Of a stretch of DNA of 64,000 nt, positions 1 to 64,000 are shown in pieces (positions within the stretch are counted from its first letter, which is position 1; the number at the start of each line of letters is the position of its first letter). Below the pieces are notes generated by a model. The model was not told where the DNA came from. It worked only from the letters and a program-made list of their open reading frames with translations, and did not search any database. The stretch lies in contig NZ_CP114902.1 of NCBI RefSeq assembly GCF_027497235.1, forward strand, positions 3,361,501 through 3,425,500, written 5' to 3'. A program made the translations under genes and the position numbers. This stretch comes from Micromonospora sp. WMMD1128 (lineage in GTDB: Bacteria; Actinomycetota; Actinomycetes; Mycobacteriales; Micromonosporaceae).

Positions 1-485
1 AAGTCTCCCCGGGCCCCGACGTCGACCGTGCGGGGACGGTCGTCGGGGGTCACCGTGGCCAGGTCGGCCAGGTCGGCCGCGGACACCGACTCGGTGGCGC
101 CGCTCTCGGTCCGGACCTGCCCGGAGGGGCCGCCGGTGGGTGGCACCCTGGCCGCGATCGAGCCCGGCGGGAAGCCTCCCGGCGGCGCCGGCGCCGTCTC
201 GCCGGCGGGCGGTACGGGCGGGGCCACCTGGTTGGGCCGGGTCGGGTCGACGCCGCGGCGGGCCCAGCGTTCCAGGTCGGCCGGCCTGCGGTCGCCGAAG
301 GTGAGCTGGTTGTCGATCTGGCCGATCAGGAAGTGCCGCAGGGCGACCGTGGTCAGGCCGCCGATGCCGACGCTCACCAGCGCCAGCAGCGCCACCACGG
401 AGAGGACCAGGCGGCGGCGCAGCGACCAGCCGGCCAGCCGCCGCCGCAGCCGCCCGCCGAGGTCACTGTGCGGGCTTGAGGACAT
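1..485 (-). CDS. Sensor histidine kinase, N-terminal part (cut by window edge)
   Basis: N-terminal 161 residues of the membrane sensor that should partner the OmpR-type regulator next to it. The protein starts MSSSPHSDLGG and has basic residues and then one hydrophobic segment at about residues 24-46. A Pro/Gly-rich extracytoplasmic stretch follows and runs off the window. No HAMP, HisKA or ATPase motif is visible because the C-terminus is missing, so the kinase assignment rests on context and on the TM-plus-loop layout. The ATG lies 23 bp inside the 3' end of the regulator gene in another frame, which indicates translational coupling. The signal sensed cannot be read. Confidence 0.75.
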   Translation of the reverse strand, partial: MSSSPHSDLGGRLRRRLAGWSLRRRLVLSVVALLALVSVGIGGLTTVALRHFLIGQIDNQLTFGDRRPADLERWARRGVDPTRPNQVAPPVPPAGETAPAPPGGFPPGSIAARVPPTGGPSGQVRTESGATESVSAADLADLATVTPDDRPRTVDVGARGD

Positions 486-1203
486 AGCCCGCGCCACGCA
501 GCGTGTGGATCATGGGTGTCCGGCCCGCGTCGATCTTCTTGCGCAGGTACGAGATGTAGAGCTCGACCACGTTCGCCTGGCCGCCGAAGTCGTAGTTCCA
601 CACCCGGTCCAGGATCTGCGCCTTGCTCAGCACCCGGCGGGGGTTGCGCATCAGGTAGCGCAGCAGCTCGAACTCGGTGGCGGTGAGCGTGATCAGGTCG
701 TCGCCGCGGCGTACCTCGTGGCTGTCCTCGTCGAGGCTGAGGTCGCCGACGGTGAGCACCGCCTCCTCCCGCGCGGCGACCGCGAACCCGGTGCGGCGCA
801 GCAGGGCGCGCAGCCGGGCGATCACCTCCTCCAGGCTGAACGGCTTGGTCACGTAGTCGTCGCCGCCGACGGTGAGCCCGGCGATGCGCTCCTCCACCGC
901 GTCCCGGGCGGTCAGGAACAACACCGGCACGCTCGGTGACTGCTCGCGCAGGCGGCGCAGCACCTGGAACCCGTCCAGGTCCGGCAGCATCACGTCGAGC
1001 ACGACGGCGTCCGGCCGGAACTGGCGGGCCGTGCTGATCGCCGCCATCCCGTTGCCGGCGGCGGCCACCTGCCAGCCCTCGTAGCGCAGGGCCATCGAGA
1101 GCAGGTCGGTGAGCGTCGGCTCGTCGTCCACCACCAACACCCGCACCGGCTCACCGTCGGGTCGGCGCAGCTCGATGCGGCCCTGCGCGGCCTGCCCGTT
1201 CAT
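463..1203 (-). CDS. OmpR/PhoB-family response regulator
   Basis: Two-component transcription factor of 246 aa. The receiver domain (about residues 20-135) has the acidic pair D26/D27, phospho-acceptor D70 in VVLDVMLPDLDG, the LFLTARD switch Thr and Lys in VTKPF. A winged-helix DNA-binding domain follows (about 150-243: TATEFELLRYLM, VVELYISYLRKKID, TLRGAGYVL). Three in-frame ATGs lie close together. The third, MNGQAAQ, has GGGGAG 7 nt upstream and was chosen. The gene overlaps the sensor kinase ATG by 23 bp. A Ser/Thr kinase gene is divergent, 182 bp away. Targets are unknown. Confidence 0.93.
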   Translation of the reverse strand: MNGQAAQGRIELRRPDGEPVRVLVVDDEPTLTDLLSMALRYEGWQVAAAGNGMAAISTARQFRPDAVVLDVMLPDLDGFQVLRRLREQSPSVPVLFLTARDAVEERIAGLTVGGDDYVTKPFSLEEVIARLRALLRRTGFAVAAREEAVLTVGDLSLDEDSHEVRRGDDLITLTATEFELLRYLMRNPRRVLSKAQILDRVWNYDFGGQANVVELYISYLRKKIDAGRTPMIHTLRGAGYVLKPAQ

Positions 1204-1385
1204 GACCATGCTCCCCATCGTGGGCGCACCCGCTGTACCGGCGCTGTCCCGATCCTGTGTACCAGCTGTGCCCGTGGCGCGCGGCGCATCCGGGCGGGTC
1301 GGTCGCCGTACACCCCTCGCGGTTTGCACAGCTCGGGGCGTGGGTAGCGGGTTCGGGGGGACCGGATGACGGCAGGGAGTTTTCG

Positions 1386-2333
1386 ATGAGGACGCTGGGC
1401 GGGCGGTACGAGCTCGAACAGCGAGCCGCGCTGGGTGGCATGTCCGAGGTGTGGCGGGCACACGACCGGGTGTTGGACCGCACGGTCGCGATCAAGCTGA
1501 TCTCACCCGGCCTGGACGGCGACGCCGGTTCGGTGGAGCGGATCCGGGCCGAGGCCCGCTCGGCGGCGCGACTGGTGCACCCGAACGTCGCAAGCGTGCA
1601 CGACTTCGGCACGGCCACGCTGCCGGACGGGCGGCCGGTCCCGTACATCGTGATGGAGCTGGCCGAGGGGGAGACGCTCGCCGCACACCTGCGCGCCGGC
1701 CCGCTGGACTGGCGCATCGCGGTGCGGGTCTGCGCCGAGGTGTGCGCCGCGCTGGCCGCCGCGCACGGCCACGGCATCGTGCACCGGGACGTGAAACCGG
1801 CGAACGTGATCCTCACGCCGTCCGGCGTGAAGGTGCTCGACTTCGGCATCGCCACCCCGGCCGGAGCGCCGGACCGCACGCCGGAGGGGATGGTGGTGGG
1901 CACCCCGGCCTACCTGGCTCCGGAGCAGCTCGACCGGCAACCGGCAACCCCGGCCGCCGACATGTACGCCCTGGGCGTGCTGCTCTACTACTGCCTGACC
2001 GGCCGCCTGCCCTACGACGCCGACAGCGCCACCCAACTGCTCGGCGTACGCCGCCGCCGGCCGCCCCGGCCCCTGCCGGAGGTCCCCGGGCTGCCGTCGG
2101 AGGTGGCCGAGCTGTGCGAGCGCTGCCTCGACTCCGACCCGACCGCGCGCCCGACGAGCGCGATGGCCGCGTTGCTGCTGGCCGAGGCGGTCGACGCCCG
2201 GATCTACGTGCCGATGACCGTGCTGCTCCCCCGGCAGCGCGCCCCGGAGGTGTCGCCGTGGACCCGCCGGGCCGCCGCGGAGGCGACCGAGGCGATGGCC
2301 CTGGAGGCAGCCACAAGCGGTCGGGTGCGCTGA
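1386..2333 (+). CDS. Soluble Ser/Thr protein kinase
   Basis: Hanks-type kinase of 315 aa. Visible motifs are the variant glycine loop LGGMSEVW, VAIK with the ATP-binding Lys, catalytic loop HRDVKPANV, DFGIA, GTPAYLAPEQ and DMYALGVLLYYCLTG. After the catalytic domain (about residues 8-265) there is only a short tail with no membrane segment and no PASTA repeats, so the protein is predicted cytosolic. ATG 1386 was chosen because AGGGAG lies just upstream. An in-frame start further left would add a Pro-rich extension without support. Its N-terminal lobe closely resembles that of the kinase at 29936-31363, suggesting paralogues. Substrates are unknown. Confidence 0.93.
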   Translation: MRTLGGRYELEQRAALGGMSEVWRAHDRVLDRTVAIKLISPGLDGDAGSVERIRAEARSAARLVHPNVASVHDFGTATLPDGRPVPYIVMELAEGETLAAHLRAGPLDWRIAVRVCAEVCAALAAAHGHGIVHRDVKPANVILTPSGVKVLDFGIATPAGAPDRTPEGMVVGTPAYLAPEQLDRQPATPAADMYALGVLLYYCLTGRLPYDADSATQLLGVRRRRPPRPLPEVPGLPSEVAELCERCLDSDPTARPTSAMAALLLAEAVDARIYVPMTVLLPRQRAPEVSPWTRRAAAEATEAMALEAATSGRVR

Positions 2334-2409
2334 GCGTACTCCCTGATCGGCGGCGGTTTCGCCGGTCGGCGGTCGGGAACGCCCGCCGGTGAGTGACGGG
2401 AGGAACGCG

Positions 2410-2838
2410 ATGCCGGATCCGAGTTCCTGGCTGACCGAGACGGCCACGGCGACCGCGGCGGGCGGTCATGTACGCACCGACGACGGCGGTCTCTCCTCCG
2501 CCCTGGCGTCCCCGCTGGCGCCGCACTGCACCGGCCTGACACCGGAGCAGCTCCTGGCCGCCGCGTTCGCCTCCTGCCTGCACCACGCCGCGGTGGAGGC
2601 CGCCGGGAAGATCACCGACGAGGCGCACACCGTGCAGGTGACCGCAGAGGCGCGGCTGGGCCGCGACGACGACGGCCGCTACCGGGCCGACGTGCACGCC
2701 GAGATCTCCTCGGCCGGGCTCACCCGCGAGCAGCTTGCCGACCTGGTCGCGAACGCCGACCAGCTCTGGCCGTTCTCCAGCGGCGACCCGAGCCGTCACC
2801 GGCTCACGGTCACCCCGGCCGAGAACGGCCGGCACTGA
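2410..2838 (+). CDS. Ohr/OsmC-family protein lacking the usual second cysteine
   Basis: Small alpha/beta protein (142 aa) of the OsmC/Ohr group, which reduces organic hydroperoxides with a reactive/resolving Cys pair. The first helix carries the peroxidatic-type Cys, C56 in FASCLHHAA. At the place of the Ohr CPYS motif this protein reads WPFS (W120), so the canonical resolving Cys is absent. Another Cys, C40 (PHCTG), lies 16 residues before C56. Start chosen at ATG 2410 because GGGAGG sits about 6 nt upstream. The gene follows the Ser/Thr kinase by 76 bp. Peroxidase activity is uncertain given the missing Cys. Confidence 0.85.
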   Translation: MPDPSSWLTETATATAAGGHVRTDDGGLSSALASPLAPHCTGLTPEQLLAAAFASCLHHAAVEAAGKITDEAHTVQVTAEARLGRDDDGRYRADVHAEISSAGLTREQLADLVANADQLWPFSSGDPSRHRLTVTPAENGRH

Positions 2839-2847
2839 GCGGCCGGT

Positions 2848-3807
2848 TCACCAGCGGAAGCCGGCGGTGACCGCACGATGGTCGGTGTCCGGCGTGTGCA
2901 CCACGCCGGCCCGGGTCGGGGTGAGCCCCCGGTAGAGGACGTGGTCCGGGCGGGTCACCGGCACCTCCGCCGGCCAGGTGAAGCCGAAACCCTGCCCGGC
3001 CTCGGCCTGCGCGTCGCCGAGCAGCCGGGTCAGCGGGTCGAGGGCCCGGTCGGTGGTGGCCGTGTTGAGGTCGCCGAGCACCACCAGCCGGTCGGCCGGG
3101 TCGGCACGGACGGTGCCGGCCAGCGCCGCGACGGTCTCGTCCCGGGTGGTCGTGTGGCCGGCCCGCGCGGACCCCAGGTGTACGACGTACACCGTCAGGT
3201 CGCCCTCGGGGGCCGCCACCACGGCGCGCAGGGCACGGTCCCAGCCCAGTCCGGTGTCCACGCCGTGGGCCTCGCGGATCGGCCAGCGACTCCACAGCGC
3301 GACCGTGGAGACCGCCGTCCGGTGCGGGTAGCGGCCGGCCAGCGCGGGCGCGACCCGCGCGTCGTCGTCGACCTCCTGCAACCCGATCAGGTCCGGCGCA
3401 TCCCCGGCCAGCGCGCCGACGGTGGCGGCCGGGTCGGGGTTGCCGGCCCGCAGGTTCTGGCTGGCCACCCGGACCACGGTGGCGTCCGCGACGGCGGGCG
3501 GGGGCAGCCAGGCGCGGCCGTAGAGACCGGCCCAGACCAACGCCGGCAGCAGCACGACGAGCAGCGCCCGGCGGGAGCGGCACAGCAACGCCGCGAGCCC
3601 GAGCAGGGGTACGCCGAGGCCGAGCAGCGGGACGGCGCTGTCGACCAGGCTGCCCAGACCACGCACGTTGGGGACCGCCCGGTGGCCGGCGAGGAGCACG
3701 GCGAGCAGCGCGGCGCAGACGATGACGATCGTGCCCCGCCGACTCCGGCGGCCGGCGGGCTCTCCGCCGGCCCGCTCGTCGACCATCTGCCCCGTCACCG
3801 TCCGCAT
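2848..3807 (-). CDS. Membrane endonuclease/exonuclease/phosphatase family protein
   Basis: About 319 aa. Residues 25-110 hold two to three hydrophobic segments (TIVIVCAALLAVLLAG, VPLLGLGVPLLGLAALL, ALLVVLLPALVWAGLYG). A metal-dependent EEP domain of the DNase I/sphingomyelinase fold follows: ASQNLRAGN, LIGLQEVDDD, VVHLGSAR, VVLGDLNTA, PDHVLYRG and TDHRAV with the C-terminal catalytic His. Such TM-EEP proteins are common in actinobacteria and usually have no proven substrate. ATG 3807 was taken; the in-frame ATG at 3786 is equally possible. It converges on the Ohr-like gene 9 bp away. Confidence 0.85.
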   Translation of the reverse strand: MRTVTGQMVDERAGGEPAGRRSRRGTIVIVCAALLAVLLAGHRAVPNVRGLGSLVDSAVPLLGLGVPLLGLAALLCRSRRALLVVLLPALVWAGLYGRAWLPPPAVADATVVRVASQNLRAGNPDPAATVGALAGDAPDLIGLQEVDDDARVAPALAGRYPHRTAVSTVALWSRWPIREAHGVDTGLGWDRALRAVVAAPEGDLTVYVVHLGSARAGHTTTRDETVAALAGTVRADPADRLVVLGDLNTATTDRALDPLTRLLGDAQAEAGQGFGFTWPAEVPVTRPDHVLYRGLTPTRAGVVHTPDTDHRAVTAGFRW

Positions 3808-4119
3808 CGTATCGAGCGGCCCCGGCGCCGGTGGACCCGATTCCGGTACGCGGACAGGTCCACCGCCAGCACCACAGGTCATGACCCGTGCGACCGGCGC
3901 GGCCTGGGTCGAACGGCCGATGCCGCCGTTCGGGTCGACACCGGCCCGCTCGTGCCCGAATCACCCCGTCCAATCTGACATAGACGTCTTTACGGACACG
4001 AACGGATGGCCCGTTATGGGGGCTCGTGACGGTAATGCGGGGGTCGATTCCGGCGAATTGTGGCGCATGCCACCAACCAGCCCGATGGCAAGCGCCCGCA
4101 AGATCTCTAACCTCGGCGG
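3808..4119. other. Intergenic region, 312 bp, between divergent genes
   Basis: Lies between the leftward EEP gene and the rightward lysozyme-like gene, so it must hold both promoters. It is locally more AT-rich around 3965-4000 (aatctgacatagacgtcttt) than its surroundings. No ribosome binding site, riboswitch consensus or strong hairpin was recognised, and short ORFs here look spurious. Confidence 0.4.
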
Positions 4120-4947
4120 GTGCATGCCGACCACGACGACTCCCAGCCCTTGCCCGCGAAGCGCCCGGCCGGCCGAACGATCGACCCGGCATCGGCCGGA
4201 CGGAGGGTGGGGCGTCATCGCGCCGCGGAGCCGCCCCGGCGCGGGCCGGCCCGGTCCGTCCCCGGCCGGATCGCGGTGACCACCGGCATCACCTGCTGTC
4301 TCGGCCTGGTCGGCGTGGCCGGGGTCGGCGAGGCCCGGCAGTCGCACCCGGACGTACGCGAGGCGCTCGCCGACCGGGCCGCCGTCGAGCAGCGGGCCTC
4401 CCGGGACTTCACCCGCGCCGCCCCACCGGTCGCCGCGCCCGCGCCGATCGCCACGCCCAGCCCGACACCGACGCGGAAGAAGGCGCCGAAGAAGGTCGTC
4501 CGCCCCCGGCACCCGCGGCCCGTCGCCGGCCTGGACCAGCGGCAGATGGACAACGCGAAGGCCATCGTCGACGTCGGACGGGACATGAGGCTGCCGCGCC
4601 GGGCGATGGTGGTGGCGGTGGCCACCGCCATGCAGGAGAGCGACCTCTACAACCTGGCCAGCGACGTGGTGCCCGCGTCCTTCGACCACCCACACCAGGG
4701 CAGCGGCTCCGACCACGACTCGGTCGGGCTGTTCCAGCAGCGCCCGAGCAGCGGCTGGGGCACGGTCGCCGAACTCATGCGGCCGGCGTACGCCGCCCGG
4801 GCGTTCCTCACCGCGCTCGTCGAGGTGCGCGGCTGGGCGGACATGAGCGTCACCGGCGCGGCCCAGGCGGTGCAGGTCTCCGCGTTCCCCGACGCGTACG
4901 CCAAGCACGAGAAGCGGGCCGTCACGGTGGTGGCGGCGCTGGCCTGA
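4120..4947 (+). CDS. Secreted or anchored lysozyme-like cell-wall protein
   Basis: 275 aa. A basic N-terminal region is followed by a hydrophobic stretch (about residues 52-68, VTTGITCCLGLVGVAGVG), consistent with a non-cleaved anchor or late signal sequence. A Pro/Ala/Thr/Lys linker comes next. The C-terminal domain (about 150-270) has the pattern NAKAIVDVGRDM, VAVATAMQESDLYNL, DHDSVGLFQQRPSSGWG and a Tyr/Ala-rich end. This is typical of the small actinobacterial lysozyme/transglycosylase-like domain, with E in AMQES as the probable catalytic acid. GTG 4120 is the likely start although its ribosome site is weak. Role in peptidoglycan turnover is inferred. Confidence 0.75.
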   Translation: MHADHDDSQPLPAKRPAGRTIDPASAGRRVGRHRAAEPPRRGPARSVPGRIAVTTGITCCLGLVGVAGVGEARQSHPDVREALADRAAVEQRASRDFTRAAPPVAAPAPIATPSPTPTRKKAPKKVVRPRHPRPVAGLDQRQMDNAKAIVDVGRDMRLPRRAMVVAVATAMQESDLYNLASDVVPASFDHPHQGSGSDHDSVGLFQQRPSSGWGTVAELMRPAYAARAFLTALVEVRGWADMSVTGAAQAVQVSAFPDAYAKHEKRAVTVVAALA

Positions 4948-4959
4948 CGCGGGCGTCCG

Positions 4960-5406
4960 TCAGGCGTGCTTCGGGAGCACGACCACCCGGCCGAAGAACT
5001 CGTCGATGCGGCGCACCACGTCGTTGAAGTCGTCCAGGTCGATCGGCTTGGTCACGTACGCGTTGGCCTGGAGCGTGTAGCTGCTCACCACGTCGGTGTC
5101 GGCGTTGGAGGTGGTCAGCACCACGATCGGGATGGTCCGCAGGTTCTCGTCCCGCTTGACCTCGCCGAGCACCTGCCGCCCGTCCATCCGAGGCATGTTG
5201 AGGTCGAGCAGGATGACGTCCGGTCGCCGCGCCTCGGCGTGCCGACCCTCGCGACGGAGGAACTCCATCGCCTCCTGACCGTCGGCGACCACGTCGATGA
5301 CCTTCTCGACGTCGGAATCCTCAAGCGCTTCCTCGATCATCAGGACATCGCCCGGATCGTCGTCCACCACCAGGATACGAACGGGGTTGGGGCTGGGCTG
5401 ACCCAT
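4960..5406 (-). CDS. Single-domain response regulator (Rcp1-like)
   Basis: Receiver-only protein of 148 aa: ILVVDDDPGD, DVILLDLNMPRMDG with the phospho-acceptor Asp, PIVVLTTSNAD and VTKPIDLDDF. The insertions and the EFFGRVVVLP tail match the Rcp1/CheY-like class that often partners phytochrome-type or hybrid kinases. There is no output domain. AGGTAG lies 5 nt before the ATG. No cognate kinase is adjacent. It lies next to STAS and SpoIIE genes, which suggests participation in the same signalling network, but this is contextual only. Confidence 0.92.
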   Translation of the reverse strand: MGQPSPNPVRILVVDDDPGDVLMIEEALEDSDVEKVIDVVADGQEAMEFLRREGRHAEARRPDVILLDLNMPRMDGRQVLGEVKRDENLRTIPIVVLTTSNADTDVVSSYTLQANAYVTKPIDLDDFNDVVRRIDEFFGRVVVLPKHA

Positions 5407-5476
5407 GGGGCTACCTGCTTCGTCTCGAGGAGGGCGCCGACCGCACGGCCGGCCGCTGGCGGGGAAATCTATCCGA

Positions 5477-5824
5477 TCAGGCGCTGGCCGACCGCGTCGG
5501 GTCGAACGTGTCGCGATCGTGGCGTAGCACCTCGGCCAGGCCGGTCACCTGGAGCACCCGGGCCACGCGGCCGGTCGCTCCGGTGAGCCGCAGCCACCCG
5601 CCGTCGTCGGCGACGAGGTTGTCCCCCCGGACGAAGGCGGCGATGCCGGTGGAGTCGCAGAACGTCAACTCGCTGAGATCGAGCAGCAGCTCACGCCGGC
5701 CCTCGGCGATGAGCCGGTCGATCGTCGCGCTCAGCGTCCCGACCGTGCTCAGGTCGAGTTCGCCGGCGAGCCGAAGGCAGGCGCCGGCCTCGCCGCGCCG
5801 GGCATGCGTGACGGTGAACGTCAC
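5477..5824 (-). CDS. STAS-domain anti-sigma-factor antagonist
   Basis: 115-aa STAS protein of the SpoIIAA/RsbV type. The fold signature is LAGELDLSTVGTL ... ELLLDLSELTFCDSTGIAAF, where the Ser/Thr in CDSTG is the expected phosphorylation site. Start chosen at GTG 5824 because AGAGGGG lies about 5 nt upstream. Partner switching would require an anti-sigma kinase (RsbW type), which is not in the window. The SpoIIE-type phosphatase three genes away on the same strand is the obvious candidate to dephosphorylate it. Confidence 0.9.
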   Translation of the reverse strand: MTFTVTHARRGEAGACLRLAGELDLSTVGTLSATIDRLIAEGRRELLLDLSELTFCDSTGIAAFVRGDNLVADDGGWLRLTGATGRVARVLQVTGLAEVLRHDRDTFDPTRSASA

Positions 5825-5900
5825 CGTGGCCCCTCTCGCTCCCACCGCAGGCGAACCCTTGCAGTGCAGCAAGTATAGGGGGTGTGCGGTGTTTCGCGGC

Positions 5901-6953
5901 TCAGCGGCCCGCCGCCGCCGCGGACCGGCCGCCCACCACGGCGCGCCCCCGGCCGAGGAAACCGGCCGCGCGCGGGAAGTCGCGCAACTCGTGTCCATAG
6001 TGGTCCAGGGTGAGCCCGACCGCAGCCGCCGGCACGCCGCGGCTGACGAGAATCTCCACCAGCCACTCGACGAACTCGGCGAACAGCGTCCCGTCGTCCA
6101 CGTAGAGCGCGGCGGCCAGGAAGTCGACGATGTAGCCGAGGTCGCCGACTGTCGAGTCGAGCTGCGCCGGGGTGTAGTCGGTCACCGCCGGCACCCGCGC
6201 ACGCAGGTCGGCGAGCGCGCTGTCGATCAGCTCACCGCGCCGCTTGACCAGGCTGGCGTACTCGTCGTCGGCGAGGTGGTCCAGGCGCGCGGGCGGCGTC
6301 GCGCGCAGCGCCCGGTCGTCGGCGACCAGATCGGCCGCGGTCGGTGCGTCCGGTGCCCACGCCACCCCGAGCACGCGCGCCCAGCGGCCGTCCGAGCCGA
6401 ACCCGCGCCCGCCCACCACCACCGGCACATCGGAGCGGCGGCACGCCTCGATCATCCGATGGGCGTGCGGCAGCCGCATCGGCAGGGCACACGCCAGGGC
6501 CACCGCGTCGGCGTCGTACCGGTGCAGGTAGGACACCAGATGCGCGGCCGGCACGCTGGCGCCGAGGAAGACGACCTGCCAGCCCCGCAGCCGCAGCACC
6601 TCGGCGACCAGGCGGGCCGGCAACGCGTGCCACTCACCGTCCATGCAGGCCATCACGATCCGGCCGCGGGTCGGGCGGGGATCGGCGTACGCGGCCACCG
6701 CGGCCACCACCCGCTCGCTGATGTGGGTGGCGGCGTGCTCCTGGGCGACGCTCCACTCGTTGCGCGCCCACCGCTCCCCCACCTCGGCCTGGGCCGGGGC
6801 GACCAGGTCGAGCAGGACCCGCTCGGCCGGCACACCGGCCTCCAGCAGCTCCCGGGCCACCGTCACGGCGCCCTGCTCGTCGGCCTCGGCCAGGCACTCC
6901 AGATAGCCGGGGAAGGCGCGGACCGGGTCGGCCCCGGTGCTCGTCGCGGTCAC
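5901..6953 (-). CDS. Cobalamin-binding-domain protein coupled to SpoIIE phosphatase
   Basis: 350 aa. The N-terminal helical cap (about residues 10-90, ARELLEAGVPAERVLLDLVAPAQAEVGERW ... EHAATHISERVVAAV) is the B12-binding-2 type. It is followed by a Rossmann-like B12-binding domain with GEWHALP (H109), which resembles the E-x-H signature of CarH-type photosensors rather than classic DxHxxG. VVFLGASVPAAHL and PVVVGGRGFG follow. The C-terminal about 130 residues are helical and unassigned. GTG start overlaps the SpoIIE stop codon as GTGA, so the two are translationally coupled. A light- or B12-dependent input to the phosphatase is inferred, not shown. Confidence 0.85.
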   Translation of the reverse strand: MTATSTGADPVRAFPGYLECLAEADEQGAVTVARELLEAGVPAERVLLDLVAPAQAEVGERWARNEWSVAQEHAATHISERVVAAVAAYADPRPTRGRIVMACMDGEWHALPARLVAEVLRLRGWQVVFLGASVPAAHLVSYLHRYDADAVALACALPMRLPHAHRMIEACRRSDVPVVVGGRGFGSDGRWARVLGVAWAPDAPTAADLVADDRALRATPPARLDHLADDEYASLVKRRGELIDSALADLRARVPAVTDYTPAQLDSTVGDLGYIVDFLAAALYVDDGTLFAEFVEWLVEILVSRGVPAAAVGLTLDHYGHELRDFPRAAGFLGRGRAVVGGRSAAAAGR

Positions 6954-8776
6954 GCGGGCTGCTCCCTCGCTCGGTCGGCGTTGGTCGGGCCGGGCACCGC
7001 GTGCAGGTGCCGGGACGCGCGGCCGGACGGACCCGTCGCCCGCAGCGCGAGCACCGCGATGTCGTCGTGGTCGCCGTGGGCCAGCCAGTCGCAGGTCACC
7101 TGCTCGACCCGCTCGGCCAGCGCCGCCGCGGGCATCCGATGGCAGCCGGCCACGGCGGTGAGCAGCCGCTCGGCGCCGAACTGCTCGTCGCCGCGCCGCC
7201 CACCCCGCGCCTCGGTCACGCCGTCGCTGTAGAGCAGGCACGTCTCCCCCGGCGCCAGGTGCACGGTCACCTCGCCGATCCGCGGGTCCGGCACCACGCC
7301 GATCAGCATCCCGCTCAACGGCACCACCTCGACCGCGCCGGACTCGCGCAGCACCAGCGGAGGCAGGTGCCCGCCGCCGGCCAGGGTCAGGGTCAGCCCG
7401 CCGTCGCGGTGCGGTCGGCTCACGCCGAGCACCATGGTCGCGAACCGACCCTGCCCGTGAGCCTGGGTCGTCTCCAGCAGCGCGTCGTTGAGCAGCTTCA
7501 GCAACCGGCCCGGCTGCGACTCGACCCGGTGCAGCGCGTGCAGGCACTGGCGGAGCTGCCCGGTGAAAACCGCCGCCTCCACGCCCTTGCCCGACACGTC
7601 ACCGAGGAAGAAGACCGAGCCGCCGTCGGCGAGCCGGTGGGAGCCGTAGAAGTCGCCGCCGATGCGCAACCCGGCCTGCGCCGGCCGGTAGGCCGTGCCC
7701 CACTGCCCGCCCGAGACCGCGGCCGGCTCGACCGGCAGCAGGCTGGCCTGCAGGGTGTCGGCGACCTCGGCCTGCTCGCGGTAGAGCAGGGCGGTGGTCA
7801 GCGCCGCGCCGGCCCGGGCCGCAAACGCCCGGACCAGGTCGACGTCGGCCTCGTCGTACCAGCGACCGGCCCGGCGGGCCACCAGCAGCACACCGGCCGG
7901 CGACTCCCGGCCGGGCAGGGGCACCACCCGGGCGGTCGCGCCGGGCACGTCGAGGCCGGGCAGCCAACCGGCCTCGGCGGCCTGCTCGGCCAGCCAGTCC
8001 AGCGCGTGCGGCTCGGCGCCGGCGAGACCGGCCTCGATCGCCGCGGGCAGCGCGGAGGCGGGCAGCACGCCGGTATCCACGGCGGGGGCCTCGTCGTCCG
8101 CGCGCACCGCCCGCCACCAGCGGGCCCGTCCGGCGCGCGGGGCCAGCACCAGCACCGCCACGTCGGCCACCGCGGGCACCGCGAGCCGTGCCACGGCGGC
8201 GGCGGCGCGGTCGGGGTGCAGCGGATTGCCGAGCTTCTCGCCGACCACGGCGAGGAACAGCGAACGAGCCCGTTCGGCGAGCAGCGCGTCGGCCCGGCTG
8301 ACGCTCTCGGTGACGTCCTCCACGTACCAGCAGCGCCGGCCGCGCGAGAGCGACACCGGACGCAGCCGCAGCCGCCGTCCGTGGTGGGTGAACTCGGCCG
8401 GGCCGTCGCCGTGCAGGGGCGCCACCGCGGCGGCGGCGAGCACCTCGCCGGGCGCCACCTCGGGGACGAGGCGTTCCGCTACCGGGCTCACCTGACGCAC
8501 CACGCCGTCGGCGTCGCAGACGATGAGGCCTTCGCGGAAGTGCTCCACCACCTCGGACCACTCGGGTACGGCGGCGATGTCGAAGTCGGGGGCCAGCGGT
8601 GGGAGCTCGGACGTGGTCGCGGCGACGGCGGACCACGCCGGAGCCCGTGCGGCACTCGTCGTGGAGATCCGTCCGTCGCCCGGGTCGGAACCCCTGACGT
8701 CGGAAGCAGTCACCAGCGGGGCCCCACTCTCCTCGTCGACATCCGTCGGGTGCCGAAACCCGGCACCCGTGGTCAC
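6950..8776 (-). CDS. PAS-GAF-SpoIIE (PP2C-type) serine phosphatase
   Basis: 608 aa. PAS-like domain about residues 75-150 (EHFREGLIVCDADGVVRQVS), GAF domain about 165-330, then a SpoIIE/RsbU phosphatase domain about 350-575. The metal-binding motifs are RIGGDFYG, GDVSGKGVEAA, LYSDGVTEAR and HDDIAVLAL. Members dephosphorylate STAS antagonists to release alternative sigma factors. Start is GTG 8776. The stop overlaps the GTG of the cobalamin-binding gene. It is divergent from two STAS genes 148 bp away, its likely substrates together with the STAS protein at 5477-5824. Confidence 0.93.
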   Translation of the reverse strand: MTTGAGFRHPTDVDEESGAPLVTASDVRGSDPGDGRISTTSAARAPAWSAVAATTSELPPLAPDFDIAAVPEWSEVVEHFREGLIVCDADGVVRQVSPVAERLVPEVAPGEVLAAAAVAPLHGDGPAEFTHHGRRLRLRPVSLSRGRRCWYVEDVTESVSRADALLAERARSLFLAVVGEKLGNPLHPDRAAAAVARLAVPAVADVAVLVLAPRAGRARWWRAVRADDEAPAVDTGVLPASALPAAIEAGLAGAEPHALDWLAEQAAEAGWLPGLDVPGATARVVPLPGRESPAGVLLVARRAGRWYDEADVDLVRAFAARAGAALTTALLYREQAEVADTLQASLLPVEPAAVSGGQWGTAYRPAQAGLRIGGDFYGSHRLADGGSVFFLGDVSGKGVEAAVFTGQLRQCLHALHRVESQPGRLLKLLNDALLETTQAHGQGRFATMVLGVSRPHRDGGLTLTLAGGGHLPPLVLRESGAVEVVPLSGMLIGVVPDPRIGEVTVHLAPGETCLLYSDGVTEARGGRRGDEQFGAERLLTAVAGCHRMPAAALAERVEQVTCDWLAHGDHDDIAVLALRATGPSGRASRHLHAVPGPTNADRAREQPA

Positions 8777-8924
8777 GTCTCGTCACCCCACCCTACGCCG
8801 GTCCGGCCGCACCGCCACCCGAGCGCGCCGCCGGGTGACGGACGCGCGCCGAGCGGTCCGGTTGCGGGGTTGTTACGATCCGAACGTGCCTGCCCGACCG
8901 GCAGCTTGCGGAAAGGCGTGATGA

Positions 8925-9308
8925 GTGGTGCCCCAACGGAGAAAGCCCGACGCGACGCCGCTGAGCCTCTCCGTGGACGATTCCGATCCCGCCGCGCCGG
9001 TGGTGAGCGTCGGAGGTGACCTGGCCTACACCACCGCCATGCCGCTGCGGACCGAGGTGGACCGCCTGCTCGCCGCGCATCCGGCCACGCTGGTGGTGGA
9101 CTTCGCCGACCTGGTCTTCCTCGACAGCACCGGCCTGTCGGTGATCGTGCACGCCTGGCGGGAGGGTCAGCAGGTCGGCACGGCGATCGAGCTCCGTTCC
9201 GTCCCGCGCTTCCTGGCGACCATCCTCGACATGACCGGGGTGACCGCTCTGCTGGACCGCCCCGCGGCGGGCGGCCGGCCCGCCCCCGGCTCGATCGTGT
9301 CCGCATGA
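8925..9308 (+). CDS. STAS-domain protein
   Basis: 127 aa. STAS fold with VVSVGGDLAYTTAMPLRTEVDRLL and LVVDFADLVFLDSTGLSVIVHAW; the Ser in DSTG is the putative phosphosite. The start is one of two adjacent GTG codons (8925 or 8928), with GGAAAGG about 8 nt upstream. Its stop overlaps the ATG of the next STAS gene (ATGA). Two consecutive STAS proteins divergent from a SpoIIE phosphatase suggest alternative antagonists or a small signalling relay. Confidence 0.88.
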   Translation: MVPQRRKPDATPLSLSVDDSDPAAPVVSVGGDLAYTTAMPLRTEVDRLLAAHPATLVVDFADLVFLDSTGLSVIVHAWREGQQVGTAIELRSVPRFLATILDMTGVTALLDRPAAGGRPAPGSIVSA

Positions 9309-9739
9309 GCCCGGGGGTGGCCCCGGGCACGGGCGGCTGGGACCATCAAGCGGTGCGCGCGCCGCTGCTGTCCATCGAGGTGGACCGGATCGACGCCGGG
9401 TCCGCCCGGCTGCGGCTCGCCGGTGAGCTCGACTTCGACACCGCGCCGGACCTCGTCGAGGCAGCCGCCGGGCTGCGCCGCGACGGCCACCAGGAGCTGT
9501 GGCTCGACTTCGCCGGCGTGACGCTCTGCGACTCCTCCGGCCTGAGCGCGCTGCTGGTCGTGCACCGCGCCGGCGCCGGCGCGGTCCACCTGCTCGGGCT
9601 GAATCCGCGGATCCAGCGGCTGCTCGACCGCACCGGTCTGGCGGACGTGCTGGCCGTCGCCCCGCACGCGGCGCCCGGCGCCACCCACGACGTGGTCACC
9701 TCGCGGGCGGCAGCCGCCGACGCCCGCGAGGTGGGCTGA
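9305..9739 (+). CDS. STAS-domain anti-sigma-factor antagonist
   Basis: 144 aa. LRLAGELDFDTAPDLVEAA and LWLDFAGVTLCDSSGLSALLVVHRAG form a standard STAS core with Ser in DSSG as the likely phosphorylation site. A short Ala-rich tail follows. ATG 9305 overlaps the previous STAS stop by 4 bp, so the two are translated as a unit. A strong GC-rich hairpin follows the stop. Confidence 0.9.
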   Translation: MSPGVAPGTGGWDHQAVRAPLLSIEVDRIDAGSARLRLAGELDFDTAPDLVEAAAGLRRDGHQELWLDFAGVTLCDSSGLSALLVVHRAGAGAVHLLGLNPRIQRLLDRTGLADVLAVAPHAAPGATHDVVTSRAAAADAREVG

Positions 9740-9771
9740 GGCCATCCCCTCACCGATCCCGGACAGGGGGT

Positions 9772-9804
9772 GGCCCCCGACCCTGGGACCAGGGGTCGGG
9801 GGCC
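9772..9804 (+). terminator. Hairpin terminator after the STAS pair
   Basis: GGCCCCCGACC and its complement GGTCGGGGGCC form a GC-rich stem around a short loop, about 30 bp after the STAS stop. There is no U-tract, as is usual in actinobacteria. It sits between converging genes and may act in both directions. Confidence 0.7.
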
Positions 9805-9816
9805 GGGAGGGGTGGC

Positions 9817-10128
9817 TCAGGCGGCGGGCACGGCCGCGACGTGCGTCCCGGTCTCACGGGTCTGACCCGCCGCGGGTGGTTCGGCGTCCTCCGGCATCCC
9901 GGAATCGGGCGTCTGAAACAGATAGCGGACGAAGTCCACGGTTGCGGCGTCGTCCGCGCCGGGCCACTGCCCCACGCAGTCGACGCCGACCACCTCGCGT
10001 CCGCTGCCGTCATGGCGCTCCAGCAGCGCCCACAGGGTCACCGGATAGCACCGCGTGGTCTCCGGGCCGAGGCGCCACCGGGCATACCAACCGGGACGAG
10101 CGGGGACGATCTCCACGATCCGTTTCAT
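9817..10128 (-). CDS. Hypothetical small acidic protein
   Basis: About 103 aa, MKRIVEIVPARPGWYARWRLGPET. The N-terminal half looks like a compact domain with several Trp and Tyr residues (CYPVTLWALLERHDGSGREVVGVDC). The C-terminal 30 residues are low-complexity Pro/Ala/Thr. No signal peptide or TM segment is evident. ATG 10128 or the preceding GTG 10131 can serve as start, with GGAAGGGTAGG upstream. I do not recognise a function. Confidence 0.7.
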   Translation of the reverse strand: MKRIVEIVPARPGWYARWRLGPETTRCYPVTLWALLERHDGSGREVVGVDCVGQWPGADDAATVDFVRYLFQTPDSGMPEDAEPPAAGQTRETGTHVAAVPAA

Positions 10129-10243
10129 CACGACCTACCCTTCCGCGTGCGTCGGAAGTTGTCCGGTCCACCCCCGATCCTGCGACCCGACGGGGTGACC
10201 GTTCCTCACCCCCAGGGAATGAAGCCACCGCTCCCACAGCGCC

Positions 10244-10306
10244 CGTGCGCTTCCCGGCCGCGACCGTCAGCTTCCCCGCAGCACCCGTTAGCTTCCCCGC
10301 AGCGCT
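10244..10306 (+). repeat. Three 21-bp tandem repeats upstream of the DUF2267 fusion gene
   Basis: Copies begin at 10244, 10265 and 10286 and share CGTNNGCTTCCC-GC-GC. Copies two and three match over AGCTTCCCCGCAGC. The period is exactly 21 bp, two helical turns, so bound proteins would lie on one DNA face. The array ends 49 bp before the next start codon. An operator role is inferred. Confidence 0.6.
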
Positions 10307-10354
10307 GGGAAGGCGACCGGCGCAGGCGCAACCGACCAGGAACGAGGTGCGACG

Positions 10355-11308
10355 ATGCGCAAGCAGATGGAGGGCGACAACAAGCGCCGCCGGGCCCTCG
10401 CCCGCCAGGCCCGCGAGCAGGGGCGGCGACCGAGTCAGACCGGTGCCAGCCTGAGCGCGTCCAAGCAGGTCACCTCGCTGGACCGCCACGACCGGTCCGG
10501 CCCGCCGCCGGCCGGCCGGCACAAGCCGGACAGCACGCGCGGCGGTCCCGCGCCGCCCCCGGTCGGGGTGGCCGAGCGGCCACGCCCGCTTCCGGATCCG
10601 CCCACCGGACGGGCCGCCACGATGAGCTACCGGGAGCTCGTCGACGACGTGAGCCGACGCGCCGGCGTCGACTTCACCGAGGCGAAGATCGCGGCGGAGG
10701 CCACGGTGCTCGCCCTGGCCCGGGCGCTCGACGAGAGCGAACGGGAACGGCTGCTCGACGCGGTGCCGGTGAAGCTGCACGACGTGGTGCCGGTGGACGG
10801 CATCGAGCGGCGGCACGACCTGCCGGGTTTCCTGGCCGAAGTCGGGCGGCGCAGCCGGCTCACCCCGGACCAGGCGCGCTACCAGGCCGAGGCGACCCTG
10901 GCCGCCCTCGCCGACGCCGACGCAGAACTGGTCGGCTCGTTGCGCGTACCCGACGGATTGCGGGACCTGCTCGCACCGGCCGACTACGGCGGTGGCCTGG
11001 TGGGCGCCTCCTCGGCCACGCCGCCGCTGACCGAGCCGGAGCTGCGGGACGCGCTGGCGTCGCTGCCCTACTGGTCCAGCGACAGGCGGTCGTTGGTGCG
11101 TACCATCGAGCTGCCCGGCGGCGACCTGGACCGGCTGCTGGACCGGCTGGACCGGCTCCGGGCCGAGGGTGGGCGTGGTCCGCAGATCGGCCGCCCCGAC
11201 CCGGACAACGCCGTGCTCACCGTCCGGACCCAGCACGCCGACGGCGTGACCGCCGCGGACGTCGACCTGGCCCAGCGCGTCGACGCCGCTCTCGACACCG
11301 CCGGTTGA
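10355..11308 (+). CDS. DUF2267 protein fused to a degenerate pterin-carbinolamine-dehydratase-like domain
   Basis: 317 aa. A basic disordered N-terminus (residues 1-88) precedes a DUF2267 domain (about 90-215: SYRELVDDVSRRAGVDFTEA ... LLDAVPVKLHDVVP). The C-terminal 90 residues resemble 4a-hydroxytetrahydrobiopterin dehydratase: EPELRDALASLPYW, then DNAVLTVRTQHADGVTAADVDLA. The catalytic HHP-type triad is not evident (GRPDPDN at that place), so enzymatic activity is doubtful. ATG 10355 is preceded by an AGG-rich stretch. A 63-bp tandem repeat lies just upstream. Confidence 0.78.
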   Translation: MRKQMEGDNKRRRALARQAREQGRRPSQTGASLSASKQVTSLDRHDRSGPPPAGRHKPDSTRGGPAPPPVGVAERPRPLPDPPTGRAATMSYRELVDDVSRRAGVDFTEAKIAAEATVLALARALDESERERLLDAVPVKLHDVVPVDGIERRHDLPGFLAEVGRRSRLTPDQARYQAEATLAALADADAELVGSLRVPDGLRDLLAPADYGGGLVGASSATPPLTEPELRDALASLPYWSSDRRSLVRTIELPGGDLDRLLDRLDRLRAEGGRGPQIGRPDPDNAVLTVRTQHADGVTAADVDLAQRVDAALDTAG

Positions 11309-11309
11309 G

Positions 11310-11368
11310 GTGTAAGGAGGGGCCCCCGCTTAACACTTCCGGTATAGGCGGGGGCCCCGCTTAACACC
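11310..11368. repeat. Intergenic palindromic repeat, family 1 copy A
   Basis: Begins GTGTAAGGAGGGGCCCC and ends GGGGCCCCGCTTAACACC, with TTAACACTTCCGGTATAG in the centre. Copies B and C of the same family lie at 20288 and 38322, in the opposite orientation. This copy lies directly after the DUF2267 fusion gene stop and just before the next promoter. It can fold into a GC-rich hairpin and may act as a terminator. Confidence 0.75.
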
Positions 11369-11381
11369 GCGCCCGCGGCGG

Positions 11382-11387
11382 TAGCGT
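11382..11387 (+). promoter_or_regulatory. -10 box for a leaderless transcript
   Basis: TAGCGT ends 7 nt before the GTG start of the spermidine-synthase-like gene and there is no Shine-Dalgarno sequence. This spacing places transcription start at or next to the start codon. Confidence 0.5.
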
Positions 11388-11394
11388 TGCCGCG

Positions 11395-12180
11395 GTGGAG
11401 AGCGACGCCGAGGTGTTGGAGATCGTCGTGGACCCGGCCCGGCCCACCGGGCGCACGCTGCTCGCCGATGGGGTGGAGCAGTCCTACGTGGACGTGGCCG
11501 ACGCCCGCCACCTGCACTTCGAGTACGTCCGGCGGATCGCCACCGTGATCGACCTGAGCGCGCCGGCCGGCCACCCGCTGACCGCCCTGCACCTGGGCGG
11601 CGGTGCGCTCACCCTGCCCCGCTGGCTGGCCGCCACCCGTCCCGGCTCGACGCAGCGGGTCGTCGAGCGCCACCCCGGTGTGGTGGACCTCGTCCGCCGG
11701 AAGCTGCCGCCGGTGCCGCCGGAGGTGGTGGTGACGCTCGGCGACGCCCGCGACGCGGTCACCGGTACGCCGGACCGGACGTACGACCTGGTGGTGGGTG
11801 ACGTCTACCGGGCGGCCCGGATGCCCGGGCACGTGGCGGCCGTCGAGTTCGCCGCCGAGGCGGCCCGGGTGCTCCGCCCGGACGGTGTCTACCTGGTCAA
11901 CCTCGCCGACCTGCCGCCCCTGGCGCACACCCGCGCGCAGGTGGCCACGCTGCGCGCGGTCTTCGCCGACGTCTGCCTGATCACCGACCGGCGAATGCTG
12001 CGCGGCCGGCGGTACGGCAACGTGGTGCTCGCCGGCGCGGCGCGCGCCGGGCGGCTGCCGGTGCGCCGCCTCGCCGCCCGGGTCGCCGGCGACCCGGTGC
12101 CCGGCACCGTGTTGCACGGGGCGGCGCTCGACGCGTTCGCCGCCGACGCCTGGCCGGTCACCGACGCCGACGTGGACTGA
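11395..12180 (+). CDS. Spermidine-synthase-like methyltransferase-fold protein
   Basis: 261 aa. Rossmann core of the polyamine-synthase/SAM-methyltransferase superfamily: ALHLGGGALTLPRWL (nucleotide-binding loop), VVERHPGVVDLVRRKL, VTLGDARDAV, YDLVVGDVYRAAR and VLRPDGVYLVNLADL. Actinobacterial members are usually annotated as fused or spermidine-synthase-like proteins. The aminopropyl-transfer residues cannot be confirmed by eye. GTG start appears leaderless. An AI-2E-type transporter gene follows after 39 bp. Confidence 0.78.
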   Translation: MESDAEVLEIVVDPARPTGRTLLADGVEQSYVDVADARHLHFEYVRRIATVIDLSAPAGHPLTALHLGGGALTLPRWLAATRPGSTQRVVERHPGVVDLVRRKLPPVPPEVVVTLGDARDAVTGTPDRTYDLVVGDVYRAARMPGHVAAVEFAAEAARVLRPDGVYLVNLADLPPLAHTRAQVATLRAVFADVCLITDRRMLRGRRYGNVVLAGAARAGRLPVRRLAARVAGDPVPGTVLHGAALDAFAADAWPVTDADVD

Positions 12181-12219
12181 GCGCGGGTTTTCCGGCCGGT
12201 AGGGCGGGTAGCCGCGCGG

Positions 12220-13314
12220 ATGAGCGTCGCCGACGACCGGACCACCGCCCGCCGGACGTTGATCGTGATTGTGCTGGTGCTGGCCACCGTGGTCGGGTTG
12301 ACGCTGGTCTGGGCAACCCGCCGCGTGCTCGTCTGGGGGCTGGTCGCGGCGTTCCTCGCGGTCGCCCTCAAACCGCTCGTGGACCGGTTGGAGCGGCGGG
12401 TACGCCGGCGGGCGCTTGCCACCCTGCTTGTCTTCCTGGCCACGTTCGTGCTGCTGGCCGCGCTGGGGGCGCTGATTGTCCTGCCGCTGGTCGACGAGCT
12501 GGGCCGGCTCGCCGACCGGGCGCCGAAGGTGGTGCACGAGACGCAGGCCGGGCGGGGGCCGATCGGCCAGTTGCTGGACCGCCTGCACCTCCTGCGGTAC
12601 GCCGAGCCGGGCCATCTGCGCCGGTACGGCTCCCAGCTCGGCGAGCCGACCGTCGGGCTGGTCCGGAGCGTGGCGCAGGCCGTCGCCGCGCTGGTCACGG
12701 TGGTGGTGCTGGCGTACCTGATGGTGTTGGAAGCGCCCCGGATCGTGGCCGTCACGCTGCGGCTGGTGGGGGACGGCCCGGCGGAACGGTTGCGGCGCAT
12801 CGGCCGCGACTCGTCCCGGATCGTCACCGGCTACCTGAGCGGCAACCTGGTGATCAGCCTGATCTGCGGCGGCCTGACCTTCGCCGTGCTGCTCCTGCTC
12901 GACGTGCCGTTCGCCGCGGTGATCGCCCTGGTCGTCGCCGTGGTGGACCTGATCCCGCTGGTCGGCGCCACGCTGGGGGCGATCGTCGCGGCCGGCGCGG
13001 GTTTCGCGCGCTCCCCCACCGCCGGCATCGTGGTGCTCGTCTTCTTCGTGGTCTACCAGCAGGTGGAGAACCATCTGCTGCAACCGGTCATCATGGCCCG
13101 CGCGGTCCGGCTGAACCCGCTGACGGTGTTGTTCAGCGTGCTGCTGGCGGCCGAGTTGGCGGGCCTGGTGGGCGCCCTGCTGGCGATCCCGGCCGCCGGC
13201 ATCGTGCAGGTGCTGCTGCGCGAGTTCGTACCCACCGGCCGGACGGTCCTGGCCGCGCCGGCCGACGGGGAACGCGACGACGGTGCCGTGGACCCCCCGC
13301 CGGCCGGCGGCTGA
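12220..13314 (+). CDS. AI-2E/PerM-family membrane transporter
   Basis: 364 aa with about eight hydrophobic segments. Paired N-terminal helices (IVIVLVLATVVGLTLVWA, VLVWGLVAAFLAVAL) are followed by a soluble loop with VRRRALATLLVF. The conserved C-terminal block contains SGNLVISLICGG, DLIPLVGATLGAIVAAG, VVYQQVENHLLQPVIMARAVRLNPL and LLAIPAAGIVQVLL, typical of the family. Some members export autoinducer-2 or act as Na+/H+ antiporters; the substrate here is unknown. Converges on the NDH-2-like gene 10 bp downstream. Confidence 0.9.
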   Translation: MSVADDRTTARRTLIVIVLVLATVVGLTLVWATRRVLVWGLVAAFLAVALKPLVDRLERRVRRRALATLLVFLATFVLLAALGALIVLPLVDELGRLADRAPKVVHETQAGRGPIGQLLDRLHLLRYAEPGHLRRYGSQLGEPTVGLVRSVAQAVAALVTVVVLAYLMVLEAPRIVAVTLRLVGDGPAERLRRIGRDSSRIVTGYLSGNLVISLICGGLTFAVLLLLDVPFAAVIALVVAVVDLIPLVGATLGAIVAAGAGFARSPTAGIVVLVFFVVYQQVENHLLQPVIMARAVRLNPLTVLFSVLLAAELAGLVGALLAIPAAGIVQVLLREFVPTGRTVLAAPADGERDDGAVDPPPAGG

Positions 13315-13324
13315 CTCTCGCCGG

Positions 13325-14626
13325 TCAGGTGCCCCGGCGTACCAACTCGGGCGACTCGCTCTCCAGCGGCACCGCGTTCGCCGGCACGAGGCCGAGCTGC
13401 ACCGCGGGTCGGGGCAGGGCCGCGTCGAGCGCCCAGTCGACGGCGACCCGCGGACGGTTGCCCGGCATGGCCAGCAGGTGGTAGCCGCGGGTGACCGCCT
13501 TGGCCGGCAGGCCGGCCAGCGGCACCTTCAGCGGGTTGGCCGCCGCGTCCTTCCCACCCAGGTCCACCACCCAGCCCAGATCGTGATGCTTGTACGACTT
13601 GCGGGCGCCCTGGCCGTACGAGGCGGCGATGTTGTGCGCGGCCAGCTTGCCCTGCCGCTGGGCGTGCTGCGCGGTCATCGCGCACACTTGGCCGGGACGG
13701 GTCGGGTCCGGGACGGCGGCGGCGTCGCCGCAGGCGAACACCTCGGGGAAGCCGGGTACGTTGAGGTACTCGTCGACCACCAGCCGGCCCTTCTCGGTGC
13801 GCAGCCCCAACTGCGCCACGAACGGGTCGGGGCGCACCCCCACGCACCAGATGAGGCTGCAGTTCGGGACGTACTCGCCGTCGGTGAGCATCACCCCGTC
13901 CGGGGTCGCCTCGGCGACCGAGGTGCCCATCCGCACGTCCACGCCGCGGCGGCGCAGCACCCGGTCGGCGGTGACGGACATCCGCCGGTCCAACTCGGGC
14001 AGCACGCGCGGGGCGACGTCCAGCAGCATCCACCGTGGCCGGACCTTCAGGTGCGGACGCTGGGCCATCAGCCGGTCGGTGAACAGCTGCCCGTGCGCGG
14101 CGACCTCGGTGCCGGTGTAGCCGGCGCCGACCACCACGAACGTGGTGCGGGCCCGCTGCTCGGCCGGGTCGTCGGTCAGCTCGGCCAGCTCGACCTGCCG
14201 GATCACGTGGTCGTGCAGGTAGAGCGCCTCGGGCAGGCCGCGGAAGCCGTGCGCGTACTCGGTCACGCCGGGGATGGGCAGCAGCTTGTTGACGCTGCCG
14301 ACGGAGAGGACCAGCCGGTCGTACGCGAGCTGCCCGTGGTCGCCCTCGGCGGAGCGGTAGCCGACCCAGCGGTTCTGCAGGTCGACCCGGTCCGCCTCGC
14401 CGACGACCACCCGGACGCCGTCGAGCGTGCCGGCGAGCGGCACCGAGATCCGGGCCGGCTCGACCACGCCGGCCGCGACCTCGGGCAGCAGCGGCAGGTA
14501 GAGGAAGTAGTCGGTCGTGTTCAGCAGGACGATCTCGGCCCGGTCGCGGGCCAGTCGGCGCAACGTCTTGGCCGCGTGGTACCCGGCGAACCCGGCCCCC
14601 ACGATCACCACACGTGGTTTCGTCAT
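13325..14626 (-). CDS. Type II NADH dehydrogenase-like FAD oxidoreductase
   Basis: 433 aa. Two Rossmann dinucleotide-binding motifs: VVIVGAGFAGYHAAKTL at the N-terminus (FAD) and FVVVGAGYTGTEVAAHG at about residue 160 (NAD(P)H). ACGDAAAVPDP is the FAD-contacting motif. Family members oxidise NADH and reduce quinones at the inner membrane face. ATG 14626 was chosen because it begins immediately at the FAD motif; longer in-frame starts add unrelated residues. No strong ribosome site is visible. An acetyltransferase gene lies 116 bp upstream on the same strand. Confidence 0.9.
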   Translation of the reverse strand: MTKPRVVIVGAGFAGYHAAKTLRRLARDRAEIVLLNTTDYFLYLPLLPEVAAGVVEPARISVPLAGTLDGVRVVVGEADRVDLQNRWVGYRSAEGDHGQLAYDRLVLSVGSVNKLLPIPGVTEYAHGFRGLPEALYLHDHVIRQVELAELTDDPAEQRARTTFVVVGAGYTGTEVAAHGQLFTDRLMAQRPHLKVRPRWMLLDVAPRVLPELDRRMSVTADRVLRRRGVDVRMGTSVAEATPDGVMLTDGEYVPNCSLIWCVGVRPDPFVAQLGLRTEKGRLVVDEYLNVPGFPEVFACGDAAAVPDPTRPGQVCAMTAQHAQRQGKLAAHNIAASYGQGARKSYKHHDLGWVVDLGGKDAAANPLKVPLAGLPAKAVTRGYHLLAMPGNRPRVAVDWALDAALPRPAVQLGLVPANAVPLESESPELVRRGT

Positions 14627-14742
14627 GTCTGCTGCCGTTCCCGCACAGACCTCCGACAAACGTTCCGACCCTCCACCCGCCTCTGCCGACATGACATTCC
14701 AGCCCGGTCGCGTTCCCGAAACCGGGCAACCGAGACGCCGGC

Positions 14743-15285
14743 TCAGCGCGTCGGCGGCGGGGCGGGCGGCGGTGCGGTGAGCGCCCAGCGCTCGTGGTCC
14801 CGCCACGCCCCGTCGACGAACAGGTAGTCGGGCGAGAAGCCCTCCAGCCGGAAGCCGAGGCGGCCGGCCAGCCGCTTCGACGGCTCGTTGCCCGGTTGGA
14901 TGTTCGCCTCCAACCGGTGCAGCCCGAGCGCGTCGAACGCGTGCGCGACCACCAGCCGCACCCCGGCCGAGGCGTGACCGGTGCCCGCGTACGGGCGAAA
15001 CGCCGCATAGCCGAGGTAGCCGCCGCGCAGGGCGCCCCGCACGATGCCACCGATGTTCGCGTACCCGGCGATCTCACCTGTGCTGCGGTCGCAGAACAGG
15101 AAGCCCTCGCTGTCTCGCCGCCGCATCTTCCGGAGGTACGCCGCGTACCGCTCGTTGTCGTCCGGCGCGGACAGCCACGGGTGGTGCAGGTCCCGGCTGC
15201 GCCGGGCGGCGGCGACGAACTCCGCCTCGTCGGCGGGTCGGGGCCGGCGGATCGCGACCCGCTCATCGCTACGCAGGTATCTCAC
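14743..15285 (-). CDS. GNAT acetyltransferase, RimJ/RimL type
   Basis: 180 aa. GNAT fold: RPADEAEFVAAARRSRDLH, GEIAGYANIGGIVRG, AGTGHASAGVRLVVAHAFDALGLHRLEANI (acetyl-CoA loop region, with the Q/RxxGxG/A pattern degenerate) and NEPSKRLAGRLGF. It resembles ribosomal-protein N-terminal acetyltransferases, but many such proteins acetylate other amines. GTG 15285 begins right before YLRSDERVAIRRP. Low-complexity Pro/Ala tail. The 770 bp upstream are non-coding and repeat-rich. Confidence 0.85.
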   Translation of the reverse strand: MRYLRSDERVAIRRPRPADEAEFVAAARRSRDLHHPWLSAPDDNERYAAYLRKMRRRDSEGFLFCDRSTGEIAGYANIGGIVRGALRGGYLGYAAFRPYAGTGHASAGVRLVVAHAFDALGLHRLEANIQPGNEPSKRLAGRLGFRLEGFSPDYLFVDGAWRDHERWALTAPPPAPPPTR

Positions 15286-15423
15286 CCACCCACTCTCGAC
15301 CACCGACCCCAGCGGGGCCCGAGCGGGGTGGTGCGGCGCGCACCGGTCCACCCGGCGACGCCGTTGCCGCCGCACATGCTCGACGTGCCGAACGGTCAGC
15401 ACGGCTTCGAGCCGCATCCGCTC

Positions 15424-15544
15424 CTTGATCGACTCCACTTCGGCGAGCGTGGCGGCATCCCGCGCCTTGATCCACTCCTTTTCGCCGAAGTGGCGGCATC
15501 CCAGCGGTCCGACCCCACCACTTCGGCGACCTGGAGTCGATCGC
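15424..15544. repeat. Family 2 repeat cluster (three copies)
   Basis: Copy 1 (15424-15459) reads TTGATCGACTCCACTTCGGC. Copy 2 (15467-15501) reads TTGATCCACTCC then CGCCGAAGTGGCGGCATC. Copy 3 (15517-15542) is inverted, with CCACTTCGGCGACCTGGAGT running into CGATC. The same element forms a long hairpin at 40288-40378. Inverted copies 2 and 3 can pair. Confidence 0.7.
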
Positions 15545-15650
15545 GGTCTCAAAACCCGGCAAACGGCGGTTCCCGGCACAGCGGGCTGGATTCGGGCATC
15601 TCCCGCGGCGGGCACTTTGACATCGAGCGGCGAGCACGAACTCCACCGTC

Positions 15651-15696
15651 TTTGGGTGCGTCTGTTGTCGCCTGGGCGACAACAGACGCACCCAAA
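15651..15696. repeat. 46-bp near-perfect palindrome
   Basis: Two 22-nt arms, beginning TTTGGGTGCGTCTG and ending CAGACGCACCCAAA, are exact complements separated by TG. It lies in the middle of a gene-free region and has no U-tract. It could be a protein-binding site, a transcription barrier or a remnant of a small mobile repeat. Confidence 0.8.
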
Positions 15697-16058
15697 GGCC
15701 GCTCCCCCCACCCGCGATGGGCCGAAGCCGAGGCCAGGCGTCCGGTTTGGGTGGGTCGAGCGTGGTCGGGGCTACCGCCACGGCGGAATCGCCGCCGGGG
15801 GTCAGGCGTTATACCTGGCAGACCGCGTGGAGCCCGGCCCCCGCCCAGGCAACCCCGGTCGGAATGACCGGCCACCGGCCGTCGTTACATCCCCCGGCCG
15901 TCCGAGCAGGCCCAGCCGCCGGACGCGCCCCTGCGACTCAGCCCCGCACCGCACCGCGCCGGGGCGCTCACCTGAAACGTCGCGGCATCCCCCGATCGCC
16001 GCACACCCCCGCACGCGGCACCGCCGCTGATCCCCCAACCCCCTGGGAGGCAACCATC

Positions 16059-16703
16059 ATGGCTACCACCCTGCTGCGTAAGACCGTGCTGACCGCCGCC
16101 GGCATCGCCGCCACCACCGGCGGCATCGCCGGACCCGCCATCGCCGCGCACGCCACCCCGGCCCCCAAGACCGCCGTCGTCGCCGACCGCACGAGCGGCG
16201 ATCGGGAACTCGACGTCCGCTACCAAGCCCAGCCCAACTTCTACTACTGCGGCCCCGCCGCCGCCCGCAACGCCATCAGCGTCCTCGGCAAGAACATCGA
16301 CGTCGACACCATGGCCAAGGAAATGGGCACCACCGAAGACGGCACCAACAGCATCAACGACATCACCCCCGTCCTGAACAAGGAAACCGGCAAAACCTAC
16401 AAGTCCGTCGAAATCAAGACACCCAAGGCCGACGACAAGCAGACCGACACCCTGCGCACCGACATCGTCCGCACCATCGACGACGGCCGCGCGGTCGTAG
16501 CCAACATCGCCGGCACCACCACCGACACCGACGGCAACCCCCACGCCTTCGAAGGCGGCCACTACATCAGCATCGTCGGCTACCAGAACGGCGGCAAGAC
16601 CGTCACCATCGCCGACAGCGCCAACCCGAACACCGCCTCCTACCACATCACCGTCGACCACCTCGCCGACTGGATCGCCACCCGCGGCTACTCGACCTCC
16701 TGA
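16059..16703 (+). CDS. Secreted C39-like cysteine peptidase
   Basis: 214 aa. Signal peptide: MATTLLRKTVLTAAGIAATT followed by GGIAGPAIAAHA with probable cleavage near residue 29. Mature domain of the papain-like C39 type: YYCGPAAARNAISVLG with catalytic Cys, GGHYISIVGYQ with catalytic His and IADSANP as third site. No ABC transporter is fused or adjacent, unlike bacteriocin-processing C39 domains, so an extracellular role is inferred. GGGAGG lies 8 nt before the ATG. Third codon positions are almost exclusively C. A perfect 17-bp stem terminator follows. Confidence 0.85.
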   Translation: MATTLLRKTVLTAAGIAATTGGIAGPAIAAHATPAPKTAVVADRTSGDRELDVRYQAQPNFYYCGPAAARNAISVLGKNIDVDTMAKEMGTTEDGTNSINDITPVLNKETGKTYKSVEIKTPKADDKQTDTLRTDIVRTIDDGRAVVANIAGTTTDTDGNPHAFEGGHYISIVGYQNGGKTVTIADSANPNTASYHITVDHLADWIATRGYSTS

Positions 16704-16715
16704 CCCACAACCACA

Positions 16716-16758
16716 CGAATGGGCCCGACCCCAAGGAACACGGGGTCGGGCCCATTCG
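16716..16758 (+). terminator. Hairpin terminator after the C39-like gene
   Basis: Perfect 17-bp stem, CGAATGGGCCCGACCCC with its exact complement, closing a 9-nt loop, 12 bp after the stop codon. No U-tract. Confidence 0.85.
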
Positions 16759-16873
16759 CGTATCGAACCGCTGCCTCCCGGTCACCTCGCGGTCATGTCG
16801 GCGTCGTCACCCGGACCGCTCGTCCCACCACGCTGGGTGGCACCGGACGGTCTACCCCAGCGGAGGAGCAGCA

Positions 16874-18559
16874 GTGGCAGCCGAGGAGGCGACAGACCCA
16901 CCGACAGCCCGCCCCGACGTCAGCGTGATCGTGCCGGTCTACAACACGCTGCGCTACCTGCGGGCCTGCCTCGACTCGGTGCTGCGGCAGACCATCGGGC
17001 TCGACCGGATGGAGATCGTGGCGGTGGACGACGGGTCCACCGACGGCAGCGCTCGCCTGCTGGACCGGCTCGCCGCCCGGCACCCCGGCGCCGTCCGGGT
17101 GGTGCACCAACCCAACTCGGGCGGCCCCGCCGCGCCCTGCAACCGGGGGCTGGACCTGGCCACCGGCCGGTACGTCTTCTTTCTCGGCTCGGACGACCGG
17201 CTCGGCCCGGAGGCGCTGGAACGGCTGGTCGCCGCCGCCGACCGGTACGGCTCGGACGTGGTGCTCGGCAAGGTCGTCGGCGTCAACGGCCGGCACGTCT
17301 TCTCCGACGTGTTCGCTGCCGGCAACGCGGTCGACGTGGACCTGTTCGACTCGGCGCTGCCCTGGTCGCTGGCGAACACGAAGCTGTTCCGCCGGGACCT
17401 CGTCGACCGGCTCGGGCTGCGGTTCCCGGAGGACATGCCGGTGCTCAGCGACCAGCCGTTCACGCTTGCCGCCTGCTACCACGCCCGCCGGATCTCGGCG
17501 CTCGCCGACTACGACTACTACCACGCGGTACGCCGGCTCGACGCCCGCAACATCACCTACCACAGCCGGATCGAGCAGCGCCTGGTGAGCGTGGAACGGC
17601 TGTTAGCGTTCGTCGCCGGACTGATCCCGGCCGGCGCGCGGCGGGACGCCGTGCTGCGCCGCCACGTCGGGCTGGAACTGGCGAACCTGGTCGGCGACGA
17701 CTTCCGCCGGCTGGACCGGGCCGCGCAGGAACGGGTGCACGCGACGGTCCGCCGCCTGGTCGAACGGCACGTCACCGACGGCCTGCGGAACCGGCTCGAC
17801 ATCGAGGCCCGGCTGCGCCTGGGCGCGGTGACCGGCGGCGGCGTCGACGAGTTGCTTGCCGTCATCGACCAGGACACCCGGCGGGGCGTACCGGACACGG
17901 TGGTGACGGGCGGCCGGTGGCATGCCGGCTACCGGGGCGCGCCGGCCGCGTGGACCGACGTCACCGATGTCCGCGCCGACTGGCTGGCCCGGCTGGACAC
18001 CGTCGAGGTGAGCTGGGTCGACGGTGAGACCGTGACGGTGACCGCGCGCAGCCCGTACCCCCGGTTCGCCGTGGCGGCCGGTCCGGTCCGGCTGATGGCC
18101 GGGCGGGTCGCCGGCGCCACCCGGCTGGACGCCCGCGACCCGACCGGCCGGACCGTGCGCGCCGACTTCCCGGCGGACCTGCTGCTGGCCGCCAGCGCGG
18201 CCAGCGGCCAGCGCCATCCGGTGCGCGCCGAGGTGGACGGCGACCACGGTCGCGGCGCCGCCCCGGTACGCGCGCCCCGGCTCGCCGCCGGCCGGCCCCG
18301 CCTGCTGCGGCACGGCGCCCGGCTGTACGGGGTGGCCTCGACCGTCGACCCGCGCAACGGCCAGCTCGTGCTGTCGGTGGTCCCGGTGACCGTGGGCCAA
18401 CTTGTCGGTCGGCTGCGCCGCCGCTGGCGGGGCAACCCGCCGACGGTGGCGTCCCGACCGGCCCCGGCCCTGGTCCCGGTCACCCCGCCGCGTCCCGGGC
18501 GGGGCCACCACGCCGAGCCGGCGCCGACCCCGGTGGAGCGGTTGACCGTCACCCGCTAG
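16874..18559 (+). CDS. Family 2 glycosyltransferase
   Basis: 561 aa, cytosolic, no TM segment. The N-terminal GT-A domain (residues 12-250) shows VSVIVPVYNTLRYLRACLDS, VDDGSTDGS, GGPAAPCNRGLDLATG and GSDDRLGPEALE (the DxD-type site). Residues 250-350 are helical. Residues 370-530 look like beta-rich repeats of the kind seen in teichoic- or glycan-polymer synthases (TarP/TagF-like accessory regions). Acceptor and sugar are unknown. GTG 16874 has GGAGGAG just upstream. Stands alone between two transcription units. Confidence 0.88.
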   Translation: MAAEEATDPPTARPDVSVIVPVYNTLRYLRACLDSVLRQTIGLDRMEIVAVDDGSTDGSARLLDRLAARHPGAVRVVHQPNSGGPAAPCNRGLDLATGRYVFFLGSDDRLGPEALERLVAAADRYGSDVVLGKVVGVNGRHVFSDVFAAGNAVDVDLFDSALPWSLANTKLFRRDLVDRLGLRFPEDMPVLSDQPFTLAACYHARRISALADYDYYHAVRRLDARNITYHSRIEQRLVSVERLLAFVAGLIPAGARRDAVLRRHVGLELANLVGDDFRRLDRAAQERVHATVRRLVERHVTDGLRNRLDIEARLRLGAVTGGGVDELLAVIDQDTRRGVPDTVVTGGRWHAGYRGAPAAWTDVTDVRADWLARLDTVEVSWVDGETVTVTARSPYPRFAVAAGPVRLMAGRVAGATRLDARDPTGRTVRADFPADLLLAASAASGQRHPVRAEVDGDHGRGAAPVRAPRLAAGRPRLLRHGARLYGVASTVDPRNGQLVLSVVPVTVGQLVGRLRRRWRGNPPTVASRPAPALVPVTPPRPGRGHHAEPAPTPVERLTVTR

Positions 18560-18591
18560 CTGTCCTGCCAGGCAGGCGGGGCCTCCCGACG

Positions 18592-18864
18592 TCAGCGCGG
18601 CGGCATGGGGACCTGGAGGTAGGTGGTGCCACGCAGGTCCAGCCAGGCCCGCTCCGGCGCGCGGACCAGGCGCACCATCACCCCGGTGCAGGCCGGGCAG
18701 CGCCCCACCAGGCCCGGCGCGTGCGAGTAGACGTGCAGGCCCGCCATCGGGCCGGTCGTGCCGCAGTTGTCGCAGCGCCCGGTGGTGGCGCTGAGGTCGA
18801 CCGCGAGGAGTTCCCGCAGCGGTCCGTCGAGCATGTTGCCGTCCAGATACGACAGGTCGGTCAC
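18592..18864 (-). CDS. Small zinc-ribbon protein (DUF6510-like)
   Basis: 90 aa. Two CxxC pairs, RCDNCGTTGPM and RCPACTGVMVRL, form a probable zinc ribbon in the middle of the protein. Starts VTDLSYLDGNMLDGPLREL at GTG 18864 with GAGGAGG 5 nt upstream. It follows the flavin reductase gene by 17 bp and is the last gene of the molybdopterin oxidoreductase operon. This conserved linkage suggests a role in assembly or electron transfer for that pair; not proven. Confidence 0.82.
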   Translation of the reverse strand: MTDLSYLDGNMLDGPLRELLAVDLSATTGRCDNCGTTGPMAGLHVYSHAPGLVGRCPACTGVMVRLVRAPERAWLDLRGTTYLQVPMPPR

Positions 18865-18881
18865 GCGTCCTCCTCGGGTCG

Positions 18882-19640
18882 TCAGCCGGTCGGACCGAAC
18901 CGCTCGGTCCGCACCCGCCGGGTCGGGTGGCCCAGCCCGACGAGCAGGTCGGCCACGGTCTCCACGAACCCGGTGGGGCCGCAGACGTAGCAGAGCGGCT
19001 CCAGGTCCGGCGGCCAGCCGTGACTGTTCACATCGGCCAGCCCGATCCGGTGCGGCTCGCCCCGCCACCCCTCGGGCGCCGTCCGGGTGTAGACGTACGC
19101 GACGTCCAGGCCCTGGTCGTCGCGGGCCCGGCGGCGCAGCTCGTCGGCGTAGATCACGTCGTCCGGTGTCCGTACCGAGTAGATCAGCCGGAACGGGGTC
19201 CGGCTGCCCGCGGCCCGGCGGGCCCGGACCATGGCCATCAGCGGCACCACGCCGGAGCCGCCGGCCACGAGCAGCACCGGCGCGGTCTCGTCGGTACGCC
19301 AGACGAACCAGCCGCCGACCGGCCCGCGGACCTCCACCGGGTCGCCCTCGGCCCAGGTGTCCACCAGGTACGGCGACACCTCGCCGTCGCGCACCCGCTG
19401 GACGGTCACCTCGATCCGTTCGCCGTCGGCCGGGCCGGCGAGCGAGTAGGACCGGGCCGCCTGGTAGCCGTCCGGGGCGGTCAGTCGCACGTCGACGTGC
19501 TGTCCGGGCAGGTGCCCCGGCCAGCCGGGCACGTCCAGCACGAGCGTCTGCGCGGTCGACGTCTCGACCCGCCGCTCGACCAGCCGGGCCACCCGCCAGG
19601 TCAGCGGCACGACCCGGCTCCCCGTGGTCGGTGCGGTCAC
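18882..19640 (-). CDS. Ferredoxin-NADP reductase-family flavoprotein
   Basis: 252 aa. FAD-binding beta-barrel (residues 10-100) with AARSYSLAG (RxYSL motif), then an NAD(P)-binding domain with LLVAGGSGVVPLMAMVRAR and CYVCGPTGFVETVADLL. There is no 2Fe-2S domain. GTG 19640 starts one nucleotide after the stop of the molybdopterin oxidoreductase gene. The likely job is to pass electrons between NAD(P)H and that enzyme. Confidence 0.9.
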   Translation of the reverse strand: MTAPTTGSRVVPLTWRVARLVERRVETSTAQTLVLDVPGWPGHLPGQHVDVRLTAPDGYQAARSYSLAGPADGERIEVTVQRVRDGEVSPYLVDTWAEGDPVEVRGPVGGWFVWRTDETAPVLLVAGGSGVVPLMAMVRARRAAGSRTPFRLIYSVRTPDDVIYADELRRRARDDQGLDVAYVYTRTAPEGWRGEPHRIGLADVNSHGWPPDLEPLCYVCGPTGFVETVADLLVGLGHPTRRVRTERFGPTG

Positions 19641-19641
19641 C

Positions 19642-20241
19642 TCAATCGCCCTGGTAGCGCTGCTCGCGCCACGGGTCGCCGTAGTCGTGGTAGCCGGCCG
19701 TCTCCCAGAACCCCGGCCGGTCGTCGGTGAGCAGCCGGATGCCGCGTACCCACTTGGCGGACTTCCACAGGTAGAGGTGCGGCACGAGCAGCCGGGCCGG
19801 GCCGCCGTGCTCGGCCGGCAGTGGCCCGCCGTCGTACGTGTGCACGACCCAGGCCCGCCCGCCGCGCAGGTCGTCGAGCGGCAGGTTCGTGGTGTAGCCG
19901 CCGTACGAGTGCGCCAGGGCGTAGCGGGCGGCGGTGTCCACGCCGTCAAGCAGCGTGTCCAGCGAGACGCCCTGCCAGGTGGTGCCGAGTTTGGACCAGC
20001 GGGTGACGCAGTGCAGGTCCACCGTCGGCGTGTCCTGCGGCAGGCTCATCATCTCGGCCCAGGACCAGCGGTGTTCCGCGCCGGTCTCGCTTGTCAGCAC
20101 GAACTCCCAGGTGTCCGGCGACACCCGGGGCGTCGGGCCGGCGGAGAGCACCGGGAAGTCCTCGGTGAGGTATTGCCCCGGCGGCAGGTCCGGGGCGGAC
20201 GACCGGGGCCGGCCCTGAAAGCCCGGCGACACGATTCCCAC
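19642..20241 (-). CDS. Sulfite-oxidase-like molybdopterin oxidoreductase
   Basis: 199 aa, single oxidoreductase molybdopterin-binding domain. DLHCVTRWSKLGTTWQG contains the Mo-ligating Cys (C78). GGYTTNLPLDDLRGGRAWVVHTYDG and GPARLLVPHLYLWKSAKWVRGIRL are family hallmarks. It lacks a Tat signal and the dimerisation domain of true sulfite oxidases, so it resembles the YedY/MsrP-like or short SuoX-like cytosolic group. GTG start. First gene of a three-gene operon with the flavin reductase and a zinc-ribbon protein. Substrate unknown. Confidence 0.9.
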   Translation of the reverse strand: MGIVSPGFQGRPRSSAPDLPPGQYLTEDFPVLSAGPTPRVSPDTWEFVLTSETGAEHRWSWAEMMSLPQDTPTVDLHCVTRWSKLGTTWQGVSLDTLLDGVDTAARYALAHSYGGYTTNLPLDDLRGGRAWVVHTYDGGPLPAEHGGPARLLVPHLYLWKSAKWVRGIRLLTDDRPGFWETAGYHDYGDPWREQRYQGD

Positions 20242-20287
20242 CCGTCAGTCCTACCACCCCCGGCGACGTCCGGGAACGGCTTCCGCG

Positions 20288-20375
20288 GTGTAAGGCGGGG
20301 CCCCTTCTTAACACGCGGAGTTAAGAAGGGGCCCCGCCTCTACCGAAAGCGTTAAGCGGGGCCCCCGCCTTGCAC
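20288..20375. repeat. Intergenic palindromic repeat, family 1 copy B
   Basis: Outer arms GTGTAAGGCGGGGCCCC and GGGGCCCCCGCCTTGCAC enclose an inner pair around TTCTTAACAC and GTTAAGAAGGGGCCCC. CTCTACCGAAAGCGTTAA is shared with copy C. The last part overlaps the 3' end of the TerC gene and provides its TAA stop. Confidence 0.8.
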
Positions 20376-21386
20376 CTCGTGCACGACGGTGCGGTCACCG
20401 TCGCCACTGTCGCGGGTGGCGCGCAGGCTGGTGATGGTGACGATCACCAGGACACCGATGATCACACCGAGCGAGGCGAGCGTCGGGATCTGCGGCACGC
20501 CGGCCCAGATGCCGTGCGCCCAGTGCAGGCCGAGCTTGAGCCCGATGAACGCCAGGATGACGGCCAGGCCGTAGCTGAGGTGCACCAGCCGGCTCAGCGC
20601 GGCGTGCAACACGAAGTAGAGCGCCCGCAGGCCCAGCAACGCGAACGCGTTCGTGGCGAAGACGAGGTACGGGTCCTCGGTGATGCCGTAGACGGCGGGC
20701 ACCGAGTCGACCGCGAAGACGATGTCGGTGGCCAGCACCGCGACCACGACAAGCGCGAACGGGGTGAGCGCCCGGCGGCCCTGCTGGCGGATGGTCATCC
20801 GGGTGCCGTGGTACTCCTCGACCACCGGCATGACCTTGCGGAGCAGCTTCACCGACCGCATCTTGTTGATGTCGACCTCCTGCTCGTGCCCGGAGAGGGC
20901 GTCGCGCAGCAGCTTGATCGCGGTGGCGATCAGGATGACGGCGAAGAGCAGGAAGGCGAAGTCGAGCGTCTGGAGGGCCGCGGCGCCGAGCGCGATGAAG
21001 ATCGCCCGCAGCACCAGCGCCCCGGCGATGCCGTAGAGCAGCACCCGCTGGGCGAGCGCGGCGGGCACCGCGAACGCGGCCAGCAGCAGCATGAAGACGA
21101 AGAGGTTGTCCACCGAGAGCGACTTCTCGACCAGGTAGCCGGTGAGGTACTCGATGCCCTGCTGGCCGCCCCAGCGGGACCAGACCCAGGCGCCGAAGGC
21201 CAGCGGCAGGGCGATGTAGAACGCCGACCAGGCCAGCGCCTCCCGGATGGAGACCTCGTGCGGCTTGCGGGTGACCAGGAAGTCCAGCACGAGCAGGGCG
21301 AGCACGCCGGCGATCGTCACGGCCCACAGCGTGGGCGTGCCGATCGACGACAGCTCACCCGCGGACAGGTAGGACAACTCGGGCAT
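20352..21386 (-). CDS. TerC/Alx-family membrane protein
   Basis: 344 aa with about eight TM helices. TerC signatures: VEKSLSVDNLFVFMLLLAAF and LATDIVFAVDSVPAVYGIT, each with the conserved acidic residues used for metal binding, and FATNAFALLGLRALYFVL. Family members export Mn2+ or protect from metal and pH stress. AGGAGG lies 6 nt before ATG 21386. The C-terminus (VQGGGPA and TAA stop) is encoded by an intergenic repeat element. A probable yybP-ykoY riboswitch precedes the gene, supporting Mn2+-responsive expression. Confidence 0.93.
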   Translation of the reverse strand: MPELSYLSAGELSSIGTPTLWAVTIAGVLALLVLDFLVTRKPHEVSIREALAWSAFYIALPLAFGAWVWSRWGGQQGIEYLTGYLVEKSLSVDNLFVFMLLLAAFAVPAALAQRVLLYGIAGALVLRAIFIALGAAALQTLDFAFLLFAVILIATAIKLLRDALSGHEQEVDINKMRSVKLLRKVMPVVEEYHGTRMTIRQQGRRALTPFALVVVAVLATDIVFAVDSVPAVYGITEDPYLVFATNAFALLGLRALYFVLHAALSRLVHLSYGLAVILAFIGLKLGLHWAHGIWAGVPQIPTLASLGVIIGVLVIVTITSLRATRDSGDGDRTVVHEVQGGGPA

Positions 21387-21414
21387 GGGGCCTCCTCGAA
21401 CACCGTGTCATGTT

Positions 21415-21513
21415 CGAGGTCTCCTTCACCCACCGTTCGTGGGCAACCACCCGAGGCTCGCCCTCGGGGCTCGCCGTACTGACCGGAATGGTTCGTGGGA
21501 AGTACTCCCCTCG
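21415..21513 (-). promoter_or_regulatory. Probable yybP-ykoY (Mn2+) riboswitch leading TerC
   Basis: On the minus strand the element starts CGAGGGGAGTACT and ends GGAGACCTCG. CGAGG/CCTCG closes helix P1, and GGGGAGTA plus GAGACC match the conserved yybP-ykoY core. Between them are the hairpins CCCGAGG-GCGAG-CCTCGGG and CCCAC-GAACG-GTGGG. Immediately downstream, CGAACA/TGTTCG can form a small hairpin that abuts the AGGAGG site of terC, a possible expression platform. The call rests on consensus recognised by eye. Confidence 0.65.
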
Positions 21514-21625
21514 CCGACCCCAGGCTAGGCCAACCGGGGGCCGGACGCCAACTAACGCCACGTTGATTGCCCTGGTCAACCGCTGTCCGCGCGGACCGGA
21601 CGTGGCGTCGGCCGGTCCCGGACCC

Positions 21626-21631
21626 TAGGGT
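21626..21631 (+). promoter_or_regulatory. -10 box for a leaderless transcript
   Basis: TAGGGT ends 7 nt before the GTG start of the CoA-transferase gene, with no Shine-Dalgarno sequence between. Confidence 0.45.
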
Positions 21632-21638
21632 GACGCGG

Positions 21639-22787
21639 GTGAGCAACTCCGGGCCGCTTACCGGCGTACGGGTGATCGAGCTGGCCGGCATCGGCCCCGG
21701 CCCGTTCGCCGCGATGATGCTTGCCGACCTGGGCGCCGACGTGGTGCGGGTGGACCGGCCGGGTGGCGGCGGGTTCGGCGCCTTCCCCGGTGACCTGCTG
21801 AACCGCAACCGCCGCTCGGTCGCGCTGGACCTCAAGCACCCGGACGCGCGGGATCTGGCGCTGTCCCTGGTCACCGGCGCGGACGCGCTCGTCGAGGGCT
21901 TCCGGCCCGGGGTCGCCGAGCGGCTCGGCCTGGGCCCGCGGGAGTGTCTCGCCGCCAACCCACGCCTGGTGTACGGGCGGATGACCGGCTGGGGACAGGA
22001 CGGGCCGCTGGCCCGCACGGCCGGCCACGACATCGACTATCTGGCGCTCACCGGCGCGCTGCACGGGGTGGGCCGGGCCGGCGAGCGTCCGGTGCCGCCG
22101 ATGAACCTGCTCGGCGACTTCGGCGGGGGCGGCATGATGCTGGCCCTGGGCGTGGTCGCGGCGCTGTACGCGGTCCGCGGCGGCGCTCCCGGCCAGGTGG
22201 TCGACGCGGCCATCGTGGACGGCGTGTCGGTGCTGGCCACCCAGATCCACGCGCTGCGCGGACTCGGTCTCTGGCAGGATCCGCGCGGCGTGAACCTGCT
22301 CGACGGCGGCGCCCCGTTCTACGACACGTACGAGTGCGCCGACGGGCGGTACGTGGCGGTGGGCGCGCTGGAGCCGCAGTTCTATACCGAGCTGGTCCGG
22401 ATCACCGGTTTCCCGCTCGACGGCGACGAGGCCCCGGACCGGGACGACCCCGCGAACTGGCCGTCGTTGCGGGCCGCCTGGGCGCGGCTGTTCCGCACCC
22501 GCACCCGGGACGAGTGGGCGGAACTGCTGGCCGGCACGGATGCCTGCGTGTCTCCGGTGCTCGACTGGGCCGAGGCCCCGGACCACCCGCACCTGGCCGC
22601 CCGCGGGGTGTTCGTCGCGCCGGAGGGAGTCACCCAGCCGGCACCGGCACCGCGTTTCTCGGGCACGCCGACCTCGGTGCGCCGCCTGTCGCCGCGACCG
22701 GGCGAGCACACCGACGAGGTGCTGGCGGAGGCGGGCGTGGACGCGGCCCGGATCGCCGCGCTGCGCGCCACCGGCGCGATCGGCTGA
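21639..22787 (+). CDS. CaiB/BaiF-family CoA-transferase (alpha-methylacyl-CoA racemase-like)
   Basis: 382 aa. N-terminal GVRVIELAGIGPGPFAAMMLADLGADVVRVDRPGG, NRNRRSVALDLKHPDARDL, LVEGFRPGVAERLGLGP and GWGQDGPLARTAGHDIDYLALTGAL are characteristic of class III CoA-transferases, including alpha-methylacyl-CoA racemase. The AGHDIDY segment carries the catalytic His/Asp of the racemase branch, which favours racemase. A role in branched fatty acid or sterol side-chain breakdown is inferred. GTG 21639 was chosen over GTG 21630 because of the TAGGGT box. Confidence 0.9.
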   Translation: MSNSGPLTGVRVIELAGIGPGPFAAMMLADLGADVVRVDRPGGGGFGAFPGDLLNRNRRSVALDLKHPDARDLALSLVTGADALVEGFRPGVAERLGLGPRECLAANPRLVYGRMTGWGQDGPLARTAGHDIDYLALTGALHGVGRAGERPVPPMNLLGDFGGGGMMLALGVVAALYAVRGGAPGQVVDAAIVDGVSVLATQIHALRGLGLWQDPRGVNLLDGGAPFYDTYECADGRYVAVGALEPQFYTELVRITGFPLDGDEAPDRDDPANWPSLRAAWARLFRTRTRDEWAELLAGTDACVSPVLDWAEAPDHPHLAARGVFVAPEGVTQPAPAPRFSGTPTSVRRLSPRPGEHTDEVLAEAGVDAARIAALRATGAIG

Positions 22788-23282
22788 GCAAGCATCCCGC
22801 GGGCCCTCCGGCCGCCGCCGGTCGCCGGTCGCCGGTCGCGGGAGGACCGGACTGGTGGAGATGCACGACCATAACGCCACGGCTTTCGGCCCTCGCCGAC
22901 GATCACTCACCGCAATCCGCGCCGCCGTCACTCAGCGTGTCCGTGCGGTGCGGGTGACGGGAGTCGCCTCGACCGCCTTTGCTCTGCAGCCACGGACGCA
23001 CTGGTGCCTTGAGCAGGGGTTCGCCGGAAGTGCGGTGCGACGACGGTCGACCAAGGATGTGACGATGCGTGCGTGCTGCGCCGATGGCTGCAGAGCAAAG
23101 GCGGTGGTGGAGACCAGCTACGGGAGTGAGGCCCGTGACGGAACGTGGCCGCTTCCGTCGTGCCGGCACCGAGGTCGGGCACCGGGCGCGCACGGGCGCA
23201 CCACAGCGGCGGCCCGCGCGGATGACCGCCGCGAGGCCCGGCAGCGCCCGGCCACGGGCGGCGTCAGCGGCGACGGGAGGCG
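22788..23282. other. Intergenic region, about 495 bp, carrying an inverted-repeat element
   Basis: No credible gene. The main content is a 132-bp segment bounded by perfect 20-bp inverted repeats (22973-23104). Short GGTCGCC reiterations lie at 22815-22845. The right end (23105-23282) is plain GC-rich sequence with nothing recognised. Confidence 0.5.
22973..23104. repeat. 132-bp element with perfect 20-bp terminal inverted repeats
   Basis: Left arm CCGCCTTTGCTCTGCAGCCA (22973-22992) and its exact complement TGGCTGCAGAGCAAAGGCGG (23085-23104) flank 92 bp. The layout is like a MITE or a long-loop hairpin. No transposase and no clear target-site duplication: the flanking bases CTCGA and TGGTG differ. 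Confidence 0.75.
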
Positions 23283-23690
23283 TCAGCGGCGACGGGCGGC
23301 GGCCGGCGCGAGTGCCGGCTCCACCATGTCCCGGTAGTCGCGGGGTAGTTGCACCACGACGTCGTCGAACTCGCCACCGCTGATCGCCTCGCGCAGCGTG
23401 GCGAACACCGCCCGCGCCGCGCCTCGGGCCGCGTTCTCGTCGCAGTCGGCCCGCCGGGCGACCCGGGCGACGAACTCGGCCGCCCCGAACCGTTCCGCCG
23501 CCTCGGTGCGCGGGTGCGGGCGCAGCATGGCCCACAGCGGCTTGGGCAGTTGCGCCGCGAGGTCCAGCACCTCGCCGCCGGTCAGCCGGTCGGCGAGCGT
23601 CTCAAGCGTGGCGGCGGTGAGCGTCGCGGCCCGGTTCTCGGCGGTGCCGGTGAGCCGGGCGACCCGGGCCACGAAGGTGTGGTGGTCCAT
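23283..23690 (-). CDS. DUF2267 protein
   Basis: 135 aa, two related helical halves: FVARVARLTGTAENRAATLTA and FVARVARRADCDENAARGAAR, each followed by LADRLTGGEVLDLAAQLPKPL or LREAISGGEFDDVVVQLPRDY. This internal duplication is the DUF2267 fold. Family function is unknown; it is frequent in actinobacterial stress loci. ATG 23690 with GGGGGTAG upstream. It is divergent from a DUF2795 gene, a common pairing of small stress-type proteins. Confidence 0.88.
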   Translation of the reverse strand: MDHHTFVARVARLTGTAENRAATLTAATLETLADRLTGGEVLDLAAQLPKPLWAMLRPHPRTEAAERFGAAEFVARVARRADCDENAARGAARAVFATLREAISGGEFDDVVVQLPRDYRDMVEPALAPAAARRR

Positions 23691-23833
23691 CGGTTGCTAC
23701 CCCCTTCGGTGCACGCAGGGGGCTACCCGTCCCGGCGCGGCGGAAACAGCCGAGGATCACTGGCGTGAGCCGCCGCGAGACGGGTAACCGCCGCGCGGTC
23801 ACGACCCGACGACTGGCGCGAGGAGCCCGACCC

Positions 23834-24103
23834 ATGGCGAGCTATTCGGACGTCCTTGAGTACCTGTCCGCGCTTGACTATCCGGCCGGGAAGGACGACG
23901 TCATCCGCGAGGCCGAACGGGAGGGCGCGCCACCGGACGTGTTGCGGGCGTTGCGTGCGCTGCCGCCGGTTGACTACGCCAACGGCGTCGAGGTGGCCCG
24001 GTCGGCCGGCATCGAGGCGGCGCCGGAGGTGGACCGGTCGCAGCGGGCGGCGCAGGCGAGGGACGACCACTCGCGCGTCTCGCAGCACCTGCGCGGCATC
24101 TGA
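23834..24103 (+). CDS. DUF2795 protein
   Basis: 89 aa. SYSDVLEYLSALDYPAGKDDVIREAEREGAPPDVLRALRALPPVDYANGVEVARS is a typical DUF2795 small helical domain. The C-terminus is acidic and low complexity, ending HSRVSQHLRGI. ATG 23834 chosen because GAGGAG lies about 8 nt upstream. Function unknown. Confidence 0.87.
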   Translation: MASYSDVLEYLSALDYPAGKDDVIREAEREGAPPDVLRALRALPPVDYANGVEVARSAGIEAAPEVDRSQRAAQARDDHSRVSQHLRGI

Positions 24104-24164
24104 GCCGCCCGGTCGACGACGCGGCCGGGCTCGGCGCTGGGCGGCGCCGGCTCCTCGACAGGCG

Positions 24165-24199
24165 GGCGCCCCGGGTCGCGAACCGCGACCTGGGGCGCC
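24165..24199. terminator. Hairpin terminator between convergent genes
   Basis: GGCGCCCCGGGTCGCG pairs with CGCGACCTGGGGCGCC (one mismatch) around AAC. It lies 61 bp after the DUF2795 stop and 170 bp before the pirin stop. Probably serves the DUF2795 transcript. Confidence 0.65.
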
Positions 24200-24369
24200 A
24201 CGCAGCACCTGTGCCTGCCGGTCCGCGCCCGAATCGGGTCGCGATCGTCAGGCGGTGGATGTTCGCCCGAACCGGGCTGGCATCACTGCCACGATCATCA
24301 TACGGCGCGGCATCAGCCGAACGGGTGATGTTCGCGAAAGTGTGTCGGGCGGCACGTCGCCTACGAGTC

Positions 24370-27706
<3,337 letters not shown>

Positions 27707-27716
27707 CCGGCCGGTG

Positions 27717-28463
27717 TCAGTCCTCGTCGGCGCCGTACCAGCCGCCCCGGTAGACGGTGCCCGGCCGGGGTGGGGCGTCAGGTGTCGGGTCCGACCGGCG
27801 GGACCGGCGGACCCGGCTCACCACGAACCAGCCCACCCCGGCCACCACCGCCACGATGACCACGTTCTGCAACGTGCCGGCGTACGCCTCGACCACGTGC
27901 CAGTTCTCGCCCAGCAGATAACCGGCGAGCACGAACGCGGTGTTCCAGATCAGGCTGCCCAGCGCGGTGAAGAGCAGGAACACCGGCACCGGCATCCGTT
28001 CCACGCCGGCCGGGATCGAGATCAGGCTCCGGAAGATGGGGATCATCCGGCCGAAGAAGACGGCCTTCACGCCGTGCCGCAGGAACCACGCCTCGGTGCG
28101 GTCCACGTCCTCCACCTTGACCAGTGGCAGCCGCCCGACCAGCGCCCGCATCCGGTCCCGCCCGAGGGCCGCGCCGACGTAGTAGAGCGCCAGCGCGCCC
28201 AGCACCGACCCGAGCGTGGTCCACGCGATCGCGCCGAACAGGCTCATCCGGCCCTGGCTGGCGGTGAACCCGGCCAGCGGCAGGATGACCTCGCTCGGGA
28301 TGGGCGGGAACAGGTTCTCCAGGGCCACCGCGAGCCCGGCGCCCGGGCCGCCGAGCCGTTCCACCAGGCCGGTGACCCAGCCGACGGGTCCCTCACCGGC
28401 CGGCTCCGCGGCCCGCGCGGCGCTCGCCCGGGGTCCGGCGAGCAGAGGTGCGTGTCCGATCAT
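27717..28463 (-). CDS. DedA-family membrane protein
   Basis: 248 aa. Signature segments: ENLFPPIPSEVILPLAGF, TLGSVLGALALYYVGAALG, FFGRMIPIFRSLISIPAGVERMPV and LIWNTAFVLAGYLLGENW. About four to five TM helices and a charged C-terminal tail. DedA proteins include polyprenyl-phosphate and lipid flippases; the specific role is unknown. Converges on gdhA 10 bp away; divergent from the nitrilase-like gene. Confidence 0.93.
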   Translation of the reverse strand: MIGHAPLLAGPRASAARAAEPAGEGPVGWVTGLVERLGGPGAGLAVALENLFPPIPSEVILPLAGFTASQGRMSLFGAIAWTTLGSVLGALALYYVGAALGRDRMRALVGRLPLVKVEDVDRTEAWFLRHGVKAVFFGRMIPIFRSLISIPAGVERMPVPVFLLFTALGSLIWNTAFVLAGYLLGENWHVVEAYAGTLQNVVIVAVVAGVGWFVVSRVRRSRRSDPTPDAPPRPGTVYRGGWYGADED

Positions 28464-28515
28464 CCGACCACGTTACGGGGCGAGGTGGGCAACGGCCACG
28501 GAAAGCCGGGCCGGT

Positions 28516-28521
28516 TACGCT
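28516..28521 (+). promoter_or_regulatory. -10 box for a leaderless transcript
   Basis: TACGCT ends 7 nt before the ATG of the nitrilase-like gene; no Shine-Dalgarno sequence is present. Confidence 0.5.
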
Positions 28522-28528
28522 GCCGCGC

Positions 28529-29221
28529 ATGCGTACGCCGCTGCGGATCGCGGTCGCCCAGCCGCTCACCCTCGCCCACGACGTCGCCGGCAACGCCGCA
28601 CGGCACGCCGCCGCGGTCCGGGCCGCCGGCGCCCGGGTGGTGGTCTTCCCCGAGCTGTCCCTGACCGGGTACGAGTTGGACGCCGCCGAACTGGACCCGT
28701 CCGACGCCCGGCTCGCGCCGCTGCGGGCGGCGTGCGCCGACACCGGGACGCTGGCGCTCGCCGGCGCGCCGGTGGCCGGACCGCACATCGCGGTGCTCGC
28801 GGTCGACGGCGAGGGCGTACGGGTGGCGTACCGGAAGATGTGGCTGGGTGGCGCGGAGCCGCAGCGGTTCCGCGCGGGCCGGGAGCCGGCGGTGCTCGCC
28901 GTGGACGGCTGGCGGCTGGGCCTCGCGGTCTGCAAGGACACCGGCGTGCCGGCGCACGCGGACGCGACAGTCGCCGCGGGCGCCGACGCCTACCTGGCCG
29001 GGGTGCTGGAGTCGGCCGACGACGCGGCGGTGCCGGACGAACGCGCCCGCCGGATCGCCGCCGCGCACGGCATCTGGGTGGCGATGGCGAGCTTCGCCGG
29101 GTCGACCGGCGGCGGGTACGCGCACGCGGCCGGCGGCTCGGGCGTCTGGTCCCCGGCCGGCCGGGCGGTGGCGCGGACCGGCACGGCCACCGGCGAGCTG
29201 GTCACCGCCACCCTGCACTGA
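28529..29221 (+). CDS. Carbon-nitrogen hydrolase (nitrilase superfamily)
   Basis: 230 aa, slightly short for the family. The catalytic triad is visible: Glu in VVFPELSLTGYE, Lys in YRKMWLGG and Cys in LAVCKDTGVPA. Family members cleave nitriles, amides or carbamoyl groups; substrate cannot be assigned. ATG 28529 appears leaderless. A phosphotransferase gene follows after 24 bp with its own TACCGT box. Confidence 0.9.
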   Translation: MRTPLRIAVAQPLTLAHDVAGNAARHAAAVRAAGARVVVFPELSLTGYELDAAELDPSDARLAPLRAACADTGTLALAGAPVAGPHIAVLAVDGEGVRVAYRKMWLGGAEPQRFRAGREPAVLAVDGWRLGLAVCKDTGVPAHADATVAAGADAYLAGVLESADDAAVPDERARRIAAAHGIWVAMASFAGSTGGGYAHAAGGSGVWSPAGRAVARTGTATGELVTATLH

Positions 29222-29233
29222 GGACGCCGCGGC

Positions 29234-29239
29234 TACCGT
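29234..29239 (+). promoter_or_regulatory. -10 box for a leaderless transcript
   Basis: TACCGT ends 6 nt before the GTG start of the phosphotransferase gene. Confidence 0.45.
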
Positions 29240-29245
29240 GGAGCG

Positions 29246-29932
29246 GTGGAGCAGAGGCGTCTTCCCCCGGTCGGGGCGGTCCTGCTGGCCGCCGGCCGCA
29301 CCGCCGACGTGTGGGCGCTACCCGGTGGACGGGTGCTGCGCCGCTACCGGGCCGGTGGCGACGTGCGCGCCGAGGCCGACGTGATGCGGCACCTGCACCG
29401 GGCGGGCTTCCCGGTCCCCCGGGTGCATCGGGCCGACGGCGCCGACCTGCTGCTCGACCGGGTCACCGGGCCGACGCTCGTGGAGGCGTTCCTGGCCGGG
29501 GATGCCGGCCCGAGCGACGGCGCCCGCATCCTGGTCGACCTGCACGCCCGACTGCATGCGCTGCCGGCCCGCCGGTCCACCGACCCGGAGGCCCGCATCC
29601 TGCACCTCGACCTGCACCCGCACAACGTGCTGCTCGGGCCCGCCGGCCCGGTGGTCATCGACTGGACCGACAGCGCCGAGGGGCCGGCCGCGCTGGACCG
29701 GGCGACGACCGCGCTGATCCTCGCCGAGACGGCCGTGGACCGCGTCGAGCCGTTGGCCGCGGCGGCGCAAGCGCTGCTGACCGCGTACGTCGCGGCGGCC
29801 GGACCGCTTGGGCCGTTGACGGCGGCCGTCCGGCGACGCGCGGACGGACGGGCGCCCGATCCGGACCGGCTGCCCGAGGCGGCGGCCCTGGTCGCGGAGA
29901 CGGTACGGGGCGTGCCGCGCAGCGGCGGGTAA
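29246..29932 (+). CDS. Aminoglycoside-phosphotransferase-like (APH) protein
   Basis: 228 aa, smaller than typical APH enzymes. ADVMRHLHRAGFPVPRVHRADGADLLLDRVTGPTL forms the N-lobe. The catalytic loop is LHLDLHPHNVLLG (Asp, Asn) and the metal-binding motif is VVIDWTDSAEG (the usual DFE/DWE position reads DWT). Likely a small-molecule kinase of unknown substrate rather than a resistance enzyme. GTG start, probably leaderless. Ends 3 bp before the convergent Ser/Thr kinase gene. Confidence 0.85.
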   Translation: MEQRRLPPVGAVLLAAGRTADVWALPGGRVLRRYRAGGDVRAEADVMRHLHRAGFPVPRVHRADGADLLLDRVTGPTLVEAFLAGDAGPSDGARILVDLHARLHALPARRSTDPEARILHLDLHPHNVLLGPAGPVVIDWTDSAEGPAALDRATTALILAETAVDRVEPLAAAAQALLTAYVAAAGPLGPLTAAVRRRADGRAPDPDRLPEAAALVAETVRGVPRSGG

Positions 29933-29935
29933 GGT

Positions 29936-31363
29936 TCAGCCCTCGTCGCGGGCGACGCCGCGCAGCCGATCGTAGGCGTCGAGTACCTTCCGCAGGGCCG
30001 TGGCCGTGGCACCGTCGATCTTGTCGTCGTCGGCGGCGTCCTCGATCCGCTCGTGCAGGTCCTCGACCCGCTTGGCGCGCTCCCTCGGCTTGCCCCGGCC
30101 CAGCTCGGCGGCCTTCTTCCGCAGGTCGTCGGCGGTCTTGCGGTCGATGAGCCGGGCCGTCTCGGCCCGGTCCAGCAGGTCGGCGAACCGGTCCGCGAGC
30201 TGACGCGCGGTGACTGGTTGGGGTGACCGGGTCGTCGGTGCGGCGCGGCTCGGCGCGGGCCGGACGGCGGATCGGGCGGTGCTCTTCGACGTGGCCGGCG
30301 GGGCGGCGGCGGGCGACGGGCCGGAGCGGCCCTCGAAGACAAGCGCGCCGACCAACGCGAGCAGCAACACCACCGCGCCGGCGACGAGCACGCCGGTCAA
30401 CCGGTTCGGCGAGACCTCCGGCCGGGCCGGCGGGACCGGACGGGCCGGCGTGGGGCGCCGCTCGACGAGCGTGGCCGGACGCTCGGCTCCGGACACCGTG
30501 GACAGGAACGCGGTCGGCGGGTCGACCGGTCGGCCCGCGCCGAGCCGGTCGGCGACCTGGGCCGCGGTGGGCCGCCGGGCCGGGTCCACGGCCAGGCAGT
30601 CCAGGACCAGGGCGGCGACGTCGGCCGGCAACCCGGGCACCCGGGGCGGCGGCACCGCAGGCCGCCGGTCCCGCAGGTCGAGCACGTCATCCCAGGTCCG
30701 CACCGGCAGCGGGGGCCGGCCGGTGAGGCTGCGGTAGAGCAGCACGCCGAGCGCGTACACGTCACCGGCCGGGTGGGTGGGGCCGGGATCGAGCCGCTCC
30801 GGGGCGAAGTATGCCGGGGTGCCGGCCAACGGCTCGCCGGCCGGCCCGGTGACCGGCTGGTGCGGGCCCGCCGGCGCGGCGATGCCGAAGTCGAGCACCT
30901 TCGCGCCGGTCTCGGTGAGCATCACGTTGGCCGGTTTGACGTCGCGGTGCACCACGCCGATCCGGTGCGCGGCGGCCAGCGCGGCGGCGACCTCACCGCC
31001 GGTCCGGACCGCGTCCGGCCAGGCCAGCGGCCCGCCGGCCAGCCGGTCGGCGAGCGTCTGCCCCTCCACCAGCTCCATCACCAGGTACGGCGTCACCACG
31101 CCACCGGGCAGGGTCGCCTCGCCGTAGTCGTACACCTGGGTCACGTGCGGGTGGGTCAGTCGCGCCGCCGCGCGGGCCTCGCGTTGGATGGTGGCGCGCA
31201 ACTGCGGGTCGGCGGCGAGGCGGCCGGCGAGCGCCTTGACCGCGACCGGGCGGTGCAGCACCTCGTCGTCGGCGCGCCACACCTCGGACATCCCGCCGAG
31301 CCCGATGCGCTCGCGCAGGACGTACCGGTCGTGCAGCCGGAGTTCGGGCGTGAACGGCGACAT
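29936..31363 (-). CDS. Transmembrane Ser/Thr protein kinase
   Basis: 475 aa. N-terminal Hanks kinase domain (about residues 14-275): GLGGMSEVW, VAVK, HRDVKPANV, DFGIA, GTPAYFAPERLD and DVYALGVLLYRSLTG. A Pro-rich juxtamembrane stretch, one TM helix (about 323-343, LTGVLVAGAVVLLLALVGAL) and an extracellular Ser/Thr/Pro linker follow. The external part ends in a charged helical domain (about 395-470, ADRFADLLDRAETARLI ... RVEDLHERIEDA), not PASTA. ATG 31363 was chosen; a TTG three codons earlier is the only alternative. The kinase lobe resembles the soluble kinase at 1386-2333. Confidence 0.93.
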   Translation of the reverse strand: MSPFTPELRLHDRYVLRERIGLGGMSEVWRADDEVLHRPVAVKALAGRLAADPQLRATIQREARAAARLTHPHVTQVYDYGEATLPGGVVTPYLVMELVEGQTLADRLAGGPLAWPDAVRTGGEVAAALAAAHRIGVVHRDVKPANVMLTETGAKVLDFGIAAPAGPHQPVTGPAGEPLAGTPAYFAPERLDPGPTHPAGDVYALGVLLYRSLTGRPPLPVRTWDDVLDLRDRRPAVPPPRVPGLPADVAALVLDCLAVDPARRPTAAQVADRLGAGRPVDPPTAFLSTVSGAERPATLVERRPTPARPVPPARPEVSPNRLTGVLVAGAVVLLLALVGALVFEGRSGPSPAAAPPATSKSTARSAVRPAPSRAAPTTRSPQPVTARQLADRFADLLDRAETARLIDRKTADDLRKKAAELGRGKPRERAKRVEDLHERIEDAADDDKIDGATATALRKVLDAYDRLRGVARDEG

Positions 31364-31421
31364 GATGTACAAGTCTGCCCGGCCACCTCCCGTACGTCAC
31401 CCAAGTGCCTCGCTGCAGAGT

Positions 31422-32282
31422 TCAGGGTTTGCGGCCCACTCCGCCGTACAGGCTGACGTCGACGGCTGTGGGGCGGGGCTCGGGCTCGCCCTCGGCGCGC
31501 CAGTCGGCCACCGGGCAGACGCCCGGCTCGACCAGTTCGAGGCCGTCGAAGAAGCGCGTGAACTCGTCCCGCCCGCGTACGTTGATCATCCCGTGCAGGC
31601 CGCCGCCGCGGGCCGTCTCCTTCGCCTCGGCGGCGAGGTGGGCCGGCAGGTGGTCGTGGGTGGCGTGCGAGGCGGCCAGGTAGCTGCCGGCGGGCAGCGC
31701 GTCCAGCAACCGGCGGACCGTGGTGTGGGGGTCGTCCGCGTCCGGCACGAAGTGCAGCACCGCCACCAGCATCAACGCCACCGGCTCGGACAGGTCGAGG
31801 GTGCCGCGCAGCTCGGGGTGGGCGAGGATCCGCTCCGGGTCGCGCAGGTCCGCGTCGAGGTAGGCGGTGGCGCCCGCGGCTGAGCTGGTGAGCAGGGCCC
31901 GGGCGTGGGCCAGCACGATCGGGTCGTTGTCGACGTAGACCACGCGGGCGCGCGGGTCGACGGACTGCGCCACCTCGTGGGTGTTGTCGGCGGTCGGGAT
32001 GCCGGTGCCGATGTCGAGGAACTGACGGATCCCCGCCTCGGCGGCCAGGTGCCGCACCGCGCGGCGCAGGAACCGCCGATTCTCCAGCGCGCTGACCCGG
32101 ATGGTCGGGAAGCGGGCGGCCATCGCGTCACCGGACTCGCGGTCGGCCTGGAAGTTGTCCTTGCCGCCCAGCCAGTAGTTGTATCGCCGGGCCGGGTGCA
32201 CCACCGAGGTGTCGATCCGGTCGCCCGGGTGCGCCGGCTCGGTGGCCGTGCCGTTCGCGTCTCTGGTCAAGGCCGCCTCCAC
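31422..32282 (-). CDS. SAM-dependent methyltransferase, DUF574 family
   Basis: 286 aa. Characteristic actinobacterial motifs: PARRYNYWLGGKDNFQADRE, NRRFLRRAVRHLAAEAGIRQFLDIGTGIPT (SAM-binding motif I), VVYVDNDPIVLAHARAL, VALMLVAVLHFVPD and GGLHGMINVRGRDEFTRFFDGLELVEPGV. GTG 32282 start. This family often accompanies XRE/DUF397 regulatory pairs, as here. Methyl acceptor is unknown. Confidence 0.92.
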   Translation of the reverse strand: MEAALTRDANGTATEPAHPGDRIDTSVVHPARRYNYWLGGKDNFQADRESGDAMAARFPTIRVSALENRRFLRRAVRHLAAEAGIRQFLDIGTGIPTADNTHEVAQSVDPRARVVYVDNDPIVLAHARALLTSSAAGATAYLDADLRDPERILAHPELRGTLDLSEPVALMLVAVLHFVPDADDPHTTVRRLLDALPAGSYLAASHATHDHLPAHLAAEAKETARGGGLHGMINVRGRDEFTRFFDGLELVEPGVCPVADWRAEGEPEPRPTAVDVSLYGGVGRKP

Positions 32283-32364
32283 GACTCGCGTGCCACCGCC
32301 GTGGCATGGCGTCCGTCCACTGTCACCGGTGTGCCGGCCATGGTATCGCCCGGTCTCCCGACGG

Positions 32365-33252
32365 TCAGGCCGGGTAGAGCTCGTCGCGGATGCGGGCCAG
32401 CATCTCGCGGGTGCGCTCCGGGGGCGCGGCCTCGACGCACAGCCGCTCCATCGCCTCCGCGTAGTAGTCGAGGTCGTCGCGCTTGTCGAGGTAGATGGCG
32501 CTGGTGAGCTGCTCGATGTAGACGATGTCGGGCAGGTCCTCGTCGCCGAAGCGCAGGATGCTGAAGGCGCCGCTGGCGGCGGCGTGCCCGCCGGCGGTGA
32601 ACGGGACGATCTGGAGCCGCACGTGCGGCGCCGCGGTCGCCTCGATCAGCGCGTCCAGTTGCTCACGCATCACCGCGGCGCCGCCGATCGGCCGGCGCAG
32701 CACGGCCTCGTCCAGCACCGCCCACAGCTGTGGGGGGTTGGCGCGGCGCAGCAGCCCCTGGCGCTCCATCCGCAGGTCGACCCGGCGGTCCAGCTCCGCC
32801 GCCGAGGCGCCGCGATGCCCGAGCAGGATCACCTCCCGGGCGTACGCGGCGGTCTGCAACAGGCCGGGCACGAACTGCACCTCGTACGTGCGGATCAGCG
32901 CGGTGGCGGCCTCCAGCCCCAGGTAGGACTGGAACCAGGCGGGGAGCACGTCGCTGTAGCGGTGCCACCAGCCCGGGCTGTTCGCGTCCCGGGCCAGCTT
33001 GAGCAGCGCGTCGCGGTCGCCCGGCGCGGTGACCCCGTAGAGCGTGAGCAGGTCGGCCACGTCGCGCTCCTTGAAGCCGACCCGGCCCAGCTCCATCCGG
33101 CTGATCTTGGACTCGGAGGAGCGGATCTCCCAGCCGGCGCTCTCCCGGCTGACCCCGGCGCCCTCCCGTAGGCGGCGTAGCTGCGCCCCGAGCAGCATGC
33201 GCAGCACTGTCGGACCACTCGTCGGTCCGCCCTCGACAGGCACCGTCGTCAC
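32365..33252 (-). CDS. XRE-family regulator with DUF5753 domain
   Basis: 295 aa. N-terminal helix-turn-helix (about residues 22-85: LGAQLRRLREGAGVSRESAGWEI ... SKISRMELGRVGFKERDV). A DUF5753 domain follows (about 100-285: SYLGLEAATALIRTYEVQFVPGLLQT ... RRVDLRMERQGLLRR ... QLQIVPFTAGGHAA-like segments, DIVYIEQLTSAIYLD). Such proteins work with small DUF397 partners in Streptomyces-type development and antibiotic control. GTG 33252 with GAGGGG upstream. The DUF397 gene lies 107 bp upstream on the same strand. Confidence 0.92.
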   Translation of the reverse strand: MTTVPVEGGPTSGPTVLRMLLGAQLRRLREGAGVSRESAGWEIRSSESKISRMELGRVGFKERDVADLLTLYGVTAPGDRDALLKLARDANSPGWWHRYSDVLPAWFQSYLGLEAATALIRTYEVQFVPGLLQTAAYAREVILLGHRGASAAELDRRVDLRMERQGLLRRANPPQLWAVLDEAVLRRPIGGAAVMREQLDALIEATAAPHVRLQIVPFTAGGHAAASGAFSILRFGDEDLPDIVYIEQLTSAIYLDKRDDLDYYAEAMERLCVEAAPPERTREMLARIRDELYPA

Positions 33253-33359
33253 CTGACCGCCCCTCGCATCCCGGCCGCTCCCGGACCGGGCGCCCGCCCC
33301 GGCCGACGTGTAAGCATGCCATGGACCGACAGTGAGGTGAACTCCCCCGGACGGCCGAA

Positions 33360-33617
33360 TCAGTCCCGTGTACGGGACGGCGGGATCAGGTGGTCGAAGT
33401 CCCCGTCCCGGGCGCCGAGCACGAACGCCGCGATCTCCTCGACGGTGTAGATCAGCGCCGGCCCCTCGGGGTGCCGGGAGTTGCGCACCGCGATGCCGCT
33501 GCCGCCGGGCAGCTCGGCCAGCTCGACACAGTTGCCGCTGGGATTGCTGCGGCGGCTCTTCAACCACCTCATCGGGGGCAGGTGGGGCACGGGTACGCCG
33601 TTCGGAGGCGGTTGCAT
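33360..33617 (-). CDS. DUF397 protein
   Basis: 85 aa. Diagnostic motif WLKSRRSNPSGNCVELAEL, then GIAVRNSRHPEGPALIYTVEEIAAFVLGARDGDFDHL. DUF397 proteins modulate their adjacent XRE/DUF5753 regulators. ATG 33617 with GAAGGA 6 nt upstream. A cluster of short palindromes lies 77-165 bp upstream. Confidence 0.92.
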   Translation of the reverse strand: MQPPPNGVPVPHLPPMRWLKSRRSNPSGNCVELAELPGGSGIAVRNSRHPEGPALIYTVEEIAAFVLGARDGDFDHLIPPSRTRD

Positions 33618-33693
33618 GGGCGTCCTTCGGGAAGGCCAGCCGTGGCCGCGGGGAGGAGCGGTGGGTGGCGACGTTTGTCGACTGAGGAATGAG

Positions 33694-33778
33694 ATGCACG
33701 TGCATCTGCTATTGCATCTGCAATGGACTGCGAGCATGATAACCGAACGTACGGTGTGCCGGGTCGCTCACGTTCGGT
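33694..33778. promoter_or_regulatory. Cluster of dyad sites between DUF397 and GGDEF genes
   Basis: ATGCACGTGCAT (33694-33705) and ATTGCATCTGCAAT (33711-33724) are palindromes with centres 18 bp apart; the second has a 2-bp spacer. TGCATCTGC occurs twice (33701 and 33713). A further inverted pair, ACCGAACGT (33742-33750) and ACGTTCGGT (33770-33778), is separated by 19 bp. This stretch is unusually AT-rich for the window. Likely operators for the divergent genes, perhaps bound by the XRE protein. Confidence 0.55.
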
Positions 33779-33839
33779 GACCCGAACCCGGCCCCCGGAA
33801 GCCGCCCCGCGCGGCCGGGGACTGCGGTGAGGAGGGCGC

Positions 33840-34475
33840 GTGCCGGATCCGATGACCGTCGCCTCCGGCGTCTCCGCCGCAGGCGCGCTGGTGTCCGCCT
33901 GGCAGATGCGTCGGCGGGCCCTGCGCGCCGAGGCCGAGATCAAGCTGCTCGAATCCGAACTGGCCGCCGAACGGCACGCCGCCAGCCACGACCCGCTCAC
34001 CGGCCTGCCCAACCGCCGGGCCTTCTTCCGGCTGGCCGCCACTCTGCTCACCGACCCCGGCGGTCAACCGCTGGTGGCGGTGATCCTCGACCTCGACGGG
34101 TTCAAACAGGTAAATGATCGCTTCGGGCACGCCGCCGGGGACCAGGTTCTGATCAGCGTGGCCCAGCGGTTCGCCGCGTTCGCCGGCAACAACCTGGTGG
34201 CCCGGCTCGGCGGCGACGAGTTCGCCGGCCTGCTGGCCAGCCCGACCGCCGACCGGCGGTGGATCGAGCACGCCACCCGCCGGCTCTGCGAGGCGCTCGC
34301 CGCGCCGATCCCGCTCGGCGGTCGCAGCATCCGGGTCACCGCCTCGGTCGGGCTCGCCCCGGTGCACAGCCCCGCCCAGCTCACCGACGCGCTCTGCCGC
34401 GCCGACGCCGCCATGTACGAGGCGAAGACGCTCGGTGCCGCCCCCGTGCACCGCCAGCTCGTCGCCGAGCACTGA
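33840..34475 (+). CDS. Soluble GGDEF diguanylate cyclase
   Basis: 211 aa. A short N-terminus with a helical, coiled-coil-like stretch (residues 20-48) leads into a GGDEF domain: HDPLTGLPNRRAFF, VILDLDGFKQVNDRFGHAAGDQVL, ARLGGDEFAGLL and ALCRADAAMYEAK. The active-site loop is intact. The RxxD inhibitory site expected just upstream is not present (NNLVAR instead), so product feedback is doubtful. No sensory domain or clear TM segment. GTG start with GAGGAGG. Makes cyclic di-GMP by family inference. Confidence 0.92.
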   Translation: MPDPMTVASGVSAAGALVSAWQMRRRALRAEAEIKLLESELAAERHAASHDPLTGLPNRRAFFRLAATLLTDPGGQPLVAVILDLDGFKQVNDRFGHAAGDQVLISVAQRFAAFAGNNLVARLGGDEFAGLLASPTADRRWIEHATRRLCEALAAPIPLGGRSIRVTASVGLAPVHSPAQLTDALCRADAAMYEAKTLGAAPVHRQLVAEH

Positions 34476-34502
34476 CTCGACCGGCCCGCGCCGGGCCGTC
34501 AA

Positions 34503-34643
34503 ATGCCAGCCGTAGTCAGCCCAGGCCAGCCCCCGCCGCCGCGTCAGCGCCAGCCGTGACCAACCCGCGCCAGCCCCTGCCGCCGCTCCGGTGCCGTGCC
34601 GGCCGGGACGGCGTCGTGCTGCGCTGCGCTCAGCGCCAGCCGT
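34503..34643. repeat. Degenerate repeats of the PemK-like gene 3' end
   Basis: TCAGCGCCAGCCGT, the last codons and stop of the PemK-like gene on the minus strand (34630-34643), recurs at 34544-34557. A weaker copy, GCCAGCCGTAGTCAG, lies at 34505. GCCAGCCCC-TGCCGCCGC units sit between. This looks like local duplication of the gene end. Confidence 0.5.
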
Positions 34644-35124
34644 AGCCGGCGCGCAACGCCTGGCCGACCCGGTCGAACCGGGGCCGGTCCAACACCGCGC
34701 CCTCGCGGCGGATGCTGTCCTCGCGCATGGTGAGCACCCGGTCGAGGCGCACCCAACTGGGCCGCTTCTCCCGGTCCCACTCCCCCGGGCCGAGCGACAG
34801 CCAGTGCCGCTGGCCGTCCCGGTCGCTCTGGCTGGACAGCATCAGCCCGTACAGGGTGCGGCTGTGCCGGCCCACCACCAGCACCGGCCGGTCCTTGCCC
34901 TGCCGGGGATCGTCCTCGTAGGGCACCCAGGTCCACACGATCTCGCCCGGATCCGCCTGCCCGTCCGGCTCCGGGGCGTACGACAGCTCGCGGCGCTGCA
35001 ACGCGCTGACCTGGCGTCGCCGCGCGACCTGGGCCGGGATCGGCCCGCCGGTGCGGGTCGGCGCGGCGGCGCCCCCGGTCAGCCGGCCGAGCCGGGACGC
35101 CACGTTCTTCAACAGTCCTGCCAC
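34630..35124 (-). CDS. PemK/MazF-like protein
   Basis: 164 aa. The C-terminal 110 residues fit the PemK/MazF fold: GEIVWTWVPYEDDPRQGKDRPVLVVGRHSRTLYGLMLSSQ, then LGPGEWDREKRPSWVRLDRVLTM. The N-terminus is basic (LLKNVASRLGRL ... PAQVARRRQVSALQRREL). No antitoxin gene is adjacent, so toxin activity is not supported by context. Actinobacteria carry many solitary members of unknown role. GTG 35124 start. The 3' end is partly duplicated downstream. Confidence 0.75.
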   Translation of the reverse strand: MAGLLKNVASRLGRLTGGAAAPTRTGGPIPAQVARRRQVSALQRRELSYAPEPDGQADPGEIVWTWVPYEDDPRQGKDRPVLVVGRHSRTLYGLMLSSQSDRDGQRHWLSLGPGEWDREKRPSWVRLDRVLTMREDSIRREGAVLDRPRFDRVGQALRAGYGWR

Positions 35125-35191
35125 GGCGGGCAGCCTATCGGGTCCGCGCGGACCGCCCGGCGGCGCGGCGGGACGGCGGTCCGCGCCCAGG

Positions 35192-35929
35192 TCAGGCCGG
35201 ACGGCGGGCCAGGGCGAGCGCGGTGCGAAGGTCCAGTACGACGGTGCCGCCGAAGCCGTCGACCGCCGCGCCGACCGCGGCCCGGACCCGCGCGCGCAGC
35301 TCCGGCGGGCGGCGCAACTGCGGCGAGAACGTGTCGACAAGCCGCAGGTACGCCGCGGTGTCCAGCGGCACGGCGCGGCGGAACCGGTCCAGCCGCACGT
35401 CGGTGAAGAAGCCGCTGTCGGCGATGTCGTCGCGGAACCAGCCGTCGGGACGGTCGCCCCGGTCGGCGGGGTCGGCGGTGCTGAACGCGACCCGGATCGC
35501 CTCGGCCTGCGCCGCCTCGACGTAGGCGTAGCGGTGGCCGAGGACGGCGAGTGTGCCGCCCGGGCGCAGCGCGTCGTGGGCGCGCCGGTTGCGGGTGGCC
35601 GGGTCGAGCCAGTGCCAGGCCATCGCGCAGGCCAACGCGTCGACACCGCCGAACGGTGGGCTCCACTGCTCGAAGGTCGCCGTCACCACCTCGACATCCG
35701 GAAGCCGCTCGGCGAGCACGCGGGCCATCCGCGCGTCCGGCTCGACGCAGGTGGTGGCCGCACCGAGCCCGAGCAGCGCCGCGGTGGCCAGGCCGGTGCC
35801 GGCGCCGACCTCGACAAGCGTGCCGGGCGGCCCGCCGTGGTAGGCGCGGATCGCGTCGGCGACCTCGGTCGGATAGCCCGGACGGGCCTCGTGGTAGGTG
35901 CCGGCGGTCTCCCCGAACAGTTGCGACAT
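35192..35929 (-). CDS. Class I SAM-dependent methyltransferase
   Basis: 245 aa. FGETAGTYHEARPGYP and LVEVGAGTGLATAALLGLGAATTCVEPDARMARVL give motif I and the post-I acidic residue. The segments EQWSPPFGGVDALACAMAWHWLD and HDALRPGGTLAVLGHRYAY are typical of the YcgJ/UbiE-like group. Substrate unknown. ATG 35929 was chosen at the start of the homologous region. Divergent from a NUDIX gene 63 bp away. Confidence 0.9.
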   Translation of the reverse strand: MSQLFGETAGTYHEARPGYPTEVADAIRAYHGGPPGTLVEVGAGTGLATAALLGLGAATTCVEPDARMARVLAERLPDVEVVTATFEQWSPPFGGVDALACAMAWHWLDPATRNRRAHDALRPGGTLAVLGHRYAYVEAAQAEAIRVAFSTADPADRGDRPDGWFRDDIADSGFFTDVRLDRFRRAVPLDTAAYLRLVDTFSPQLRRPPELRARVRAAVGAAVDGFGGTVVLDLRTALALARRPA

Positions 35930-35980
35930 CCCGCCATCGTCCCAGGTTCGGGCGGTGCCGGCGGGCCCGGTCGGCTTCCC

Positions 35981-35986
35981 TACGCT
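35981..35986 (+). promoter_or_regulatory. -10 box for a leaderless transcript
   Basis: TACGCT ends 6 nt before the ATG of the NUDIX gene; no ribosome binding site precedes the ATG. Confidence 0.5.
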
Positions 35987-35992
35987 GCCGGC

Positions 35993-36505
35993 ATGGAGTT
36001 GCCTCGCGATTTTCCGGTGGTGGAGCGCACCGCGGTACGGGTGGTGGTGCTCGACGCCGCCGACCGGGTGCTGCTGTTCCACACCCGCGACCCGGAACAC
36101 CCCGACCTGGGGGTGTGGTGGGAGCTGCCCGGCGGCGGGCTGGACCCGGGCGAGACGTACCGGGAGGCGGCCGTGCGCGAGCTGCGCGAGGAGACCGGCA
36201 TCGTGGTGGCGGCGGACGACATCGGCGCGCCCAGCTGGCGGCGACGCGCCAGTTTCCGGCACCGGCAGCGGCGGCACCTCCAGGACGAGGTGGTGGTGCC
36301 GGTGCGGCTGCCCAGGCCCGGTCCGGAGGTGGACGGGGCGTACCGGCTGGACTACGAGGTGGAGGACTATTTCGGGTTCCGCTGGTGGCCGCTTGCCGAG
36401 GTGCTCGCCGACCGACCGCGCTGCTACCCCGGTCGCCTGCCGGAGCTGCTGCCGGCGTTCCTCGCCGGCGAGGAGATCGACGAGCCGTTCGAGCTGTGGT
36501 CCTGA
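35993..36505 (+). CDS. NUDIX hydrolase
   Basis: 170 aa. Complete Nudix box: GGGLDPGETYREAAVRELREETGI (G-x5-E-x7-REUxEExGU). Preceded by AVRVVVLDAADRVLLFHTRDPEHPDLGVWWELPG. Cleaves a nucleoside-diphosphate-linked substrate, not identifiable here. ATG 35993 appears leaderless. The serpin-like gene follows after 40 bp. Confidence 0.93.
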   Translation: MELPRDFPVVERTAVRVVVLDAADRVLLFHTRDPEHPDLGVWWELPGGGLDPGETYREAAVRELREETGIVVAADDIGAPSWRRRASFRHRQRRHLQDEVVVPVRLPRPGPEVDGAYRLDYEVEDYFGFRWWPLAEVLADRPRCYPGRLPELLPAFLAGEEIDEPFELWS

Positions 36506-36545
36506 CCGGCGTGCCGGTGGGCGCGTCAGCGGGCAGAGTGGAGCG

Positions 36546-37763
36546 GTGACTCCTCTCCACGCCCCCCTGGCCCACTACGCCGAGCGGCTGCACCGCGCCG
36601 CCGGTGACACCCACCACGTCGCCTCGCCGCTCGGCGCCTGGCTGCTGCTGGCGCTGACCGGCCCGGCCGCCACCGGACAGGCCCGGTCGGCGCTCGCCGA
36701 AGCGCTCGGCGTCGACCCCGACGACGCCGCCGCGGCGGCCCGGGCGTTGCTCGCCGCGCCGCACCCGATGGTCGCGGCGGCCACCGCGCTGTGGGAACGG
36801 ACGCCGTTCGAGGAGCTGGCCGAGTGGCGGGCCGCCCTCCCCGCGTACACCGAACGGGGCCCGCTGCCCGACCAGGCCGCGCTCGACGCCTGGGCCCGGG
36901 AGCGCACCGGCGGGCTGATCGAGCGGTTCCCGGTCGACGCCGCCCCGGAGACGCTGCTCGTGCTGGCCAGCGCGCTCGCCACGCGCGTGTCCTGGGCCGA
37001 CCCGTTCGAGGTGGCGCCGGGCACGGAACTGGGTGCGGGCAGCGTCTGGGCCGGTCGGCTGCGGCAGGTGCTGCGGACGCCGCCGGTCGGGCACCGTTGC
37101 TGGGTGTCGGTCACCGACCGGGCCGGCGACGTGGCGGTGCACGTGGCGCCGGCCCGGGTGGACGATGACGGGGCGGGGATGCTCGTGGTGTCCGTGGCCG
37201 CCGCGCCGGACGTGCCGGCCGGTGCGGTGCTGGCCGCCGCGTGGAACCTGGCCGGGGCCGCCGCCACCGTCCCGGACGGGCCGGTGCCGGGCCGCCGGTC
37301 GCTGTTCGAGCTGCCGCTGGGCGAGAGCCCGCTGTGGACGGTACGCGAGGAGCCGACCCGCACGTTCGCCCGGGACGGCCGGGAGGAACGCGCCACCGCC
37401 GTGCTGCCCTGCTGGGCGGCGCGGAGCCGACACGACCTCACGGCGCCCGGGTTCGGCTTCGACGCGGCGGCCGGCGCGCTCGGTGAGCTGCTCGGACTGG
37501 TCGAGCCGCCGTTCGCCGCGGCGCAGTCGACGGTGGCGCGGTTCGGCCGATACGGCTTCGAGGCCGCCGCGGTGACCGCGTTCGGGATGGTGGCCGGGCT
37601 GCCGCCGGAGGGCGTCGCCCGCATCGCCGACCTGCGCTTCGGCCACCCGTACGCCGTGGTCGCGGTGGCCACGGACGCCGCCGGCGGCCCCTGGCACGGC
37701 CTTCCGGTCTATTCCGCCTGGGTCACCGACCCGGAGGACGTGCCCGCCGACGAGGCCGGCTGA
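36546..37763 (+). CDS. Divergent serpin-like protein
   Basis: 405 aa, serpin length. SPLGAWLLLALTGPAATGQARSALAEALG matches the serpin N-terminal helices and LVLASALATRVSWADPFEVAPG the conserved s3A region. Near residue 338, YGFEAAAVTAFGMVAGLP resembles the reactive-loop hinge (G-T-E-A-A-A-A-T), with Phe at the usual small P14 site. The C-terminal HPYAVVAVATDAAGGPWHGL and AWVTDP match the closing strands. No signal peptide, so predicted intracellular. GTG 36546 start. Its last 55 bp overlap the convergent DinB gene. Confidence 0.7.
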   Translation: MTPLHAPLAHYAERLHRAAGDTHHVASPLGAWLLLALTGPAATGQARSALAEALGVDPDDAAAAARALLAAPHPMVAAATALWERTPFEELAEWRAALPAYTERGPLPDQAALDAWARERTGGLIERFPVDAAPETLLVLASALATRVSWADPFEVAPGTELGAGSVWAGRLRQVLRTPPVGHRCWVSVTDRAGDVAVHVAPARVDDDGAGMLVVSVAAAPDVPAGAVLAAAWNLAGAAATVPDGPVPGRRSLFELPLGESPLWTVREEPTRTFARDGREERATAVLPCWAARSRHDLTAPGFGFDAAAGALGELLGLVEPPFAAAQSTVARFGRYGFEAAAVTAFGMVAGLPPEGVARIADLRFGHPYAVVAVATDAAGGPWHGLPVYSAWVTDPEDVPADEAG

Positions 37764-38263
37764 CGACCACCGTCGAGGATCTGTTCGCGGAGGATGTCCG
37801 CGTGTCCACAGTGCTGGGCGAGCTCGCGCAGCACGTGCAGATACACCCACCGCAGCGGAAGCGGGCCCCGCCGGTGCCCCCGAACGACGTCGTCCAGCCC
37901 CAGGGCGGACGTGGCCCGGCGGGACGCCTCGCAGGCATCGCGGTGCGCCCGCCGGACGGTGGCGATCGTGTCGTCGGCGTCGAGGAGGAACGACTCCTCC
38001 GAGTTCTCCGGGATGCCGATCTCGGCGCGCGACCGGCACCTGACGGCCTGGTCGAACCAGACCTTCTCCACGAAGGTCGCGTGTTTCACCAGACCCAGCA
38101 GCGTGGTCCGGGAGGCCACCAACGATCGGCGTGTCTGCTCCTCGGTCAGCCCGTCCAGGCAGGCGTTGAGCGCGTACCGGTGCTCGTCGAGGAACGCCTC
38201 GAACTGGGTACGGGCCGGCAGCGCGACGACCCGGTCGGCGAAGGTGGGCGGGAAGGAAGGCAT
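37709..38263 (-). CDS. DinB/DUF664-family protein
   Basis: 184 aa four-helix-bundle protein. FLDEHRYALNACLDGLTEEQTRRSLVASRTTLLGLVKHATFVEKVWF supplies the first metal-site His. LRWVYLHVLRELAQHCGHADILREQI supplies the other two (HxxxH pattern). Members are metal-dependent thiol transferases or related enzymes, often mycothiol- or bacillithiol-linked. ATG 38263 follows a plain ribosome site. It overlaps the serpin-like gene end by 55 bp in tail-to-tail orientation. Confidence 0.88.
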   Translation of the reverse strand: MPSFPPTFADRVVALPARTQFEAFLDEHRYALNACLDGLTEEQTRRSLVASRTTLLGLVKHATFVEKVWFDQAVRCRSRAEIGIPENSEESFLLDADDTIATVRRAHRDACEASRRATSALGLDDVVRGHRRGPLPLRWVYLHVLRELAQHCGHADILREQILDGGRQPASSAGTSSGSVTQAE

Positions 38264-38321
38264 GGGCGAAGCATTCCAGACCGTCGTCCGGCCGAGGGGG
38301 ATCGCCTCGGCGCGATCCGGC

Positions 38322-38379
38322 GTGTTAAAAGGGGGCCCCGCCTCTACCGAAAGCGTTAATAGGGGGCCCCTCCTTGCAC
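38322..38379. repeat. Intergenic palindromic repeat, family 1 copy C
   Basis: GTGTTAAAAGGGGGCCCC, CTCTACCGAAAGCGTTAA and GGGGGCCCCTCCTTGCAC in order. The central 18 nt are identical to copy B. Lies between the DinB promoter side and the SDR stop codon, 1 bp from the latter. Confidence 0.8.
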
Positions 38380-38380
38380 G

Positions 38381-39145
38381 TCAGGGGCGGGGGCCCAGGA
38401 ACAGGCCGCCGCTGGCGTCGATGACCTGGCCGGTGATCCACCGTGCGGCGTCGGAGGCGAGGAACGCGACCACGTCGGCGACGTCGCCGGGGCTGCCCAG
38501 CCGGTCGAGCGCCGTCATGCCGGCGATCAACTCGACCAGGCCGGGTGTCGCGAAGACCGGCCCGTTCGTCGGGGTGCGGGTGGCGCCGGGCGCGACCGCG
38601 TTCACCGTGACGCCCCGGGCGCCGAGCTGGTTGGCCAGGGTCCGGGTCATCGTCTCGACCGCGCCCTTGGTCATGGCGAACGAGGTCTGGGTGGCGTTCG
38701 CCATCCGGGTCGCCACGGACGAGAGGGTGATGATCCGGCCGCCGTCGCGGAGCAGGGGCAACGCCCGTTCGATGATGAAGTACGGCGCCCGCACGTTGAC
38801 CGCGAACAGGTGGTCGAACGCGGCTCGCGTGGTGGCGCCGAGCGGACCGGCGGGTGGCGCCGCCGCGTTGTTGACCAGGATGTCGAGCGGTTGCCCGGCC
38901 AGGTGCTCCTGGACGCCCGCGAACAGCGTCTCGACGTCGCCGTCCACGCCCAGTTCCGCGCCGACGGGGTACGCGGCGCCGCCGGCCCGGGTGATCCGGT
39001 CGACCGTCTCCGTCGCGCCGCCCGCGCCGGTGCCGTGGTGGGCGATGACGACCGCGCCCCGCGCCGCCAGCCGGACCGCGATGGCCTGCCCGATGCCGCG
39101 CGAGGCGCCCGTGACGAGCGCCGTCCTGCCGATCAGATCGTTCAT
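38381..39145 (-). CDS. SDR-family oxidoreductase with Phe in place of catalytic Tyr
   Basis: 254 aa. NAD(P)-binding TGASRGIGQAIAVRLAARG, NNAA and the catalytic Ser segment ITLSSVATR are normal. The YxxxK motif reads FAMTK (F156, K160), so the proton-donating Tyr is missing. The C-terminal APGATRTPTNGP and SGGLFLGP are standard. ATG 39145. Divergent from a TetR gene, with a dyad operator between them, so probably its regulated target. Either non-enzymatic or with altered chemistry. Confidence 0.9.
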   Translation of the reverse strand: MNDLIGRTALVTGASRGIGQAIAVRLAARGAVVIAHHGTGAGGATETVDRITRAGGAAYPVGAELGVDGDVETLFAGVQEHLAGQPLDILVNNAAAPPAGPLGATTRAAFDHLFAVNVRAPYFIIERALPLLRDGGRIITLSSVATRMANATQTSFAMTKGAVETMTRTLANQLGARGVTVNAVAPGATRTPTNGPVFATPGLVELIAGMTALDRLGSPGDVADVVAFLASDAARWITGQVIDASGGLFLGPRP

Positions 39146-39169
39146 GATGTTAGCCGCTCCCAAACTGCT

Positions 39170-39194
39170 AGTCACTACCAGCCTGATAGTGTCT
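39170..39194. promoter_or_regulatory. TetR operator dyad overlapping the tetR -10 box
   Basis: A 25-bp imperfect palindrome centred at 39182: AGTCACTACCAG and CCTGATAGTGTCT with CACTA-N-CAG half-sites. TAGTGT inside the right half ends 7 nt before the TetR ATG, so repressor binding would block its own leaderless promoter and the divergent SDR promoter. Confidence 0.65.
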
Positions 39195-39199
39195 ACCAG

Positions 39200-39865
39200 A
39201 TGGACGGGCGGCACTCCACACTGCGGGAGCAACGACGGGCCGAGACGCAGCGCATGATCCAGGCGCACGCGGTGCGGTTGTTCGTCGAGCGCGGGTATGA
39301 CGGCACGACCGTGAACGACGTCGCCGAGGCGGCGGGCGTGTCACCGATGACGGTCTACCGGCACTTCCCGACGAAGGAGGATCTCGTGCTGCTCGACCAG
39401 AACGGTCCGCTTGTCGCCGAGCGGATCGCCGCGACGCCGGCCGGGCAACCACTGGTGCGCCGCATCGGCGCCGCGCTCGTCGACTCGGCACGCACGCTGA
39501 CCGAGGGTGACGACAGGTTCCTGCTGGCCCGCCTGCGGCTGATGATCTCGACGCCCGCCCTGCGCGCCCGGCACCTGGACAACCACCACCTGCTGCAACA
39601 GGCCATCGTGAACGGCCTCGGGGGCGACAACGACGGCCCGGAGGCGGCCTTCCACGCGGCGGCGGCGGCCAGCGCCTGCCTGGCCGCCATGCACACCGCG
39701 CTGGTCCGGTGGGCGGAGGATGACGGCCGCGACGACCTGGGCGACCTGATCACGCAGGCGTTCGCGGCGGCCTTCGGCGACCAGGCCGAGGCTCCAGGTC
39801 AAAGCGGCGCGGCAGCCGGATCGCGGCGCCGCCGAGCGACCGGAGGGACGCCGGCACACCCGTGA
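39200..39865 (+). CDS. TetR-family repressor
   Basis: 221 aa. N-terminal HTH: AETQRMIQAHAVRLFVERGYDGTTVNDVAEAAGVSPMTVYRHFPTKEDLVL. The C-terminal helical ligand domain is unassigned, with a basic low-complexity tail. ATG 39200 appears leaderless behind a TAGTGT box lying inside the operator. Expected to repress itself and the adjacent SDR gene. Ligand unknown. Confidence 0.93.
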   Translation: MDGRHSTLREQRRAETQRMIQAHAVRLFVERGYDGTTVNDVAEAAGVSPMTVYRHFPTKEDLVLLDQNGPLVAERIAATPAGQPLVRRIGAALVDSARTLTEGDDRFLLARLRLMISTPALRARHLDNHHLLQQAIVNGLGGDNDGPEAAFHAAAAASACLAAMHTALVRWAEDDGRDDLGDLITQAFAAAFGDQAEAPGQSGAAAGSRRRRATGGTPAHP

Positions 39866-39941
39866 GCGACGGGACCGCGACGGGCCCGGCATGAGCGGAG
39901 CGCGACGGTAGACCGCCGGTGTTGGTGGGAGCCCGCTCGGC

Positions 39942-40226
39942 TCAGGACGTCGCCGCCCGCGGGCCGTACCGTTCGGCCGCGCGCGCCTTCGCCTTCGCGG
40001 CCTCCACCTCACGGTCCCGGGACGGCGCCTTCGTCACGAGCTGGTCCAGCAGCGTCCGGGTGGCCGCGGTGACCGCGCGGACCGCCTCGTCGAACGCCTT
40101 CTCGTTGGCCGTGGACGGCCGGGTCGCGCCGCTGACCTTGCGCACATATTGCAGGGCGGCGGCTTCGATCTCGTCGTCGGTGGCGGGCGGCTCGAAGTTG
40201 TGGAGCACGCGAATGTTGCGGCACAT
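39942..40226 (-). CDS. DUF2277 protein
   Basis: 94 aa. MCRNIRVLHNFEPPATDDEIEAAALQYVRKVSG is the family signature. Then NEKAFDEAVRAVTAATRTLLDQLV, and a charged tail. Function unknown; widespread in actinobacteria and plants. It is the last ordinary gene before the biosynthetic cluster and points the same way, 142 bp downstream of the cluster end. Confidence 0.9.
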   Translation of the reverse strand: MCRNIRVLHNFEPPATDDEIEAAALQYVRKVSGATRPSTANEKAFDEAVRAVTAATRTLLDQLVTKAPSRDREVEAAKAKARAAERYGPRAATS

Positions 40227-40287
40227 GCCCCCACCATGCCACCCGGGTCCGACACCCGCACCGACCGGCGCGTCGAACGGCCGCCGC

Positions 40288-40368
40288 GGTTGCTTGATCG
40301 ACTCCAGGTCGCCGAAGTGGCGGGGTCAGGCATGCCAGGACACCGCCACCTCGGCGAGGTGGAGTGGA

Positions 40369-40378
<10 letters not shown>
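40288..40378. repeat. Family 2 repeat: 91-bp imperfect hairpin at the end of the biosynthetic cluster
   Basis: Exact 12-bp ends GGTTGCTTGATC and GATCAAGCAACC. The adjoining 24 nt on each side also pair imperfectly (GACTCCAGGTCGCCGAAGTG against its mate). It resembles the copies at 15424-15544. The right arm contains the TGA stop of the terminal NRPS gene, so it may also act as the cluster terminator. Confidence 0.75.
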
Positions 40379-45875
<5,497 letters not shown>

Positions 45876-45879
<4 letters not shown>

Positions 45880-48800
45880 GAGTGGGTGTCCTCTTCCGCC
45901 GCGAGCAGCGCGGCGACCTCGGTGTCGGAGAGCCCGTCGAGTTCGGCGGCGATCAGCGCTTCGATCTGGGCGGCGAGGTTCGCCACCACGGGGCTGCCGA
46001 ACAGCGCCCGCATGGGCAGCTCGACGTCCACCTCGGCCCGGATCCGGGCCATCGCCCGCATGCCGCGCAGCGAGTTGCCGCCGAGGGCGAAGAAGTCGTC
46101 GAGCGCGCCGACCTTCTCCACCTGGAGGATGTCCGCGTACACCTCGGCGACCAGGGCCTCGGCCTCGGTGCGCGGCGCGACGTAGCTGTCCCGCGTCGAC
46201 TCGCCGGCCGCCGGGGCGGGCAGCGCGGCCCGGTCCAGCTTGCCGTTGGGGGTCAGCGGCAGCGCGTCGAGGCGGACCAGGGCGGCCGGCACCAGGTGCG
46301 CCGGCAGTTCCCGGGCCAGCTCGGCGCGGACCGAGTCCTCCCGGGCCGGCCCGACGACGTACCCGACGAGCGTCGGCTCGCCGCCGTCGGCGCGGACCGC
46401 CGCGGCGGCGGCCCGCACGTCCGGGTGGGCGAGCAGCGCGGCCTCGACCTCGCCCAGCTCGATCCGCATGCCGCGCACCTTGACCTGCTCGTCGCGGCGG
46501 CCCAGGTAGTCGAGCGTGCCGTCGGGACGCCGGCGGGCCAGGTCGCCGGTGGCGTACATCCGGGCGCCGGGCGGGCCGTACGGGCAGGGCAGGAACCGCC
46601 CGGCGGTCAGGCCGGGCCGGTCGTGGTAGCCGCGGGCGAGCTGAACGCCGGTGACGTACAGCTCGCCGACCACGCCCGGCGGCACCGGCTGGAGGGCGCC
46701 GTCGAGCAGCAGCGCGCCGGTGTTCGGCGCGGGCGTGCCGATCGGCACCGGCCCCGGGGGCAGCGGCGCGCCGGGGGCGATCCGGGCCGTGACGCAGCCG
46801 ACGGTGGCCTCGGTCGGGCCGTACTCGTTGGTCACCGCCACCTCGGGGTGCGCGGCCCGCCAGCCGGCGAGCTGCTCGCCGGTCAGCGCCTCGCCGCCGA
46901 TCACCAGGTCGGCGGTGGGTGACAGGTCGGCGTCGAGCAGCGGCAGGTGGCTCGGGGTGACCTTGAGGAAGGACGGCCGGCCGCCGGCCCGGGCGTCCGG
47001 CGAGTCGATCGCGGCCAGCCGCACCGTGCCGCCGGCGGTGAGCGTGCCGAGCAGGCCGGTGACGGTGAGGTCGAACGACACCGGCGAGTGCAGCAGCGCC
47101 ACCCCGGCCAGGCCCGGGTAGGCCGCCCGGGCCCAGGCCAGGTAGGCGGTCACCGCGCGGTGCTCCACCACCACGCCCTTGGGACGGCCGGTCGAGCCGG
47201 AGGTGTGCAGCACGTACGCCGGGTGCTCCGGGCGCAGCGGGGCGACCCGGTCGGCGTCGGTGAGGTCGTCGTCGGGCTGGTCCGCGCCGACCTCACCGTC
47301 GAGCACCAGCGCGTCGCCGGACGCCAGCGCGGCGGTGTCCGGCATGGCCACCACGAGCGTCGGGGTGGCGTCCGCCAGCAGGTAGGAGATCCGCGCGGCC
47401 GGGTAGGCGGGGTCCACCGGCACGTACGCGGCGCCGGACTTCAGCACCGCGAGCAGCGCCACCACCAGCTCGCAGGAGCGGGGCAGGACCAGCGCGACCC
47501 GGGTCTCCGGGCCGGCACCGCGGGCCACCAGCAGCCGGGCCAGCCGGTTCGCGGCGGTGTCCAGCTCGGCGTAGCTGAGCGTCGCCCCGTCGCAGACCAG
47601 CGCCGGGGCGTCCGGGGTGGCAGCGACCTGCCGCCGCACCTCGTCGACCACGGTGGTCACCGGCGTGTCCCGCGCGTCGCCGGTCGAGGCGTCGAGCGCC
47701 CGGTCCCGCTCGTCGTCGGTGAGCAGCGGCAGCGCGCCGACCGTCCGGTCCGGCCCGGCCACCGCGGCGTCGAGCAGCCGCACGTAGCGTCGCGCCACCG
47801 TCTCCGCGCTCGCCCGGTCGAACAGCGCGGTCCGGTAGACCAGGCGGCACTCGCCGGCGGTGATGTCGAAGGCCAGGTCGTCCTTGGTGGTGCCCAGCTC
47901 CGCCGGGTCGAGGCCGGAGTCCGGGATCCAGTTCAGCGCGGTCTGGAAGATCGGCTGCACCGACGGGTCCCGCTGCGGGGCCACCGCCTCGACGATCTTC
48001 TGGAACGGGGTGCCGCCGTGGTCCATGGCGTCGAGCAGGCCGTTGCGGACCCGGCCGAGCAGGTCGGCGAAGGTCGGGTCGCCGGAGACGTCGCAGCGCA
48101 GCGCCACCGGGTTGACGAACATGCCGATCAGCGGCGCCAGCTCGGGGTTGTCGCGGCCCGCGGTGGAGACGCCGACCACCACGTCCGTGTCGCCGGAGAT
48201 CCGGGACAGCAGCGCCGCGAAACCCGCCAGCAGCACCATGTACGGCGTGGCCTGCGCGCCGACCGCCAGCGCGCCGACCCGGTCGAGCAGCCCGTCGGGC
48301 AGCGCGAAGCGCACCTCGTCGCCGGCGAACCCGAGCTGGGCCGGGCGGGGCCGGTCCAGCGGCAGTCCGGTGACCGGTGGCGCGCCGGCCAGGTGACCGG
48401 TCCAGAACGCGAGTTGCCGGTCCAGTTCGTCGCCGGCGAGCTGCTGGCGCTGCCACACCGCGAAGTCGGCGTACTGGATGGGCAGTTCCGGCACGGCGGG
48501 CCCGGCCGCGCTGAACGCGGCCAGCTCGGCGTGGAACAGCACCGCCGAGTGGCTGTCGAAGACGGCGTGGTGCACCACGAAGAGCAACCGCCGGGTGTCG
48601 CCGAGGTCGACCAGGCGGGCACGCCACAGCGGCGGCGCGTCAAGCGGGATCGGGGTGCGGGCCAGCTCGGTCCGGAGCCGCTCGAAGGCGGCCAGCCGAT
48701 CGCCGGCGGGCAGGTGGCTCAGGTCGGTGGTGGGCAGCGTGAGCGGCTCGTGGGCGCGTACCACCTGCACCAGCGCGCCGTCGTCGACCCGCAGGTGGGT

Positions 48801-48983
48801 GCGGAGCGCCTCGTGCCGGGCCACCACCCGGTCCAGCGCAGCGACGGCCGCCGCGGCGTCCGTCCCGGCCGGGACGGTCCACGGGACGGAGATGTTGAAC
48901 ACCGGCGAACCCGCGTCGAGCTGGTTGGCCATCCACACCCGTTCCTGGGCGTACGAGGCCGGGAACGTCCACTCCTGGCTCAT
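45876..48983 (-). CDS. NRPS module C-A(Asn)-T
   Basis: 1035 aa. C domain (about 5-435) with HHAVFDS, the last Gly of HHxxxDG being Ser. A domain (about 455-935) with [12 protein letters not shown] and SFDLTVTG; specificity residues read DLTKVGEVGK, an asparagine code. T domain has LGGNSL (Ser about 970). It ends with an acidic helical tail that may dock to the next protein. ATG 48983 overlaps the MbtH stop (ATGA), and the TGA overlaps the ATG of the terminal NRPS. Adjacent oxygenase suggests a hydroxylated Asn residue. Confidence 0.94.
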
Positions 48984-49168
48984 GAGAGCCCCTCGCGCAC
49001 CGAGCGTGGGCGCATGTCGGTCCAGACCTCGTCGACGTGGGCCAGGCACTCGTCGCGGCTGCCGGCGAAGCCGGTGTCGTGCCAGCCGGCGGGCAGGTCC
49101 CGGTCGGCCGACCAGATCGAGTACTGCTCCTCGTCGTTGCGGACGACCAGAAATCGGGGTTCGGCCAT
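48980..49168 (-). CDS. MbtH-like protein
   Basis: 62 aa, the usual size. [44 protein letters not shown] carries the conserved SxWP-type and [16 protein letters not shown] blocks. MbtH proteins bind and activate A domains. Overlaps the next NRPS gene by 4 bp and follows the oxygenase gene by 1 bp. Confidence 0.96.
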
Positions 49169-49169
49169 G

Positions 49170-50123
49170 TCAGTTCGCTCCAGCGGTGTCGGGGGTGTAC
49201 GCCTCGGCCATCGCCACGGCGATCTTTCGCGGGCCGGTGAACGGCTCCCGGCCGTGCGCGGCGGTCATGTTGTCGACCACGAGCACGTCGTCGCGCTGGT
49301 AGTCGAAGCGGACCGTGGCCGCCCGGTAGGCGGCACGCAGGTGGTCCATGACGTCGGCGGGGATCTCGCCGCCGTCGCCGTAGTAGGTGTTCGACGGCAG
49401 CCCGTCGGCGCCGAACATGGCCAGCAGGCCCTCCTGGTAGTCCGCCGGCAGCGTGCTGAGGTGGAAGAACGTGGCGTGGTTGAACCAGCGCGGGGTGTCC
49501 GACCCGGGCCGGTGGTGCACCACGTCGCGTACCGCGCGGGTCCGCAGGCCGTCCGCGCCGACCCACTCCACGGTGATGCCGTTCGCCGCCGCGTACGCCT
49601 CGACGTCGGTGCGGCTCTCGGTGTTGAACACCTCCTGCCAGCGGGTGCCGAAGTCGCCGTGGAAGTTGCGGACCAGCATCCAGCGACGCCTGACGAACTC
49701 CTCCCGCACCGCGGGGTCGATCAGCTCGTACACCCGGCGCACGTCGGCGAGCGGGGTGGCGCCGCGCGTCTGCGGCGGGGTGATGCAGTAGAAGAACAGC
49801 GTCAGCGGCCAGCGCGCCTGGTAGGAGTTCTCGTTGTGCAGGAAGATCTCCTCGTCCGGCGGGTAGTCGGTCGAGGTGTAGACCCGTCCGGAGATGGAGT
49901 GCCGGGGCGAGGAACGCTCGGTGTAGGTCAACGGCTCGCCGGCAAGCGCGCGCACGGCGGCGTCGAAGCCGTCCACCCCGCCGACGTCGAACCCGCGGAA
50001 CAGCAGCCCGCCGTGGGCGACGAGGGTGTCCCGCAGCTCGGCGCGGCGGGCCGCGATGAGGTCGGTGAGCGCCCGACCGTCGTTCGCCACGACCACCGGG
50101 AGCGTGGCGGTTGTCTCGCTCAT
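49170..50123 (-). CDS. TauD/SyrP-like Fe(II)/2-oxoglutarate oxygenase
   Basis: 317 aa. The iron triad is H96-x-E98 in FLHNENSYQ and H290 in MTAAHGREPF, with R299 (GPRK) for 2-oxoglutarate. HxE instead of HxD, together with TPLADVRRVYELI, is typical of amino-acid hydroxylases in NRPS clusters (SyrP, AsnO, VioC types). Lies directly before MbtH and the Asn module, so beta-hydroxylation of Asn, free or carrier-bound, is the best guess. ATG 50123. Confidence 0.9.
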   Translation of the reverse strand: MSETTATLPVVVANDGRALTDLIAARRAELRDTLVAHGGLLFRGFDVGGVDGFDAAVRALAGEPLTYTERSSPRHSISGRVYTSTDYPPDEEIFLHNENSYQARWPLTLFFYCITPPQTRGATPLADVRRVYELIDPAVREEFVRRRWMLVRNFHGDFGTRWQEVFNTESRTDVEAYAAANGITVEWVGADGLRTRAVRDVVHHRPGSDTPRWFNHATFFHLSTLPADYQEGLLAMFGADGLPSNTYYGDGGEIPADVMDHLRAAYRAATVRFDYQRDDVLVVDNMTAAHGREPFTGPRKIAVAMAEAYTPDTAGAN

Positions 50124-50150
50124 GATGCGGTGTCTCCTTGTCGGGTCGGG

Positions 50151-53100
50151 TCAGCCGCGGGGTAGCCGCGGGATGGCCGGGATCGCCGCCGGGGCGGCCG
50201 GTGGTTCGGCGGTCGCCTCGGCGCGCAACTCCTCGATCCGGGCGGCCAGGCCGGCCACGGTCGGGGTCTCGAAGAGGCTGCGCATCGGCAGCCGCACCCC
50301 GGTCGCCTTGCGCATCGCGGCGATGAGCTGCACGGCCACGAGCGAGTTGCCGCCGAGGGCGAAGAAGTCGTCGTCCACGCCGACGTCGGTGACGCCGAGG
50401 CCGTCGCGCCACACCTGGGCGATGGTGCGCTCCAGGTCGGTGCCGGGCGCGGCCGAGCCACCGGTGACGGCCGACGCGCCGGCCGGGGCGTCGGTCGCCC
50501 CGGCCAGGCTGTCCGTGGTGACCCGGGCGGCCCGGCGCCGGATGTCGGCCACGGCGCGGGTGGCGATCACCACCTGCGCGCCGAGGCCGGCGCCGAGGCT
50601 GCGGCGGAACGCCTCCGCGCCGTCGACCGGCCGGATGTCCTCGGTGGCCGGGGCCGGCTCGTCGGTCGCCGGGGTCTCGGCCAGCGTGCCGGCGACCGCG
50701 CCCTGGTCCACCCGGCGCAGCACGAAGTCGCTGATCGCGACGAGCTCCCGGCCGTGCGGGTCGCGCAGCGACAGGTCGGCGGCGACCACCTCGTCGGTGG
50801 CGGCGGACCGGTGCCGCAGGTGACTGTGGAACGTCTCCGGCAGCGTCCCGCGCACCACGATCCGGCCGTACGACAGCGGCAGGTAGGTGCCGGCGCCCTG
50901 ACCGCGGCCGAACGCGGTGGCCACGTCGAGCAGCGCCGGGTGCAGCCCCCAGGCGGGCAGGTCGTCGCGCGCCGCGGCGGGCGCCTGCACCCGGGCCAGC
51001 TCCTCCCCCTCGCCCAGGTGGTGTTCGGCGAGCGCGGCCCAGCGCGGTCCGAACGTGAGCATGCTGGAACGACCGCGCCCGAACGAGGCGTCGTCGTCGA
51101 CCCGCCGCCCGGTCACGGCGGACGCGGCGGGCGGCGGCACGGCCTCGGTGGTCCAGCCGGCCGTGCCCCGCACATGCGTGCGCGACCGGCCGGCGGCGAG
51201 GCTGGCCACGGTGAACTCCGTCCCGTCCTCGGCCGGGGCCAGCTCGACCCGGTACTGCGCGACGGCGCCGTCCGGGACGCCGAACGGCTCCAGGAACACC
51301 ACGTCGCGCAGCTCCACCGCGGCGTCCGGCGCCGGCGCGGGCAGCGCGGCGACCACGGCGGCGCGCACCGACTCCAGGTGGGCGGTGCCCGGCACCACCG
51401 GCACGCCGCCGATCCGGTGCTCGTCGAGCACCCAGTGGGTCTCCGCCGAGACCAGGCCGTGCAGCACGGCGCCGTCCGGACCGGCGACCATGGTGGTCAG
51501 CACCGGGTGGACGACCGCGCTGGTCACGGTGTCCCGCCCGGCGGCCCGGAAGGCGGCCGGCGCGTCGGTCTCCACCGCCATGCCGACCTCCGCCCAGCCG
51601 CCCCAGTTCTGCGCCACCACCGGCGCGCGGAAACCGGCGCCGGAGCGCGCGAAGGCGTCCAGCACGTTGTTCGCGGCGCAGTAGTCGACCTGACCGAACC
51701 CGCCGATCACCGCCGTGACCGACGAACAGAGCACCACGAAGTCCAGCGGCAGGTCACCGAAGACCCGGGCCAGGGCGAGCGTGCCGGCGAGCTTCGGGGC
51801 GAGCACCCGCTCCGCCTCGGCCCGCTCCTTCACCTCGGCCATGCCGCCGCCGGGCAGGCCGGCGGCGTGCACGATGCCGTCCAACCCGCCGAAGCGGTGT
51901 TCCGCCTCGGCGCGGGCCCGGCGCAGGTCCTCCGGGTCGGTGACGTCGGCGGCGAGCACCAGCACCTCGGCGCCGGCGGCCTCCATCCGGCGGATCGCCG
52001 CGATGGCCCGGCCGGCCCGGTCGGCGCCACCGTGCACCGCCAGGTGCGCGTCCCAGTCGTCCCGCTCCGGCAGCCCGGAGCGGGCCAGCAGCACCAGCTT
52101 GGCGCGGGCCCGGACCGCGAAGTCCTCGGCCAGGGTGACGCCGATGCCGCCGAGACCGCCGGTGATCAGATAGCGGCCCTCCTCGCGCAGCACGCCCGGC
52201 TCGTCCTCGGGCCCCACGGTCACCTGCTCGTAGCCGCCCACCCAACGCCGGTCGCGGCGCAACGCCACCTCCGGGTGCTCCGGGTCGACCGGGCTGCGCA
52301 ACTCCACCACGACGGCGGCCACCCCGCGCGCGGCCGGGTCGGCGTCGAGCAGCCGGACGGTGAGGCCGGGCAGCTCGACCGGGAGGACCCGGGCCAGCCC
52401 GGTGAGCGTGGCGTGCTCGGGGCGGACCACGTCGTCGCCGCGCACGTCGCCGATGCCGGCGGTGACCAGATCGAGGCGGACACCCGCCTCGTCGGCGGTC
52501 AGGCCGGCGCCGGCGAGCGCCTGCACCAGGTGCAGCGCGCCGAAGAAGCCACGGTCCTGGGCGGCCCAGGCGGCGGTCACGTCGGTGCCGGCCGGCTCGC
52601 CGTCGAACGCGAACGCGTGCACGATCCGGCGGGGCAGGTCCGCGCCGAGCGCGGCGACGAGCGCGTCGGCGTCGGACCGGGAACCGGGGCGCAGCCGGTA
52701 GCCGCTCGCGGTGACGGTGAACGCGCCGCCGGCGCGTACCTCCACCGGGTCGTCGCCGGCGGCCCGCAACGCGGCGACGAGCGCCTCGCCGCGCGGACCG
52801 TCGGCAAGCACCAGGCAGCGGCCCAGCGGCTCGACCGTGCGGGCCGGCGCGACCTGCCGCCACACCGGCACGGCGAACCACTCCGGCAGCGGCCGGGGAC
52901 CGGTCTCCGCCGGGGCCGCGGCCGTCTCCTCCACCGGGTCCGGCTCGACCCAGTAGCGGCGTCGCTCGAACGGGTACGTGGGCAGCGGCACCCGCCGCGC
53001 GTCGGGGTCGGCGGAGAGGTTCACCGCCGTGCCGGCGCACCAGAGCGCGCCGGCCGTGCCGAGCAGCGTGGCCAGGTCACCCGTCGACTCGCCGGGCCCG

Positions 53101-55595
53101 GGCAGGCTGCCCAGCGGGGTGAGCGCCCGCTGCGCCGCGCCCGCCCTGGCGACCTGCATCCGGGCCAGGTTGGCCAGCTGCCGGCCCGGGCCGCACTCGA
53201 CGAGCGCCCAGGTGCCCTCGGCGAGCAGGGTGGCCACGCACGCGCCGAAGCGGACCGGCCGGCGCAGGTGCGCGGCCCAGTACGCCGGGTCGGTGGCCTG
53301 CGCGTCGGTGATCCAGGCGCCTGTCACGTTGGACACGAACGGCACCGCCGGCGGGCGCAGCGGCACGGTCGCCATCAGCGCGGTGAACTCGTCGAGGATC
53401 GGGTCCATCATCGGCGAGTGGAACGCGTGCGAGGTGCGCAGCAGCTTGGCCTTGTGCTTCCCGCCGAGGCTCTCCGCGAACGCCTCGACGAGCGCGGTCT
53501 CGCCGGCCACCACGCAGGTGCCGGGGCCGTTCACGGTCGCCACCGACAGGCCCGCGGGCAGCAGCTCGGCCACCGCCGACTCGTCCAGCGTGACGGCGAG
53601 CATCGACCCGGCCGGCAGGGCGTGCATGAGCCGGCCCCGGGCGGCCACCACCCGCAGCGCGTCCGGCAGGGCGATCACCCCGGCGAGCGTCGCGGCCACG
53701 TACTCGCCGATCGAGTGGCCGATCATCGCGGCCGGGGTGACGCCGGCGGCCCGCCACGCGGCGGCGAGCGCGTACTCGACGGTGAACAGGGCGGGCTGGG
53801 TCCAGCGGGTCTCGGTGAGCAGCGCCGCCGCGTCCGGGTCGCGGCCGAGGATCAGGTCCCGGACGTCCCGGCCCAGCTCGGGGCGGAGCAGCTCGGCGCA
53901 CTCGTCCACGGCGGCGGCGTACGCCGGGTCCTCGGCGTACAGCTCGGCGCCCATCCCGGCGTACTGCGAGCCCTGGCCGCTGAACAGGAACCCCACCCGG
54001 GGTGCGGCGTCGGCGTCGCCCCGGTGCGTCCGGCGCCGCTCGCGCAGCGCGGCGGCGGCGTCCTGCGGGTCGCCGGCGACCACTGTCGCGCGGTGGGCGT
54101 ACGCCTGACGGCCGACGCGCAGCGTGTGCGCGACGTCGGCGAGCGACCCGTCGCTGTCGCCGGCCAGGTGGTCGGCGAGCCGGCGCACGGCCTCGTCCAG
54201 CGCGGTGGGGGTCTTCGCCGACACCTGGAGCAGGTGCGCCGGGCGGACCCGCCGTTCGGCCCGGTACGCGGCCGGCGCCTCCTGGAGGACCACGTGGGCG
54301 TTGGTGCCGCCGATGCCGAACGAGCTGACCCCGGCGCGGCGCGGTTCGCCGTCGGTGTCCCATTTGGTGAGCGTGTTCGCCACGTAGAACGGGGTGTCGG
54401 CGAAGTCGATGGCCGGGTTCGGCGTCTCGTAGTTGATGGTCGGGGGGATCAGCCCGTGTTCCATCGCGAGCACCGTCTTGATCACGCTGACGATCCCGGA
54501 GGGCTGGCTGAGGTGGCCGATGTTCGACTTCACCGAGCCGATGCCGCACCAGCCCCGGTCGTCGGTGTCCCGGGCGTAGACGGCGGAGAGCGCGGCGATC
54601 TCGATCGGGTCGCCGAGCGCGGTGCCGGTGCCGTGCGCCTCGACGTAGCTGATGCTGCGCGGGTCGATCCCGGCCAGCCCGACGGCCTGGGCGACCGCCT
54701 CGGTCTGCCCCTCGACGCTCGGCGCGGTGAAGCCGACCTTCCCGGCGCCGTCGTTGTTGATCGCGTTGCCGAGCACCACCGCGCGGATGGTGTCGCCGTC
54801 GGCGATCGCGTCGGAGAGTCGCTTGAGCAGGGTGACGCCGACGCCGCTGCCCCACACCGTGCCGTTGGCGTCGGCGTCGAACGGCCGGCACCGCCCGTCC
54901 GGCGAGGTGAAGCCGTCCATGCCGAGGTAGCCCACGTGCGGCAGCTCGATGTTGACGCCGCCGGCCAGGGCCATGTCGCACTCGCCGTTGCGCAGCGCCT
55001 CGCAGGCGAGGTGGAACGCGACCAGCGAGGTGGAGCAGGCGGTGTGCACGGTGAGGCTGGGGCCGCGCAGGTCCAGCCGGTAGGAGACGTTCGTGGCCAC
55101 GTAGTTCGGCGAGGTGCCGGTGGCGATCGAGACCAGGCCGTGCGGGTTGCCGCCGACCCGCTTGTTGCGCAGCACGTGGCGGTGCAGGTAGGTGTTGCCG
55201 CCGGCCCCGGCGTAGACCCCCACCGCGCCGTCGTAGCGACCCGGGTCGTAACCGGCGTCCTGCAACGCGGTGTAACAGGTCTCCAGGAACAGCCGGTGCT
55301 GCGGGTCGGTGACCTCCGTCTCGCGCGCGGTCATCCCGAACAGGCCGGCGTCGAACTCGTCGTAGCCGTCGACGAGCGGGGCGCGGTTGACCCAGCCCGG
55401 GTCGTCGACCTCGTCCGGGCGGGCGCCCCGGGCGAGTTGCTCCTCGCGGGTCAGCTCGGTGGTCGACTCCACGCCGTCGACCAGGTTGCGCCAGAACTCG
55501 TCGACGTCGGCCGCGCCGGGCAGGCGGGCCGCCAATCCGACGATGGCGATGGGTTCGATGCCGTCGTCGGCGGCGGCGGGAAAGTCGTTATGCAT
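50151..55595 (-). CDS. Type I PKS module KS-AT-KR-DH-T
   Basis: 1814 aa. KS (about 14-440): TACSTS with Cys near 185, EAHGTGT and KSNIGHL. AT (about 535-850): GHSIGEY and HAFH, malonyl-CoA type. A structural region (about 900-1130) leads to KR (about 1140-1330) with GGLGGIG, SSV and YCAAN, so active. DH (about 1385-1650) has HRIGGVPVVP and HPALLD. T domain has LGGNSL (Ser about 1750). KR precedes DH, the reverse of the usual order. ATG 55595 with GAAGGA upstream. Should add one malonyl unit and leave an alpha,beta-enoyl group. Confidence 0.93.
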   Translation of the reverse strand: MHNDFPAAADDGIEPIAIVGLAARLPGAADVDEFWRNLVDGVESTTELTREEQLARGARPDEVDDPGWVNRAPLVDGYDEFDAGLFGMTARETEVTDPQHRLFLETCYTALQDAGYDPGRYDGAVGVYAGAGGNTYLHRHVLRNKRVGGNPHGLVSIATGTSPNYVATNVSYRLDLRGPSLTVHTACSTSLVAFHLACEALRNGECDMALAGGVNIELPHVGYLGMDGFTSPDGRCRPFDADANGTVWGSGVGVTLLKRLSDAIADGDTIRAVVLGNAINNDGAGKVGFTAPSVEGQTEAVAQAVGLAGIDPRSISYVEAHGTGTALGDPIEIAALSAVYARDTDDRGWCGIGSVKSNIGHLSQPSGIVSVIKTVLAMEHGLIPPTINYETPNPAIDFADTPFYVANTLTKWDTDGEPRRAGVSSFGIGGTNAHVVLQEAPAAYRAERRVRPAHLLQVSAKTPTALDEAVRRLADHLAGDSDGSLADVAHTLRVGRQAYAHRATVVAGDPQDAAAALRERRRTHRGDADAAPRVGFLFSGQGSQYAGMGAELYAEDPAYAAAVDECAELLRPELGRDVRDLILGRDPDAAALLTETRWTQPALFTVEYALAAAWRAAGVTPAAMIGHSIGEYVAATLAGVIALPDALRVVAARGRLMHALPAGSMLAVTLDESAVAELLPAGLSVATVNGPGTCVVAGETALVEAFAESLGGKHKAKLLRTSHAFHSPMMDPILDEFTALMATVPLRPPAVPFVSNVTGAWITDAQATDPAYWAAHLRRPVRFGACVATLLAEGTWALVECGPGRQLANLARMQVARAGAAQRALTPLGSLPGPGESTGDLATLLGTAGALWCAGTAVNLSADPDARRVPLPTYPFERRRYWVEPDPVEETAAAPAETGPRPLPEWFAVPVWRQVAPARTVEPLGRCLVLADGPRGEALVAALRAAGDDPVEVRAGGAFTVTASGYRLRPGSRSDADALVAALGADLPRRIVHAFAFDGEPAGTDVTAAWAAQDRGFFGALHLVQALAGAGLTADEAGVRLDLVTAGIGDVRGDDVVRPEHATLTGLARVLPVELPGLTVRLLDADPAARGVAAVVVELRSPVDPEHPEVALRRDRRWVGGYEQVTVGPEDEPGVLREEGRYLITGGLGGIGVTLAEDFAVRARAKLVLLARSGLPERDDWDAHLAVHGGADRAGRAIAAIRRMEAAGAEVLVLAADVTDPEDLRRARAEAEHRFGGLDGIVHAAGLPGGGMAEVKERAEAERVLAPKLAGTLALARVFGDLPLDFVVLCSSVTAVIGGFGQVDYCAANNVLDAFARSGAGFRAPVVAQNWGGWAEVGMAVETDAPAAFRAAGRDTVTSAVVHPVLTTMVAGPDGAVLHGLVSAETHWVLDEHRIGGVPVVPGTAHLESVRAAVVAALPAPAPDAAVELRDVVFLEPFGVPDGAVAQYRVELAPAEDGTEFTVASLAAGRSRTHVRGTAGWTTEAVPPPAASAVTGRRVDDDASFGRGRSSMLTFGPRWAALAEHHLGEGEELARVQAPAAARDDLPAWGLHPALLDVATAFGRGQGAGTYLPLSYGRIVVRGTLPETFHSHLRHRSAATDEVVAADLSLRDPHGRELVAISDFVLRRVDQGAVAGTLAETPATDEPAPATEDIRPVDGAEAFRRSLGAGLGAQVVIATRAVADIRRRAARVTTDSLAGATDAPAGASAVTGGSAAPGTDLERTIAQVWRDGLGVTDVGVDDDFFALGGNSLVAVQLIAAMRKATGVRLPMRSLFETPTVAGLAARIEELRAEATAEPPAAPAAIPAIPRLPRG

Positions 55596-55627
55596 GGGAG
55601 GTCCTTCACTCGCACGGGGTTGCGGCA

Positions 55628-58600
55628 TCACGGCTGCTGGGGTCGGCGGGGCGGCGGGGTACGGCGGGCGCGGCCCCGCCGGGCGGCGGCGCGCAACGCG
55701 GCGCGGGCCAGCTCCGGCCGGTCGGCGGCGCCGTCGAGGCTGGCGGCGAGCGCCCGCACCGTCGGGTGGCGGAACAGGTCGAGCATGGTGATCGAGCGGC
55801 CGGTGGCCTCGACGAGCCGGGCGTGCACCGCGGCGAGCGCCATCGAGTGGCCGCCGATGTCGAAGAAGTTGTCCGCGACGCCGACGGTGTCCCGGCCGAG
55901 GACGTCCCGCCAGATGCCGGCGATCAGCGCCTCGGTGCCGGTGAGCGTGTCCGGGCCGGCCGGCAGCGACGCCCGGGCCGGCTCGGCGGCGACGGTCATC
56001 GCGCCGAGCGCCGCCACCCGCACCGCCGGGCGGGGCAGCTCGGGCGCCACCTCGCCGGCCGGCGCGTCCGGGTCGGCGGCGAGCGCGCCGACCAGGGCGA
56101 CCAGGTCGGCCAGGAGCGCGGCGATCCGGTCGGCGTCGAACAGGTCCGGGTTGTACACCACCTCGACGCCGGCCCGCCCGTCCCGGTGCACCACGTAGAC
56201 GGTCAGGTCGAACGGCGACCCGGGTTTCGGCACCGGCACCGGCTCGGCGGTCAGGCCGGGCAGCGCCAGCCGGGGCGGGACGAAGTTGAGCACGTTGAAC
56301 AGCACCTGCACCAGCGGCGCGCGGGAGGTGTCCCGGCCGACGCCGAGCGCCTCGACGATCCGTTCCAGCGGCGCGCCCGGATGGTCGGTGACCGCGCGCA
56401 GCTCGGCGGCGCACCGGTCGACCCGCTCGGCGAAGCTGCCGCCGGCACGCACCCGCACCGGCACGGTGTCGATGAAGAAGCCGATCACCTCGTCGAACGC
56501 GGCCAGCCTCCGGTCGGCGACGACGGCGCCGAGCAGGTGGTCGTCGCCGCCGGTGAGCCGGCGCAGCAGCTCACCGAAGCCGGCCAGCAGCACCGCCGCG
56601 ACCGTGGCGCCGCGCCTTGCGGCCAGGTCGCGGACCGCCCGGTCGGCCGCGGCGTCGAGCCGGACCGCGGCCTCCGCGCCGGCGTACGTCTGCACGGCCG
56701 GGCGGGGCCGGTCGCGGGGCAGCTCCAGCACGGTCGGTGCGCCGGCCAGGTGCCCGGTCCACCAGGCCAGGTCCGCCTCGCCGCGACGCCTGTCGCGTTC
56801 CGCGCGCCACACCGCGTAGTCGGCGTACGTGGCGGGCAGCGGCGGGCGGCCCGGCGCCGGCCCACCGACCGCCCGGGCGTACGCGGTGGCCAGCTCGTCG
56901 TAGAGCACCGCCTCGGACCAGCCGTCGAAGACCGCGTGGTGCACGGTGATCGCGAGCACGTGTTCGGCGGCGGCGAGCCGGTAGACGGTGACCTGCCAGG
57001 CCGGTCCGGTGGCCAGGTCGAACCCGTGCCCGGCGCCGGCCGCGAGCATGCCGGCCAGTTCGGTGTCCGGGTCGGCGGCGGCGGTCAGGTCGACCACCGG
57101 CACCGCCACGTCTGTCGGTTCCTCCCGGACCGCGTACGGCACGCCGCCGGTCTGCGGGATGCGCCAGCGCAGCACGTCGTGCCGCTCGGCGACGGCGCGC
57201 AGCGCGACGCCGAGCGCGGCCACGTCGAGCGGCCCGCGCAGCCGGTGGGCGACCGCGATGTTGTAGGGCGCGCTGGACGCGGTGAGCTGGTCGGTGAACC
57301 ACAGCCGCCGCTGCGGCGGGGACAGCGTGGGCGGGTTGCCGGTGGTCAGCCCGTCGCCGTCGGCCGGGTCGGCGGCGCGGACCCGGTCCACGAGCGCGGC
57401 GAACGTGCGGTCGGTGAACAGCACCCGGGTGTCGACCTGCCGGCCCAGCTCGGCGCGGAGCGCGGCGACCAGCCGCATCGCGGCGATCGAGTTGCCACCG
57501 GCGGCGAGGAAGTCGCTGTCCGGGGCGGGTGCGGCGCCGAGCAGCCGGGTCCACAGCCGCCGGACCGCGTCGCGCACCGGGTCGTCGCCGTCGGGCGTGT
57601 CGTCCACCGTGGCCGCGGTGGCGGCCAGCGCGCGCAGCGCCGGCCGGTCCAGCTTGCCGGTGGTCGGGCTCACCGGCAACGCCGCCAGCCGCACCGTCCG
57701 GGCCGGCAGCATCGCGGCGGTCAGCCGCTGCCGCGCGTACGCCCGCAGCGTGTCGTGGTCCGGGGCGCCGGCCGGGGTGAGGAACGCGACGAGCTCGGTG
57801 CCGGCCGGGCCGGGCACCGCCTCCACCACGGCCCGCTCGACGCCGGGGTGGGCGGCCAGCGCCGCCTCCACCTCGCCGGGTTCGATCCGCTGGCCGCGCA
57901 CCTTGACCTGCCGGTCGGCCCGGCCGAGATAGACGAGCCGGCCGTCGGGCGCCTGCCGGACCAGGTCACCGGTGCGGTAGAGCCGTTCGCCCGGCGCGTC
58001 GCCGAACGGGTCCGGCACGAACCGCTCGGCGGTCAGGCCGGGCCGGTCGAGATAGCCGTCGGCCAGGCCCGGGCCGCCGATCAGCAGCTCACCGGTCTCC
58101 CCGGACGGCACCGGCCGCAGGTCGGCGTCGACCACGTACGCGCGGTGGTTGGGCAGCGGCCGGCCGATCGGCACCGGATCGGCGTCGGCCGGGGTGAGGT
58201 CGCCGCTGACCGCCAGCACGGTGGTCTCGGTCGGGCCGTAGGCGTTGACGAACCGCCGGCCCGGCGCCCAGCGGGCGACCAGCTCGGCCGGGACCGCCTC
58301 GCCGCCGCAGAGCAGCACCCGCCACGACGGCGTGGTGGCCGGGTCGAGCAGCGCGAGCATGGTGGGGGTGACGAACCCCCAGGTCACGTCGTGCGCGGCG
58401 AGGAACCGGGCCAGCCGCGCCGGGTCGGCCCGGTCGTCGGCGCCGAGCAGCTGCACCGCGCCGCCGAGGGTCAGCGGCACGAACAGGTCCATGGTGGCCG
58501 CGTCGAAGCCGAGCGAGGCGATGCCGAGGCTGCGCATCGAGGCGTCGGCGCCGGTCAGCGCGGACACCCCGGTGACGAACTCGACCACGTTGCGGTGGGT

Positions 58601-59128
58601 GGTGAGCACGCCCTTGGGGCGGCCGGTGGAGCCGGAGGTGAACAGCACGTACGCCGGGTCGCCGGGGCGGGCCGGGCACGGCGCCAGCGGCGCGGGGCCG
58701 GTCCGGTCGAGCGTCCGCACGCCCGGTTCGTCGCCGAACTCGGCCGCCGCCGCGTCGCCGGCCACCACCCGCACCCCGGCGTCCCGGGCGATCTCGCGCA
58801 GCCGGGTCCGCGGGCCGCCCGGCTCCAGTGGCACGTACGCGGCGCCGGCCAGCAGCACGCCGACCACGGTGACCACCAGGTCCGGGGTACGCGCGCCGCA
58901 GACGCCGACCCGGTCGCCCCGGCCGACGCCGTGTGCGCGCAGCGCGGCGGCGACCCCGGCGGCCCGCTCGACGAGTTCCCGGTAGGTGAGCCGGTGGTCC
59001 CACTGGCGCACCGCCACCGCGTCCGGCGCGAGGGCGGCCCGGGCGGTGATCAGGTCGGCGAGGGTCGCGTCCGGCCAGGGCAGGTCGTCCCCGATGACGG
59101 CGGCGGTGGCGGGCAGGACGTCGGTCAC
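55628..59128 (-). CDS. NRPS A-T-C-T (starter module plus C-T lacking its own A)
   Basis: 1166 aa. A domain (about 20-515) with [12 protein letters not shown] and [10 protein letters not shown]; specificity residues read roughly DAMFLGAVLK, a hydrophobic pocket I cannot assign. T1 has AGGNSI (Ser about 545). C domain (about 625-1050) has HHAVFDG. T2 has IGGHSM (Ser about 1094), then a basic Arg/Pro-rich C-terminus. No second A domain, so T2 needs loading in trans or by another route. GTG 59128 overlaps the stop of the thioesterase-LanB gene. Confidence 0.93.
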
Positions 59129-62100
59129 CGGTGTGCTCCCAGGTGCTCGGCCGGGTCGGTGATGTGCAGGCGCAGCTCGCTGAAGTAGCGACGGCCGGCG
59201 CCGTCGGGCACCCAGGCGTGCTCCGGGCCGGGCAGCATCTCGCTGACCGTGAGCGGGACGCCGTCGCCCCCGGTGCCGCGGGCGGCCCGCACCAGGGCGC
59301 AGAGCATGGTGGCGAACCCCGGCGCGGCCAGGTCCACGAAGCAGGGTTTGGTCTCGGTGCCGAGCTTGACGTAGACCCGTTCGGGCAGGCCGAGCCGGCG
59401 GCGCCAGGCCCGGACGGCGAGGAACCGGTTCCGCTCGCCGGTGACGGTGGCCAGGCCACTCTCGCCGACCGTGGTGCGCCAGGTCTGCCGGGCCACCACG
59501 AGGCGGTCCACCGTGATCCGGGGCGTGTGGGGCGCGGCGGCGACCAGCTTGAAGCCGTCCACCGCGTGCGCGCTGAGCACCGGGGCGAAGATCTCGGCGA
59601 GCGGCCAGCGCTGCCCGTCGGAGGCGGTGGCGACCAGGTCGCCGTCGACCGCGTCCACGGTGAGGTCCACCGTGGGCAGCACCCGGGCCGGGTCCGCGCC
59701 CGGCGCGTCCTGGAAGGCCAGTTGCCGGTCGGTCGGGCCGGCCAGCGACTCGGCGGTGCGGCTGGTGCGGCGCGGCCAGTCGGCCGGGAAGAGCAGCCGG
59801 ACCCGCCGTTCGCCCAGGTCCGCGGCGAGCGCGTCACGCAACCGTTCGACGTCCGGGTGCGACGGGGTGAAGACCGCGCAGTCGAACGAGGACCAGGCGG
59901 CGTGCAGCTCACCGAGCACCACGGTGTAGTCGCCGCGACCAAGCGCCGCCGCGTCGGTGGCGCAGATCTGCAGGTCGGGGCTGTGCATCGCGGCGTTGGA
60001 CCAGGTCGGCCGGGAGTCGGGGAAGACCACGTCGATCCGGTCGGCCAGGTCGGCCGCGCGCACCCGGATCTCGGTCGTCCCGGCGGGGAGCGTGTCCAGG
60101 CCGAACAGCCCGGCCCAGCGGGCGGCGAAGTCGGCCGCGACGGCGTCCACCGGCCGTTCGCCGTCGCCCCAGAACATGCCCTGGGCGAGGAACCACAGGT
60201 CGGCCAGCGCCACCGGCCCGCCGGACTCGGCCCGCAACTCGTCGTGCAGGCCGCGCAGGACCTCCAGGTACGCGTCGGCGAGCGCACCGGCGAGCCAGCG
60301 GGCGGCGCGCAGCAGCACGTCGAGCGGGGCGGCCAGCTCGGCCAGCAGCGGGCTGCCGAAGACCACGTCCAGGTCCCGGGCGGTGTCCTCGTAGCAGATG
60401 GTGCGGCCGGCGTACATCTGGCCGGGACGGCGCGCGGCCGGCACGCCGGCCAGCTCGGTGAACGTGGCGTCGAGGTGGTCCAGCGCGGCGCGCAGCGGCT
60501 CCGGATCGTCGGCCGCCGCGGCCACCGCGTCGCGGGCGGCCCGCAGCCGGTCGAGGCCGGACCGGGCGGCGGCGCGGGCCGGTTCGTCGCCGATCGCGGC
60601 GATCCGCTCGGCCAGCACCCGTTCGGCGTCCGGGCTTACCGGCAGCGCCGCGTCCCAGGTGAGCAGCTCCCGCTCCACCAGCCGGTCGAGCAGCGTGTAG
60701 CCGTCCTCGGGCCGGCGCAGCCCGATCGCCGGGTCGGCGACCAGGTCGACGGCGGCACGGCGGCCGTCGGCGGCACGCAGCAACGCGGCCTCGACCGGGG
60801 TCACGGTCAGCGGCGGACGGCCGGGCCGGAGCACGGTCCGGTCCCGGACCGCCAGGTGGGGCCGCAGCATCGGCGGCCACCAGCGGCGGACCGCCACATC
60901 CACGCCGATCCGGTCGGCGTACGCGGCCAGGGCCCAGGACTCGAACCACACCCAGCGCCGTCGGGTGAGCCGGTCGCCGGGGTCGACCCGGGCGACCTCG
61001 GTCCGGTCGGGGTCGAGGGTGACCCAGCAGCTGGGGCCGAAGAAGCCGATCGTCTCGTTCTTACCGCAGTACCGCTGCCAGTACTTGAGCAGCGCCCGCT
61101 CCCGGTCCCGCCGCCGCACGTTGCGGCGCGTGTCGGCACCGCCGCGCGCCAGCCCGTCCAGCGCGATCAGGGCGCCCCGGTTCTGCCAGGTCACCGCCGC
61201 ACGCACCAGCGGATCGGCGGCCAGCGCGTTGAGCCGCTCGGCGCCGGCGCGGACCGCCTCGTCGAACTCCTTGTCGAACCGGTCCGCGCCGGCGCCGGTG
61301 TCGAGCAGCTCGTCGGCGGCGGCGGCGGCCCGGGGCGCGGTCAGCAGCTCCAGCCCGTCGGCGGGGAAGCCGGTGGTCCGCAGCATCGCGTCGCGCCACA
61401 CCGACCACCCGGTGTCGCCGAGGGGAACCCGGTGCGCACCGCAGGCGGTCCCGCGGCCGGCGGCGCGCACCGGGTCCGGACCCGCGACCGGTGCACCGGC
61501 GCGGGGGTCGGAGGTGCCGGGCACGGCGGTCAGGTCGGCCCGGATCAGCGCGGCCAGCTCGGCGAGCCGGTCGTGCAGGAAGAAGTGCCCGCCGGGCAGG
61601 TCGTGCAGGGTGAACCCGGCCGCGGTGTGCTCGGCCCAGGCGGCGTTCTGCTCCCGGGTGACCGCCCGGTCCCGGTCGCCGGCGAACGCGACGATCGGCA
61701 CCGGCAGCGGCTCACCGGGGACGTAGCGATAGTCGTCGACCCGGCCGAAGTCGGCCCGCAGCAGCGGCAGCAGCAGGTCCACCAGCTCCGGGTGGTCGAG
61801 CAGCTCGGCGGAGAGCCCGCCACCGTCGCGCAGGCGGTGCAGCAGCTCGTCGTCGTCGGCGCGGGACAGCCCGTCGAAGAGGCCCGGCCCGGCGACGTGC
61901 GGGGCGCGGGCACCGCCGACGTAGAGCCGCAGCGGCAGCGGGCGACCGGTACGGCGCAGTTCGCGGACCACCTCGAAGCCGAGCCGGCCGCCCATCGAGT
62001 GGCCGTAGATCGCGTACGGGCGGTCGGCGCGGGCGGCGATGGCGTCGGCCACCTCGGCGACGGTGAAGCGCGGATCCTCCATGATCCGGTTCTCCCGGCC

Positions 62101-62243
62101 GGGTAGCTGCACCGGCAGCACCTCGACGCCCGGACCGAACGCGGCCGGCCAGTGCCGGAACGCGCTGGCGCCCGCGCCCGCGTAGGGCAGGCAGAACAGC
62201 CGTACCGGCGCCTCGGGTCGGCTGCCGGCGGAGACGAACCAGT

Positions 62244-62247
<4 letters not shown>
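59125..62247 (-). CDS. Type II thioesterase fused to a LanB-like (lantibiotic dehydratase N-terminal) region
   Basis: 1040 aa. Residues 10-245 are a type II thioesterase: [29 protein letters not shown] (S84) and GGHFFLHDR. After an Ala/Pro linker, residues about 300-1035 match the lantibiotic dehydratase N-terminal domain: [82 protein letters not shown]. In LanB and PEARL enzymes this region transfers aminoacyl groups from tRNA. No LanB elimination domain follows. GTG 62247 overlaps the upstream PKS stop, so it is one continuous reading frame within the operon. Confidence 0.85.

Positions 62248-64000
<1,753 letters not shown>

Follow-up and report, generated by a model that had tools for sequence, protein, structure and literature searches.

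The closest described system is SnaE of Stackebrandtia nassauensis, a PEARL-like 'lantibiotic dehydratase' which, as judged by gene omission, is needed for the addition of threonine to an NRPS/PKS product (PMC11212132, published in 2024). The use of aminoacyl-tRNA and ATP by SnaE was inferred from homology in that paper, and its free carboxylate comes from a ureido-forming condensation (C) domain (PMC11212132). The same source mentions fusions to thioesterases (TE) and reports approximately two thousand NRPS/PKS clusters with a 'lantibiotic dehydratase' (PMC11212132). In the literature considered, sna is the only system in which a role for an NRPS/PKS LanB has been worked out. Amino-acid addition by a PEARL-like LanB in an assembly line has thus been known since 2024, and the original prediction that tRNA-dependent aminoacylation would be new assembly-line chemistry has been overtaken. 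The new part of the locus described here is a variant in which the LanB is fused to a TE and ureido chain reversal is lacking.

Three further groups of proteins are related to parts of the TE-LanB protein. The RiPP PEARLs TglB, BhaB7/BhaBCTrp and AmmB, as described in PMC11962472, PMC11117183 and PMC12945691, share with it the fold family, the ATP-site residues and two residues at the tRNA CCA end; they act on ribosomal scaffold peptides, whereas the present protein has an NRPS/PKS context and a TE fusion. The split LanBs TbtB and GodF are without the PEARL Asp and second Arg and are paired with an elimination partner, the opposite of TE-LanB on both counts. The N-terminal 242 residues resemble the type II thioesterases RifR, RedJ and BorB, whose structures were solved for stand-alone TE proteins, in contrast to the TE fused to a LanB region here. 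No publication announcing this Micromonospora cluster or its product was found in the open-access literature, subscription papers being outside the scope of the search.

The TE-LanB gene and its cluster

The window is the whole stretch of 64,000 nucleotides of Micromonospora sp. WMMD1128 DNA that was analyzed. The TE-LanB gene (59125-62247, minus strand) is an uninterrupted frame of 1040 aa with a GTG start and a TGA stop. Thioesterase PF00975 matched residues 16-237 with 125.1 bits (Pfam cut-off 26.4). Lant_dehydr_N PF04738 scored 97.7 bits over the whole protein (cut-off 28) with its best stretch at residues 344-873, and a second stretch (profile positions 572-632) was obtained from a six-frame search. 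Overlaps of 4 bp join the gene to the upstream A-T-KS gene (62244-62247) and to the downstream A-T-C-T gene (59125-59128). The original prediction of a type II TE and a Lant_dehydr_N region in one frame, overlapping both assembly-line neighbors by 4 bp, is borne out on each of these points, including a significant profile match.

The type II thioesterase domain (residues 1-242, 61522-62247) has the alpha/beta hydrolase fold and the Ser-Asp-His motifs GHSMG (82-86), GDRD (190-193) and GGHFFL (219-224). It is followed by a linker predicted to be disordered (residues 243-269, 61441-61521, pLDDT below 50) and by the PEARL-like LanB region (residues 270-1040, 59128-61440). The AlphaFold2 model has a mean pLDDT of 87.7 and a pTM of 0.72. 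Its LanB region has the fold of TbtB and NisB, with moderate TM-scores of 0.44-0.50 for the whole model against LanB chains. A phmmer search of the PDB with the LanB region matched no LanB; the alignment profile matched TbtB and, weakly, two PqqD entries.

Among the best 120 of 914 relatives of the LanB half, the present protein included, 109 have both Pfam domains, eight have PF04738 alone and three PF00975 alone. When the gene was compared with a single relative, G091, NG86 dN/dS was 0.063/0.189 (approximately 0.33) for the TE and 0.084/0.329 (approximately 0.25) for the LanB region, signs of purifying selection on both domains, while the linker (30 codons) appeared relaxed at 0.140/0.119. 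Since 109 of the 120 listed relatives are two-domain proteins and both domains show signs of constraint in this one pair, chance or misassembly is very unlikely. The fusion is real and conserved, and the enzyme is probably catalytic. The original prediction had proposed a search for the same fusion in other genomes, and it does recur, both among these relatives and in ten of the 16 clade loci listed below.

All cluster genes lie on the minus strand. The upstream A-T-KS gene, which has no AT, occupies 62244-64000 and runs past the window edge, with a full span of 62244-65735; its KS catalytic motifs are intact, and neither an AT nor an ACP follows the KS. Downstream of TE-LanB are the A-T-C-T NRPS gene (55628-59128; C motif VHHAVFDG, non-ureido type), a PKS module KS-AT-KR-DH-T (50151-55724, start codon not fixed), a TauD/TfdA-type oxygenase (49170-50123; PF02668, 153.1 bits) a C-A-T NRPS module (45876-49049) and a terminal C-A-T-TE-MFS module fused to a predicted exporter (40369-45879). 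By eye, the A domain of the C-A-T module carries the code DLTSVGEVGK, which we take, as a lead only, to be Asn/Asp-like; next to the TauD-type oxygenase, it possibly indicates a hydroxylated Asn or Asp.

The C-A-T-TE-MFS gene is a single frame of 1836 aa, its exporter part being of the major-facilitator type. Its A domain is presumably Ser-like, the motif having been read by eye and serving as a lead only. In its TE, Cys replaces the usual Ser (GHCGVG). Some thioesterases with an active-site Cys make beta-lactones or beta-lactams. The TE-MFS fusion is also present in locus G185.

Signature residues of the LanB region

The key residues given for TglB are Arg10, Asp542 (Glu542 in two papers), Glu564, Glu801 and Arg803, and those for BhaB7 are Arg34, Tyr205, Arg208, Asp558, Glu575, His577, Arg715, Phe755, Lys763, Glu813 and Arg815 (PMC12945691, PMC11962472 and PMC11117183). 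PMC11117183 also reports TglB Glu564 as non-essential and split LanBs as being without the PEARL Asp and second Arg. The counterparts in TE-LanB are R290, Y389, R392, D758, E780, H782, R920, Y959, K967, E1024 and R1026, matched by motif, spacing, a TbtB profile alignment and the published text rather than by direct alignment with TglB or BhaB7. In the TbtB profile alignment, R920 and Y959 correspond to Arg746 and Phe786 of the PDB chain, which are taken to be TbtB Arg743 and Phe783, both pairs being 40 residues apart.

An alignment of LanB regions that covers NRPS/PKS loci, related loci and SnaE was made from 40 profile matches, of which 38 rows were retained and two partial G033 pieces left out. 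All matched residues are invariant except at position 959 (F in 30 rows, Y in eight) and position 967 (K in 32, R in six). The equivalents of TglB Asp542, Glu801 and Arg803, mapped by motif, spacing and text to D758, E1024 and R1026, are present in 38/38 rows. The signature residues are likewise invariant in 27/27 rows of a second alignment (A1).

The original prediction would have been refuted by the lack of a Lant_dehydr_N match or by the loss of all tRNA- and substrate-contacting residues; the profile match is significant, and the site is retained in part. The ATP residues stand, as do the equivalents of the BhaB7 tRNA 3'-CCA contacts Tyr205 and Arg208 (38/38 rows), two of the four positions compared out of the five reported contacts (Arg197, Gln201, Tyr205, Arg208 and Arg429). 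The positions of BhaB7 Arg197 and Gln201, placed by spacing, are D381 and A385 here and do not match; Arg380 and Arg382 flank position 381.

Related loci, ureido C domains and the second LanB

In an even sample of the order, the whole protein has matches with E no higher than 1e-30 in 102 of 298 genomes, many of these matches covering the TE half only. In the family, 97 of 250 genomes, in 28 of 44 genera, match a LanB-only alignment at E 1e-40 or better. In a tree of the 38 rows, the LanB of the window falls in a 19-row clade (100/99), representing 16 loci from several genera, and SnaE in a separate 6-row clade (100/99). The SnaE row is the LanB of locus G337, assigned by gene order and the EHHLVHDG motif; this locus comprises A-T-C-A-T with EHHLVHDG, KS-AT-T, TE and LanB genes. 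Both systems have a PEARL-like LanB in an NRPS-PKS operon with common signature residues, but Y959 is F in SnaE. The sna cluster also has a TE gene, separate from the LanB. SnaE differs in being stand-alone, in contrast to the fusion here, and in belonging to the other clade. The sna NRPS is A-T-C(urea)-A-T with EHHLVHDG, a motif missing from all three C domains of the present cluster.

The TE is fused to the LanB in 10/16 clade loci (the present one, G091, G328, G162, G185, G468, G309, G352, G302 and G315) and lies separately, directly upstream, in three (G377, G101 and G073). It is spread over two frames in G358, which was not counted as a clean fusion, and is absent within the fetched flank in G363 and G384. 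A TE fused or directly upstream in 13/16 loci suggests a closer TE-LanB link. An NRPS of the A-T-C-T type is present in 11/16 loci (the present one, G091, G328, G185, G101, G073, G358, G363, G315, G468 and G384), the first T being undetected in G101. Nine of these 11 have A and KS upstream of the LanB, G185 has the KS alone, and G363 has neither in the fetched flank. In G302, G352, G309 and G377 the NRPS is A-T-C-A-T, and approximately 8 kb of upstream flank shows no A-T-KS; G162 was left undecided. In most loci compared, the presence of A-T-KS thus tracks A-T-C-T and its absence A-T-C-A-T, from which the A-T-KS protein may take the place of the second A domain.

A ureido-forming C domain was looked for by its EHHxxHDG motif, which is absent from the six frames of an extended 103.5 kb region around the gene. 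It is absent from 14/14 joined loci, the present one included, and present in 3/19 loci of another set (SNA_G337, G228 and G298); most loci in both sets were seen with approximately 8-20 kb of flank, so that farther domains would be missed. The C domain of A-T-C-T groups, in a 16-row clade (support 0.99), with those of loci that carry this LanB type; the three ureido C domains fall outside this clade. For this cluster, the ureido chain reversal known from sna was rejected on the missing motif and the different C-domain clade. The carboxylate therefore needs a different source, of which hydrolysis by the TE would be the simplest.

Other arrangements were seen at other loci. Two single proteins, L119 9241-16614 and L120 3788-11254, are A-T-C(urea)-A-T-LanB and carry the ureido NRPS and the PEARL-like domain on one chain. 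On a plasmid of Streptomyces sp. NBC_01216 (L062, 10556-22848), a LanB-like gene lies between methylaspartate mutase genes and genes for a free ACP and AMP-binding, ATP-grasp and condensation-domain proteins; in L060, a similar C/ACP/ATP-grasp/AMP-binding set is separated from the LanB by approximately 15 kb. A search from the G205 LanB named no SnaE among the 120 matches listed of 1517; these (P0122-P0241) are LanB-like proteins of approximately 700-920 aa. Most are of metagenomic origin, and a few are assigned to Pyrinomonadaceae, Ktedonobacteraceae and Herpetosiphonaceae.

A second LanB (LanB2), 51-58% identical to the first (LanB1) over the stretch seen, lies directly downstream in 20/23 TE-LanB loci (L007-L029). 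The count is from fetched flanks, the order-wide search having scored only two candidates per genome. LanB2 is missing in the present locus, in G220 (L020) and in G185 (L028). The last 30 nt of the present gene (59125-59154, residue 1032 to stop) are apparently derived from a LanB2: they are identical at 30/30 positions to the LanB2 tails of both L130 and L131, as against 18/30 and 20/30 for the LanB1 tails. Upstream of SELRL the sequence is closer to the LanB1 genes of L130 and L131 (80/87 and 79/87 nt) than to both LanB2 genes (63/87). Four more relatives that have both genes show the same tendency: the tail matches at LanB2 and LanB1, out of 30, are 28 and 20 for L132, 26 and 19 for L133, 25 and 16 for L134, and 21 and 17 for L136; L135 (G220) is without LanB2 and gave no such comparison.

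A LanB1-like body with a LanB2-identical tail is most simply read as the outcome of recombination in frame between the two genes, at or near the SELRLHIT codons, which apparently deleted LanB2. The G220 gene has a LanB2-like tail as well (SELRLQITDP), and LanB2 may therefore have been lost on two occasions. Relocation of LanB2 within the genome was rejected, as the sole other PF04738 gene found is a split LanB with Lant_dehydr_C, a nitroreductase-type gene and YcaO as its neighbors.

Proposed function and alternatives

From sequence comparison, the LanB region is likely (probability roughly 0.7) to be an amide ligase that resembles PEARLs and is of the same kind as SnaE, whatever the part played by the TE. 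We infer ATP use, aminoacyl-tRNA use, amide bond formation and a hand-over from TE to LanB. Following the steps proposed for PEARLs and SnaE, the LanB would use ATP, at an ATP-grasp-like site, to phosphorylate a free carboxylate on an intermediate of the assembly line. The amine of an aminoacyl-tRNA would attack the activated carboxylate, and the tRNA would then be hydrolyzed off to leave a molecule longer by one amino acid, outside thioester chemistry. In the preferred form of this proposal, the fused type II TE would supply the acceptor by hydrolysis of a carrier-bound intermediate, and release and tRNA-dependent extension would sit on one protein. As a whole, the scheme in which the TE hydrolyzes a thioester to the acid and the fused PEARL re-activates the acid with ATP and joins it to an aminoacyl-tRNA, in many relatives perhaps twice via tandem LanBs, terminating or branching the chain without ureido reversal, is tentative and rather less likely than not.

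Editing is the best-known role of type II TEs, and the fusion may therefore serve editing only. The ligase would then act on a carrier-bound intermediate or on the finished product while the TE merely clears misloaded carriers, the fusion reflecting co-expression or editing. This alternative falls somewhat short of even odds; as it and the best explanation have the same ligase core, the two are not exclusive and their odds overlap. It accords with a TE of the RifR/RedJ type, with the separate TE and LanB genes in sna and with the fusion of the LanB to a carrier-bearing NRPS instead in G228 and G298, but the fused or adjacent TE in 13/16 clade loci from several genera speaks against it.

It is improbable that TE-LanB instead glutamylates a Ser/Thr-type hydroxyl from Glu-tRNA, as a split LanB would, in preparation for dehydration of the NRPS/PKS product. 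In its favor, the Pfam family and fold are those of TbtB and NisB, and the A domain of 40369-45879 is presumably Ser-like, by its motif. The genome's own split LanB, approximately 480 kb away, adjoins Lant_dehydr_C, a nitroreductase-type gene and YcaO. It retains R290, Y389, R392, K396, R920, an aromatic residue at 959, K967 and E1024, and the first five of these, shared with TE-LanB, also count in favor of this alternative. In place of E780, H782 and R1026, however, the split LanB has Q, F and A, respectively, and D758 is replaced by Q or F, depending on the aligner; these four PEARL-type residues are lost there and all kept in TE-LanB. This contrast within one genome agrees with that between split LanBs and PEARLs in PMC11117183. 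The cluster also has no elimination domain, the genome's sole PF14028 match lying approximately 480 kb off, and the nearest LANC_like match in the genome is more than 200 kb from the window; the original prediction had already noted neither in view. Moreover, the precedent, SnaE, forms an amide. The unpaired state of TE-LanB and the presence of D758 and R1026 both set it apart from split-LanB (LanB_B) glutamylation enzymes. The split LanB itself belongs to a thiopeptide- or goadsporin-like cluster (L057, 5928-14813), in which an M50-like gene accompanies the genes named above.

A non-catalytic scaffold or docking role for the LanB region is very improbable given signature residues invariant, with the exceptions noted, in 38/38 and 27/27 rows and signs of purifying selection in one pairwise comparison.

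The clade represented in the window places a LanB in assembly lines without ureido chain reversal, which points to another carboxylate feed, and the TE fusion suggests which. Strains with two tandem LanBs and those with one after deletion form a natural experiment, in which the products should differ by one residue. If the release-and-extend scheme is true, recombination that removes LanB2 would be a way in which nature edits the length of the product. Should this be confirmed, fusions of a TE and a PEARL would constitute a portable unit for off-loading, through which the products of assembly lines receive amino acids delivered by tRNA.
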